Below, piece by piece: positions 1-47,103 of a stretch of 47,103 bases of DNA. Positions within the stretch are counted from its first letter, which is position 1. Every line of letters starts with the position of its first letter. The notes below the pieces were generated by a model, which saw only the letters and a list, made by a program, of their open reading frames with translations, did not search any database and was not told the DNA's origin. Made by a program: the position numbers and the translations under genes. This stretch comes from a bacterium (lineage in GTDB: Bacteria; Patescibacteriota; Minisyncoccia; UBA6257; 02-FULL-45-10c): contig JAUSKT010000012.1 of NCBI GenBank assembly GCA_030646915.1, forward strand, positions 68,663 through 115,765. The letters are read 5' to 3'.

Positions 1-24
1 TCTCAGGATGATTTAACAAAAAGA

Positions 25-408
25 TTGCATGATAAATTGATTAAAGAATGCGATGGCAAGCCGGACGATGGCAGCAATAAACTTCCTAGCTACGGAATGA
101 TTCTCGAAAAGGTAACTATCGGTCCGATTAAGCCAATCGGTTTAGCGGTGATAGAAGCTGCCGAACTTGAGGCAAAAGAAAAGCTTGAGAGAAGAGGAGA
201 ATTAGCCGAAACTGCAACAGAACTTGAAATTGCAAAAACTGTTTCTGTCGAACTTAATATATCTCGCGAGAAAGCATTTAAATTAATGAAGGAATATAAG
301 ATGATAAGCGCCGGTCACGGGCAAGTTTTGAAAGTAGATTTTGCTAATATTCCAGAAATTCTTAGTTTTGGAAAGCGTTTACTTGCTGGAATAGCAGGTG
401 GCGCGTAA
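25..408 (+). CDS. hypothetical protein
   Basis: Open ORF from the supplied track, overlapping by 1 nt with the next ORF; no family recognised. Confidence 0.55.
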   Translation: MHDKLIKECDGKPDDGSNKLPSYGMILEKVTIGPIKPIGLAVIEAAELEAKEKLERRGELAETATELEIAKTVSVELNISREKAFKLMKEYKMISAGHGQVLKVDFANIPEILSFGKRLLAGIAGGA

Positions 409-890
409 TGAATAAGAAATTTCCGAATGCATTAAAGTATGGATCAAAACTCGCGGCAACTGTATTAATTGTTGGCTTAGTTGTAGCTTTAACGAGCTTA
501 GCGTTTAGCCATTTTTTTACATCAATAAGTTCAGCTTCTAATCCTCAAAAATCGCCAGCCGATTCTTTGCCCAATACTTGCCAAGATTCTTTTGCTGTAA
601 ATCTTGATTTGGAAAATAGGTTTGTCCAGCAAAAAGTCCATAAGCATTGCTTATCCAAGGCGGTGTTTCTGCCCGACTTGCCGTTGGACAGAATAGGTAT
701 TGATGCTCCGCCAGGAGAAATCAATATTTGCCTGTGGTATAACAACCGCTGCGTTGATTGGATACGCTCTAAAGATGGCGATAATATCGGAAAAACTAAG
801 AAAGAAATTCCGGTTTACAGCGCTCTCCGTTTTATGGGCGATGAAGGAGTTGTGAAAATCCATATTCTAGAAAGAGTCCAAAAGAAATAA
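408..890 (+). CDS. hypothetical protein with N-terminal transmembrane segment
   Basis: ORF with hydrophobic N-terminal stretch (LAATVLIVGLVVALTSLAF), followed by a terminator hairpin. Confidence 0.6.
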   Translation: MNKKFPNALKYGSKLAATVLIVGLVVALTSLAFSHFFTSISSASNPQKSPADSLPNTCQDSFAVNLDLENRFVQQKVHKHCLSKAVFLPDLPLDRIGIDAPPGEINICLWYNNRCVDWIRSKDGDNIGKTKKEIPVYSALRFMGDEGVVKIHILERVQKK

Positions 891-901
891 TCGTTAAAAT
901 C

Positions 902-934
902 AAAACCCGCCAGGTTTAACTGGCGGGTTTTTTC
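902..934. terminator. Rho-independent terminator
   Basis: aaaacccgccaggtttaactggcgggtttttt hairpin plus T-run. Confidence 0.8.
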
Positions 935-952
935 TTTGCCTAAATTTATTTT

Positions 953-1297
953 TTATCTCAAAATGCTTTCCACGATAAATCTTACACTGCCAGCAAGTAA
1001 AGCAACTGCAATGGCAATAACCGAATAAATTAATTGGTCTTTTGCCTTAGTCAGTCTTTCTGGATCGCCAGCCGCGCCTAAGTATAAGTAGGCTGCATAG
1101 AAAAGAAAGAGAATTGCCGCTACAAAGAATAAACCGGTTACCCAGTTTACTAAAGTAACAAGAATTCTACTTACATCATCAAGAGATCGAACTCCGGTGA
1201 CGGGAACATTTGGAGAAGGAATAACTCCCTGTGCAAATCCTAAAGAAGGAAGAGCCAGTAATGTTGCAGAAATGACTTTTTTAGTTAAATTTTTCAT
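953..1297 (-). CDS. VirB2/TrbC-like pilin-type small membrane protein
   Basis: Signal peptide plus two TM helices; resembles the two neighbouring ORFs (…FLFYAAYLYLGAAGDPERLTKAKDQLIYSVIAIAVALLAGS). Confidence 0.65.
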   Translation of the reverse strand: MKNLTKKVISATLLALPSLGFAQGVIPSPNVPVTGVRSLDDVSRILVTLVNWVTGLFFVAAILFLFYAAYLYLGAAGDPERLTKAKDQLIYSVIAIAVALLAGSVRFIVESILR

Positions 1298-1382
1298 TAT
1301 TTATATAATTAAGTAATTACGTATTTTACTCAATTTTTATTTATACAATCTCGACCTTTCGAAATTTATAATAACATTTTTT

Positions 1383-1979
1383 TTACCGCGCGCCAAGAAG
1401 GTTTTCTATAATTTTTATTATTCCAGTCGAAAGAAGCAATAATGCATATCCGATAACCGCGTAAGTAATTGTATGCCTGCCCTTTGTAACCTTATCCGGC
1501 TCTCCGCCCGCGGTAAGGAATTGGAAAGCGCCAATGATAATCATCAAAGTTAAAATCGGCGCGCCGATTACCAAAAGCCAATTAACAATCCGGCTGATTA
1601 ATTGCGTGAATGTTGTTGTCGTGCCGAGCGGATTTGGGATTCTGATAGTTTGTTGACCGCCAGATCCTGGAGGATTAATCGGTAAGGTAATTCGGCTTCC
1701 TCCGCCAGGCCCAGATGGTGGGCAGACTTGAGGCACTTGAACTTTAGTTCCGTCCGGACAAGTTATTATCACGGGTCCAGGGCTGGTAAGGGCTGATCCT
1801 CCATCAACTGGAGAGCCGGTATTATCTGGAGTTCCTATAAGGCCAGGAGTGCCCCCTGGAAGATGCGGTAATGAATCTTGAGCAAAGGTAATTGGCAAAA
1901 AAGTTAAAAACGTAAAGTTTAAAATTAAAAAAGCAATAAAAAATATGTTGTTAGTTGTTAATTGTTGTTTGTTAATCAT
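1383..1979 (-). CDS. VirB2/TrbC-like pilin-type protein with Pro/Gly-rich N-terminal region
   Basis: C-terminal two-TM block (LTLMIIIGAFQFLTAGGEPDKVTKGRHTITYAVIGYALLLLSTGIIKII) matches neighbouring paralogs. Confidence 0.65.
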   Translation of the reverse strand: MINKQQLTTNNIFFIAFLILNFTFLTFLPITFAQDSLPHLPGGTPGLIGTPDNTGSPVDGGSALTSPGPVIITCPDGTKVQVPQVCPPSGPGGGSRITLPINPPGSGGQQTIRIPNPLGTTTTFTQLISRIVNWLLVIGAPILTLMIIIGAFQFLTAGGEPDKVTKGRHTITYAVIGYALLLLSTGIIKIIENLLGAR

Positions 1980-1983
1980 TGTA

Positions 1984-2382
1984 TTAAAAAGTGCATTGAA
2001 TTTGATCCCATGGAAGTTTTGACGGGGATCCGGTTAAAATTTGAAGCGCCGTTCCTATGATGAGCCATGCAGAAATGGCGATTACTACGCCGGTTACAGC
2101 GATGGTCATAGTTTGCTTCCCGGTTTTTACTTTTTCTTCAGAATCTCCTGCTGTCATTATAACAAAAGCGCCCCAGGCAATAAATAAGGCCGCCGCCGCA
2201 AATCCGATTTCCAAGGAGAAAGTAATTAGATTTTTACCAAGCTGAAGAACGTGGCAAAGATTGCAGGTGTCTGCCGCGCCTCTTTCCCCGACGGGATTGC
2301 ATTGAGGAAGAAGGGCAGCGGAAGCTACATTAGTAATTAGTAAGTAGTAAGTAGAAAGTAGAAAGGCAGTGATTCTTTTCAT
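1984..2382 (-). CDS. VirB2/TrbC-like pilin-type small membrane protein
   Basis: Two TM helices with …AWGAFVIMTAGDSEEKVKTGKQTMTIAVTGVVIAISAWLI…. Confidence 0.65.
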   Translation of the reverse strand: MKRITAFLLSTYYLLITNVASAALLPQCNPVGERGAADTCNLCHVLQLGKNLITFSLEIGFAAAALFIAWGAFVIMTAGDSEEKVKTGKQTMTIAVTGVVIAISAWLIIGTALQILTGSPSKLPWDQIQCTF

Positions 2383-2471
2383 AATTTTATTCTATAATTT
2401 CTAATTCCAAATATCCAATTTCTAATTTAGGAATTTCATTAGAAATTAGTAATTAGGAATTGGGAATTTTA

Positions 2472-3782
2472 TCAGCGTCTTGCCCTCATCAATTCCGTGA
2501 CTTGCCGTTCAGCTTGGCTGATGGCCGCCGCCGCATCAAGATTTCCATTAATTACAGATTGGATCATTTCGGAAAAAATTACTGATATGGATTTTTTATC
2601 AATCTGAGGCCAAGATCTGGCAGTAAGCGCTTGCTTTGCAAAAACTCCAAGCTCCGGATGATCGGAATATTTTTGGATTAATGTTCTAAGGGCGGGAGGA
2701 CGATTGGAAACTTTCAAATAATTTTCCGCGGAAGTATCATTGGCAGTCAGGTATAAAATTAAATCCCACGCCCAATCAGGACTTTTACTGTTATTTGTTG
2801 CTGAAAGCCCCCAATAATCCGCGTAATTTACCGCTTTTTCTCCGGATTTTGGCTGTGGCATTTGAGAGACTTTAAAATTTAAAAATGGATTTTTATTTTT
2901 AATAGCAGTTTTACTAGAAGCATAATTAAAAATCATTGCCGAATCGCCGCTAGAAAAAGCGTCTAAGGAATATTTAAAATTATCATTCCAGGTGTAGTAA
3001 GTATTATCAGCCTTTGTGAATTTTGAATAAAAATTCATCGCATCCAGCCCTGGAAGCAGGCCGGCTACATTTTGTCCGAAGGTGGCGGAGCTAAATTCAG
3101 AGTCAGTCATTTTAGTTCCCGCTTGCAGCATTAAAAGCATTAAAAGATCCGATGCCTTATCTATGCTTTTTTCAGATCCGCCGATTGCGGCCGCAGCTTT
3201 GGTAATTTTACTGGAAGCGTCCTTTTGCCTTAGTTTTGGAATTAGATTTTGAAAATCAAGCCAATCTTTAGGCGCGACTGCGACTCCATTCCGGTCAAAA
3301 ATATCTTGATTATAGAAAAGCGCGAGCGTGTCTATATATAATGGAAGGGCGTAAATTTTGCCGTCCGGAGCAAAATCCTGCTCAATGACTGTAGGAAAAA
3401 CTTCCTGCAAAGTTTTTAATTTCATTTGAAGATCGCTTACCGGAACTAATTTATTGAAATGTTTCGGCAACCAGGAGTTGTGGAACATCATAATATCAGG
3501 GCCTTTTCCGGAGGCGAGCGCATTGATTAAATCCCCTTCGTAGTTATCAGCATCTAATTCTTCATAATTAACTTGGACATTTGGGCGCAGAGTTTGATAG
3601 CCGACCAGATTTTCCTGGAAGAATGCCCGGTCTTCAATTCCCCAGACTGTCAGGGTGATTTCGGGGGGTTTTTCAAAAGAATTTCTTAAGCCCGGAATTA
3701 TGCCGGTTACCAAAAGAATTATAAAAAGCAAAACTGCTCCAACTGAGCCGAGAATTATAAGCTGCGAACGAGTAAAGTTCAT
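2472..3782 (-). CDS. extracellular solute-binding protein (family 1, sugar ABC transporter type)
   Basis: N-terminal TM/lipoprotein-like start, then ITLTVWGIEDRAFFQ…GKGPDIMMFHNSWLP…YALPLYIDTLALFYNQDIF typical of SBP family 1. Confidence 0.85.
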   Translation of the reverse strand: MNFTRSQLIILGSVGAVLLFIILLVTGIIPGLRNSFEKPPEITLTVWGIEDRAFFQENLVGYQTLRPNVQVNYEELDADNYEGDLINALASGKGPDIMMFHNSWLPKHFNKLVPVSDLQMKLKTLQEVFPTVIEQDFAPDGKIYALPLYIDTLALFYNQDIFDRNGVAVAPKDWLDFQNLIPKLRQKDASSKITKAAAAIGGSEKSIDKASDLLMLLMLQAGTKMTDSEFSSATFGQNVAGLLPGLDAMNFYSKFTKADNTYYTWNDNFKYSLDAFSSGDSAMIFNYASSKTAIKNKNPFLNFKVSQMPQPKSGEKAVNYADYWGLSATNNSKSPDWAWDLILYLTANDTSAENYLKVSNRPPALRTLIQKYSDHPELGVFAKQALTARSWPQIDKKSISVIFSEMIQSVINGNLDAAAAISQAERQVTELMRARR

Positions 3783-3807
3783 AATTACATTATATATTAT
3801 CCAATTC

Positions 3808-3979
3808 AGCGAGACTAATTCTTAAGCCAACATTGCGGAGGCTTTATTACAAATAAATGAGCGAATAGGAAATTTATCGGGATACCCAGGAAGAATAACT
3901 AGGGTGATAAATTTCCATCTATGAACGAATATTATTTGTTAAAGCCGGAGCAGCGGTTGGCAAGAGAATTAGTTGAGCG
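3808..3979. repeat. long imperfect palindromic element between gyrA 3' end and the SBP gene
   Basis: actaattcttaagccaac…aggctttattacaaataa pairs with ttatttgttaaagccggagcagcggttggcaagagaattagt; inner stem ggaaatttatc/gataaatttcc. Confidence 0.7.
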
Positions 3980-3983
3980 TTAG

Positions 3984-6440
3984 TTATAAACAAACTACTC
4001 CAACCACTTTATCTCCAGAGCTTACATTCATAATCCGGACGCCTTGAGTTGCCCGGCCGCTTAGCCTGATACTTTCAATCGGAGTGCGGATGATTTGTCC
4101 TTTAGCAGAAAGTGCTAAGATTTCTTTTTCCTCATTAACCATCGGAGAGGCAATGACTTGTCCGGTTTTCGTAGTGACTTTAGAAGTTTTGATTCCAGAT
4201 CCGCCTCGCCCTTGGACTTTATATTCGGAAAGCGGAGTCCGTTTACCAAAACCGTTTGCCATAACAGTCAATAATTGCCCCTTTTCATTTTCCTTAGTGA
4301 CAATATTAAGCGCTACGACAGAATCTCCTTTTCTAAGCCGGATTCCGCGGACGCCCGAAGTAGCCCGGCCCATTGAACGGAGCTGGGATTCTTTAAATCG
4401 GATTGCCTGGCCTTGTGCAGTGGCTAGAGTTACCTGATCGTTTCCGGAAGAAAGCCTTACCCACTGGAGCGAGTCACCTTTTTTTAATTTGATTGCGATA
4501 ATTCCGTTCCGGCGGACATTGGAAAAATCTTGAAGAGGAGTTTTTTTAATCAGGCCATTATGAGTGACTATCACCAGGAATCCAGGAATTGATTTTTTCT
4601 CGGCAGGATAAGTAATAATAGCGCTTATTTTTTCTTCAAGCGGAATTTCTAAGAAATTATGAATTGCTTTTCCTTTGGCAATCCGGGTCGCTTCAGGAAT
4701 TTCAAAAACTTTTGTTTGGAAAACCCGTCCGCGCTCGGTAAAAAATAAAATATTGTCATGAGTGTTGGAGGTCATGAAGTGGCTTAAGAAATCTTCTTCC
4801 GCGACATCGGATCCGATCAATCCTTTGCCGCCGCGTTTTTGCGAACGGAAACTGGAAGGCGGAACGCGCTTAATATATCCGCCCTGGGACATAGTGATTA
4901 TAGTTTCTTCTTTTGGAATTAAATCTTCCTCGTTAAATTCTTTAAGTCCGCCAATAACCACCTTTGTTTTTCTTTTATCGCCGTACTTTTCTTTTATTTC
5001 TTGCATTTCGTCTTTTACAACCTTAAGAATTTTAGCTGGGCTTTTTAAAAGAATATTTAATTCATCAATTATTTTTTTCTTTTCTTTCAGTTCTTCCTCG
5101 ATTTTTTCTCTTTCCAGCGCAGCGAGAGTCTGAAGCCGCATTTCCAAAATCGCTGTTGTCTGAAGATCGCTGAATTTAAATTTACTGACTAAATTTCTAT
5201 GCGCCTCTTCTTTGTCTTTGGATTTTTTAATAGTGGTAATAACGGCGTCAATATTTCCAAGAGCCTTATGAAGTCCCATTAAAATATGGGCGCGCTCCTC
5301 GGCTTTTTTAAGATCAAATTCTGCCCGGCGCCTGACTATTTCTTTTCTGTGTTCAATATAAGCAAGAAGAATATCTTTTACCGACATTACTTCAGGCTGT
5401 AAGCCATTTTTAGTCAGCGCAATCATATTCAAGTTGAAATTCTTTTGCAGGTCAGTGAATTGGAAAAGTTGGTTTAAAACTTTTTGCGGAGCCGAGTCAT
5501 TTTTCAATTCAATAATAATCCGGAGGCCGTCTTTATCAGATTCGTCCCGGACATCCCTAATCCCTTGCACTCTTTTTTCTGTAACCAGTTCGGCAATTTT
5601 AATAATCAATTCTGATTTGTTTACTTGGTAAGGAATTTCAGTGATCTCAATATTATATTGGCCTTTTTTCTGTTCTACTACCTCGGTTAACGCGCGGGTA
5701 GTGATAGCTCCATGCCCTGAGGCGTAGGCTTCACGGATGGCTTTTTGGTCATAAATAATTCCGCCGGTTGGAAAATCCGGGCCTTGGATAAATTCCATTA
5801 AATCAATAGCAGTAGCTTTTGGGCTGTCTATTAAATGGGAAGCGGCATCCACTAATTCTGATAAATTATTTGGAGGAATATTAGTTGCCATTCCTACGGC
5901 AATGCCGACAGTTCCGTTTAAAAGCAAATTCGGGAATTTTGCCGGCAAAACTTTCGGTTCTTGGCGGCTGCTATCATAATTTGGATTCCAATCAACAGTC
6001 TCTTTTTCTATATCTAATAGAAGCTCCTCAGACATTTTAGATAATCTGGCTTCTGTATAACGATAAGCGGCAGCCGAATCGCCATCAATACTTCCAAAAT
6101 TGCCTTGCCCTTCTACTAATGGATAACGGAGAGAAAAATCTTGCGCCATGCGGACCATAGCTTCATATACTGAAGAATCGCCATGGGGATGGTATTTGCC
6201 AAGCACTTCACCCACAATATTCGCGGATTTTTTAAATTTCGCTGAATGAGTAAGCCCGCTATCCCACATTGCCCAAAGAATCCTTCTTTGTACTGGCTTT
6301 AATCCATCCCGGACATCCGGAAGGGCGCGGGAAACAATGACAGACATCGCGTAATCCAAATATGACTCCTGCAATTCATCGGTGATTTCCCTGTCTTCTA
6401 TTCCGCTATGTAATTTTGGTTTTTCTTTTTCTTCTTTCAT
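3984..6440 (-). CDS. gyrA: DNA gyrase subunit A
   Basis: [38 protein letters not shown] … [35 protein letters not shown]; GyrA-type beta-pinwheel C-terminus. Confidence 0.97.
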
Positions 6441-6557
6441 CCCGTTAGAGGCAGGTCGCGGTCTATTTGACTTAGTCCCGCCTTGAATTTAATTAATGTT
6501 TTGAATAATAACCTTTTTATATATAATCCCGCTAGCGACCGCGGCCTCTAACGGGAT
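6439..6557. repeat. CCCGTTAGA-family palindromic element (gyrA copy)
   Basis: atcccgttagaggcaggtcgcggtc … gcgaccgcggcctctaacgggat; gyrA ATG abuts the CGGG terminus. Confidence 0.85.
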
Positions 6558-6566
6558 TTCATTCCG

Positions 6567-6935
6567 CTATGGGAGTTTTTTCGGTTTTACATCCTCTAAG
6601 CCGTTTACAATAAAATTAAAATTCGCTCCTTGGATGGTAACTGAATTTTTTTTGCTTAAAAAATCCTTAAGATAATCGGCTAATTTGCTTATATTCAATC
6701 CGCTTTCTTTGGATAATACTATGATGCCATTTTTAAAAATTGAAAAAACACCAGTATTATTTTGCAAATTAACATCTTCTTTTTGGAGGCTTTTGACAGT
6801 CAGGTTAATATAGAAGATCCATAATATTAAAACTATAAGCATTGAACTACCGCTTAAAACAAAAAGCCAGCGTTTTTTTGTGTCTTCGCCGCTTTGCTGG
6901 ATTTCCATAAAAAAATTTTGAATTTTTGGAATCAT
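6567..6935 (-). CDS. hypothetical protein with one TM helix
   Basis: ORF with central TM (WLFVLSGSSMLIVLILWIFYI), adjacent to the MBL gene. Confidence 0.6.
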   Translation of the reverse strand: MIPKIQNFFMEIQQSGEDTKKRWLFVLSGSSMLIVLILWIFYINLTVKSLQKEDVNLQNNTGVFSIFKNGIIVLSKESGLNISKLADYLKDFLSKKNSVTIQGANFNFIVNGLEDVKPKKLP

Positions 6936-6938
6936 ATT

Positions 6939-7556
6939 TTAAATTTTTAATACTACTAATTTTATCCCCTTTTGTTCCAAAACTTCTTTTTTCCTGATAG
7001 TTAATTTTTCCTCAACTTCCGGTTTTTGTCCCATTTCATCTGCCAGGGCCCTCCAATCAGAGCTGGCTCTTTTTAATCCGGGAGTTTTGAAAAAAGAAGC
7101 TACAACAATTTTGGGATTCAGCTGTTTGATTAATTTTGCAGCCTTCTCCTGATTAATAAATGGTTTTCCGCCAGCCGGAATAAATAAAATATTGACATCT
7201 TTTAAAGGTTCTTGGGCTTCGGCGGGCATTTCCTCGCTGAGATGCCCTAAAAATCCTAAGGTTAGATCTTCGGCGCCCACTTTATAAATAGTTTTAAAAA
7301 ATTTTTCCGATGACTCCCCTAAAATCGAAAATCCGCTAATTGTAACGCCTTGTATTTCATACTCTCCTCCTCCGCGGATTACCTTACCCCCCTCTTCGTC
7401 CTCTGTCATTGGCCAAGGAGTGAGGGTTTTTAAAATAATCTCAGTTTTTCCTCTTGGCGGTGTTAAGCCGATAGAAGATTCAAAGGGGTCGGTTATTAAA
7501 GTAATGCCCCCGGTTTGAATTTTGAAACAGCCTTCCCCGTACCAGTTGATAATCAT
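6939..7556 (-). CDS. MBL-fold metallo-hydrolase (UlaG-like)
   Basis: MIINWYGEGCFKIQTGGITLITDPF start is typical; the ORF-track start at 7598 lies inside the palindrome, so I place the start at 7556. Confidence 0.75.
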   Translation of the reverse strand: MIINWYGEGCFKIQTGGITLITDPFESSIGLTPPRGKTEIILKTLTPWPMTEDEEGGKVIRGGGEYEIQGVTISGFSILGESSEKFFKTIYKVGAEDLTLGFLGHLSEEMPAEAQEPLKDVNILFIPAGGKPFINQEKAAKLIKQLNPKIVVASFFKTPGLKRASSDWRALADEMGQKPEVEEKLTIRKKEVLEQKGIKLVVLKI

Positions 7557-7698
7557 ACCAGGTAGTGAAACTGCGATGCTCTTCGCAGAATTTAACACGT
7601 GTTAATTAATTAAAACGACTTCTTTAAATACTAATATTGCATTGCCTAATAGCTTACTGCGAAGAGAGTTAAATTCTAGTCGCAGTTCTACTACCTGG
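7557..7698. repeat. inverted-repeat element abutting the MBL-fold gene start codon
   Basis: accaggtagtgaaactgcga … tcgcagttctactacctgg, plus inner cttcgcagaatttaac/gcgaagagagttaaattc. Confidence 0.8.
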
Positions 7699-7831
7699 CA
7701 TACTTAAAGATTTTAACAAATTTTATTTATAAATTCAATGCCTTTTATTTGTGTAGTTGCAAATCTTTTTATAATGCATTATTATTTTTATTAATGTTTC
7801 CAGTGGCTGATTATTAGCCGCTGACAATATA

Positions 7832-8923
7832 ATGATTAATAGTCTTAAAAAAACCGATTCAGTGATTGCCAATTTGCTTAAGTCTTCTCCGGATTTAATG
7901 GGGATGGTGAAAGAGGGCGATTTAGTGACGGCTAAACTTTTAAATCGCGCCCCTCGGGCAGTTTATTTTGATTTAGGAAAATATGGCACCGGAGTTGTTT
8001 ATGGAGTGGAGCTTTTAAACGCAAGGGAAGTTTTAAAGAATTTAAAAGAAGGCGATACGGCTTCCGCAAAAGTGGCAGATGTTGAAAATGAAGACGGCTA
8101 TGTTGAACTTTCTTTGGCTGGAGCGGAAAAACAAAAATCTTGGCAGGTAGTCCGGGAATTGGCGGAAAAAGGAGAAGAGGTTTCAGTTAAAATTGTTGGC
8201 GCAAATTCTGGCGGCTTAATGACAGAAATCGGAGGCTTAAAAGCTTTTTTGCCGGTATCCCAGCTTTCCAGCGAACATTATCCGCGGGTAGATGACGGCG
8301 ATAAGGCAAAAATTTTGGAAGAATTAAAAAAATTCGTCGGACAAGAATTAAAAGTAAAAGTTTTAGATGTTAATCCGCGCGCTGAAAAATTAATTCTTTC
8401 TGAGAAAGAAGTTACCAGCGTGAATCTTAAGGAAAAATTGGCTAATTATAACGTAGGCGATGTCATAGACGGAATTATTTCCGGAGTGGCGGATTTCGGC
8501 GCTTTTGTGAAATTTGCCGATAATCCTGACGTGGAAGGATTAATCCATATTTCAGAATTAGACCATAAATTAATTGAGAATCCGAAAGAAATTGTAAAAG
8601 TTAATGATCAGGTAAAAGCAAAAATTTTAGAAATCAAAGACGGCCGAGTGACTCTTTCTTTGAAGGCATTAAAAGAAGATCCTTGGCAAAAAGTAGAAGA
8701 GCGCTATAAGGCAGGAGCAGAAGTAGAGGGAACCGTAACCAGATTTAATCCTTTCGGCGCTTTCGTGGCTTTAGACGCGGAAATTCAGGGATTGATCCAC
8801 GTTTCAGAATTCGGCAGCGTGGAAGAAATGAAATTGAAAATAAAAGAAGGCGAACGCTACAAATTCCACATTGATTCAGTAAAGCCGGCAGAAAAAAGAA
8901 TCATCTTGAAGTTAAAAAAATAA
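7832..8923 (+). CDS. S1 RNA-binding domain protein (ribosomal protein S1-like)
   Basis: Several S1 repeats: GDVIDGIISGVADFGAFVKFADNPDVEGLIHISEL; GAEVEGTVTRFNPFGAFVALDAEIQGLIHVSEF. Confidence 0.9.
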   Translation: MINSLKKTDSVIANLLKSSPDLMGMVKEGDLVTAKLLNRAPRAVYFDLGKYGTGVVYGVELLNAREVLKNLKEGDTASAKVADVENEDGYVELSLAGAEKQKSWQVVRELAEKGEEVSVKIVGANSGGLMTEIGGLKAFLPVSQLSSEHYPRVDDGDKAKILEELKKFVGQELKVKVLDVNPRAEKLILSEKEVTSVNLKEKLANYNVGDVIDGIISGVADFGAFVKFADNPDVEGLIHISELDHKLIENPKEIVKVNDQVKAKILEIKDGRVTLSLKALKEDPWQKVEERYKAGAEVEGTVTRFNPFGAFVALDAEIQGLIHVSEFGSVEEMKLKIKEGERYKFHIDSVKPAEKRIILKLKK

Positions 8924-8947
8924 GCTCAAAAAGAGCTTATTTTTTTA
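8914..8947. terminator. Rho-independent terminator
   Basis: aaaaaaataagctcaaaaagagcttattttttt. Confidence 0.85.
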
Positions 8948-8948
8948 T

Positions 8949-8977
8949 TTGACTTTTCCCGACTTTTATTATATAAT
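8949..8977 (+). promoter_or_regulatory. sigma70-like promoter upstream of 9038 ORF
   Basis: TTGACT–17 nt–TATAAT. Confidence 0.6.
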
Positions 8978-9037
8978 TTAACCAGCAGAAAGTTGTTCGA
9001 AATTGACAACTACATATGGAACACGAGGTAACCAGCC

Positions 9038-10714
9038 ATGACCGAGCCGATTCGAGCGGTGACCGATGGAGATATCCAAACGGCCTTCGGAGAAGGCCAG
9101 CAGGATATTCTCTCTGAGGAAGCCAAGGACTTTTTAGAAAAAGGTAATTTTCAGGAATTCATTAATCAAAAAGGATATTTTGAATTAATTTGGAAGCGGC
9201 GGAATCAATCCCAGATTACCCTTGAATCTTTGGGGGAATTTTGTGGCCACGATTCTTCCATTCCGGCAAATGTTCAACCCGTTTGCTCTGTGCATTTGGC
9301 AAGAAAAATTCAAGAAGAATTAGAAAGTAATTTTTCTGGCCTTCCTTCTCCTGTTTACCAATATAAAGGACTGGAAGATCTCTTAAAAGAATTTTCCGGT
9401 CCCAACCGCCAAACTTGGCTCCGCAATAATTATATTGAGTTTTATCAGAAAATTGATGCTTGGAAAAAAGAGCTTGCCCATCTTGCCAAGACTATGGATT
9501 TGGGGAAAGTTTGCCCCGCAATCCTTGGCATTAAGGAAAAGCTTTTAAAAAGCGATGAAGTTGAGGAATTTTCTTTTGCTCCGCGCTTTTATTATCGGAT
9601 CCGAACCCGCGAAGAAGACGGCCAGCTGGCCGGCGATATCGTGGCGAGAAAAGGCGGATCTAAATTAAAAATCGGATCGTTTATTCTGATCCGGGTTGAT
9701 TCTGAAACCCAGCTTTTCAAAATTCCATTCTTTCTTGGATTGGAATTGGGTTATCATATTCTTCCGGTTTGTCCGGAATGCACTGAAGAATTGCGGAATA
9801 CTTTTTTCAATTATAAAAAGGTTCAAGATCGACGAACCGGCCGGGAATCTTTGCGCTGGGATCTTCTTCCTGCGCAAACTTATGAAGATGCAGTTAAGCG
9901 GAGAGAATATCTGGAAAAAAGAAGCGAGTATAACAGCGACAAGCCGGAAGAGATTGATGAAAGAAATATTCATGATCAATCTTGCTTCGGCCTTTCTGTT
10001 GATGTTTTTACTCCGGAATTGGATAAAGAACTGGATCTTTGTGAAACCGAAAGAGATATCTATGGAGTTATCTCCAGGTTTTTGCAAAAATTCAATCAGG
10101 AAGAAATCAATAATTTAAAAGTTTTTCTTGGCGAGAATTTAGGAGATTTGGCTGAAGGCAAAACCATGGGGCAGGACGGCGATCGAGGAAAGCATGCCGG
10201 CCTCGGGCCCTTTGGCGGAAAGCCAGAACCTAAAGAAGAGCCGATTCCCGATTCAGGCCTGAGAAAGCTTTTACCAAAATGCCTTTATGATAAGGCAATG
10301 GCAGATTCTTTCTATAAGCGTCTAATTTGGGGATTGGTTCGGGAAATGCAGAATGAAAGCGGTTTTGAAATCGCTAAGATCTATTGCCGAGTGACCAGAA
10401 TTCCTAAGGCCAATAATACCCACTTCTACCATCTCTGGCTGGTGCGCATGAAAAACCCGACCGATACCGGACAGACTTTGCCGGTAAAAGAGCGGAGGGA
10501 AATGAATGCAAACCAGATGCGTTTTTGGATCCCGTTTATTGAACTTTTTCAAATGAAAGTGAGTAAGTTTGAGGGCGAAGAAGATTGCCGCCTTCCTTAC
10601 TTGAATACTTTGAAAAATATCATAAACTTCTTTCAGCGGTTCAGCGTTACTCCGCCGGATGGCATGGCTGAGTGCGAGGACAGGCTGAGGAAGCTTAAGA
10701 CTCAATTAAGATAA
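9038..10714 (+). CDS. hypothetical protein
   Basis: Long intact 558-aa ORF with upstream promoter-like sequence and downstream terminator; no family recognised. Confidence 0.8.
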   Translation: MTEPIRAVTDGDIQTAFGEGQQDILSEEAKDFLEKGNFQEFINQKGYFELIWKRRNQSQITLESLGEFCGHDSSIPANVQPVCSVHLARKIQEELESNFSGLPSPVYQYKGLEDLLKEFSGPNRQTWLRNNYIEFYQKIDAWKKELAHLAKTMDLGKVCPAILGIKEKLLKSDEVEEFSFAPRFYYRIRTREEDGQLAGDIVARKGGSKLKIGSFILIRVDSETQLFKIPFFLGLELGYHILPVCPECTEELRNTFFNYKKVQDRRTGRESLRWDLLPAQTYEDAVKRREYLEKRSEYNSDKPEEIDERNIHDQSCFGLSVDVFTPELDKELDLCETERDIYGVISRFLQKFNQEEINNLKVFLGENLGDLAEGKTMGQDGDRGKHAGLGPFGGKPEPKEEPIPDSGLRKLLPKCLYDKAMADSFYKRLIWGLVREMQNESGFEIAKIYCRVTRIPKANNTHFYHLWLVRMKNPTDTGQTLPVKERREMNANQMRFWIPFIELFQMKVSKFEGEEDCRLPYLNTLKNIINFFQRFSVTPPDGMAECEDRLRKLKTQLR

Positions 10715-10723
10715 TAGTAGTTT

Positions 10724-10750
10724 GCCCCGTCAGAAATGACGGGGCTTTTT
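10724..10750 (+). terminator. Rho-independent terminator
   Basis: gccccgtcagaaatgacggggcttttt. Confidence 0.85.
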
Positions 10751-10794
10751 CTTTTTGTAATTTGCTTATGTAAAACTTTCTTATATACTAACTA

Positions 10795-11061
10795 GAATCT
10801 ATCTCGATAATATTTTCTAAACGCGTTGTCAGCTAAAATGGATTAGATCAAGGAGTGACGACAAAGGTGTATCCTTAGATACTCCGAGGAGGAACGACAA
10901 AGAGTTAATTCATTTTAGCAACAACCCGAAGGGATACAGCCAATTTTATTCATAACTGCATTAGTTGTCGGAAAGGTAGCAAGCTACGATTTCCTCCCCC
11001 TGCCTTGTTCTGAATAAAATTGGCTAATATCGCGTTAGTAAACTATTATTGAGATAGGTTC
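10795..11061. repeat. large multi-arm structured repeat, copy A
   Basis: Outer stem gaatctatctcgataata/tattattgagataggttc; inner stems ctaaaatg/cattttag and agccaattttattca/tgaataaaattggct; core gtcggaaaggtagcaagctacgatttcctcc. Confidence 0.8.
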
Positions 11062-11090
11062 TTATATTATAATTGTTAGCATGGACATGA

Positions 11091-11198
11091 ATCCCGTTAG
11101 AAAATTAACAAACATGTTTAACTTAACTAAAAATTTATTCAAGCATTATCGGAAGTTTTCAGTCGGCAAGATGTTTAATTTAATTTTCTAAACGGGAT
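11091..11198. repeat. CCCGTTAGA-family palindromic element (ftsH copy, ~108 bp)
   Basis: atcccgttagaaaattaac … ttaattttctaaacgggat; ftsH ATG is the terminal ATG. Confidence 0.85.
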
Positions 11199-13062
11199 GA
11201 AAATTATAAAAAATGGCATGAAAAATGGGATGACTTTATATAAAAATATTTTATGGGCAGTACTTACTCTATTTATAGTAGCGGCTGTTTTTTCGCTTCT
11301 TTTTGAAACCGGCAAAAAACCCTTGGAATTAACTATGACGGGCTTGGTGGAAAAAATTAATAAGGGAGAAATCCAGACAATTGTCGTTCAGGGCAATGAC
11401 CTTTTGATTGATTTAAAAAATGGAGATAAGGGAACTGCTAAAAAAGAATCCGAATCCGGCTTGAGCCAGACCCTGAATAATTATGGGGTGAATGCCAAGG
11501 CGTTACAGTCTGTGGTTTTAGAAATAAAAGACCAGTCCGGATTTTATTTCTGGATGAATTTATTACTCCCGATCCTTTTGCCGCTAATTGTTATTGGCGC
11601 GATGTTTTGGTTTATTTTCCGGCAGGCAAAATCCGGCGCGGGCCAGGCTTTCAGTTTTGGCAAATCCAATTTAAAAATGTTCGGATCGTTTAAAGACCGG
11701 ATAAGTTTTAAAGATGTGGCCGGCTTGAAAGAAGCGAAGCAAGAATTGGAAGAGGTGGTGGATTTTTTGAAAAATCCGAAAAAATTTCTGGAAATGGGGG
11801 CGCGGATTCCGCGCGGAGTGCTTTTAATCGGCCCGCCCGGAACCGGCAAAACTTTGCTTGCCCGCGCTTTGGCAGGAGAAGCCAATGTGCCGTTTTTCCA
11901 TATTTCCGCTTCGGAATTTGTGGAAATGTTTGTGGGCGTCGGCGCTTCCCGGACTCGGGATGCTTTTGCGACTGCTAAAAAAGCCGCTCCTTCTATATTA
12001 TTTGTTGATGAAATTGACGCAGTAGGCCGGGAACGGGGCGCTGGAGTTGGCGGTGGCCACGATGAAAGGGAACAAACTTTAAACCAGATTTTGGTGGAGA
12101 TGGACGGTTTTGACCGGGATTCTAATGTGATTGTGCTGGCGGCTACGAACCGTCCGGATATTTTGGATCGGGCGCTGATTCGCCCAGGCCGTTTTGACCG
12201 GCAGGTGTTTTTAGATTTGCCGGATATTAAAGACCGGGAAGAAATTTTAAAGATTCACTCTAAAGGGAAACCGCTGGCAAAAGAAGTGGATTTGAGAAAG
12301 GTGGCGGTTCGGACGCCGGGCTTTTCCGGAGCGGATTTGGCGAATTTAATGAATGAAGCCGCGATTTTTGCCGCTCGGAATAGCCGGAAAATTGTTACTC
12401 AAGATGATTTATTTAGTTCCATTGAAAAAGTTATGCTTGGGCCGGAGCGGAAAAATCGGGTGATTACCCAGAAAGAAAAAGAAATTACCGCTTATCATGA
12501 AGCGGGTCATGCTTTGGTTGCGGCCAGCTTAAAAGACGCTGATCCGGTGCACAAAGTTTCCATTGTCAGCCGCGGCCGGGCAGGCGGCTATACTTTAAAG
12601 CTTCCTCTTGAAGAACAGCATCTTCGGAACCGAACGCAATTTTTGACCGATATCGCGGTAGCGCTTGGCGGATATGTGGCGGAAAAATTTGTTTTTGGAG
12701 AGATGAGCACCGGCGCTTCCAGCGATCTCCAACAAGCTTCAAAAATGGCGCGGGCGCTGGTTACTCAATTTGGAATGAGTGAGAAATTAGGTCCGCAAAC
12801 TTTTGGCGAAACCCAAGAACTGATATTTTTAGGCAGAGAAATTTCTACAGCAAAGAATTATTCGGAAAACATGGCAACTAAAATTGATGATGAAGTCAGA
12901 AATTTTATTGACCATGCCCATACTGCGGCTAAGAAAATTGTGAGTTCCCGCCGGAAAGTTCTGGATGCGATTGCCAAAGCTTTGATTGAAAAAGAAACTT
13001 TGGAACAAGAAGACTTTAATAAGTTAGTTGGACAATTTAAGTTGAAACCTTTGGGAATATAA
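11197..13062 (+). CDS. ftsH: ATP-dependent zinc metalloprotease FtsH
   Basis: AAA Walker [14 protein letters not shown] zinc motif, SRH region. Confidence 0.97.
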
Positions 13063-13098
13063 AAAAGCGCTCCGATGATTAGTCGGAGCGTTTTGTTT
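13061..13098. terminator. bidirectional terminator
   Basis: aaaaaagcgctccgatgattagtcggagcgttttgttt. Confidence 0.8.
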
Positions 13099-13597
13099 AA
13101 ATTTTCAGTTCCCAGTAATACTGATCCTTGTAGCCCGGAAATAATCCGGCTTTTTTAATCGGGATTTTTCCGGAAAAAGTTATTTCAATAAGATAATCAT
13201 TAGCAGAGCGCAAAATAGTTCTTTTAACTTCTGGTAGTTTTAGATCGTCTGGTCCATCATAGGGCTCATAGTAATTAGGATAGCCAGTATGTGCCATGTG
13301 TATTCGGCTGTCGCTGTAAAAACGTTCGTAAGCGACTGACCAGCGATCTCCACCAAGACGGTTTCTTTTGGATATTGCGGTCCTATAAAAAAATACTTTT
13401 TTTCCGCCTATGATTATATTAAGGCCGTATTTTCTGTGACCGATGGCGAATTTTTTACCTTTCAAGTTTTTAGAAATTATGACTTTCCCGCCAAGTGAAC
13501 CGCGGAGACGGATATAAATCCGTTCTGGCTTAAAGTGTTTTAGCGCCAGCTGAATATTTTCAAAATATCGGTCTGGGAGAATTTCGTATTTTTCCAC
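13097..13597 (-). CDS. hypothetical protein
   Basis: Intact ORF, no family recognised. Confidence 0.6.
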   Translation of the reverse strand: MEKYEILPDRYFENIQLALKHFKPERIYIRLRGSLGGKVIISKNLKGKKFAIGHRKYGLNIIIGGKKVFFYRTAISKRNRLGGDRWSVAYERFYSDSRIHMAHTGYPNYYEPYDGPDDLKLPEVKRTILRSANDYLIEITFSGKIPIKKAGLFPGYKDQYYWELKI

Positions 13598-13688
13598 TTA
13601 ACCTCTTTATGTACTTGAAAGAATCTGAAAGTATTATATACCATTTTTAGAAAAAATGGTATTTTGTATAATATAATTTAATATAGAA

Positions 13689-13827
13689 GATCTGCTTATC
13701 TTTCGTACGGCAACTACGGAGCGCCAAATTACTTGGTCTTGCATTGCAAGAATTTGGCGCGAGGGGTAGGGCGGCGCCGATCGCAGGAATCGGCGAACGC
13801 CGATGCCGGTAGAAAGATAAGCAGATC
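13689..13827. repeat. multi-arm palindromic element next to tRNA-Ile
   Basis: Perfect 16-bp outer IR gatctgcttatctttc/gaaagataagcagatc; inner gcgccaaatt/aatttggcgc with tcttgcattgcaaga. Confidence 0.8.
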
Positions 13828-13833
13828 GGAAAA

Positions 13834-13906
13834 GGGTCAGTAGCTTAGCGGTTAAAGCACCAAGCTTATACCTTGGTGATCGATGGTTCGAATCCATCCT
13901 GACCCA
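13834..13906 (+). tRNA. tRNA-Ile (anticodon TAT)
   Basis: Acceptor GGGTCAG/CTGACCC, anticodon stem CCAAG/CTTGG with loop CTTATAC, T-arm ATGG-TTCGAAT-CCAT. Confidence 0.88.
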
Positions 13907-13950
13907 CAAAATGATATAATAAATGGAATATATAAAATAAATATATTATT

Positions 13951-14223
13951 ATGAAAACTATGGAACAGCCAAAAATGAATCATAAAGAAAATGGGAATTT
14001 ATCGCCAGAGAAAGCAGCCATTGAAATTGAAGCTAAGGTATTGGCTCTTTTCGGAATTCATCATGGAGACATCGAGGCTCAGCAAAAATGGGTGGAAAAG
14101 AATGGAAAAAAATTTCGAGAGATTTTTGAAAAAAATAAAACAGCCTTTATGGATGTTTATAAAGATTTAGAATCCCGATCAGATTTGCCTCAAATAATAA
14201 AAATGGCGATGGACAGAGAATAA
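13951..14223 (+). CDS. hypothetical protein
   Basis: Short intact ORF between tRNA-Ile and terminator. Confidence 0.55.
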   Translation: MKTMEQPKMNHKENGNLSPEKAAIEIEAKVLALFGIHHGDIEAQQKWVEKNGKKFREIFEKNKTAFMDVYKDLESRSDLPQIIKMAMDRE

Positions 14224-14237
14224 GATTTTCCATAATA

Positions 14238-14262
14238 ATCCCCCTCAAGTGAGGGGGATTTA
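14238..14262 (+). terminator. Rho-independent terminator
   Basis: atccccctcaagtgagggggattt. Confidence 0.7.
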
Positions 14263-14265
14263 TTT

Positions 14266-14340
14266 TGGTGCGCGCTGAGGGAATCGGACCCCCGGCCTAC
14301 TCGGTGTAAACGAGTCGCTCTACCATTGAGCTAAGCGCGC
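14266..14340 (-). tRNA. tRNA-Val (anticodon TAC), CCA encoded
   Basis: Acceptor GCGCGCT/AGCGCGC, anticodon loop TTTACAC in stem ACTCG/CGAGT. Confidence 0.93.
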
Positions 14341-14439
14341 TTTTATACAAATATAAACTTCATATTTTAAAAAATCAAATTTGCAATTTTATACAAAACC
14401 TATTATTTTAATAGCAAAGCTCTTTGATAAGGATTATAA

Positions 14440-15204
14440 GTGGCTAACAAAGTCTGGGTCTTTGATTTGGATGGAACTTTGATGAATAGCGATTTCTATA
14501 AAAAACCGGCCGAAGAAGCCTATGCGGAAATTATGCGGGCGCTGGGAGATAAATCCCCGTCTTTTGCTGAAATTAAATCTCGCCATAATGATTTTGATAA
14601 GGCGATGATTTATGTAAAAAATCCAAGCACTGGAAAACTTTATTTGTATTCAAAACAGCGTTTCCCAACCTCTTTAGTAAAATTCTACGAAATGCTTTGT
14701 AAAGAAGCAGGCGCGGAAACCGATTTCTCGCTCATGAGAAAGCTTTATAATATCGGCTTAAAGGCATTTAAAGAAGAGCGGTATATTAGAAAAATTAAGG
14801 CACAGGCTTTTACTGTAGCAAAATTTCTTAAGGGGAAAGGAGATACCTTATTGGTTCTTACTAAGGGTGATAAGCGGGTGCAGGGCGATAAGAGACGGGC
14901 TTTGAAGAAAGCCGGCCTTCTTAAATACTTTGACGATTTCATTATTGCGCCAGATAGCAAGTACGGATTTTTCAAGCTAATACGAAGCAGGTATAAAGGT
15001 GATGCTTATTATAGCATTGGCGATACTTATGCTGATGATATTCTGCCCGCAATCAAGGCTGGTTATTTCGGAGTATATATCCCATTTTCATTAAATTGGA
15101 AGGAAATCGGCAAATTTAAAAGAATTGAGCGCAGGCGAAGCAAGAAGAATTCTAACCGTTATGATAATTTAGTAGAAATAGCAGAAAAGTATGACCATTT
15201 GTAA
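14440..15204 (+). CDS. HAD-family hydrolase (GTG start)
   Basis: VWVFDLDGTLMNS motif I; VLTKGD motif II; later YSIGDTYADD. Confidence 0.85.
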   Translation: MANKVWVFDLDGTLMNSDFYKKPAEEAYAEIMRALGDKSPSFAEIKSRHNDFDKAMIYVKNPSTGKLYLYSKQRFPTSLVKFYEMLCKEAGAETDFSLMRKLYNIGLKAFKEERYIRKIKAQAFTVAKFLKGKGDTLLVLTKGDKRVQGDKRRALKKAGLLKYFDDFIIAPDSKYGFFKLIRSRYKGDAYYSIGDTYADDILPAIKAGYFGVYIPFSLNWKEIGKFKRIERRRSKKNSNRYDNLVEIAEKYDHL

Positions 15205-15233
15205 AACAGCGCTAAGCGCTGTTTTTTGTTTTT
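15203..15233 (+). terminator. Rho-independent terminator
   Basis: aaaacagcgctaagcgctgttttttgttttt. Confidence 0.8.
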
Positions 15234-15261
15234 AATCCGGCAAATGTCGCATAATATTGGA

Positions 15262-15720
15262 GTGAAACCCCGTTAGAAGTCCGCTCTCGCCAAGAGCGAG
15301 TGGCGGCAGCCACCTTGGGGCGGCTTACTTCTAACGGGGTGAAACAATTATGTGAAACATTGGGTAAGATTTCCCTATTAAAGTAACCCAACTACCGTTA
15401 CGTGAAACATTTTTAACGCCTTAGTAAACGCTTTAAAATATGTTTCACGCTTAAAGCGTGAAACATTGGTACGGCTTTGAGCCTATTCTTGGAAGATGTC
15501 AGTTACGTGAAACCCCCACACCTAATGAGTTTTAGTTTGCCAAAGGCAAACAAGATTTTAATTAAACTCATTAGGTGTGGGGGTGAAACACTGATTGGGC
15601 GTAATACATGAAACATTTTCAGATAAATAGGCCTATTTAAAAACCAATGTTTCACACTAGCGTGAAACATTGGTAATGATTTGTGGTTAAATTCTAAAAT
15701 TTGTTTCCGGTGAAACAAAT
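15262..15720. repeat. cluster of GTGAAACA/TGTTTCAC hairpins with two embedded palindromes
   Basis: About ten GTGAAAC/GTTTCAC half-sites; palindromes tgtttcacgcttaaagcgtgaaaca, aatgtttcacactagcgtgaaacatt, atttgtttccggtgaaacaaat. Confidence 0.8.
15268..15339. repeat. CCCGTTAGA-family palindromic element inserted between GTGAAA motifs
   Basis: ccccgttagaagt…acttctaacgggg. Confidence 0.75.
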
Positions 15721-15755
15721 CTATTGTAAAAGCTTTTGTTTTACATTAAGTTTTA

Positions 15756-16247
15756 TTGATGACGCAAAAATCTGAGATCGGAAAATTAGGAGAAGATCTA
15801 GCTTGTGAGTATTTAATTAAGAGGGGATATAAAATTATTGAGCGTAATTTTAGAAAGCCATGGGGAGAATTGGATATTATTGTGAAACAAAATAATGGGA
15901 CTTTAATTTTTGTGGAAGTAAAGACAATAAAGCAAACCGAAGAATTTCGTGGGATCTATAATTTGGCTGAATACGCTCCTAATTCTTTATGGCAAGCAAT
16001 TCGGCAATACGGCAATACGGCAATGCTTAGAAAAATGCGGCAAAAAATTGGCTGGAAAGAATCTTTGCAAATAATGCCAGAAGAAAATTTGACTGCGGCT
16101 AAACTTAAAAAACTTCAAAGAACCGCCCAATTATATGTTGGTCATAATCAAGAATTAGTAGACGATAAGATGGGATGGAGAATTGATTTAATTGCTATAA
16201 CTTTATGTGGCGATTCAGCCGACATTAAATATTTTGAAAATTTATAA
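15756..16247 (+). CDS. yraN: YraN-family (UPF0102) endonuclease-like protein
   Basis: GKLGEDLACEYLIKRGYKIIERNFRKPWGELDIIV…LIFVEVKT. Confidence 0.85.
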   Translation: MMTQKSEIGKLGEDLACEYLIKRGYKIIERNFRKPWGELDIIVKQNNGTLIFVEVKTIKQTEEFRGIYNLAEYAPNSLWQAIRQYGNTAMLRKMRQKIGWKESLQIMPEENLTAAKLKKLQRTAQLYVGHNQELVDDKMGWRIDLIAITLCGDSADIKYFENL

Positions 16248-16252
16248 AAAAA

Positions 16253-16284
16253 GACCGAGCACATAAATATTTATGTGCTCGGTT
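16253..16284. terminator. bidirectional terminator
   Basis: gaccgagcacataaatatttatgtgctcggttgg. Confidence 0.75.
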
Positions 16285-16301
16285 GGAGCCAAGCTTTATT
16301 T

Positions 16302-17633
16302 TTAAAAGCTTCGGACAAATGATACGCCCCATTGATAAACATTGGGGACAGGAAGATTAATTTTCCAATAGGAAAATTCCCATTTTATATCAAAATCTTC
16401 AGTCAGCGCATAATTGAGTCCAAAAGTATATTTATTAACTGATGTATTTATGCGTTTGTTACTTGGGGCAAATGCTAAATGTCTAGTATTTGAAGAAAAC
16501 ATCATTTCTGGCCCCCGCCTTTCTAACCGGCCAAAAGATACTATTCCCAATAATTGTTTTCTGATTGGAAATGCGCCTTGTAAATAAAGCCCCCTGTTAA
16601 TTTCTAATTTTGTAGGCAGTTGTTCCGTGTTTTGCAAGAAATCTATTTCTCCATCGGCGTCAGCCTGGGCATGGCGGAATTTATTTTCGCCATAAACATA
16701 TTCTCCAGTGAAGCTAAGGCGGCGGTATCGGAAAGAAAGATCTGTTCCTAAAATAGTATAAGGAAGGCCTGGTTCCAGCGAATAAGTTCCGCTATGCATC
16801 CCGGATAATCCCAAGCTGATGCCCGTCAGTTTTATGCGTTTTTTTTCAGAAATCGGATGGGAGAATTTAAAGTCGCCAAGAAGAAATTCCATTCTTCCGC
16901 CAAAGGCTTTTTGGTTGAAGTGGGACGCAAGCCGATTTTTGGTATTTCCAAAATCCAGATCCACGCCTCCAATTGGCGGAGGGGGAATGCCAGGCATTTG
17001 GGAATTAGGAAAAGTTCGGGATCGGTCGCTGATTTCTCCAAGTCCGTTTACTACATAAATGCTGAGAATTTTAGGAATATAAATTTTATCAGATTCAGAA
17101 TTATAACTTAAATTCAATCCAGTATCGCTATAGCCGGGAGTTAAAATAGCGCGAGGGCCATTAAGCCGGTGGCTGATGAAGTCTAAATCGCTGGGATCGG
17201 CATAGATATCCGGGCGGGTAAGGGTAAGAAACTGATCTGGTTTATATAAGCTATTGTAATAGCCGAAAGGAACCAGAAATTTTCCGATTTTAATTTCGTA
17301 ATTTTCATAAGTGAGTTGGGAATAAAGCTGATATAGGACAATATGTCCGTTTTCCGGCGGTGGAATTTTGAATTCCGCAAAAATTTTATTTTCCCAATGG
17401 GTGGGGCCGATATCAAATGCGGGATATTGCCAGTTCCATCCAAAAAAAGCAATGATCCAAATCGGATTTTGAATTATGAATTCATTCCTTTGATTTTCTG
17501 GGCCATTGATTCTGAAGTTTAAAGCAAAGCTGCCGTTAAAATTAGCAGGAGTTTGTTCGTCAGTTTTGGCGAAAGAAATAGGGCTAGAAGCAAAGAAAAA
17601 AATAATAGCAAGCAGAAGTTGGGACCTCTTCAT
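16302..17633 (-). CDS. porin-like outer-membrane beta-barrel protein
   Basis: Signal peptide (MKRSQLLLAIIFFFASSPISFA), alternating amphipathic strands, C-terminal aromatic WGVSFVRSF. Confidence 0.65.
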   Translation of the reverse strand: MKRSQLLLAIIFFFASSPISFAKTDEQTPANFNGSFALNFRINGPENQRNEFIIQNPIWIIAFFGWNWQYPAFDIGPTHWENKIFAEFKIPPPENGHIVLYQLYSQLTYENYEIKIGKFLVPFGYYNSLYKPDQFLTLTRPDIYADPSDLDFISHRLNGPRAILTPGYSDTGLNLSYNSESDKIYIPKILSIYVVNGLGEISDRSRTFPNSQMPGIPPPPIGGVDLDFGNTKNRLASHFNQKAFGGRMEFLLGDFKFSHPISEKKRIKLTGISLGLSGMHSGTYSLEPGLPYTILGTDLSFRYRRLSFTGEYVYGENKFRHAQADADGEIDFLQNTEQLPTKLEINRGLYLQGAFPIRKQLLGIVSFGRLERRGPEMMFSSNTRHLAFAPSNKRINTSVNKYTFGLNYALTEDFDIKWEFSYWKINLPVPNVYQWGVSFVRSF

Positions 17634-17722
17634 TTTCAGTTTTTTGGATTTTCAATTTCCTATTCAGAATAGTATATCCAGTTAGGCTAAAAAGTCAATT
17701 TAATTTATACTATAATTAAGAT

Positions 17723-20164
17723 ATGAAAAAATATTGGGCTTTAGGAATTTTAATAATAGGAACCCTTTTTCTTTTTGGGAATTTAAATTTAGTCCAAGCT
17801 ATCCCCACTATTACTGGTCTTTCTTATCCCCCCTCGGATGACATCAAGAACTTCTATATTTGCCCAGAACAAACTGGGCATCCCGACGTTAGCAATATTC
17901 ATTCTTGGACTTCCTGTGATATTGGAGGAAATGGTAAATTATTAGTTCCAAATGTGCCAGATACTGCTCGCGGTAACCGATTGCAGTGGGCGGCTGAAGT
18001 TCTTGTAAATGCTGCTAATAAAATGGTTGATTCTTGTCGGGGCGGGTATATTCATATTAACAGTGGCACTAACCTTCAATGGGCTGGTTTGAGCGGAATA
18101 GCGATGAGAGCCTATCCTCAATTTAATTGGTCAGCGGGTAGTATGACTCGGAGTCCCTCCAGGACATCATTAATTCGTTATACGAATTGGTACGCCGGAA
18201 ATGGAGAAATTAATGGAATGAATATGCTGATTGCCCCCTGCCCTAGGCTGGATGCCTCGACGAGTCTTTGTATAAATAATGAAACTGGAATTTGTAATTT
18301 GGATTCAAATACTCCAATTATAGTTACTCCCGGCACAGAATATAAAATCACATGGAAATCTCAATATGCCGAAAGTTGCACAATGACGGGACCAGAAGAT
18401 ACTTTTGGTTCGCCTCAGATTAGTGAATATGACCCGGCAAACAGAAAAATTATTTCTATACAAACTCAGCGCCCTACGGCAGTTAAAAATAATAACAGTA
18501 GCGACATCAGAAGATATAGACTTTCTTGCACCGGGGTTTTAGACGGCAGCGTTAGTGGTGCTCCGAGTACCATAACCAGAGACGCCTTAGTATATATTGG
18601 CGACATTCCAGCAGCGCCGCAAGTCGTTTCTTTTACAGTCAGTCCAAACCCAATTAATAAAGGCCAAAAAGCAGTTTTAAAATGGCAGACTTCAAATGCT
18701 GATAGAGTAACAATTAAAAATTTAACTACTCAGCAAGTTGAGCAAGTAGCTGCCATAGAAGAAAGAGGCAAGGAAGTCATGCCAACGCAGTTCACCACCT
18801 ATACATTAAAAGCAGAAAATACTATATACCCGCTTACCAGCCCATCTAGGTCAGTTACTTTAAAAGTCTTGGCTCCAGGCACTAAGCCAATCCCAATAGT
18901 TCCTGGAGTTCCGGAAATTCCAACAGCTCCGCCAGATGAAGCTTCACCAACAGAAGCTCCATCAGAATCAGCGCCGGACAAAGTTGATGTGAAAGTTAAT
19001 GATTCAGACGGGCCAATAACAGTGGGCGCGCCCGCGAATTTAAATATTTCTTGGAATTTGGACCGATATTGCTTGGCTTATGGTTCTTGGTTTGGATTTA
19101 AAACAAAAGCCGGAAGCCAAATTGTGAATGTTGCAAAAGCCGGCGATTATACTTATAAACTTTATTGCCCAGGATTTAATTCAACTTCAGATGAAGTTTC
19201 GGTAAAAGTCTTGGGCGGGGGAAGTACCGCAGGTGTTTCAGGCACCCCAGGCGCGCCAGCAATTCCATTTCCAGCTGCGGAAGCGAGTATTAGTTTGGAT
19301 GGCAAAAACTTTTTAAGGAGCGTTCGGGTAACGCAAGGAAAACCAGTAAGCCTTTGGCTTTCTGCCGGTTATGATATTAATGGAGATCGCAGAGTTTCCA
19401 GAAGCGAAGATGGGGGATGGAGCAGTTTGATGTCCGGCGGAGGGAGATGCGATTTTAATTATGATTTGAAAGATAATCCAATTTTTGAGGCTTCGGTTTT
19501 TAATCCCCAAAATGCCAAAGAATGCACTGCGCCCTTGGAAGAGAAAGTATTTAATGATCCGCCAGGAGTTTATAGGTTTGCAGTATTACGGTTAGTTCAA
19601 TCTGACGGAAAAGTTTCCAATACTGGATATGTCAATATAGCAATTCAACCGCCTCCTCCCCCAACTGGTCCGCCAATAGTAGATTTTAAAATTAATGGAG
19701 TGGAAGGCCCGCTGAATTTGGGGGCGCCGGCTTCTTATAATTTAACTTGGCAAGTTTCTAATGCCGACACTTGCGATGCTTCAGGTTCTTGGAGTGGATC
19801 AAAAGGAATTGCCGGTTCAGAAAGTTTGGTGAGTTCAATTAAAAGAGATTTTGAATATACTCTTTCTTGCACGGGAAAATTAGGAACCACTGCAAAAACT
19901 ATTTTATTAAAAGTTGCGGAAATCCCGGTTTGTGAATTTACGGCATTGCCTAAAGTTTTAGGCCAGTCCGCATTTATTAATGAATCTGTTTTAAGCTGGA
20001 AATGCCAGTTTGCTAATAGCTGTTCAATTTCTCCGAGCGTCAATACAAGTGTTGATACTTTCGGTTCAGTCCGGGTTTCACCGGCAGTTACTACAAAATA
20101 CACCTTGAACTGCCAAAATCTTGAAGGCAGAGCGAGTTTTGACCAGGAAGTAGAAGTTCGGTAA
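17723..20164 (+). CDS. secreted multi-domain protein with Ig-like repeats
   Basis: Signal peptide; repeated Ig-like blocks (LSCTG, ITWKSQYAESC, LTWQVSNADTCDASGSWSGSK). Confidence 0.75.
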   Translation: MKKYWALGILIIGTLFLFGNLNLVQAIPTITGLSYPPSDDIKNFYICPEQTGHPDVSNIHSWTSCDIGGNGKLLVPNVPDTARGNRLQWAAEVLVNAANKMVDSCRGGYIHINSGTNLQWAGLSGIAMRAYPQFNWSAGSMTRSPSRTSLIRYTNWYAGNGEINGMNMLIAPCPRLDASTSLCINNETGICNLDSNTPIIVTPGTEYKITWKSQYAESCTMTGPEDTFGSPQISEYDPANRKIISIQTQRPTAVKNNNSSDIRRYRLSCTGVLDGSVSGAPSTITRDALVYIGDIPAAPQVVSFTVSPNPINKGQKAVLKWQTSNADRVTIKNLTTQQVEQVAAIEERGKEVMPTQFTTYTLKAENTIYPLTSPSRSVTLKVLAPGTKPIPIVPGVPEIPTAPPDEASPTEAPSESAPDKVDVKVNDSDGPITVGAPANLNISWNLDRYCLAYGSWFGFKTKAGSQIVNVAKAGDYTYKLYCPGFNSTSDEVSVKVLGGGSTAGVSGTPGAPAIPFPAAEASISLDGKNFLRSVRVTQGKPVSLWLSAGYDINGDRRVSRSEDGGWSSLMSGGGRCDFNYDLKDNPIFEASVFNPQNAKECTAPLEEKVFNDPPGVYRFAVLRLVQSDGKVSNTGYVNIAIQPPPPPTGPPIVDFKINGVEGPLNLGAPASYNLTWQVSNADTCDASGSWSGSKGIAGSESLVSSIKRDFEYTLSCTGKLGTTAKTILLKVAEIPVCEFTALPKVLGQSAFINESVLSWKCQFANSCSISPSVNTSVDTFGSVRVSPAVTTKYTLNCQNLEGRASFDQEVEVR

Positions 20165-20359
20165 CTGGGTCTTGACTTTTTAAATTTTTTGATATATACT
20201 TAATTTTAATGATTGATTGTCCGCCTCGAGCGGATATTTTATTAAGAAGAAGATAATTAAAGGTATCTCGCCTCTGCATAAAGCTTCGGCGAGATGCTCA
20301 ATTTTGTAGATAAATTTTTGTCGCTACAAATTGAGCTAAAAAATTTATACAAAATTGGC

Positions 20360-21676
20360 ATGTTTAATTTAAAAGAATTAAAAAAAGCAGTAGAGCAGAT
20401 TTCCCAGGAAAAGGGCGTTGATCCGCAGAAAGTTTTTGAGGCGCTGGAAATGTCTTTGGCAGCGGCTTATAAAAAAGAATATTGCGGAAAAGGCGAAGTA
20501 GTCCGGGCTAAATTTGACCAAAAGACCGGCGCTTTGAAATTTTGGAAAGTAAAAACTGTAGTGGATGAAACCAAGGTTCGGATAGTTGAAGAAGAGCCAG
20601 TTCCGGAAGGCGGAGTGCCAGAAAATGACTCCCGCCAATTTAGAGAGAGAGAAGAAGTTTTCCAAGAAGGTGAGGGCGTTTTACCTCGTTACAATCCCGA
20701 CCGGCATATTTTTTTGGAAGAAGCTAAAAAGGAAAAATCCGATGCAGTTTTAGAGGAAGAATTGGTTTATCCATTGGAAACTCATGATGATTTCGGCCGG
20801 ATTGCCGCCCAGACTGCCAAACAAGTTATCTTACAGAGATTGCGCGAAGCAGAAAGAAATTCTATTTTAGAAGAATATAAAAATAAAGAAGGTGAAATTG
20901 TCAGCGGATTAATCCAGCGTTATGACCGCGGGAATGTTTTTGTCGACTTGGGCAGGGCAACGGGCATTATGTTTCATAATGAATCCATTCCTGGGGAGAG
21001 GTATACCGTCGGTGATCGTATGCGCTTTTATATTTTAGCGGTTCAAGAGGAATCCCGAATTCCAGGAGTTATCCTTTCCCGTTCTCATCCGAAATTTATC
21101 AGCAAACTTTTTGAATTAGAAGTTCCAGAAATTAATGATGGGATTGTAGAGATCAAATCCATTGCTCGGGAACCGGGCAGCCGGACTAAAATTGCAGTTT
21201 ATTCCAATACTGAAGGAATTGATCCTGTGGGATCTTGTGTCGGCCAGCGTGGAACTAGAGTAATGGCAGTTTCTAATGAATTGGGCCAGGAAAAAATTGA
21301 TATTATTGAGTGGGCAGAAGCTCCGGAAAAATTTATTGCTAATTCTCTTTCTCCCGCCAAGGTGACTAACGTGGAAATTTCGCCAAGGAGAGAAGCAAAA
21401 GCTTTTGTTCCGGAAGACCAATTGAGTTTGGCAATCGGAAAAGGAGGGCAGAATGTCAGATTGGCAGCGAAACTTACCAGCTGGAAAATAGATGTCCGTT
21501 CGCAATCCAATCCAGATGAAGCGATAGTTGGCGGAACAGCTGATTCTGTGGAATCTAAATCTTCAGATGAAGCTGCTGTTGAAAAAACAGAACCTGTTTT
21601 GGAAAATAAAAATTCTCCTGCTCCTGAAAATAGCGAAGCTCCAAAAAAACGAGGCCGAAAGAAAAAAACTGAATAA
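20360..21676 (+). CDS. nusA: transcription termination/antitermination factor NusA
   Basis: [42 protein letters not shown]1 and KH ([17 protein letters not shown]). Start placed at 20360 rather than 20294. Confidence 0.93.
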
Positions 21677-21681
21677 AATTT

Positions 21682-23658
21682 ATGTTAACTTTATTAATTT
21701 TTATACCAGTTGTTTTAGCTGTTACTTACAGTGTTTATCTAATGCTTTGGCTTCAAAAACAGCCCAATGGAAATGCAAAAATGGTTGAAATTGCCGCTGC
21801 TATTCAGGATGGGTCGGCTGCTTTTTTGAATCGCCAATATAAAAGTGTGGCTGTTGTGGCCGCTATTTTACTTATTGCTATTTATTATTTATTAGGAGGA
21901 ATGTCCGCTCTCGGATTTTTAATCGGGTCTTCTGCGTCTGCTTTGGCTGGTTATATCGGAATGAATGTCGCAGTGCGGTCTAATTCTAAAACTGCAGAAG
22001 CCGCAAATCAAGGCTTGAATTCCGCGCTATCTCTCGCTTTCAGGGCTGGTTCAGTTACAGGATTTTTAGTTGTTGCCCTAGGTCTTTTATCAATTGCCGG
22101 ATTTTATCTTGCGACTAATGATGTTAAAGCTTTAATCAGTTTAGGTTTTGGCGCAAGTTTAATTTCAATTTTTGCCAGATTAGGAGGGGGTATTTACACT
22201 AAAGCCGCGGATGTGGGAACTGATTTAGTTGGAAAAGTTGAGGCTGGAATTCCAGAAGATGATTTGAGAAATCCAGGCGTGGTTGCGGATCTTGTGGGTG
22301 ATAATGTCGGAGATTGCGCTGGAATGGCCGCGGATCTTTTTGAAACTTACGCGGTTACTCTTATCGCAGCAATGCTTCTTGGTTCATTAATTGATAAAAG
22401 CGCAACCAGCCCATTGGTAGTTTTTCCTTTGGTTCTTGGCGGCCTTGCGATTGTGGCATCGCTTATAGGAAGTTTTTTTGTAAAAGTTAATCAGGGCGGT
22501 TCTATAATGGGAGCTTTATATAAAGGCTTGATTGCATCCTTGGTTGTATCAGCAGTTTTATTTTATCCAGCGGCAAGATTTTATTTTGGCGAGGGATATT
22601 GGAATTTTTATCTTGCGACTTTAGTCGGGCTTTTAGTTACTGCATTAATGGTGGTAGTGACGGATTATTATACGGCAAAAAATTATCGGCCGGTTAAATC
22701 CATAGCTGAAGCCTCTAATTCCGGACATGGCACCAATATTATTATTGGGCTTTCTGTTGGTATGGAATCTACTTTTATTCCAATTTTAATTATCGTCGCA
22801 GCAACTTTAGTCAGTTATTTTCTTGCCGGACTTTATGGAATTTCTTTGGCGGCAACTTCAATGCTTTCAGTTGCCGGAATTATCGTGGCAATTGATTCTT
22901 TTGGGCCGGTTACGGATAATGCCGGAGGCATAGCGGAAATGAGCGGCGCTCCTGCTAATGTCCGTAACATTACCGATGCGCTTGATGCGGTTGGCAATAC
23001 TACTAAAGCCGTTACTAAGGGCTATGCGATTGCTTCTGCTGGACTTGCCGCGCTTGTGCTTTTTACGGGCTATGTCGAAGAATTTGCGGCAAAATCCCAA
23101 AACTTAGCTTTTGACTTAAAAGATCCGTATGTTGCTGCTGGGCTTTTGTTGGGTGCTGCAATTCCATATCTTTTCGCTTCAATTGCAATGAAATCAGTTG
23201 GTAATGCTGCTGGAGCGGTAGTGGAAGAAATTAGGAGGCAATTCCGGGAAATTCCTGGAATTATGGAATTTAAAGCTAAGCCGGATTATGCCCGTTGTGT
23301 TGATATTGTTACTAAGGCTGCATTAAAAGAAATGATAGTACCGGCAATAATTCCAATTTTGTCTGTAGTTTTAGTAGGAGTATTTCTCGGACCAAAAGCG
23401 CTGGGTGGATTTTTAATGGGAACTATTGTTGCTGGAATTTTCTTGGGGATTTCCATGACGACTGGCGGAGCTGCTTGGGATAATGCGAAAAAATATATTG
23501 AGAGCGGAAATTTTGGCGGAAAAGGTTCTGAAGCCCATAAAGCCGCCGTCACTGGCGATACTGTCGGCGATCCATACAAAGACACTGCCGGTCCGGCAAT
23601 CAATCCCTTGATTAAAGTTATAAATATTGTTGCCCTTCTTTTAGTTCCATTTTTATAA
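21682..23658 (+). CDS. hppA: membrane-bound H+-translocating pyrophosphatase, probably K+-independent
   Basis: [67 protein letters not shown]. Confidence 0.96.
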
Positions 23659-23664
23659 AATGAA

Positions 23665-24049
23665 ATCCCGTTAGAGATAACCATTTATCCCGTTAGAAAA
23701 TTAACAAATATGAAATTTTTAAATCAAAACTTATCAAGGATTATAGAAAGTCTTATGTCCCTAAGGCACCGGGTTTAATTTTCTAACGGGATGAATTATG
23801 TCTACGTTATACGGAGTAAAAAGAGCGGATATTTGTATACTGGGTATACGGCCGATCTACGGAAACGTTTTAACCAGCATAACGAGAATAAACATGGTTT
23901 TACTAAAAAACGGGGACCATGGGAACTTATCTACTATGAAGCATGTCATAATCAACAAGATGCAACGTCGAGAGAAAAATATTTAAAATCGGGAATGGGC
24001 AAGCGTTACCTAAAAAACAGGTTAAAACGTTTCCTATCTCTAACGGGAT
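23665..24049. mobile_element. repeat-bounded unit carrying a GIY-YIG ORF (CCCGTTAGAGATA … TATCTCTAACGGG outer inverted repeats)
   Basis: Outer IR atcccgttagagata/tatctctaacgggat enclosing an inner CCCGTTAGA element and the ORF; ORF stop lies in the right repeat. Confidence 0.6.
23687..23792. repeat. CCCGTTAGA-family palindromic element (GIY-YIG copy, ~106 bp)
   Basis: atcccgttagaaaattaaca … ttaattttctaacgggat. Confidence 0.85.
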
Positions 24050-24051
24050 GA
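23791..24051 (+). CDS. single-domain GIY-YIG nuclease-like protein
   Basis: MNYVYVIRSKKSGYLYTGYTADLRKRFNQHN. Confidence 0.88.
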   Translation: MNYVYVIRSKKSGYLYTGYTADLRKRFNQHNENKHGFTKKRGPWELIYYEACHNQQDATSREKYLKSGMGKRYLKNRLKRFLSLTG

Positions 24052-25298
24052 AACACACACTTAAAAAATTACCAGATTCAATTGTAGAGCTGGAGGTAGT
24101 TTTGGATCATGACGAGTTTTTGAATTATTGGCAGCCGGTTTATGACGCGGCGCTTTCGGGTGTTCATTTGAAAGGTTTTCGTCCTGGAACTGCGCCAAAA
24201 GATATGGCGGAAAAAGCCGTGGATAAAGAAAAAGTTTTTAGCGAGGCAGCTAACAAAGCAATCCGTGATTCTTTGCAGGAAATCAATGAAGAAAATGATT
24301 GGCAATTAATTGACCAGCCGAAAGTGGAAGTTTTGGAAAGCGAAAAAGGATTAAAATTTAAAGCAACCCTCACAATTTTCCCGGAGGTGAAAATTGGAAA
24401 TTATGGAAAAATTGTTAAACGCGTAATTTCTGATAAAAAAGAAGCCGTTATCACCAGCGAGGAATTGGAAAAATCCATTAATTGGGTTTTGGGTTCCCGG
24501 GCGAAAATTGTGAAAGCTAATCACGAAGCTAAAAAGGGCGATTTGGTGGAAGTGGAATTTTCCGGTTCTGTAGATGGAAAGCCCTTGGATGGCGCTAGCG
24601 GAAAATCTGACCAGTTTATTTTAGGAGAAGGAAAATTTATTGCCGGTTTTGAAGAAAATATTATCGGCCATAAATCCGGAGAAAATCTGGAATTTTCCGT
24701 TAATTTTCCGAAAGATTACTGGAAAGAGGATTTGCGGGATAAAAAAGTGGATTTTAAAGTTAAGGTGGAAGAAGTTTTTGACCGGCAATTGCCGGAATTA
24801 AATGATGAATTTGCCAAAGGATTAGGCAAATTTGAAACTGCAGAAGATCTTAAAAAGAGCATTAAAGACGGGATAATGAAGGAAAAATTGGAAAAAGAGA
24901 AAGAAAAAAACCGCTTGAAAATAATGGAAGAGATCATTAAGGATTCCAAAATTGAATTGCCTAAGGTCATGGTGGAACGGACTTTGGATAATTTGGTGGC
25001 GGAATACAAAGCAATGGTTTCTCCGGCCTTAAAAAAACTTGAAACCGACGAAGAAGTTAAAAAAAGATTGGAAGATAAAGCTCGGAGTAGCGTCGCCAGT
25101 AATTTGGTTTTATATCAGATAGCCAAAGACCAGAAATTAGAGCCGTCCCAAGAAGAAGTGGAAAAAGAAACCAATGCATTTTTGTCTAATTCTCATTTTT
25201 CCCGTGATCCGCAAATTGACCCGCAAAAAGTTTATGATTATAGTTATGGTATAGTTCAGAATCGGAAAGTTTTTGAGTATCTTGAGTCGTTAAAATAG
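24048..25298 (+). CDS. tig: trigger factor
   Basis: N-terminal ribosome-binding domain with KGFRPGTAPKDM, FKBP-like domain (GDLVEVEFSGSVDGKPLDGASGKSDQFILGEGKFIAGFEENIIG). Confidence 0.93.
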   Translation: MKHTLKKLPDSIVELEVVLDHDEFLNYWQPVYDAALSGVHLKGFRPGTAPKDMAEKAVDKEKVFSEAANKAIRDSLQEINEENDWQLIDQPKVEVLESEKGLKFKATLTIFPEVKIGNYGKIVKRVISDKKEAVITSEELEKSINWVLGSRAKIVKANHEAKKGDLVEVEFSGSVDGKPLDGASGKSDQFILGEGKFIAGFEENIIGHKSGENLEFSVNFPKDYWKEDLRDKKVDFKVKVEEVFDRQLPELNDEFAKGLGKFETAEDLKKSIKDGIMKEKLEKEKEKNRLKIMEEIIKDSKIELPKVMVERTLDNLVAEYKAMVSPALKKLETDEEVKKRLEDKARSSVASNLVLYQIAKDQKLEPSQEEVEKETNAFLSNSHFSRDPQIDPQKVYDYSYGIVQNRKVFEYLESLK

Positions 25299-25366
25299 TT
25301 AAAAGTTCATAATGTCTGTAAAGTACTTTAAGGACTTTATGACTTTAGACTTTACAAACTAAACTT

Positions 25367-25972
25367 ATGGAACACAGCGATTATTTAATCCCAACAGTAA
25401 TAGAAAAAACCCAGATGGGCGAGCGCGCCTATGACATTTATTCGCGACTTTTGAAAGAGCGGATTATTTTTCTTGGCGGGCCAATTAATGACGGGGCGGC
25501 AAATACAGTAATTGCCCAGCTTTTATTTTTAGAGCATGAGGACGCAAAAAAAGATATCAAGCTTTATATTAATTCTCCGGGCGGATCAGTTACTGCCGGA
25601 CTCGCGATTTATGACACTATGCAATATATTAAGCCGGATGTTTCTACGATTTGTATTGGAATTGCCGCTTCTATGGGCGCAGTTTTGCTTGCCGGCGGGA
25701 AAAAGGGAAAACGGATCGCGCTTCCGAATTCAGAAATTCTTTTGCATCAAGTTATGGGAGGCGCAGAAGGCCAGGCGTCAGAAATTGAAATTACTGCCAA
25801 GCACATTGTGCGGATGAAAGAACAGCTTAGCCAGATTCTTGCCAAGCATACTGGGCAATCGCTTTCAAAAATTGAAAAAGACACTGACCGGGATTTTTGG
25901 CTTACTCCTCAGGAAGCCAAAGAATATGGACTAATAGACGAAGTTTTGAAGGGAAGGAATAATGCGAAATAA
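25367..25972 (+). CDS. clpP: ATP-dependent Clp protease proteolytic subunit
   Basis: [52 protein letters not shown]. Confidence 0.97.
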
Positions 25973-25973
25973 T

Positions 25974-26003
25974 AAAAGCTCCTGTTTAAGACAGGAGCTT
26001 TTT
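25974..26003 (+). terminator. Rho-independent terminator
   Basis: aaaagctcctgtttaagacaggagctttttg. Confidence 0.85.
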
Positions 26004-26024
26004 GATTTATAATAAAAGCATTGT

Positions 26025-27203
26025 ATGAATAATGATTTATTAACCCGCGGAGTGGTGGAAGTCATAGAAAAAGAGCATTTAGAGAAGCTATTAGATGGCA
26101 ACCCTTCGGCTGGGCTCAGGGCAAGAAAATTGCGGGTTAAATTTGGCATTGATCCGACTGCGCCGGATTTGCATTTAGGACATACGGTGCCGCTTCGAAA
26201 ATTGCGGCAGTTTCAGAATGCGGGACATAGGGCTATTTTAATAATCGGTGATTTTACGGCAAAAATTGGCGATCCGTCCGGACGCGATAAAACCCGCCCC
26301 CAACTTTCAGATGTAGAAATTAAAAAGAATTTAAAAACTTATTTAACTCAAGCCAAAAAAGTTTTAGACCTTAAAAAAACGGAAATTCATAACAATAGCG
26401 AATGGTTTAAAAAAGATAAATTGATTTTGGAGTTGATGTCGCAGATGTCCATCGAACGGGTGATAGAGCGGGAAGATTTTCAAAAAAGAATTAAAGCCGG
26501 CCAGGAAGTGACTATGCTTGAAACTTTATATCCGATTTTGCAGGGCTATGATTCCGTTGCGGTAAAAGCGGATTTAGAAATTGGCGGCAGCGATCAGAAA
26601 TTTAATTTGCTGATGGGAAGGCGGTTTCAAAGGAAATATGGCCAGTCGGAGCAAGATGTTTTAATGCTCCCGCTTTTGGAGGGTACAGATGGAGTTCAAA
26701 AAATGAGTAAAAGTTTGGGAAATTATATTGGGCTTACAGAAAAGCCGGAAATTATGTTCGGGAAAATTATGTCCGTGCCGGATGAATTGGTTATGAAATA
26801 CGCGGAACTTTTGACGGATTTGCCTTTGGATAAGATGTCCGGAAAATTAAAATCTGATCCGCGCGGGGCAAAACTAGAGCTCGCTAAAACTTTAGTAGAA
26901 ATGTATCATGGCGCTCCTGCCGGAAAAAAAGCTGAAGAGGAATTTGTGCGAGTAGTATCAAAAAAACAAACACCAACAAAAGTTATAAGTTATAAGTTGT
27001 CAGTTATAAGTTTACCCCTGGTTGATTTATTAGTTGAAACAAAAATGGCTTCCAGCAAAGGCGAAGCGCGGCGTTTAGTTGAGCAAGGCGGAGTAAAAAT
27101 TGGCGGAGAAAAACAAGGCGATCCAAATAAAATAATTGATTTAAGTTCAAAAAAATTGCTTCAGGTTGGAAAAAATAGATACTTGCAAGTTTTTCATAAA
27201 TAG
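26025..27203 (+). CDS. tyrS: tyrosine--tRNA ligase
   Basis: RVKFGIDPTAPDLHLGHTVPLRKL; KMSKS; C-terminal S4 domain. Confidence 0.95.
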   Translation: MNNDLLTRGVVEVIEKEHLEKLLDGNPSAGLRARKLRVKFGIDPTAPDLHLGHTVPLRKLRQFQNAGHRAILIIGDFTAKIGDPSGRDKTRPQLSDVEIKKNLKTYLTQAKKVLDLKKTEIHNNSEWFKKDKLILELMSQMSIERVIEREDFQKRIKAGQEVTMLETLYPILQGYDSVAVKADLEIGGSDQKFNLLMGRRFQRKYGQSEQDVLMLPLLEGTDGVQKMSKSLGNYIGLTEKPEIMFGKIMSVPDELVMKYAELLTDLPLDKMSGKLKSDPRGAKLELAKTLVEMYHGAPAGKKAEEEFVRVVSKKQTPTKVISYKLSVISLPLVDLLVETKMASSKGEARRLVEQGGVKIGGEKQGDPNKIIDLSSKKLLQVGKNRYLQVFHK

Positions 27204-27242
27204 TTTAAAATCTTTTTAGTTCATCAAACTCAATAAATTCAA

Positions 27243-27533
27243 ATGGCGCAGCGCCGGAAGCTTTCCCATTATCAGAAAGTCCGCGAATTAGTCAATGTTT
27301 TAGGAAGCCGAAAAGCCGTAGTAAAATTTATGGGCGCTGCTTCTAAGTCCAGCCTTAAGCGTTGGACGCGAAGAGATTGTGAACCGCTTCGCGCTCACAT
27401 ACTTTTAGTTAATCAGACTCATAATATGGTTCGAAAAATGAAGGTTATTGAGAGAAATTTAAGGCGCGACGCAGAAGTGAAGGTGCGGATGGAAATGCTG
27501 GCACAAAGCGCAAAAAGAAACCGGCGAAAGTAG
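27243..27533 (+). CDS. small basic hypothetical protein
   Basis: Intact ORF followed by terminator; no family recognised. Confidence 0.65.
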   Translation: MAQRRKLSHYQKVRELVNVLGSRKAVVKFMGAASKSSLKRWTRRDCEPLRAHILLVNQTHNMVRKMKVIERNLRRDAEVKVRMEMLAQSAKRNRRK

Positions 27534-27547
27534 CCGGTTTTTTATTT
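27518..27547 (+). terminator. Rho-independent terminator
   Basis: aaaccggcgaaagtagccggttttttattt. Confidence 0.8.
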
Positions 27548-27589
27548 GAGATTTATAGTCAGTTTGTTATAATTTGTATCATTCATAAT

Positions 27590-30100
27590 ATGTTTATAAA
27601 AATACTAAAGTTTGGCGGTTCTTCAGTGGGCACGTCGAAAATGATTAAAAAAGCCGGTGAAATTGTTAAAATTGCATCAAAAAAAGAAAAAGTTGCAGTT
27701 GTTGTTTCTGCATTTCAGGGGGTTACGGATCAGCTTCTAAAATGCGCTAAATTGGCGGTTAAAAATGGCAGTAATTTAGATGAGGTAAAGAAATTAAAAA
27801 ATAGGCATACAAAAGCAGTAAATCAATTAGCCAAAAGCCAAAAGTTAAAAGCAGAATGTCAAGAGTATATTGAAAATTTATTTCAGGAATTATCGGCAGT
27901 TTCAGATGAAATTCAAAAAGAGAAATTCATTTCTGATAAAAATTTGGATTTAGTTGCGAGTTTTGGCGAGCGGCTGTCCGCTTATATTATTGCGGCTTCT
28001 GTTAAAAATGCTTATTTTGTTGATGCGCGCGATTTGGTAAAAACCGATGATAATTTTACAAACGCCGCAGTAGATTTTAATAAAACAAACCGCCGGGTAC
28101 AGAATTTTTTTAGAAATAAAAAAGGAATTCCGGTTATAACAGGATTTTTAGGTTCAACCAGTAAGGGCGAAACCACTACTTTGGGGCGAGGAGGATCAGA
28201 TTATACCGCTTCGATATTTGGAGCTGCTTTAGGCGTGAAAGTCGTTGAAATTTGGACTGATGTGGATGGAGTGATGAGCGCCGATCCAAAGCTGGTAAAA
28301 AACGCCCAAGTTTTGCCTAAGATCAGCTATGAAGAAGCTATAGAAATGGCATATTTTGGCGCAAAAGTTATACATCCAGCGACTATGCTTCCGGCTATTA
28401 AAAAAGGTATTCCTATACTTATAAAGAACACTTTTAATCCGAAGGCGCACGGAACTTTAATTTCTAAAGAATTTGTCTTACAACCTCTGGTAAAATGCGT
28501 TACTTCAGTTGATAATGTTGCTTTGATAAATATCGGCGGGGTAAGTTTGGCTGGCATTCCGGGGAGCGCTGCCAGGGTTTTTGAAGCGACTGCCCGCGCA
28601 AAAGCCAATGTGATTTTAATTTCTCAGGCTTCTTCCGAAAACACTATTTGTTTCGCGATTAAATCCGGCGAATTAAAATCGGCGCTGTCCGCGCTTAAAA
28701 AGGAATTTCAAAAAGAAATAAAATCCGGACAAGTTAATTTAGGCATCATTTTAAATCAGTCCATTCTTGCAATGGTTGGCGATGGAATGTGCGGCGTTCC
28801 GGGAATTGCCGGCATGCTTTTTAGCGTTTTGGGCGGTGAAGGGGTTAATGTTTCAGCGATTGCGCAGGGCGGATCAGAAAGAAATATTTCTTTCGTGGTG
28901 GATTCAGCAAGTAAGATAAAAGCTTTAAATGTCGCGCATGATGAATTCTTTTACTGCGGACGGAAAAATATTTTCTTAGTCGGAACCGGGAATATTGGCG
29001 GGGCGCTTTTGGATCAGATAAAAGATCTCCAAAAAAATGGCAGCGCATTGAGGATTTGCGGAATCATAGATGCGTTCCATATGCTTCAAAATGAACGAGG
29101 CAATAATCTTTTAAATTGGAGGAAAACTTTTGAAAAAGGAGAAAAGCCCAACTTAGAAAAATGGCTTTCTTGGGCAAAAGTTTTGCCGGTTGGAAATAAA
29201 GTTTTCGTTGATTGCACGGCAAGCGATGGCGTTGCTAAAAAATATATTGAAATGGCGGAAGCCGGCTTCCATATCGTGACTCCGAATAAGAAATTTAACG
29301 TTTTTCCGATGAAAGAATATAAAAAGTTGCGGGAAGTAATGGCGAAGAATAAAAAGCGGTTTTTATACGAAACTAATGTTGGCGCGGCGCTTCCTGTGAT
29401 TTCCACTTTGCAAGATTTATTAAAAACTGGCGACAAAATCACTAAAATTGAAGGAATTTTTTCCGGGACCCTTAGTTATATTTTTAATAATTTTGGTAGT
29501 CCCGTTAGAGGCCGCGAGGGCACGCAGCGCGCCTCTGCCTCTACCGGGATGGCGGCTACGAAATCATTTAGTGAAGTCGTGGGAATGGCCAAAAAACTTG
29601 GATACACGGAACCGGATCCAAGAGAGGATTTGAATGGCAATGATGTCGGCAGAAAGCTTTTGGTGCTTGCTAGAGAGACGGGCTTAGAAATGGAAATGAT
29701 AGATGTAAAAATTGAAAATTTGGTGCCAAAATCACTTCAGAAATTAAAAACCAGCGATGAATTTTTGAAAGTATTGCCGAAATATGACGATTATTTTAAA
29801 AAGCGCTTAGAAAATGCGAAAAAGAAAAATAAAGTTTTGCGGTACGTTGCAAAACTTAGTCCCGTTAGAGGCCGCGAGGGCTCGCAGCGCGCCTCTGCCT
29901 CTAACGGGATTGGGTGGCGTGCATCAGCGTCATTGCAAGCGATAAGCTTAGATAATCCGCTTTCGGCTACTAAAGATGCTGATAATATTTTTGCGTTTTA
30001 TACCAAGCGATATAATAAAAGGCCCTTGGTCGTTCAGGGTCCGGGCGCTGGGAGAGAAGTAACGGCTGGGGGAGTGTTGGCGGATATACTCAGAATTTAA
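27590..30100 (+). CDS. thrA: bifunctional aspartate kinase/homoserine dehydrogenase
   Basis: KFGGSSVGTSKMIKKAG kinase start; ACT domains; HSDH motifs VGTGNIGGALLDQI, GTLSYIFNNF, GYTEPDPREDLNGNDVGRKLLVLARE. Confidence 0.94.
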   Translation: MFIKILKFGGSSVGTSKMIKKAGEIVKIASKKEKVAVVVSAFQGVTDQLLKCAKLAVKNGSNLDEVKKLKNRHTKAVNQLAKSQKLKAECQEYIENLFQELSAVSDEIQKEKFISDKNLDLVASFGERLSAYIIAASVKNAYFVDARDLVKTDDNFTNAAVDFNKTNRRVQNFFRNKKGIPVITGFLGSTSKGETTTLGRGGSDYTASIFGAALGVKVVEIWTDVDGVMSADPKLVKNAQVLPKISYEEAIEMAYFGAKVIHPATMLPAIKKGIPILIKNTFNPKAHGTLISKEFVLQPLVKCVTSVDNVALINIGGVSLAGIPGSAARVFEATARAKANVILISQASSENTICFAIKSGELKSALSALKKEFQKEIKSGQVNLGIILNQSILAMVGDGMCGVPGIAGMLFSVLGGEGVNVSAIAQGGSERNISFVVDSASKIKALNVAHDEFFYCGRKNIFLVGTGNIGGALLDQIKDLQKNGSALRICGIIDAFHMLQNERGNNLLNWRKTFEKGEKPNLEKWLSWAKVLPVGNKVFVDCTASDGVAKKYIEMAEAGFHIVTPNKKFNVFPMKEYKKLREVMAKNKKRFLYETNVGAALPVISTLQDLLKTGDKITKIEGIFSGTLSYIFNNFGSPVRGREGTQRASASTGMAATKSFSEVVGMAKKLGYTEPDPREDLNGNDVGRKLLVLARETGLEMEMIDVKIENLVPKSLQKLKTSDEFLKVLPKYDDYFKKRLENAKKKNKVLRYVAKLSPVRGREGSQRASASNGIGWRASASLQAISLDNPLSATKDADNIFAFYTKRYNKRPLVVQGPGAGREVTAGGVLADILRI
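29501..29550 (+). repeat. in-frame CCCGTTAGA-family insertion 1 in homoserine dehydrogenase
   Basis: cccgttagaggccgcgagggcacgcagcgcgcctctgcctctaccgggat, encoding SPVRGREGTQRASASTGM. Confidence 0.9.
29861..29910 (+). repeat. in-frame CCCGTTAGA-family insertion 2 in homoserine dehydrogenase
   Basis: cccgttagaggccgcgagggctcgcagcgcgcctctgcctctaacgggat, encoding SPVRGREGSQRASASNGI; 2 differences from insertion 1. Confidence 0.9.
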
Positions 30101-30129
30101 AAACAAAAGCCGCTTTGTGGAAAGCGGCC
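30099..30129 (-). terminator. Rho-independent terminator for the minus-strand small ORF
   Basis: Minus strand: ggccgctttccacaaagcggcttttgttttt. Confidence 0.75.
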
Positions 30130-30156
30130 GAACCTTTCTGCGTCATCTTTGCCCCC

Positions 30157-30318
30157 TTATTTGAAAAATAGAATGAGGATGAGTAGGGTGATTATTACGT
30201 CGCTGTTTGTCATCTGACTCCAGTTCGTGTTCATGAGCAAATACAGCCAGAACCCGGGGATTAGCGCTATGAGGCTAGCTATTATGCCAATCACCAAAAC
30301 ATCCTTCATTCTTTCCAT
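30157..30318 (-). CDS. 53-aa small membrane protein absent from the supplied ORF track
   Basis: Minus strand: aggaggaaatctt-ATG; translation MERMKDVLVIGIIASLIALIPGFWLYLLMNTNWSQMTNSDVIITLLILILFFK; promoter upstream and terminator downstream. Confidence 0.7.
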   Translation of the reverse strand: MERMKDVLVIGIIASLIALIPGFWLYLLMNTNWSQMTNSDVIITLLILILFFK

Positions 30319-30359
30319 AAGATTTCCTCCTCCATACTTAGAGATACTGTATTGTATTT

Positions 30360-30388
30360 AGTATATCATATAATCAACGATTTGTCAA
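30360..30388 (-). promoter_or_regulatory. sigma70-like promoter for the 53-aa ORF
   Basis: Minus strand TTGACA–17 nt–TATACT. Confidence 0.75.
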
Positions 30389-30389
30389 T

Positions 30390-31466
30390 ATGCACAAAAA
30401 ACTAATAAAAATTACTAAAAAAATCAGAATTGGTATCCTCGGTGCCACCGGCATGGTCGGGCAGAGATTTATTACGCTTTTAGAAAATCATCCGTGGTTT
30501 GAGATTGTTTTAGTTGCCGCTTCGCCGCAATCAGCTGGAAAAACTTATAAAGAAGCCGTTGTCAGACGTTGGTATATGGCTAAACCAATTTCTGAAAAGG
30601 TCCGCGATTTAAAAGTAAAAGCAGTTGAAGAAGATTTTGATAAAATTACAAAAGAAGTTGATCTGGTTTTTTCCGCTCTTGATTTAGATAAAGAAAAAAT
30701 TAGAGAAATTGAAGAGCAATATGCTTCTGCCGGAGTAGCAGTAATATCCAATAATTCTGCGCACCGCTGGACTGAAGATGTGCCGATGATTATGCCGGAG
30801 TTAAATGCGCATCATCTATCTTTAATTGATGTTCAAAGAAAAAATCGCGGCTGGAAAAAAGGTTTAATTGCGGTTAAGCCAAATTGTTCTTTGCAATCTT
30901 ATCTTCCGGTAGTATATGCGCTTAAAGAATTTAATCCTAAATTAGTTTCAGTTACGACTTTGCAGGCAATTTCCGGAGCCGGGAAAACTTTTGAATCCTG
31001 GCCGGAAATACTGGACAACTGCATTCCTTTTATAAAAGGTGAGGAAGAAAAAACCGAAAAAGAGCCAATGAAGATTTGGGGAGCGGGTTGCCCGGTTATT
31101 TCAGCAACTTGCATTAGAGTGGCAGTTTCTGACGGCCATATGGCAAGTGTGTCAGTAAAATTTGAAAAAAAGCCGAACTTAGAACAAATTATGGAAGCAA
31201 TTGAAAATTTTAAAAATCCGCTTCAGGGATTGGATTTACCTTCGACGCCAGAGAAATTTATTAAATATTTTCCAGAAGATGATCGTCCACAGACTAAATT
31301 AGATCGAGATTATGAAAATGGCATGGGAATTACTTGCGGACGATTTCGGGAAGATGTTAATGGCAGTTGGCGATTTGTGGCTCTCTCGCATAACACAATT
31401 CGAGGCGCTGCCGGCGGAGCGATTTTAATCGCGGAACTTTTATATAAGAAAGGATATTTAAAATAA
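30390..31466 (+). CDS. asd: aspartate-semialdehyde dehydrogenase, archaeal/fungal-type
   Basis: IGILGATGMVGQRFITLLENHPWFEI…KPNCSLQSYLPVVYAL…LSHNTIRGAAGGAILIAELL. Confidence 0.92.
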   Translation: MHKKLIKITKKIRIGILGATGMVGQRFITLLENHPWFEIVLVAASPQSAGKTYKEAVVRRWYMAKPISEKVRDLKVKAVEEDFDKITKEVDLVFSALDLDKEKIREIEEQYASAGVAVISNNSAHRWTEDVPMIMPELNAHHLSLIDVQRKNRGWKKGLIAVKPNCSLQSYLPVVYALKEFNPKLVSVTTLQAISGAGKTFESWPEILDNCIPFIKGEEEKTEKEPMKIWGAGCPVISATCIRVAVSDGHMASVSVKFEKKPNLEQIMEAIENFKNPLQGLDLPSTPEKFIKYFPEDDRPQTKLDRDYENGMGITCGRFREDVNGSWRFVALSHNTIRGAAGGAILIAELLYKKGYLK

Positions 31467-31470
31467 ATAC

Positions 31471-31545
31471 TGGAGCGGGTAACGGGAGTCGAACCCGTAT
31501 TTCGACCTTGGCAAGGTCGCATAATAGCCGCTATACGATACCCGC
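31471..31545 (-). tRNA. tRNA-Gly (anticodon GCC), CCA encoded
   Basis: Minus strand GCGGGTA…CGACC-TTGCCAA-GGTCG…TACCCGC-TCCA. Confidence 0.93.
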
Positions 31546-31684
31546 AGTAGTTTTTAGTTTATAAAATTTTTAATAGAAAATCAATCTGGTGCCCTCGCGT
31601 GGAATCGAACCACGATTACAAGATCCGTCCCGACGCTTCAGTTGGGACCCAGACACATTGTCGTCGGGGCATCCTCTATGCGTC

Positions 31685-31765
31685 CTATCCACTCCGACGT
31701 TCCGCTATGCGGAAGTCGGAGAGCTGACTTCTTTATATTATCTTATGGTGCGTCGGCTTTGAACG
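31685..31765. repeat. 81-bp direct repeat, copy 1 (two hairpins within tRNA D-arm context)
   Basis: ctatccactccgacgttccgctatgcggaagtcggagagctgacttctttatattatcttatggtgcgtcggctttgaacga. Confidence 0.9.
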
Positions 31766-31776
31766 ATATGATTTTG

Positions 31777-31848
31777 TGCGCTCGAGAGGAATCGAACCCC
31801 TATTGCAAGATCCGCAATCTTGCGTCCTATCCGTTGAACGACGAGCGC
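31777..31848 (-). tRNA. tRNA-Arg (anticodon GCG)
   Basis: Minus strand GCGCTCG…CAAGA-TTGCGGA-TCTTG…GGGG-TTCGATT-CCTCT-CGAGCGC-A. Confidence 0.85.
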
Positions 31849-31852
31849 AGGT

Positions 31853-32116
31853 TTAGATTTTCATTTTAATATAGCCATCTTCTATTATTTTCTCAATATA
31901 ATCTTTTCGCTTTAATTTTTTAATTCTAGCTTTATTTTTTCTCGCTCGCTGTAAAGAGTCAAATTTTTGACTAAATGCCAACACAGGATTCTGCATATTT
32001 CTAGTCGTCTGGGTATGACCTATATAGTGTTGTTTCAGTCGCCTTTCTAAATCATCGGTACTGCCTATATAGAGTCTTCCATTATTATCTTTAAGTATAT
32101 ATACAAAACCAAACAT
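31853..32116 (-). CDS. single-domain GIY-YIG nuclease-like protein
   Basis: MFGFVYILKDNNGRLYIGSTDDLERRLKQHYIGHTQTT. Confidence 0.88.
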   Translation of the reverse strand: MFGFVYILKDNNGRLYIGSTDDLERRLKQHYIGHTQTTRNMQNPVLAFSQKFDSLQRARKNKARIKKLKRKDYIEKIIEDGYIKMKI

Positions 32117-32122
32117 AATTTT

Positions 32123-32203
32123 CTATCCGCTCCGACGTTCCGCTATGCGGAAGTCGGAGAGCCGACTTCTTTATATTATCTTATGGTGCGTCGGCTTTGA
32201 ACG
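32123..32203. repeat. 81-bp direct repeat, copy 2
   Basis: ctatccgctccgacgttccgctatgcggaagtcggagagccgacttctttatattatcttatggtgcgtcggctttgaacga; about 2 differences from copy 1. Confidence 0.9.
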
Positions 32204-32256
32204 ACGAGGGCAGAATTTATTTATAACTTAGAACTTATAAACTTACAACTCATTAG

Positions 32257-32721
32257 TTAAAACCCGATTCTTTTAAAAAGGTGGTCGCTTAAAGATTCCT
32301 CGTATTCTATTTCTGCAAGATGATTTTTTAAGAACTCTTTTATTTCTGGAGCATCATCTTCTAACATTAAAATTATTACATAAGGATGCAGCTTGTTTCT
32401 GGTTTTTAAAACTAATTCTGGCTGATTCCTAAGTTCTGAAATATGGAATCCATCAAGTTCCTCGAAAGAATATGATTTTAATCTGCCCAATTGGATTCCG
32501 CGGTCGCTTATTTTAAATTGCAAAATTTTAGGAGTTTCTTTTGCCCAAAATATCAGCATGGTTTCCGCCAATACGACAAAAATAGCAAAAAGGAAATTTA
32601 ATTGCCAAAGCGCTACCAGCGCTAAAATTGCCGATACGATGATAGTAAGCCAATACCAGGAGGCGTCTTTGTGTTGGAATTCAAATTCCGGCGCTTGCCA
32701 GATTATTTCTTTTTTATCCAT
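32257..32721 (-). CDS. hypothetical membrane protein
   Basis: Intact ORF with two TM helices (LTIIVSAILALVALWQLNFLFAIFVVLAETMLIF). Confidence 0.7.
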   Translation of the reverse strand: MDKKEIIWQAPEFEFQHKDASWYWLTIIVSAILALVALWQLNFLFAIFVVLAETMLIFWAKETPKILQFKISDRGIQLGRLKSYSFEELDGFHISELRNQPELVLKTRNKLHPYVIILMLEDDAPEIKEFLKNHLAEIEYEESLSDHLFKRIGF

Positions 32722-32726
32722 GAATT

Positions 32727-33668
32727 TTAATTTCGGGCAGAATCAATTATTATCTCTAAGAGTTTTGGAAAAGAAATACCCATTTTTTCCGCGGCTTGGG
32801 GCAATAAGCTGGTTTCAGTCATACCAGGAATAGTATTTATTTCCAAGATATATAATTTGCCGTCGTTTCCTAATATCATATCAGTTCGGGACATTCCGGA
32901 ACAGCCGATTAATTTATGGATTGCCAGGGCAAGTTTTTGGATTTCTTTAATTGCGGATTTGGGCAGGTTTGGCGGAGTTATTTCTTTTGAACCGCCGATT
33001 TTATATTTAGAATTATAATCAAAAAATTCTCCTTCTTTTGGGATTATTTCAGTCGGCAAAAGAGATATCGGCGTCCCGTTTATTTCTAAAACCCCACAGG
33101 TAAGTTCCCGCCCGGAAATATATTTTTGGATAATCAGATAATCAGAATAATTAAAGGAATCAGAAATCGCTTTTTTTAAATCATCCCAATCATTAACTAA
33201 ATTAATTCCAACACTTGAGCCGCCGCTTGTCGGTTTTATAATAAGGGGAAGCCCCAATCTTTTAATTCTTCGCCAATTTATCAGCGGATCAGATTTTTTT
33301 ATTGATAAATAATCGGGAATTAAAAAATCATTTTCCCTCAATATTTTTAAAGTTTTAGATTTGTCCATTGCGATAGCGCTGGCTATCGGATCAGAGCCGG
33401 TGTAGGGAATTTGGAAAGTTTCCAATAGGCTTTGGACTTGTCCGTCTTCTCCGTATTCGCCGTGCATTGCCACAAAAACAATATCTGACTGGCTCTTTAG
33501 ATATTCCATATTCATAGGCCAAGAGCCATCCTTTTCTATTTTAATCGGCAATGGCTTGAATTTTTTCTTATCTAAATTTTTAAGAATCATCTGGCCGGTT
33601 TTTAAGGAAACTTCGTGTTCTGACGAAGGACCGCCCATTAGAACTGCAATCCTTTTTTTTCTGCCCAT
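32727..33668 (-). CDS. ddl: D-alanine--D-alanine ligase
   Basis: AVLMGGPSSEHEVSLKTG; VFVAMHGEYGEDGQVQSLLE; KPTSGGSSVGI; EINTIPGMTETSLLP. Confidence 0.94.
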   Translation of the reverse strand: MGRKKRIAVLMGGPSSEHEVSLKTGQMILKNLDKKKFKPLPIKIEKDGSWPMNMEYLKSQSDIVFVAMHGEYGEDGQVQSLLETFQIPYTGSDPIASAIAMDKSKTLKILRENDFLIPDYLSIKKSDPLINWRRIKRLGLPLIIKPTSGGSSVGINLVNDWDDLKKAISDSFNYSDYLIIQKYISGRELTCGVLEINGTPISLLPTEIIPKEGEFFDYNSKYKIGGSKEITPPNLPKSAIKEIQKLALAIHKLIGCSGMSRTDMILGNDGKLYILEINTIPGMTETSLLPQAAEKMGISFPKLLEIIIDSARN

Positions 33669-33733
33669 AATTTAATTGTAACAAAAAACGCCGTTTTGGG
33701 CGTTTCTATATTTTAGGAAAATTAAGATAAACT

Positions 33734-34171
33734 CTAACGCTCAATATTCTTCCGAGACTCTTTTTTTTTGGATTTGTGTTTCTTTTCGTTAAGCCGTTTT
33801 TCTTTTTCCCGCCTTGGCACTTTTGTATCTTTTCGCTCTTCAGGAACTTCCAGCGCTTGATTTACTAAATCATTTAAAATTTCTACCGCCTTTTCTTTAT
33901 TTTGAGATTGAGATCGTTCTGCTTGGGAATAAACCATTAATTCACCTGATTCACTCATTCGATTTTTAAGCATCGGATTTTTTAAAATCAACTCTTTTTG
34001 TTCTTCGGTTAAGGAGGGAGAGTTTTTAAAATCCCACCGTGCCATTACTTTAGTTTCCACCTTGTTCACATTCTGGCCGCCTTTGCCGCCGCTCCGGCTG
34101 GTGTCAAATTCCAGTTCGGATTCCACCACTAAAAATTTTGATTTTTTTTCAGGCATCTTTTCGAAATTCAT
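33734..34171 (-). CDS. arfB: ArfB/YaeJ-like peptide-release factor (GGQ domain)
   Basis: DTSRSGGKGGQNVNKVETKVMARWDF; basic C-terminal tail. Confidence 0.85.
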   Translation of the reverse strand: MNFEKMPEKKSKFLVVESELEFDTSRSGGKGGQNVNKVETKVMARWDFKNSPSLTEEQKELILKNPMLKNRMSESGELMVYSQAERSQSQNKEKAVEILNDLVNQALEVPEERKDTKVPRREKEKRLNEKKHKSKKKESRKNIER

Positions 34172-34259
34172 AATCTATTATTTATTTAATTTTATCAGAT
34201 AAGCTTGATTGACGCCAAGCAATATTTTAGATAAAGTTTTAGATATAGAATTTTGAAAA

Positions 34260-34757
34260 TTGAATGAGGCAGAAATGAAAGAATTTCGAGGAACCTATCT
34301 TGGCCTTACTCCTACTGATGAGTCTAATTCCGGAGGGGGAGAAATTGAAGTTGTGATCGATAATAAGTACTTTAAAACTCGAGAAGCCACAGGTTTAACT
34401 ATTATGGCATCAGAGACGCCAATTTCTGAATTTAAATTACTATCAAAAGAAGAATTTCGTTCAATTTTAACTGCCAGCGAAGAAGATAAGGATAAAGTCA
34501 TTAATTCGGTAACTGCATTTAAAAGAATTCCTGAATTCCCGAAGTATTTATTTTTTTATAAAAATGAAAAGGGAGATCTTTTATTATGGATTATTCGCGG
34601 AGATTTGGGAGATTCGCTTGGGCCAACTATTCTTTTCAGTTCACCAATGGTTGCTCGGGGAGAGTTTGATAAGTTGGTTGCGAGAGCAGAGGCTGATTAC
34701 GGAAAAGGATCAATTGCTCGTTTACGGAATAACGGAAAACCCGAAGATGAAAAATAA
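34260..34757 (+). CDS. hypothetical protein (TTG start)
   Basis: ORF followed by terminator. Confidence 0.55.
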   Translation: MNEAEMKEFRGTYLGLTPTDESNSGGGEIEVVIDNKYFKTREATGLTIMASETPISEFKLLSKEEFRSILTASEEDKDKVINSVTAFKRIPEFPKYLFFYKNEKGDLLLWIIRGDLGDSLGPTILFSSPMVARGEFDKLVARAEADYGKGSIARLRNNGKPEDEK

Positions 34758-34786
34758 TTGCCCAAATAGGGCAATTTTTGTTTTTA
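34755..34786 (+). terminator. Rho-independent terminator
   Basis: aattgcccaaatagggcaatttttgttttt. Confidence 0.75.
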
Positions 34787-34835
34787 AAATATATTTGAAA
34801 ATAAAGTTTATATAATGTAATATGCTTATATTCAT

Positions 34836-34922
34836 GGAGGCGTGGCCGAGCGGCTTAAGGCAGCATCCTGCTAAGATGTTGTTCGGGAAACCGGACCGAA
34901 GGTTCGAATCCTTCCGCCTCCG
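34836..34922 (+). tRNA. tRNA-Ser (anticodon GCT)
   Basis: GGAGGCG…CGCCTCC, loop CTGCTAA, long variable arm. Confidence 0.93.
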
Positions 34923-34994
34923 CAACAACTAAAAATACCCTTAAGGGTATTTTTAGTTGTTAAAAATTAATTTTTATGGTATTTTGATTAAGTT

Positions 34995-36497
34995 ATGGAA
35001 AATGATAATCTAAAAAATTTTCCGCCAAAGGCGGATCAGCCCTTGGTTGAAAAACGTCCGCCAGTGGTAGTGGTGGTTGGGCACGTTGATCATGGGAAAA
35101 CCAGCTTGCTGGATTATATCCGCAAATCCAATGTAGCCGGAAAAGAAGCAGGCGGAATTACCCAGTCGGTTGGCGCTTATGAAATTGAACATCCTTCGAC
35201 GGGCTCGGGACAAGCAAGAAAAATTACTTTTATTGATACTCCGGGACACGAAGCATTTTCTAAAATGCGGGCTCGGGGCGCACACGTTGCTGATGTGGCG
35301 ATTTTAGTAGTGGCAACTGACGAAGGAGTGAAGCCCCAGACTAAAGAGGCGTTAAAAGCTATTTTAGATTCCAAAACTCCTTTTGTTGTGGCATTAACTA
35401 AAGTTGATAAGCCAAATGTTGATTTGGAAAGAATAAAAAATGATTTAACTGCCAATGGCGTGCTTCTGGAAGGTTATGGGGGGAATGTAAGTTATCAAGG
35501 AGTTTCTTCTAAAACTGGCGAGGGAGTAAATGAGCTTTTGGATTTGCTTTTATTGACTGCGGATGTGGAAGATTTAAATTATAGCCCGGATAATTTGGGG
35601 AAAGGAATGGTTCTTGAGGTAAAATTGGACAAGCAGAGGGGAAATACCGTGACGGTAATTTTAAAAGATGGAAAATTAAAAAAAGGAGATTTAATTGCTA
35701 CCGCAACTGCTAAGGGCAAAATTAAAATTTTGGAAAACTTTTTAGGAAAGCAGGTAGTGGAACTGTTGCCTTCCAGCCCTGCGGTAGTTTTAGGATTTGA
35801 AAGTTTGCCGCAAGTCGGAGAAGAATTTTTAGCTGGAAAATTAACTGAAGAAGATTTAGCTAAGGTAAAACAGTTAACGGCAAGAAAATTAAGCTCTTCA
35901 GATACTAGCAGCAAGGAATCGCAGACTATCAGGGTGATTTTAAAAGCAGATTCAGCTGGATCGCTGGAAGCGCTGCACGATCTTTTGCGGAAAGTTCCGA
36001 TTAAAGAAAATCAAACTTTGGATATTGTTAGCCAATCAGTTGGAGAAATTACTGATGGTGATATAAAAGATGCGGTTGCCACCAGCGCTATGGTTTTGGG
36101 TTTTCGGGTGAGCCCGAATAAAGCCGCGGAAAATCTGGCGAGGGCCCAAGAAGTGACTATTGTTACTGATGAAATTATTTATAAATTAGTTGAGGGAACC
36201 GAGAAGGCATTTTTGGAAATGGGCAGAAGTAAGTTTACCGGAGAGCTGGAAGTTTTAGCGGTTTTTAGCTCTAAAAATAATAAGCAGACCGTCGGCGGAA
36301 AAGTCAGCAGTGGCCAAATCAGGATTAAATCTTGGGCGGACATAGAACGGAAAGACGAGGTTGTCGGAAAAGGAAAAATTATAAGTCTTCAGCAAGGGAA
36401 GAAAGAAGCTAACGTAGTTAATCTAGGGAATGAATGTGGGCTGATTTTAGAATCAAATGTTAAAGTTGAAGTAGGAGATAAATTGTTAAGTAAGTGA
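34995..36497 (+). CDS. infB: translation initiation factor IF-2
   Basis: [41 protein letters not shown]…[38 protein letters not shown]. Confidence 0.97.
35192..35217 (+). repeat. REP-like short element inserted in frame in infB
   Basis: atccttcgacgggctcgggacaagca, encoding HPSTGSGQA. Confidence 0.8.
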
Positions 36498-36515
36498 TGT
36501 TTTGTTGATATATTT

Positions 36516-36872
36516 ATGGCTAATGCATTTAAACGACACCAGAGAGTAGAAAGCCTGATTTTAGAAGAGTTGAATAAACTTATTTTAAAAGAACTGGAGT
36601 TTCCCGGCGCCTTGGTAACATTAAGCGGGATTGATGTGCAGAAAGATTTGGATTACTCCAATGTGAATGTTTCAGTGATTCCAGTCCAAAAAAGCGTTGA
36701 TGTCTTAAAGATTTTAGATGCCAGCCGTCGGCATTTGCAGCATTTGCTCTTAAGAAAAATTAATATTCGTCCGATGCCGGAGATTAGATTTAAAATTGAT
36801 TATGGATTGGAGAAAGCCGCGGAAATAGAGCGCACTTTTTTGGAAATTGAAAAAGAGAAAAATTCGAAGTAA
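36516..36872 (+). CDS. rbfA: ribosome-binding factor A
   Basis: RHQRVESLILEELNKLILKEL…VNVSVIPV…LRKINIRPMPEIRFKIDYGLEKAAEIERTFLEI. Confidence 0.92.
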   Translation: MANAFKRHQRVESLILEELNKLILKELEFPGALVTLSGIDVQKDLDYSNVNVSVIPVQKSVDVLKILDASRRHLQHLLLRKINIRPMPEIRFKIDYGLEKAAEIERTFLEIEKEKNSK

Positions 36873-36884
36873 GATATTTTTATC

Positions 36885-36956
36885 GGCGCGGTAGCCAAAT
36901 GGTAAGGCGGGAGTCTGCAAAACTCCTATGCGTGGGTTCGATTCCCACTCGCGCCT
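36885..36956 (+). tRNA. tRNA-Cys (anticodon GCA)
   Basis: GGCGCGG…GAGT-CTGCAAA-ACTC…TCGCGCC-T. Confidence 0.93.
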
Positions 36957-36971
36957 CAAAATTAGTAGCCA

Positions 36972-36999
36972 TTGACAAATATTTATAGTATGGTATAAT
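36972..36999 (+). promoter_or_regulatory. sigma70-like promoter
   Basis: TTGACA–16 nt–TATAAT upstream of the GC-rich ORF. Confidence 0.7.
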
Positions 37000-37085
37000 A
37001 TATTTATAAGCTGAAAAGCTTATTTAGTACCTTGAAGTGAGTGGTTGAAGGGGATAAGTTATTCCCCCGCCACAGGAGAGGAAAT

Positions 37086-37499
37086 ATGATCAACACGTTG
37101 TTTAACACGCTGTCTGATGTGCTGCTCGGATGCTTGGTGCTCGTAAAGATCGCACTGGCGTTGGTCGCGCTGTACTTCGTCGGCAAGTCGTCGCTCTTCA
37201 TTGGGGCGGTGGCGGTGACCTTCGTGGTGGCTTTCGGCATGGGCTTCACGCTCATCCGGACCATCATGAAGGCCAAGCGCAATGTGGTCACGCTGTCGAT
37301 CGGATCGGAGAACAACTCCGACCTCGAGAAACTCGTGAATGGCCGGCGGGTCTCGGGCCGCCTGATCGCTTCGGCGATCGGCATGGAGCACTCGCGCAAT
37401 CAGGGCGATGTTCAGAAGATGCTCAATGCGCTCCCCAACTTCGGCATCCGCTACACGCGGACGAATAACCCGAAGCTGTACATCCTCACCTGGGCCTGA
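37086..37499 (+). CDS. hypothetical membrane protein, unusually GC-rich coding sequence
   Basis: Shine-Dalgarno aggagaggaaat-ATG; MINTLFNTLSDVLLGCLVLVKIALALVALYFVG…; terminator downstream. Confidence 0.75.
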   Translation: MINTLFNTLSDVLLGCLVLVKIALALVALYFVGKSSLFIGAVAVTFVVAFGMGFTLIRTIMKAKRNVVTLSIGSENNSDLEKLVNGRRVSGRLIASAIGMEHSRNQGDVQKMLNALPNFGIRYTRTNNPKLYILTWA

Positions 37500-37544
37500 A
37501 AGGGCTACTCCCCAACCAACCAAATCCTGCAATCCTTTGCAGGT

Positions 37545-37572
37545 AGCCCCGGCATCATGTCGGGGCTTTTTT
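37545..37572 (+). terminator. Rho-independent terminator
   Basis: agccccggcatcatgtcggggctttttt. Confidence 0.85.
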
Positions 37573-37575
37573 ATA

Positions 37576-37817
37576 ATATCTCCCCTAATTGATAAGAGAA
37601 ATTTTGCATTAGATTCAAGGCAGGAGGAGCGAAGTGTATCTTTAGATACATAAGCGACGACTAACGAAGAAGCTGATACAAAATTTCCTTACCCTTTGGG
37701 AATCTTGATTTTGACCAATTTCTTCGTCGCTCGTCGGAAAGGTAGGTAACCCTACGATTTCCTCCTCGCTCCTTGAAATTGATATCAAAATCAATGATTT
37801 CAATTTAGGGGAGATAT
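37576..37817. repeat. large multi-arm structured repeat, copy B
   Basis: Outer stem atatctccccta/taggggagatat; inner gaaattttg/caaaatttc; core gtcggaaaggtaggtaaccctacgatttcctcc. Confidence 0.75.
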
Positions 37818-37889
37818 AATAAAAAAGCCCCGTGGGGCTTTTCTTTTTTTAAAAAAGAATTATTATATACTTATATCCTGTCCTCTTAA

Positions 37890-37972
37890 GCTCGGGTGGT
37901 GAAATGGCATACACAGCAGACTTAAGATCTGCCGCTGTTAAAAGCGTGTGGGTTCGAGTCCCACCCCGAGCA
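37890..37972 (+). tRNA. tRNA-Leu (anticodon TAA)
   Basis: GCTCGGG…GCAGA-CTTAAGA-TCTGC…CCCGAGC, long variable arm. Confidence 0.92.
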
Positions 37973-38155
37973 CAAAAATAAAAATGGCAATTTTGCCATT
38001 TTTGTTTTTTCTGGTGGACTCGAACCGAAGGCTCCCTGTTTTCTTAGTGAGTGAAGCGAGCTTAGTAAACAGCAGTACTTTAGTACCGAAATCACGAAGT
38101 GATGAGGTCTCGACTAAAAGGAGAGGCGAGTCCCACCCCGAGCACAAAAATAAAA
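37955..38155. repeat. 29-bp direct repeat of tRNA-Leu 3' end bracketing a small palindromic insert
   Basis: cgagtcccaccccgagcacaaaaataaaa at 37955–37983 and 38127–38155. Confidence 0.85.
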
Positions 38156-38173
38156 CCGCATTAACTGCGGTTT

Positions 38174-39187
38174 TTATAATTTGCTCCAAAATTCTTCTGG
38201 AAGTTTTGAACATTGTTCAATGGCGGCGATAATATCTCCCGGATAACCGATTTTTCGGTTTTCTTGCCGGAAACTTAAGGTATGGAGTGAGGCAATCGGG
38301 CTTGGCGGAGTAAGGATGATGATGCGATGCGGGAGAAAAATATCCTCCACGCCGTCTTTTGAGGTTACTGCTTCAATAGCGCTATCTACCAGATGTTTAA
38401 TTTTCCTTCTAGTTTTTTTATGGAATGGGTTAGTGTCATCGAATAATCCGGAAGGATTATTTTCAAAAATGTCATAACCGCGCCCTCTTGCGTATTTAAT
38501 TTCTTTTTTATCAAGTTCCATTACTACATCATGGAATCCGGAAATAAATTGTCGGTAGTAAGGCAGTTCGCCGTAATTCTGATTAGTTGCGGTAAATTGG
38601 TTATTCATAAGTATGAAAATGGTGTCGCAACGGGCTTTGATCGGTTCATTAAGAAGGAAAGACATCCCATCTCCATACCAATCGCCGTCGATTAGTACAG
38701 GCGGCAGAAATCCATAAAGGCCAATAGCGCCTTGAAGGATTTTTTTGATTCTGGACGGATCGTCTTTGGTGGCTTGGCTATGATTAGAGAAAGCAACAAA
38801 TTTCTTTTTATTCCGGTTATTGGCAATGATGTGAAATGGGATCGGCGAGTCAGTGATAGCTTTAAAATTTATGCCTTGAATGATTAGTTGATCAATGTGG
38901 CTTGGGCTGTAAATAGACGGATTAAGCCTCGGTAAATTTTTAGGCAGATCCCAAGCATTAAAGATGCTTGATGGACCCAGTTCTTGGATTTTTAGCCAGG
39001 TTTTTTCCAGATCTCCTATATTCCAGCCATTAGACATTAATTTTGCTGAAATTAAAGACCCTACTGATACGCCCTGCACATAGTCCGGCTTTATCCCTTT
39101 TTCGGCTAAAGCTTTCGCAAAGCCTACGCTATAGCATCCTGCTAATCCGCCCCCATTAAAAATAAACCCTACCTTTCCGAGATTCAC
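38174..39187 (-). CDS. patatin-like phospholipase family protein
   Basis: GFIFNGGGLAGCYSVGFAKALAEKGIKPDYVQGVSVGSLISAKLMSNG (GXSXG-type nucleophile, oxyanion hole); YGDGMSF. Confidence 0.82.
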   Translation of the reverse strand: MNLGKVGFIFNGGGLAGCYSVGFAKALAEKGIKPDYVQGVSVGSLISAKLMSNGWNIGDLEKTWLKIQELGPSSIFNAWDLPKNLPRLNPSIYSPSHIDQLIIQGINFKAITDSPIPFHIIANNRNKKKFVAFSNHSQATKDDPSRIKKILQGAIGLYGFLPPVLIDGDWYGDGMSFLLNEPIKARCDTIFILMNNQFTATNQNYGELPYYRQFISGFHDVVMELDKKEIKYARGRGYDIFENNPSGLFDDTNPFHKKTRRKIKHLVDSAIEAVTSKDGVEDIFLPHRIIILTPPSPIASLHTLSFRQENRKIGYPGDIIAAIEQCSKLPEEFWSKL

Positions 39188-39250
39188 TAGACCTCTATTT
39201 TTTCAAGATTTTCTACTATTAAAATAACAGAAATTTTAAAAAAAATCAAA

Positions 39251-39281
39251 TTTAAAACCCCTTTTAAGGAGGGGTTTTAAA
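39251..39281 (-). terminator. Rho-independent terminator
   Basis: tttaaaaccccttttaaggaggggttttaaa. Confidence 0.6.
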
Positions 39282-39286
39282 GTTTT

Positions 39287-39781
39287 TTATTCGAATTTTA
39301 CTTTAAGTTTTTTGGATTTTTGGCGGTTAAGTTTGGGCATTTTAATTGTCAGTACGCCATTTTTTATTATGGCAGAGGAATTTTCCGCATCTACTTCCTG
39401 CGGCAAGATAATTGAACGGGAAAATTTGCCCCAATAGCATTCCTGGTAAAAATAATCTTCATCGATAACTTTTTGCTCCTTCACTCTTTTGCCAGTGATA
39501 GTAACTGATTCATTCGTAATATTGATATCCACATCGTCGGGGTTAACGCCAGCAATTGTTGATTCAACAACAATTTCATTTGGAGTCTGATAAACGTCCA
39601 CAGTTAATTGGCCCACCCCTTCTTCCATAAGATCGCTAATTTGAGTTTCTTTTTTAGAAGCCCTTTTTTCTTTAAGCGGAATACTTGTAGCCCTTACTAA
39701 TTCTACTTCCGGTTCTAAAGAAATTTCTTCTTCAGGAGCATGGGATAATTCTTCAAAAAATTTTTTTGCCTCTTCATCCAT
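39287..39781 (-). CDS. hsp20: Hsp20/alpha-crystallin small heat shock protein
   Basis: LTVDVYQTPNEIVVESTIAGVNPDDVDINITNESVTITGKR…WGKFSRSIILPQEVDAENSSAIIKNGVLTIKMPK. Confidence 0.93.
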   Translation of the reverse strand: MDEEAKKFFEELSHAPEEEISLEPEVELVRATSIPLKEKRASKKETQISDLMEEGVGQLTVDVYQTPNEIVVESTIAGVNPDDVDINITNESVTITGKRVKEQKVIDEDYFYQECYWGKFSRSIILPQEVDAENSSAIIKNGVLTIKMPKLNRQKSKKLKVKFE

Positions 39782-39887
39782 CCCGTTTAGAAAATTAAAT
39801 TAAACATCTTTCCGACTAAAGACTTCCGATATTGTTCCATAAAATTTTTATTAAATGTAAGCATAGTTATTAATTTTCTAACGGGAT
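39780..39887. repeat. CCCGTTAGA-family palindromic element (hsp20 copy, ~108 bp)
   Basis: atcccgtttagaaaattaaa … taattttctaacgggat; hsp20 ATG abuts the terminus. Confidence 0.85.
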
Positions 39888-39899
39888 CCATCACCTTAT

Positions 39900-40550
39900 T
39901 TATAACCTTTTAAGTTTTTCAAAATCGTATAAAACAAATACGGCAAAAACCATGAGAAAGGCAGTTGGTATTGCTGCCGGTTCAAATCTAAGTATAAGGA
40001 AGTTAAAAAGGGTGTGCAATAGGGTGGCAAGTGCAAAACCTGTTAATAATAGGTGATATTTCCCTTTTATTAAAGATTTTGCCCAGTAATATCCGAAGAG
40101 TCCCGAGCTTAAAGTATGAAGAAGGGTGGCTCCGATAAATCTTAATGTGGCAGTTTCAAAGATAAGGTCTTTGGCATGGTAGATTGCTCCAATATTTTCT
40201 ATAGTGGCAAAGCCAAGGGCGGCAACTATAAGATAGATCATGGCATCTACTGGCTCGTCCAATTCATTTTTATGGTCGTCAATTACCAGCCGAGCAGCAC
40301 CGAATTTAAAAAATTCTTCAATGGCGGCTAAAAAAAGAAAAGAAAGAAAACTGTATTGCGCTATGCCTTCTGAATTTGCCCAATTATTAAAAGCAGTCTG
40401 GACTCCTAAAACTAAGAAGGTGATTAAACCTCCGGCCAAGAAAGTTTCAAAAATTAATTTTTTTGGTTCCGGATGAGGGTCTTCTTCAAGATAGAAAATC
40501 AACCAAGCAAAGCCGGGAATTAAGCCAATAACTAAAGGAAGATAATTCAT
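39900..40550 (-). CDS. PrsW-family intramembrane protease-like protein
   Basis: GLIPGFAWLIFYLEEDPHPEPKKLIFETFLAGG; AAIEEFFKFGAAR; multi-TM. Confidence 0.82.
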   Translation of the reverse strand: MNYLPLVIGLIPGFAWLIFYLEEDPHPEPKKLIFETFLAGGLITFLVLGVQTAFNNWANSEGIAQYSFLSFLFLAAIEEFFKFGAARLVIDDHKNELDEPVDAMIYLIVAALGFATIENIGAIYHAKDLIFETATLRFIGATLLHTLSSGLFGYYWAKSLIKGKYHLLLTGFALATLLHTLFNFLILRFEPAAIPTAFLMVFAVFVLYDFEKLKRL

Positions 40551-40559
40551 ATAAAATAT

Positions 40560-42611
40560 TTACCAATCCTCTATCATTAATAAATCTTTATTTTTCGACG
40601 GCAAGTTTTGATAAATTTCTTCTGTGAGATGCGGCATGAATGGATGGAGCATTTTTAAAATCTCTATAAGTAAATGATATAAAACTTTCTGGGCATCTTC
40701 ATCTGAACGTTTTTTAGAAGCTTCAATATATTTGTCCGCCACTTCATGCCAGATAAATTCATATAAAATATGCAAAGCCTGCCCGAATTCATACTGGTTA
40801 ATTTGTTTTGTCACCGATTTTTTAGTTTCAGCAAGTTTTTCCAGAATTTCTTTATCTTCTTTTAATAAGTTATTAGAAATTAGTAATTGGTAATTAGTAA
40901 TTCCGTTTTGTTTTGATAAAATAAAACGGCTGATATTCCAAACTTTATTCGCGAATTTTTTTCCGGCCATTACCGCGTTTTCATCCCAATGGATATCCTG
41001 GCTGCCCATTGCCTGCCAGATAAGGCCGAAACGAGTGGCATCAGCGCCGTATTTTTCTATTAAAATCATCGGATCAATTCCAGTGCCCAAAGATTTGGAC
41101 ATCCTCCGTCCATCTTTGGTTAAAATCGTCCCATGTATAATTACATCGGAAAAAGGAATTTCTTTAGTGAATTCCAGTCCGGAAAAAACCATCCGCGATA
41201 CCCAAAGATTTATAATGTCTCTTGCTGTGGATAGCACTTGGGTCGGATAAAATTCTTTCAAATCTTTAGTTTTATTCGGCCAACCCAAGGTTGCAAACGG
41301 CCAGAGCGCAGAAGAAAACCAGGTATCTAAAACGTCAGTTTCGCCTTCTAGTGGAATTTTATGCCCCCACCAGATTTGCCGGGAAACATTCCAGTCGCGG
41401 ATATTTTCCAGCCAGTCAAAGTAAACCTTTTCCCAGTTTTTTGGATGGAAATTTATTTTCCCGTCTTTAACTGCCTGAGTTGCCAGTTTCGCAAGTTCGG
41501 TCATTTTTAAAAACCACTGGAGGCTGGGCATTGGTTCAATGACTGTTCCGCATCGGTAGCAAACCGCCACATTATGGGTGTAATCTTCTTCTTTTTCAAT
41601 CAAATTTTGTTTTTTCAGTTCTTCAATTACTTTTTCCCGAGCTTCTATCATTTTAATTCCTTTGAAATTCGCTCCAGCCTCATCAGTCATTTTTCCAAGC
41701 GGTCCGATTACCTTATATATAGGAAGATTATGCTTTTCGCCGATTCGGGCATCAAGCAAATCATGGGCAGGAGTAACTTTTACTGCGCCGGTGCCGAATT
41801 CCATATCAATTTCTTCATCGGCAATAATCGGAATTTCCCGGTTCATAATCGGTAATAAAACTTTTTTATTGATTAAATCTTTATAGCGCTTATCTTTTGG
41901 ATTTACGGCAACAGCTGAATCACCGAGCATAGTTTCCGGCCGAGTAGTGGCGACGGTGACGAAGTCACCGCTCCGACCTTGCGTCGGAGCTACTATTGGA
42001 TATTTCAAATACCACAATTTACTCTTCTCCTCTTTATATTCCAATTCCAAATCAGATAAGCTGGTCTGGCATCTTACGCACCAGTTGATTACCCGTTCAG
42101 CTTTATAGAGCCAGCCTTTTTTATGGTAATGGAGAAAAGCTTCACTAACGGCTTTTTGATAATCTTCGTCCATGGTAAATCGCGTTCGCGACCAGTCCAT
42201 TGAAGAACCGAGTTTTTTAAATTGGTTTAAAATTATATTTCCGTATTTTTCTTTCCATTCCCAGACTTTTTCTAGGAATTTTTCTCGGCCAAGATCATGG
42301 CGAGAAATGCCTTGTTTTTTTAATTCTTTTTCCACGACATTTTGAGTGGCAATGCCCGCATGGTCTGTCCCGGGAAGCCAAAGAGTTTTATATCCTTCCA
42401 TTCTTTTTTTCCGGATTAAAATATCCTGGATAGTGGCGTTTAAGGCGTGGCCCATGTGGAGTGAACCAGTGACATTGGGAGGCGGAACAACAATAGTGTA
42501 ACTTTTAGTTCCGGAAAGGTTGTCCGGATTAAAGTAGCCGGATTTTTCCCACATTTCATATATTTTCTCTTCGGTTTTTTTAGGATCGTAAGCCGATGGA
42601 AGTTCTTGCAT
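40560..42611 (-). CDS. valS: valine--tRNA ligase, short form
   Basis: PPPNVTGSLHMGHALNATIQDILIRKKRMEGYKTLWLPGTDHAGIATQ; VATTRPETMLGDSAVAVNP; GRRMSKSLGTGIDPM. Confidence 0.95.
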   Translation of the reverse strand: MQELPSAYDPKKTEEKIYEMWEKSGYFNPDNLSGTKSYTIVVPPPNVTGSLHMGHALNATIQDILIRKKRMEGYKTLWLPGTDHAGIATQNVVEKELKKQGISRHDLGREKFLEKVWEWKEKYGNIILNQFKKLGSSMDWSRTRFTMDEDYQKAVSEAFLHYHKKGWLYKAERVINWCVRCQTSLSDLELEYKEEKSKLWYLKYPIVAPTQGRSGDFVTVATTRPETMLGDSAVAVNPKDKRYKDLINKKVLLPIMNREIPIIADEEIDMEFGTGAVKVTPAHDLLDARIGEKHNLPIYKVIGPLGKMTDEAGANFKGIKMIEAREKVIEELKKQNLIEKEEDYTHNVAVCYRCGTVIEPMPSLQWFLKMTELAKLATQAVKDGKINFHPKNWEKVYFDWLENIRDWNVSRQIWWGHKIPLEGETDVLDTWFSSALWPFATLGWPNKTKDLKEFYPTQVLSTARDIINLWVSRMVFSGLEFTKEIPFSDVIIHGTILTKDGRRMSKSLGTGIDPMILIEKYGADATRFGLIWQAMGSQDIHWDENAVMAGKKFANKVWNISRFILSKQNGITNYQLLISNNLLKEDKEILEKLAETKKSVTKQINQYEFGQALHILYEFIWHEVADKYIEASKKRSDEDAQKVLYHLLIEILKMLHPFMPHLTEEIYQNLPSKNKDLLMIEDW

Positions 42612-42665
42612 AAGATTGTTTGATATTCTATTATTCTATTAGAATTTTTGACCTTTAACAATTGA

Positions 42666-42932
42666 ATGGCGACCAAAAAGAAGATCACCAAGTTTTTAAC
42701 CTGTGAGATTATTCCAGCCCCAGAAGAAGGAATGGTCGGGATTGTTGTAGTGCAATTAGATGGTTCGGTTATAGGAGGAACGATTGAAAAGGATAAAATA
42801 ATCGGCAATTTACTTCCAGTAGAAGTATTGAAAGAAGAAGGCGATGCAGTTCAGATTAATTGGCCGATTTGCGCCTTGCCGGAACATTGTCCCGGAGATC
42901 AGATTTGGGTAAAGAAAGAATTATTAAATTAA
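42666..42932 (+). CDS. hypothetical protein
   Basis: Intact ORF divergent from valS; starts in the intergenic region. Confidence 0.55.
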   Translation: MATKKKITKFLTCEIIPAPEEGMVGIVVVQLDGSVIGGTIEKDKIIGNLLPVEVLKEEGDAVQINWPICALPEHCPGDQIWVKKELLN

Positions 42933-43954
42933 AGGCTTAAATTGCCCTGCGCTTCCATTTGGAGGCGCTTTTTATTTTTTTGGAGAAGATTTATATAAGC
43001 GGCGGCGGCAATCATTGAAGCATTGTCAGTATTAAATTCAAAATCCGGAACTACAAAATTAACTTTTAACTTTTGACTTTGGACTTTTAGACTCTCCCTT
43101 AATGGTTTATTCGCCGATACTCCTCCGCAGAGTAAAATAGTTTTTGCTTTAAATTCTCCGGCAGCGCGGATAGTTTTTTTAGTTAAAACATCAATCACTG
43201 CCTGCTGAAATGAAGCAGCTACATCAGCTTTTTTTGTTTTCGGATTATCTCGAAGATAATAAAGCACGGAAGTTTTTAATCCAGAGAAACTAAATTCGTA
43301 GTTTGGCTTATTTAACATTGGCCGGGGAAATTTTATTGCGTTTGGATTTCCTTTAACTGCTATTTTTTGAATTTCCGGTCCGCCTGGATAGGAAAGATTA
43401 AGCATGCGCGCCACTTTATCAAAAGCTTCGCCTGCGGCGTCATCTAAAGTTTCGCCAAGCTTAGTCCATTTATTAATACTTTTCATATTTAATAATATGG
43501 TGTGTCCGCCGCTGACAATTAAAGCGATGGCGGGAAAAATAATTTTAGAACTTTTGACTTTAGTAATTGGCAGCCAATTGCTATAAAGATGCCCCTCCAT
43601 ATGATTGGCGCCGATAATTGGTTTATTTAATTTTTTACCCAATTCTTCCGCAAAATTTATTCCAGTCCAAAGTGCCGGCTCAAGCCCAGGCCCAACAGTA
43701 ACCGCTATTATATCTATCATTTTTTTAAGTCGGGATTCTGGAATGCCGATCTTTTTTAAAACTTTCGGAAGATTTTTTATATGTTCCCGTTTTGCAAGAT
43801 TTGGAACAACCCCGCCGAATTCCCGGTGCACCATTATCTGGGAGGAAACCACATTTTTCAGAATTTTAAATTTTGGCGATTTTAATCCGCCGTTGCATTT
43901 TAAAAGCGCAATCGATGTTTCATCGCAGCTGGTTTCGATAGCAAGTATGTTCAT
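42929..43954 (-). CDS. tsaD: tRNA N6-threonylcarbamoyladenosine synthase component TsaD
   Basis: ILAIETSCDETSIALL; GANHMEGHLYSNWL; VSGGHTILLNM; CGGVSANKPLRESL. Confidence 0.95.
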   Translation of the reverse strand: MNILAIETSCDETSIALLKCNGGLKSPKFKILKNVVSSQIMVHREFGGVVPNLAKREHIKNLPKVLKKIGIPESRLKKMIDIIAVTVGPGLEPALWTGINFAEELGKKLNKPIIGANHMEGHLYSNWLPITKVKSSKIIFPAIALIVSGGHTILLNMKSINKWTKLGETLDDAAGEAFDKVARMLNLSYPGGPEIQKIAVKGNPNAIKFPRPMLNKPNYEFSFSGLKTSVLYYLRDNPKTKKADVAASFQQAVIDVLTKKTIRAAGEFKAKTILLCGGVSANKPLRESLKVQSQKLKVNFVVPDFEFNTDNASMIAAAAYINLLQKNKKRLQMEAQGNLSL

Positions 43955-43956
43955 AG

Positions 43957-44565
43957 TTATTTGATTTGCCGGTCCAATACTATTTTTTGTTCTTGGACTT
44001 GTCTTGCCACTATTTTTTTAAGCGCTTCTTTTGCATATTCTTCTATTTTTTCTAGATAATTTTTAGTTTCAAGCGTCCGATCTGGTAAATCCTGCTCCAT
44101 AACCATAATATCGCTTTTATATACTTGTTTATTGGGATTTTTTGTAAAATCAAAAGTGGCGAAATAACGCTTTCGATCTTTTGGATCCAAATATTCCAGC
44201 CAGCCATCCACTCCGTGGAATTTATCAAGCGGCGTTCCTACTGCCGTGAAAAATCTTACTAAATCGCGGTCTTCTTCTTTTAGGGCGCCGGCGCTTTCTA
44301 ATAAATCCTGGAAAGCAATTCTAATATCTCTTGCAAATGGCTTATCAGGATTAGTCGGATCATATGGAGAGAATTGGCGGGCTAATTCCATAGCTGTTCT
44401 GAATCTCATATATTCACCGGATTTTCCGGTTTTTTTAGCTTCTTCTATTTGAGCTTCTTTTAGAGCTTTTTGGTATTTAGAATTTTCAGAATCAACTTTT
44501 CCAATATGTTGCCACTCAACAAGGTGTCCGGTGGATTCTCCTCCTTTTGATTCAAATCTTCTCAT
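43957..44565 (-). CDS. hypothetical protein
   Basis: Intact ORF adjacent to tsaD. Confidence 0.65.
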   Translation of the reverse strand: MRRFESKGGESTGHLVEWQHIGKVDSENSKYQKALKEAQIEEAKKTGKSGEYMRFRTAMELARQFSPYDPTNPDKPFARDIRIAFQDLLESAGALKEEDRDLVRFFTAVGTPLDKFHGVDGWLEYLDPKDRKRYFATFDFTKNPNKQVYKSDIMVMEQDLPDRTLETKNYLEKIEEYAKEALKKIVARQVQEQKIVLDRQIK

Positions 44566-44670
44566 ATAATTATATTCTCATAGGGTTAATTTAAAATCCA
44601 GCCTAAAAATTGACTTTATTTTATAATTTAATTATCTTATATTAACTATATGGTTCGAGATTAATTATAT

Positions 44671-44743
44671 GGTCCTATCGTCTAATGGCTCAGGACATGT
44701 CCCTTTCACGGACAAAATACGGGTTCGATTCCCGTTGGGACTA
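44671..44743 (+). tRNA. tRNA-Glu (anticodon TTC)
   Basis: GGTCCTA…TGTCC-CTTTCAC-GGACA…ACGGG-TTCGATT-CCCGT-TGGGACT. Confidence 0.88.
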
Positions 44744-44776
44744 CAAGAATCTATTTCAATTAAGGTAGTTTTAATA

Positions 44777-45046
44777 GAACCTATCTCCATAACAATCCTC
44801 AAACGCGTTGCTAAGATAAATTGAATAATTTCTAGGCATGCTGACGAGCTTGCGGTTGAATACCGCAGCGAGGAAGTATAACGAAGAAATTATCAATTTA
44901 GACAGCAACCCTTCGGGATACAGCCAATTTATATCCAGAACATTGTTAGTCGTCGGAAAGGTAGCAAGCTACGATTTCCTCCTCCTGCCTTGTTCTGAAT
45001 AAAATTGGCTTGTATCGCGTTATGGGATTATTATGGAGATAGGTTC
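44777..45046. repeat. large multi-arm structured repeat, copy C
   Basis: Outer stem gaacctatctccat/atggagataggttc; inner taaattgaataatttc/gaaattatcaattta; core gtcggaaaggtagcaagctacgatttcctcc. Confidence 0.85.
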
Positions 45047-45061
45047 AAATATTATTTTTTT

Positions 45062-45448
45062 ATGATTCCAGTATTATTAGCTTTTAGTGATTTAGCGCTT
45101 TTTATCTTGCGGGTAGTTTTTGCGGGAGTATTTTTGGTCCACGGAGTGCCTAAAATAAAAAATTTAAAATCTACCCAGGAATGGTTTGGTTCAGTTGGTT
45201 TTAAGCCGGGATGGTTTTGGGGAACTTTAGCGGCGCTTTTAGAAACCGTTGGAGCAGCTTTGATTTTATTAGGGCTTGGAACACAGCCATTGGGATTTCT
45301 TTTAGCAGGACAAATGGCAGTGGTAACTTTGTGGAAAATGAAAAATGGCCAGAAGTTGTCTGGCGGTTATGAATTAGATTTATTGCTTATGGCAATCGGA
45401 TTAATTCTCGCAACGATGGGCGGCGGCGCTTTGGCCCTCGGTTTTTAA
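45062..45448 (+). CDS. DoxX family membrane protein
   Basis: LFILRVVFAGVFLVHGVPKIKNLKSTQEWFGSVGFKPGWFWGTLAALLETVGAALILLG; start moved from 45005 to 45062, outside repeat C. Confidence 0.85.
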   Translation: MIPVLLAFSDLALFILRVVFAGVFLVHGVPKIKNLKSTQEWFGSVGFKPGWFWGTLAALLETVGAALILLGLGTQPLGFLLAGQMAVVTLWKMKNGQKLSGGYELDLLLMAIGLILATMGGGALALGF

Positions 45449-45467
45449 AAAAAGATTTTAAATTAAT

Positions 45468-47103
45468 CTATTCTAAGTGGATTTCTTTTTGGAATTGCTG
45501 GAAGCGTTCTTTAAGCGCCGGAAAATTATAAAATTCCGAATCGTTGGAAATTATTTCTTTCGCTGCGTCACGGGCGGTTTTTACGAGCTGGATATCTTTT
45601 AGGGCATCCATTGCGATATCCGGCAATCCAGTCTGGCTTTCGCCCAAAAATTGTCCCGGACCCCGCAGCAATAAATCTTTTTCCGCAAGTTCAAATCCAT
45701 TTTTAGCTGTCAAAAGGAAATTCAACCTTCTTTTTACCGTATCAGAATCGGAATCAGTAAAAAGGAGGCAGAATGATTGATGCTCTGCCCGGCCGACCCG
45801 GCCCCTAAATTGATAAAGTTGCGCCAATCCGAACCGTTCTGAACCCTCAATCATCATAATAGCCGCATTCTGGACATCTACTCCGACTTCAATGACCGAA
45901 GTGGAAATCAGAATATCATATTTGCGGCCTTGGAAGTCTTTCATAATTTGGTCTTTTTCTTTGCCTTTCATTTTTCCATGCAGCATTACCACCCTCAAAT
46001 CAGGAAAGATTTTCGTGGATAATTTTTCAAATTCTTCCTTTACAGATTTCAATTCAAGCGCTTTCTTTTTAGCCTCGCTGAGAACTTCGCCTTCTTTTAT
46101 TGTTCCGGGTTCAATGCGCGGGCAGATTACAAATGCTTGCCGCCCCTTTATGATCTGTTCTTTTATAAAATCGTAAGCTTTGGGCCGATTTTCCGGAGCA
46201 ACTATTTTAGTGATAATTTCTTTTCTGCCGGCTGGTAATTCGGTAATAGTGGAGAGATCTAGGTCTCCAAATACGGTTAGTGTTAAAGTGCGGGGAATTG
46301 GGGTGGCGCTCATGGAAAGAAAATGCGGAATAGAGACATCTTGGTCATTTTCATTTTTAAGAAGAGCAGCTCTTTGCTGGACTCCGAATCTGTGCTGTTC
46401 ATCAACTATTGCCAGAGCCAAATTTTTGAATTTAACTCCTTTTTGGATGACTGCGTGGGTGCCGATGATAATTTTTGCATTCCCATTTTCTATTTCTTTT
46501 AAAAGTTTTGCTTTGGATATTTTAACATCTGATTTCTCGCCGAAACTCAATTCATTCTTATTAGCCGTCAGGAGCGCTATTCCTTTATTAAAATCTTTAA
46601 AAATTCCGGTAATGGTCCGGTAATGCTGGCCAGCCAGCACTTCAGTCGGAGCCATAAAAACCGTTTGAAATTGATTTTTAGCCACTAAGATTGCAGAGAG
46701 CGCGGCAATTACGGTTTTTCCGGATCCGACATCTCCTTGGAGTAGCCGATTCATCGGGTGGGGTTTTTGCAGATCCTCAATAATTTCTTTCAAACTTTCT
46801 TTTTGTGATCCGGTTAATTGGAAGGGGAGCTGGCTGATTAATTCCTGCAGGTAATTTTTATCCGTAGAAATCGCATCCGCTTTTTTTATGGCCAGCTGAG
46901 ATTTAATTTTTAGATTATTCAGTTGCAATAAAAATAAATTTTCAAAAGCAAATCTTTTTTTTGCTAATTCCGCATCAACTAGTTTTAATGGGAAGTGAAT
47001 TCTTTTTAAAGCCAAGTTAATGTCAGGAAATTTTTGTTCTTTTAATATTTCCGCGGGAATAAAATCGTCTAAAATATCCAGGCTTTTTAAAAGTGGCTTT
47101 ATT
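45468..47103 (-). CDS. recG: ATP-dependent DNA helicase RecG, partial (runs off the window edge)
   Basis: LTGSQKESLKEIIEDLQKPHPMNRLLQGDVGSGKTVIA; SATPIPRTL; FRGRVGRAEHQSFC; frame stays open through 47103 (…LDILDDFIPAEILKEQKFPDINLALKRIHFP). Confidence 0.95.
   Translation of the reverse strand, partial: IKPLLKSLDILDDFIPAEILKEQKFPDINLALKRIHFPLKLVDAELAKKRFAFENLFLLQLNNLKIKSQLAIKKADAISTDKNYLQELISQLPFQLTGSQKESLKEIIEDLQKPHPMNRLLQGDVGSGKTVIAALSAILVAKNQFQTVFMAPTEVLAGQHYRTITGIFKDFNKGIALLTANKNELSFGEKSDVKISKAKLLKEIENGNAKIIIGTHAVIQKGVKFKNLALAIVDEQHRFGVQQRAALLKNENDQDVSIPHFLSMSATPIPRTLTLTVFGDLDLSTITELPAGRKEIITKIVAPENRPKAYDFIKEQIIKGRQAFVICPRIEPGTIKEGEVLSEAKKKALELKSVKEEFEKLSTKIFPDLRVVMLHGKMKGKEKDQIMKDFQGRKYDILISTSVIEVGVDVQNAAIMMIEGSERFGLAQLYQFRGRVGRAEHQSFCLLFTDSDSDTVKRRLNFLLTAKNGFELAEKDLLLRGPGQFLGESQTGLPDIAMDALKDIQLVKTARDAAKEIISNDSEFYNFPALKERFQQFQKEIHLE

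Follow-up and report, generated by a model that had tools for sequence, protein, structure and literature searches.

Structure of the Element at the tig Start Codon

The window, which is the whole 47,103-bp stretch of DNA analyzed here, contains a short ORF between hppA and tig. This ORF of 86 aa was found to encode a GIY-YIG domain (Pfam PF01541, E = 7.5e-20; a T5orf172 match was weak) and is the sole gene of an element enclosed by perfect 15-bp outer repeats, ATCCCGTTAGAGATA at 23665–23679 and its exact reverse complement TATCTCTAACGGGAT at 24035–24049. A 5-bp duplication, TGAAA, is present on either side (23661–23665 and 24049–24053), which sets the limits of the element at T23666 and A24048. 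The features of the locus are:

21682–23658, + strand: hppA, host gene on the upstream side; tig comes immediately after it in genomes G003, G005, G012, and G013
23661–23665, + strand: left copy of the target duplication TGAAA (from sequence, duplication statistics and empty sites); A23660 + TGAAA is the original tig ATG
23666–24048, + strand: whole GIY-YIG element (from sequence and from relatives without the element at the same site)
23666–23679, + strand: left terminal inverted repeat T-CCCGTTAGAGATA, exact reverse complement at 24035–24048
23688–23791, + strand: inner insertion, a non-autonomous E-type element (T-CCCG..CGGG-A, 104 bp) on the GIY-YIG start codon, flanks TTTA / TGAA
23791–24051, + strand: GIY-YIG nuclease gene, 86 aa, ending ..KRFLSLTG*, last codons within the right repeat, TGA stop from the target
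24035–24048, + strand: right terminal inverted repeat TATCTCTAACGGG-A, whose last A restores the tig ATG
24049–24053, + strand: right copy of the target duplication TGAAA (from sequence)
24048–25298, + strand: tig (trigger factor), the host gene, targeted at its start codon (from the ORF and relatives)

The coordinates of the outer inverted repeat and of the ORF given in the original prediction proved exact on direct reading. The same was true of its claim that the ORF stop falls in the right repeat end: the TGA at 24049–24051 overlaps the tig ATG at 24048–24050, as ATGA. The prediction had also treated the inner repeat as part of the packaging of the ORF. Its coordinates were right (CCCGTTAGAAAATTAA..TTAATTTTCTAACGGG at 23689–23790, length approximately 104–106 bp), but its role as a terminus of the element was not: the inner repeat is a later E-type non-autonomous insertion at the GIY-YIG gene's own start codon and not the left end of the element. 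The inner junctions read ..CCATTTA/T-CCCG...CGGG-A/TGAATTATG, with no matching flank duplication (TTTA/TGAA). The present element measures 383 bp and would measure approximately 277–279 bp without the inner insertion, compared to 272–283 bp for 73 of 74 homologous elements (see below).

The repeat is abundant around the locus. Within the window CCCGTTAGA occurs 13 times versus 0.30 expected, a number reached in none of 100 shuffles, and in the 599-kb genome TCCCGTTAGA occurs 80 times versus 0 for the reversed control, mostly as facing pairs 40–113 bp apart.

Homologous Elements and Target Duplications

A single scan of the GTDB genomes identified 80 homologs of the nuclease with 66–80% identity (one with 59%). 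These span many classes of Patescibacteria as well as Omnitrophota, Desulfobacteraceae, Planctomycetes, and others, some of them on contigs of more than 240 kb. The ORF was located exactly between the repeats in 74 of the 80 homologs, and the size range given above applies to the core between these limits. The packaging of the ORF between family termini that had been read from a single copy, and the occurrence of the same GIY-YIG subfamily beside these palindromes elsewhere, which had been proposed as a check, are thus both seen in many phyla. As at tig, the right repeat encodes the last residues of the ORF (..KRFLSLTG), and the target usually gives the stop codon.

The two arms of the repeat are kept complementary. 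The outermost base pair was complementary in 73 of 74 elements (shuffle maximum 52), being T:A in 41, C:G in 31 and G:C in one. Changes in the arms compensate each other, with 28 double changes and one mismatch at position 12, and three each at positions 8, 10, and 11.

A 4-bp direct repeat was found to flank 46 of the 74 elements (shuffled maximum 32). Among the 30 elements with a right flank other than TGAA, 12 showed a 4-bp duplication (shuffle maximum 8), and the short copies in G000, the genome that contains the window, showed one in 27 of 50 cases (shuffle maximum 15), besides a 5-bp duplication in 5 of 50. A matching flank was absent from 28 of 74 elements (4 bp) and from 15 of 50 short copies (3 bp), including the inner copy described above; thus, the flanks of some copies have decayed or insertion is at times imprecise. 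The boundaries could also be read from genome G006, which contains three copies of another GIY-YIG element with approximately 90% identity: the similarity ends exactly at the repeats, and the right end of each copy makes an ATGAAA start.

The same element was detected on long non-Patescibacteria contigs in a Phycisphaerales (L136, 278 kb) and in an Omnitrophota (L122, 242 kb), which suggests transfer of the element between phyla. Two copies on small contigs assigned to Woesearchaeota or Bacillota (L084 and L071) may be binning errors. A single viral relative, and a weaker one (58% identity), was present in IMG/VR, so phage carriage is not likely to be the main route. A defense system had been considered as well and was rejected, PADLOC giving no match.

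Empty Sites in Related Genomes

The four genomes in which hppA is directly followed by tig, without an insert, belong to the same family. The tig start codon is filled by the GIY-YIG element in G000 and by short copies of the same repeat type in G002 and G001. A corresponding series was found at the pyrG start in genus g83: the site is empty in G120 (97% identical protein), carries a GIY-YIG element in G122 and G119, and carries a short copy in G121. Since relatives have empty sites, the hppA–GIY-YIG–tig arrangement is derived, and a vertical, ancestral arrangement is ruled out. Empty hppA–tig sites in sister strains were what the original prediction had proposed to look for, and an arrangement that was ancestral and invariant would have spoken against it; the sites in relatives are instead empty or differently filled, which marks the element as mobile on sequence comparison.

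In two further genomes, G015 (L270) and G010 (L273), the tig start codon was hit independently by short elements of a different repeat family (CCCACACATAATAAAG / CCCCCACATAACAAAG).

Short Copies Without a Nuclease Gene

Short copies with the ends of the element but without the nuclease gene were found in the window. Apart from the inner copy, these are:

6440–6556, - strand: non-autonomous copy of C type on the start codon of a minus-strand ORF (818 aa), target duplication TGAAA
11092–11196, + strand: E-type non-autonomous copy, right end TCTAAACGGG, flanks TGAA/TGAA
15268–15339, + strand: 70-bp non-autonomous copy, flanks GTGAAA/TGAAA
29500–29550, + strand: copy of the 48-bp type, right end worn, in frame in the aspartokinase/homoserine dehydrogenase ORF (27590–30100)
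29860–29909, + strand: 48-bp copy PVRGREGSQRASASNG, in frame in the same ORF (27590–30100)
39782–39886, - strand: non-autonomous copy of E type on a start codon, flanks TGGA/TGGA

The E type is represented by approximately 30 related copies in the G000 genome. Most E copies (e.g., those at 11092–11196 and 39782–39886) contain an extra A in the right repeat (TCTAAACGGG) and are missed by an exact nine-base search.

The number of repeats was shown to follow the presence of the nuclease. Taking a close nuclease as one with E at or below about 1e-41, the median number of TCCCGTTAGA sites was 23 in 30 genomes with and 1 in 215 genomes without it (p = 2.6e-15, within the order). When the element's own two ends were removed, at least 10 sites remained in 22 of 30 genomes with a close nuclease versus 21 of 215 without. 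Exceptions were found in both directions, and these could be incomplete assemblies or genomes that have lost their masters. Genomes G191, G026, and G088 contain almost no short copies despite the nuclease (2 sites each). Two repeat-rich genomes, G099 (62 sites) and G220 (33 sites), gave no detected close GIY-YIG gene, for which a lost master copy, an assembly gap or another driver are candidate readings.

Insertions and the Reading Frames of Host Genes

The insertions appear to spare the host gene. In 39 of 74 elements, an ORF of 60 codons or more (or one open to the contig end) takes its start from the right end, with tig, pyrG, fmt-like and pilC-like genes among the hosts, and placement at a start codon was also seen for most C, D, and E short copies of the G000 genome. 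In the rebuilt start codon the A comes from the element and the TG from the duplicated target.

The E copies, which are all sense-oriented, contain a frame (MNPVRKLINMF..LIF*) that begins at the host ATG and stays open until a TAA within the right repeat, immediately ahead of the restored ATG. This frame was free of stops in 26 of 28 copies, compared to 14.1 expected when the same substitutions were placed randomly (none of 200,000 simulations reached 26). No codon periodicity was detected in the E-type ORF, which argues against a peptide function; what counts seems to be that the frame is open, not that a peptide is made, and the open frame may serve coupled translation.

Within genes, copies of 48, 66, and 75 bp lengthen the sequence by 54, 72, and 81 bp, respectively, when the terminal bases and a 4-bp duplication are counted. 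They lie mostly in frame within long ORFs, twice in the homoserine dehydrogenase of the window, where both inserts (29500–29550 and 29860–29909) are absent from the aligned yeast enzyme structure. In pilin genes, elements with C:G ends restore the prepilin motif, the left side reading ..RGFTPLEI.. and the right side ..SLTG-FTLIEIMLVVVIIGILAA. Four loci (L090, L118, L122, and L133) showed an insertion in the prepilin GFTLIE; the right end restores GFTLIE, and the left reads GFTPLE in three of the four.

Nuclease Subfamilies and Their Terminal Repeats

More distant GIY-YIG genes in the same genomes were in many cases found to have long perfect repeats of their own, e.g., CCCACACATAACTTACAC, CCCAGTAACTCAACTTCA, CCCGGTGCTACAACTTCG, CCCTGTTAAATAATTT, and CCCCGTTAGATA. 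Repeats of at least 13 bp were present at 50 of 66 GIY-YIG genes scoring at least 95 bits versus 4 of 309 other ORFs; about a quarter of these high-scoring genes thus showed no repeat by the same scan. Different terminal inverted repeats of 14–23 bp were observed at GIY-YIG genes outside the subfamily at L049, L050, L051, L060, L036, L200, L207, L220, and others. The occurrence of own repeats at GIY-YIG genes outside the subfamily indicates that the phenomenon is that of a superfamily.

Similarity of the left repeats tracked similarity of the proteins across 53 elements (Mantel r = 0.73; none of 5000 permutations reached this value, maximum 0.18), a correlation that partly reflects common descent. 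The ends differ between subfamilies along with the nuclease, e.g., CCCGTTAGAGA versus CCCACACATAACTTAC. In pattern searches CCCACACATAACTTAC was found in 3 of 17 genomes, all three with the matching GIY-YIG nuclease, and CCCAGTAAYTCAACTTC in 4 of 244 genomes, all of f23, three of these four with an element of that subfamily. The C-terminal helix of the protein varies together with the repeat type (MGKRYLKNRL, WGKRYIKxRL, GKMFIKNRL, IGRRFLKKRL, and QGLRRLKERL). The proposal in the original prediction that the GIY-YIG protein mobilises the non-autonomous copies nearby gains support, at the level of sequence, from these cognate termini and from the association of repeat number with the nuclease.

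AlphaFold2 predicted a GIY-YIG fold with confidence (pLDDT 91) and, at the C terminus, a long basic helix. Residues Y5, Y16, R24, H30, and E62, which are of active-site type, were invariant, and the nearest solved folds were UPF0213 proteins (1zg2 and 1ywl), SLX1 and the I-TevI catalytic domain.

Proposed Mechanism and Alternative Explanations

We consider the element a minimal autonomous transposon in which a stand-alone GIY-YIG nuclease acts as the transposase and mobilises the short copies in trans, and we assign this reading a probability of roughly 0.85. One GIY-YIG gene of approximately 86 aa would fill an element of approximately 280 bp with perfect terminal inverted repeats of 12–23 bp. 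The nuclease would recognise its own repeats, probably via the basic C-terminal helix, which varies between subfamilies along with the repeats, and would cut the ends of the element and a short target with the consensus TNNA, A^TGAA at start codons being its commonest form. Host enzymes, presumably ligase and repair functions, would then join and fill, giving the 4-bp (3–5 bp) duplication. Cutting by the GIY-YIG protein, its catalysis, excision and strand transfer, as well as the order and chemistry of the steps, are proposed from what the sequences suggest. GIY-YIG enzymes hydrolyse DNA and we know of none that joins strands; insertion therefore needs a host step, which is an assumption of the model.

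With T:A as the terminal base pair, the ATG of the downstream gene would be restored by the right end (..CTAACGGG-A) and the duplicated TGAA together. The stop codon TGA of the nuclease comes from the host start codon, so translation could pass from ORF to ORF by coupling and the insertion would be nearly neutral. Short copies without a nuclease would be mobilised in trans, those at start codons leaving a reading frame uninterrupted between the host ATG and the right end, and the 48-, 66-, and 75-bp forms adding whole codons within genes.

The explanation that competes most seriously with this model concerns the mechanism only and not the role of the nuclease in mobilising the element. An SLX1-like nuclease might cut branched or hairpin DNA, the ends folding into a hairpin at replication forks, with resynthesis by template switching in place of cut-and-paste. 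It is a serious rival because the complementarity of the arms is strictly kept, by compensatory changes, and because SLX1, the nearest well-studied fold, acts on branched DNA; the near-perfect hairpins among the short forms and the variation in duplication length from 0 to 5 bp also favor it. On the other side, more than half of the copies have clean 4-bp duplications and exact boundaries that resemble staggered cutting, and we regard the hairpin route as possible, at perhaps one chance in four. That the GIY-YIG gene is a passenger, with the repeats moved in trans by another transposase, e.g., of Y1/RAYT or DDE type, appears improbable. Y1 transposases were present in 6 of 10 genomes tested and some repeat-rich genomes lack a detected nuclease, but a search with PF01797, which covers Y1 transposases, found none in G000, G011, G031, and G136, which contain 80, 40, 84, and 48 repeat ends, respectively. 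These four repeat-rich genomes without a Y1 transposase show that a RAYT-type driver is not needed; moreover, the nuclease is the only gene of the element in every copy, and the repeat sequence tracks the nuclease sequence across many repeat types.

Homing, in which cleavage of a specific target is followed by copying of the element through homologous recombination over matching flanks, is suggested by the domain itself, which is that of homing endonucleases, by I-TevI among the closest folds and by phage homing endonucleases that match weakly (a model of group I intron endonucleases stayed below the cut-off). However, the targets have only about 4–5 bp in common and the copies are spread over genes and phyla that are unrelated to one another. 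Homing does not lead one to expect inverted repeats, short target duplications or non-autonomous derivatives, and the element has neither intron nor intein, the host gene being readable without splicing; we therefore hold homing to be very unlikely. Least credible of all, and close to untenable, is an immobile element, i.e., a conserved regulatory hairpin upstream of genes with a nuclease kept vertically between hppA and tig. Many copies do lie at translation starts with the frame open, but in relatives the same gene pair lacks the insert or has another one at that codon, and the same element was found before unrelated genes and even within pilin genes.

Under the transposon model, a stand-alone GIY-YIG protein would be a complete transposase of an undescribed catalytic class, in one of the smallest autonomous transposons (approximately 280 bp), mobilising start-codon and in-frame elements, and the subfamilies with their own repeats would form one superfamily across Patescibacteria, Omnitrophota, and other phyla. 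We find this wider proposal probable, although well short of certain. The prokaryotic transposases known to us are DDE, HUH, serine, tyrosine or Cas1 enzymes, to which a GIY-YIG transposase, if true, adds a catalytic class, in an element close to the lower size limit for an autonomous transposon. It would also account for the abundance of stand-alone GIY-YIG genes in the tiny genomes of Patescibacteria. Hitting a start codon and then rebuilding it would allow spread through compact genomes at low harm, and the 74 natural examples, with repeats and proteins matched, make the targeting rules directly testable. A literature search, which covered no preprints and few subscription papers, gave no description of such a system, the nearest being PMC11270868, and priority is not certain.

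Comparison with Known Systems

REP/RAYT systems (TnpA-REP, Y1/HUH) resemble the element in that a single small nuclease gene is flanked by palindromes with many non-autonomous copies in the genome. The catalytic domain, however, is GIY-YIG (PF01541) here and not HUH (PF01797), the ends are long mutual inverted repeats with target duplications of 4–5 bp, and the copies favor start codons and ORFs over extragenic space. Insertion sequences with a DDE transposase and their MITEs likewise have terminal inverted repeats, short target duplications, empty sites in relatives and short non-autonomous derivatives. The usual insertion sequence is far larger than approximately 280 bp, whereas the protein here is an 86-aa GIY-YIG nuclease, with no DDE, HUH, serine or tyrosine transposase inside the element, and the host start codon is regenerated.

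To our knowledge, no nuclease gene has been associated with the Rickettsia palindromic elements (RPE). These are, like the short copies, short palindromic elements in frame within protein-coding genes, and RPE are read in frame inside protein genes (PMC10969869, a review). The sequences and the hosts differ, and here a nuclease gene with the same ends is known; the present elements provide a testable system for the old question of how in-frame palindromic elements in bacterial genes originate.

GIY-YIG homing endonucleases of the I-TevI type have the same catalytic domain and conserved active-site residues, but the element is found at many unrelated targets and not at a single allelic target with homologous flanks. 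Inserts coding for GIY-YIG proteins have been described in CPR rRNA genes that are neither group I nor group II introns and are not homing-like, together with many short unexplained inserts, in a report whose main text does not mention inverted repeats, transposons or palindromes (PMC11270868, 2024). In contrast to these, the elements described here are found in protein genes, with defined termini and with derivatives. They may nevertheless explain those non-intron GIY-YIG inserts; none of the 40 loci scanned lay in a structured RNA gene, so the link stays a prediction.

UPF0213/YhbQ proteins, which are stand-alone GIY-YIG proteins as well, are the closest solved relatives in sequence and fold, and the repeat link was examined here in Patescibacteria and neighbors. 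We know of no description of UPF0213/YhbQ proteins as transposases. Among eukaryotes, Penelope-like retroelements are mobile and contain a GIY-YIG endonuclease together with a reverse transcriptase, and they move through RNA; the element at tig, in contrast, has a single 86-aa ORF and no reverse transcriptase, and is bounded by terminal inverted repeats.

Follow-up and report, generated by a model that had tools for sequence, protein, structure and literature searches.

Two in-frame palindromic inserts in a bacterial ThrA and their probable membership of a mobile element family associated with a GIY-YIG endonuclease

Abstract

The thrA gene of the ultra-small patescibacterium studied here carries, in frame within its homoserine dehydrogenase part, two 50-bp inserts that we judge likely to be non-autonomous, hairpin-forming (MITE-like) elements of a family driven by an element encoding a GIY-YIG endonuclease. 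With less assurance, we favour the view that the latter represents a new class of autonomous mobile element: about 280 bp long, with inverted ends, a 4-bp target duplication and no enzyme other than a GIY-YIG endonuclease, it would sit at start codons that it re-creates and spawn hairpin derivatives of 50–140 bp, some of them in frame in essential proteins, in Patescibacteria, Omnitrophota and Planctomycetota. Mobilisation of the short copies by the GIY-YIG enzyme is inferred and not shown, as no movement was observed. A mobile element moved by a lone GIY-YIG DNA-cutting enzyme appears not to have been described; a literature search from which subscription journals were mostly absent returned no description of the family, nor of any prokaryotic GIY-YIG element that has inverted ends.

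Results

Two palindromic inserts are read in frame in ThrA

The window, that is, the whole stretch of 47,103 nucleotides that was analysed, contains a thrA gene (positions 27590–30100, + strand) encoding a bifunctional aspartokinase / homoserine dehydrogenase of 836 amino acids, with matches to the Pfam families AA_kinase, ACT, NAD_binding_3 and Homoserine_dh. A preliminary description of this DNA had reported two near-identical 50-bp palindromes in the gene; both exist and differ at 2 of 50 positions, but each had been placed one base too high. Insert 1 (29500–29549, + strand) encodes SPVRGREGTQRASASTGM and its right arm carries a single mutation (TCTACCGGGA), and insert 2 (29860–29909, + strand) encodes SPVRGREGSQRASASNGI and forms a perfect 13-bp stem. 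The peptide SPVRGREG(T/S)QRASAS(T/N)G, which had been assigned to them, is indeed what the frame reads, and this frame runs uninterrupted over 836 codons through both inserts. Folding prediction gave RNA hairpins of −28.2 kcal/mol (z −3.5) for insert 1 and −32.4 kcal/mol (z −4.5) for insert 2.

The proposal that these sequences had been inserted in frame into homoserine dehydrogenase was upheld by an alignment with ThrA of 12 relatives (56–77% identity), all of which lack both inserts and have only a short linker at each point. At the first junction the relatives read FNNFD--GTKPF compared with FNNFG[SPVRGREGTQRASASTGM]AATKSF here, and at the second KLER--GRAVASL compared with KL[SPVRGREGSQRASASNGI]GWRASASL. 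The alignment, from which the insertion boundaries had been expected to emerge, gives net gains of +19 and +17 residues, respectively, which would correspond to 18 codons (50 bp plus a 4-bp duplication) with a linker longer or shorter by one codon. The target duplication is present in a decayed form at both copies (GTAG/TGGC for insert 1, TTAG/TTGG for insert 2), so that the exact thrA junctions rest on the comparison with relatives; this decay, together with the mutated right arm of insert 1, indicates that the thrA copies are not the youngest. Insert 2 shows 1 mismatch to the copies found in the XerC and KsgA genes and 2 mismatches to insert 1. Since it is thus closer to those copies than to its neighbour, the two thrA copies probably result from separate insertions of different source copies, as far as their sequences allow us to judge.

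The preliminary description had also suggested mapping the inserts on a homoserine dehydrogenase structure, with surface loops in mind, and the structure prediction places both in loops. In the AlphaFold model, insert 1 is a low-confidence stretch (residues 641–654) between helices 626–634 and 660–670, and insert 2 a low-confidence stretch (762–773) at a beta-hairpin turn between strands 748–758 and 776–786. The model as a whole is only moderate (pTM 0.48); its homoserine dehydrogenase part matches yeast 1EBF (target TM 0.81), and in the sequence alignment of ThrA to 1EBF both inserts fall at gaps. The inserts are thus predicted to be flexible loops that leave the homoserine dehydrogenase fold intact.

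An assembly or binning artefact, or an unrelated low-complexity loop expansion, could be suspected, the window coming from a single assembly (599 kb, 77% complete) that was available without reads. We give this explanation practically no credence, because the same element types with matching duplications are found in dozens of independent assemblies and because the thrA copies seem to stem from different source copies.

The inserts belong to a family with paired ends and a 4-bp duplication

The ends of the family are inverted repeats of 13–14 bp, YCCCGTTAGARRC / YCCCGTTAGARR. In the window we counted 13 occurrences of their core, CCCGTTAGA, for 0.3 expected; the 599-kb genome has 80 of TCCCGTTAGA and none of a reversed control. 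Paired ends delimit elements of 50, 68, 71/72, 77, 102–108 and 116–126 bp; one of these, a C/G-ended element of 72 bp with the duplication TGAAA (15268–15339, + strand), lies outside any ORF. When the window was searched with Rfam at the gathering score, only tRNAs were obtained and the elements had no match.

Many different insertion sites with a 4-bp duplication were found across the family. The 4-bp flanks matched in 104 of 167 distinct copies, compared with 9 (maximum 17) when the right flanks were shuffled, and the duplication has Y at its first base and R at its last (consensus YNNR). Arm positions 0, 10 and 11 are variable yet complementary in 163, 164 and 161 of the 167 copies, and these concerted changes suggest that both arms are recognised as one unit. 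These statistics are limited to copies collected with one stringent pattern, and the sample includes near relatives, which cannot count as independent. Short copies were present in 29 of the 244 genomes of the order and, with a slightly looser pattern, in 70 of the 286 genomes of the class, as well as in records named Omnitrophota, Phycisphaerae, Nitrospirae, Riflebacteria, Cloacimonadota and Nanoarchaeota; no Rickettsiales genome was among the records listed with copies. Judging by these matches, the family is widespread in Patescibacteria, Omnitrophota, Planctomycetota and other groups.

Selfish repeats resembling the Rickettsia palindromic elements, spread by an unknown copying process without a dedicated mobiliser, would show the same behaviour, since those too are short palindromes that unrelated housekeeping genes carry in frame (PMC10969869). 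Here, however, the sharp 4-bp duplication, the concerted arm changes and the existence of full-length copies bearing a gene point to cut-and-insert with a dedicated recogniser, and we consider such an origin very improbable.

Intragenic copies keep the reading frame

Of the 167 copies, 64 fall within an open frame that continues for 30 codons or more to either side. Their length is 3n+2 in 62 cases, compared with 62 of the 103 copies located elsewhere (Fisher p 1.5e-8), meaning that the element plus its 4-bp duplication keeps the frame; part of this excess arises by construction, for an out-of-frame insertion would not count as being inside an ORF. When the element was deleted from copies outside ORFs, a plausible interrupted gene was uncovered in at most a few cases. 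As deletion so rarely restores a broken gene, the intragenic copies are inferred to be read through and not skipped. The ends impose no stop in two of the three phases, on either strand, and in those phases the element is thus read through as an Arg/Ser-rich loop: the reading was ...xPVR...SNGx... in 46 cases and ...PLE...LTG... in 16.

Removal or skipping of the inserts at the RNA or translation level, by a mini-intron or a translational bypass element of the sort known from other systems, might be invoked in view of the strong hairpins and of the homing-type endonuclease within the family. The frame is kept in 62 of the 64 intragenic copies and genes contain next to no copies that break it, neither of which skipping or splicing would require; we hold this possibility to be extremely slight and retain the reading of the inserts as translated, MITE-like elements. 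The idea that the short elements are adapted to avoid stop codons was likewise not retained, the support being only weak: unused frames were open in 83% compared with 76% for shuffled cores, and the high GC content of the elements (58%) alone reduces the number of stops.

In the source genome, in-frame copies were found in KsgA (+18 aa exactly) and Fpg (+25 aa exactly), and further ones in XerC, GrpE, class-II aldolase, an M23 peptidase and others. Relatives without the insert were found in all five genes compared (KsgA, Fpg, XerC, GrpE and class-II aldolase). Some of these hosts deserve a separate mention. The ksgA gene (G000:C6:52381-53327, L033) carries a 123-bp start-codon element in addition to its 50-bp in-frame element. 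In class-II fructose-bisphosphate aldolase, different elements occupy the same loop after GN(L/I)HGMF in two families of the order (G000:C4:21215-21282 and L213:1531-1604). Finally, two Omnitrophota loci (L084:6383-6447 and L140:3380-3444) have in-frame copies just before FTL(I/V)ELL pseudopilin-like signal sequences.

A full-length member encodes a GIY-YIG endonuclease

The window also contains a full-length member of the family (23666–24048, + strand), bounded by TCCCGTTAGAGATA..TATCTCTAACGGGA, flanked by the 5-bp duplication TGAAA and located at the start codon of a trigger-factor-like gene. It measures 383 bp, including a 104-bp element (23688–23791, + strand) nested at the start codon of the only gene between its ends. 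This gene (23791–24051, + strand) is complete and encodes a small GIY-YIG endonuclease of 86 amino acids (PF01541, E 7.5e-20; 71.5 bits for a cut-off of 22.6); the right arm supplies the codons for its final residues, SLTG, and its TGA stop overlaps the ATG of the next gene. Among the relatives (L378, G001), the trigger-factor-like gene shows a clean empty site, with the same upstream gene.

A DNA pattern joining the 3' end of the GIY-YIG gene to the right arm was found at 42 places in 25 of the 286 genomes of the class, and the reversed control gave none. About 20 of the 30 loci read are full-length elements of 276–283 bp, most of them with a 4-bp duplication, and the remaining loci are mostly copies of 116–141 bp that retain the 3' end of the GIY-YIG gene (L266, L267, L277), as expected for internal-deletion derivatives. 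The 50–76-bp cores have only the ends in common with the full-length element. Outside the window the GIY-YIG element is present in about 20 other genomes, and multiple copies of it occur in Terrybacteria and in an Omnitrophota genome.

The GIY-YIG genes form one supported clade, all members of which except L105 carry the ends; L229, first scored as endless, has them in a variant form. YTG, LRKR and RE..LK are conserved across 21 members of the clade. The end variants alter both arms at once (GTTAAAGAC in L229, GTACGAACC in L333, TCCTGTTAG in L338 and GTTAGACCTC in L335, from Phycisphaerae), and a second inverted repeat, formed by GGAARCGYTT within the gene and subterminal bases on the right, matches exactly in 16 of 19 cases and covaries. 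The gene is found between the ends in three phyla and its position never varies: its 3' end falls within the right arm or close to it.

If the inserts are MITEs of this family, their mobiliser could still be a DDE transposase or another recombinase encoded elsewhere, the GIY-YIG protein being cargo or an accessory. Terminal inverted repeats and a duplication of fixed length are typical of DDE elements, strand transfer by GIY-YIG enzymes is unknown, and the strict GIY-YIG end pattern is missing from many genomes with short copies, namely 56 of 70. Short copies were nevertheless found in 14 of the 25 genomes with the pattern compared with 56 of the 261 without it (p 4e-4, uncorrected for phylogeny). 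When 16 short-copy genomes lacking the pattern were searched with the protein, the ends lay beside 7 of 30 GIY-YIG genes, in some of the genomes only. Against a DDE mobiliser, only GIY-YIG genes were seen between family ends in the loci examined from three phyla, and end pairs 200–6000 bp apart in the loci scanned proved to be false pairs only. We thus regard a mobiliser of this kind as unlikely, without dismissing it, and keep the GIY-YIG enzyme as the preferred candidate. Four end-pair candidates with matching 4-mers had been considered as a possible autonomous copy with a transposase; the two that were opened (L157, L069) each consisted of two separate elements, and the idea was abandoned.

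Viral carriage of the element was also rejected: in IMG/VR the GIY-YIG end pattern matched 3 times, always without a left end, so that we attribute these matches to chance, and phage records gave a single distant GIY-YIG match only. Elsewhere in the window, a divergent GIY-YIG match (31904–32110, − strand, 41 bits) is located between two 82-bp direct repeats (31685–31766 and 32123–32204), which are 98% identical and contain an internal hairpin.

Start codons and promoter-like sequences are frequent sites

A start codon coincides exactly with the insertion point in 15 of 20 full-length copies and, among the 40 long copies of the source genome that were scored, in 37. The geometry is that A|TGNN is duplicated and the last base of the element, an A, restores the ATG; at such sites the GIY-YIG gene ends ...GGA TGA, its stop overlapping the ATG of the host gene. 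An element of 117 bp with the duplication TTTCA lies at the start codon of gyrA (6440–6556, − strand). The preliminary description had likened it to the thrA inserts and called it a leader RNA: it is of the same family, the first 17 and last 15 bases being identical, but it is better described as a start-codon insertion, because the last base of the element and the TG of the duplication re-create the ATG. It is absent in most relatives, one of which (G001) has a different element there. At both gyrA and the trigger-factor-like gene, the element present differs from genus to genus, so that each was struck more than once.

Two further start codons of the window are occupied, that of ORF 11197–13062 by a 106-bp element (11092–11197, + strand) containing a 34-codon leader ORF (MNPVRKLTNMF..NLIF, then a stop), and that of an Hsp20-like ORF (39287–39781) by an element of about 106 bp (39781–39886, − strand). 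More generally, copies of about 105 bp create near-identical 34-codon leader ORFs (M-N/D-PVRKLINMF..KTFNLIF), whose stop lies 4–5 bases before the restored ATG. Both window elements have such an ORF, as do about 35 more places in the genome, and upstream of these elements a −10-box-like sequence is often seen close to the ATG. It is possible that the leader ORFs couple the translation of many genes.

Short intergenic copies often adjoin TTGACA, a −35-like box (for example L157:854-968 and 1802-1868), as if they had inserted in −35 boxes restored by the duplication. Also in non-coding DNA, we observed a repeat of another kind (10885–11070 / 44869–45055), 73–85% identical over 62 + 127 bp, part of which is inverted at 44772–45051.

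Discussion

In the mechanism that we propose, the GIY-YIG enzyme would recognise both arms plus a loose YNNR target, cut this target with a 4-nt stagger and drive insertion, in cis for its own element and in trans for the short copies; repair synthesis after the staggered cut would then yield the duplication. Insertion would be only loosely targeted, and the survivors would be those at sites of least harm, namely start codons (restored by the last base of the element plus TG), −35-like boxes (TTGACA restored by the duplication) and surface loops (lengths of 3n+2). This mechanism has two weak points, its chemistry and the many genomes with short copies in which no full-length copy was detected. 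To our knowledge, GIY-YIG enzymes are hydrolytic nucleases for which strand transfer has never been demonstrated; as no strand joining is known for them, the chemistry of integration is left unexplained.

In-frame, protein-coding palindromes have so far been discussed mainly for Rickettsia, where the mobiliser is unknown. The same behaviour is now seen in streamlined bacteria far removed from Rickettsia, and its candidate engine is of a size that permits synthesis and testing. If GIY-YIG nucleases drive insertion with a fixed duplication, they would add an enzyme class to those used in transposition, and GIY-YIG elements could account for some small GIY-YIG genes and for unexplained loops in CPR proteins. 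The in-frame copies also constitute a natural data set on the tolerance of proteins to new loops of about 18–27 residues.

Comparison with known systems

Several known systems share some of these features. A derivative of a DDE insertion sequence found no support in the loci examined, in which GIY-YIG genes only, and no DDE transposase, lie between the ends. Homing endonucleases and self-splicing introns were set aside since the family occupies many different sites with a 4-bp duplication, and not one conserved site without duplication. REP sequences and their RAYT (TnpA-REP) enzymes offer another case of palindromic, dispersed elements; REP transposition relies on a Y1 transposase and leaves no duplication, so that the 4-bp duplication of the family speaks against it. 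The attC sites of integrons have the GTTAGA/TCTAAC motif in common with the family, in the order TCTAAC..GTTAGA and without duplication; this order is reversed in every family copy, and attC was thus discarded. UPF0213-type GIY-YIG genes are stand-alone, and small proteins of this type (1zg2 and 1ywl in the PDB) are the closest solved relatives, by sequence, of the window GIY-YIG protein, whose clade differs in being bounded by element ends.

The non-intron GIY-YIG insertion sequences of CPR rRNA genes, un-homing-like and found beside short (<200 bp) uncharacterised inserts (PMC11270868), resemble our case in having CPR hosts, a GIY-YIG gene and short companion inserts. They differ in being reported in rRNA genes, in a paper that does not use the words palindrome or inverted repeat; the two could be the same thing, no direct comparison having been made.

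The preliminary description had drawn a parallel with the Rickettsia palindromic elements, short palindromes of about 150 bp and several families that have entered unrelated genes without breaking the frame and are translated (PMC10969869). As regards behaviour the parallel is sound, the thrA-type elements being also palindromic and in frame in protein genes. These are however shorter (50–77 bp), found in other hosts and, so far as could be judged, unrelated in sequence, and their family has a sharp 4-bp duplication, start-codon copies and a candidate autonomous GIY-YIG member. The thrA inserts thus resemble the Rickettsia elements and are not classed with them, because they differ in hosts, length, duplication and the possession of an enzyme-bearing relative, and because the comparison included no alignment of Rickettsia element sequences. 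The likeness to MITEs extends to the 13-bp terminal inverted repeats, the fixed 4-bp duplication, the lack of an enzyme of their own and the existence of a longer relative with the same ends and a gene, the mobilising role of which is inferred only; the difference is that this relative encodes a GIY-YIG nuclease and no known transposase.
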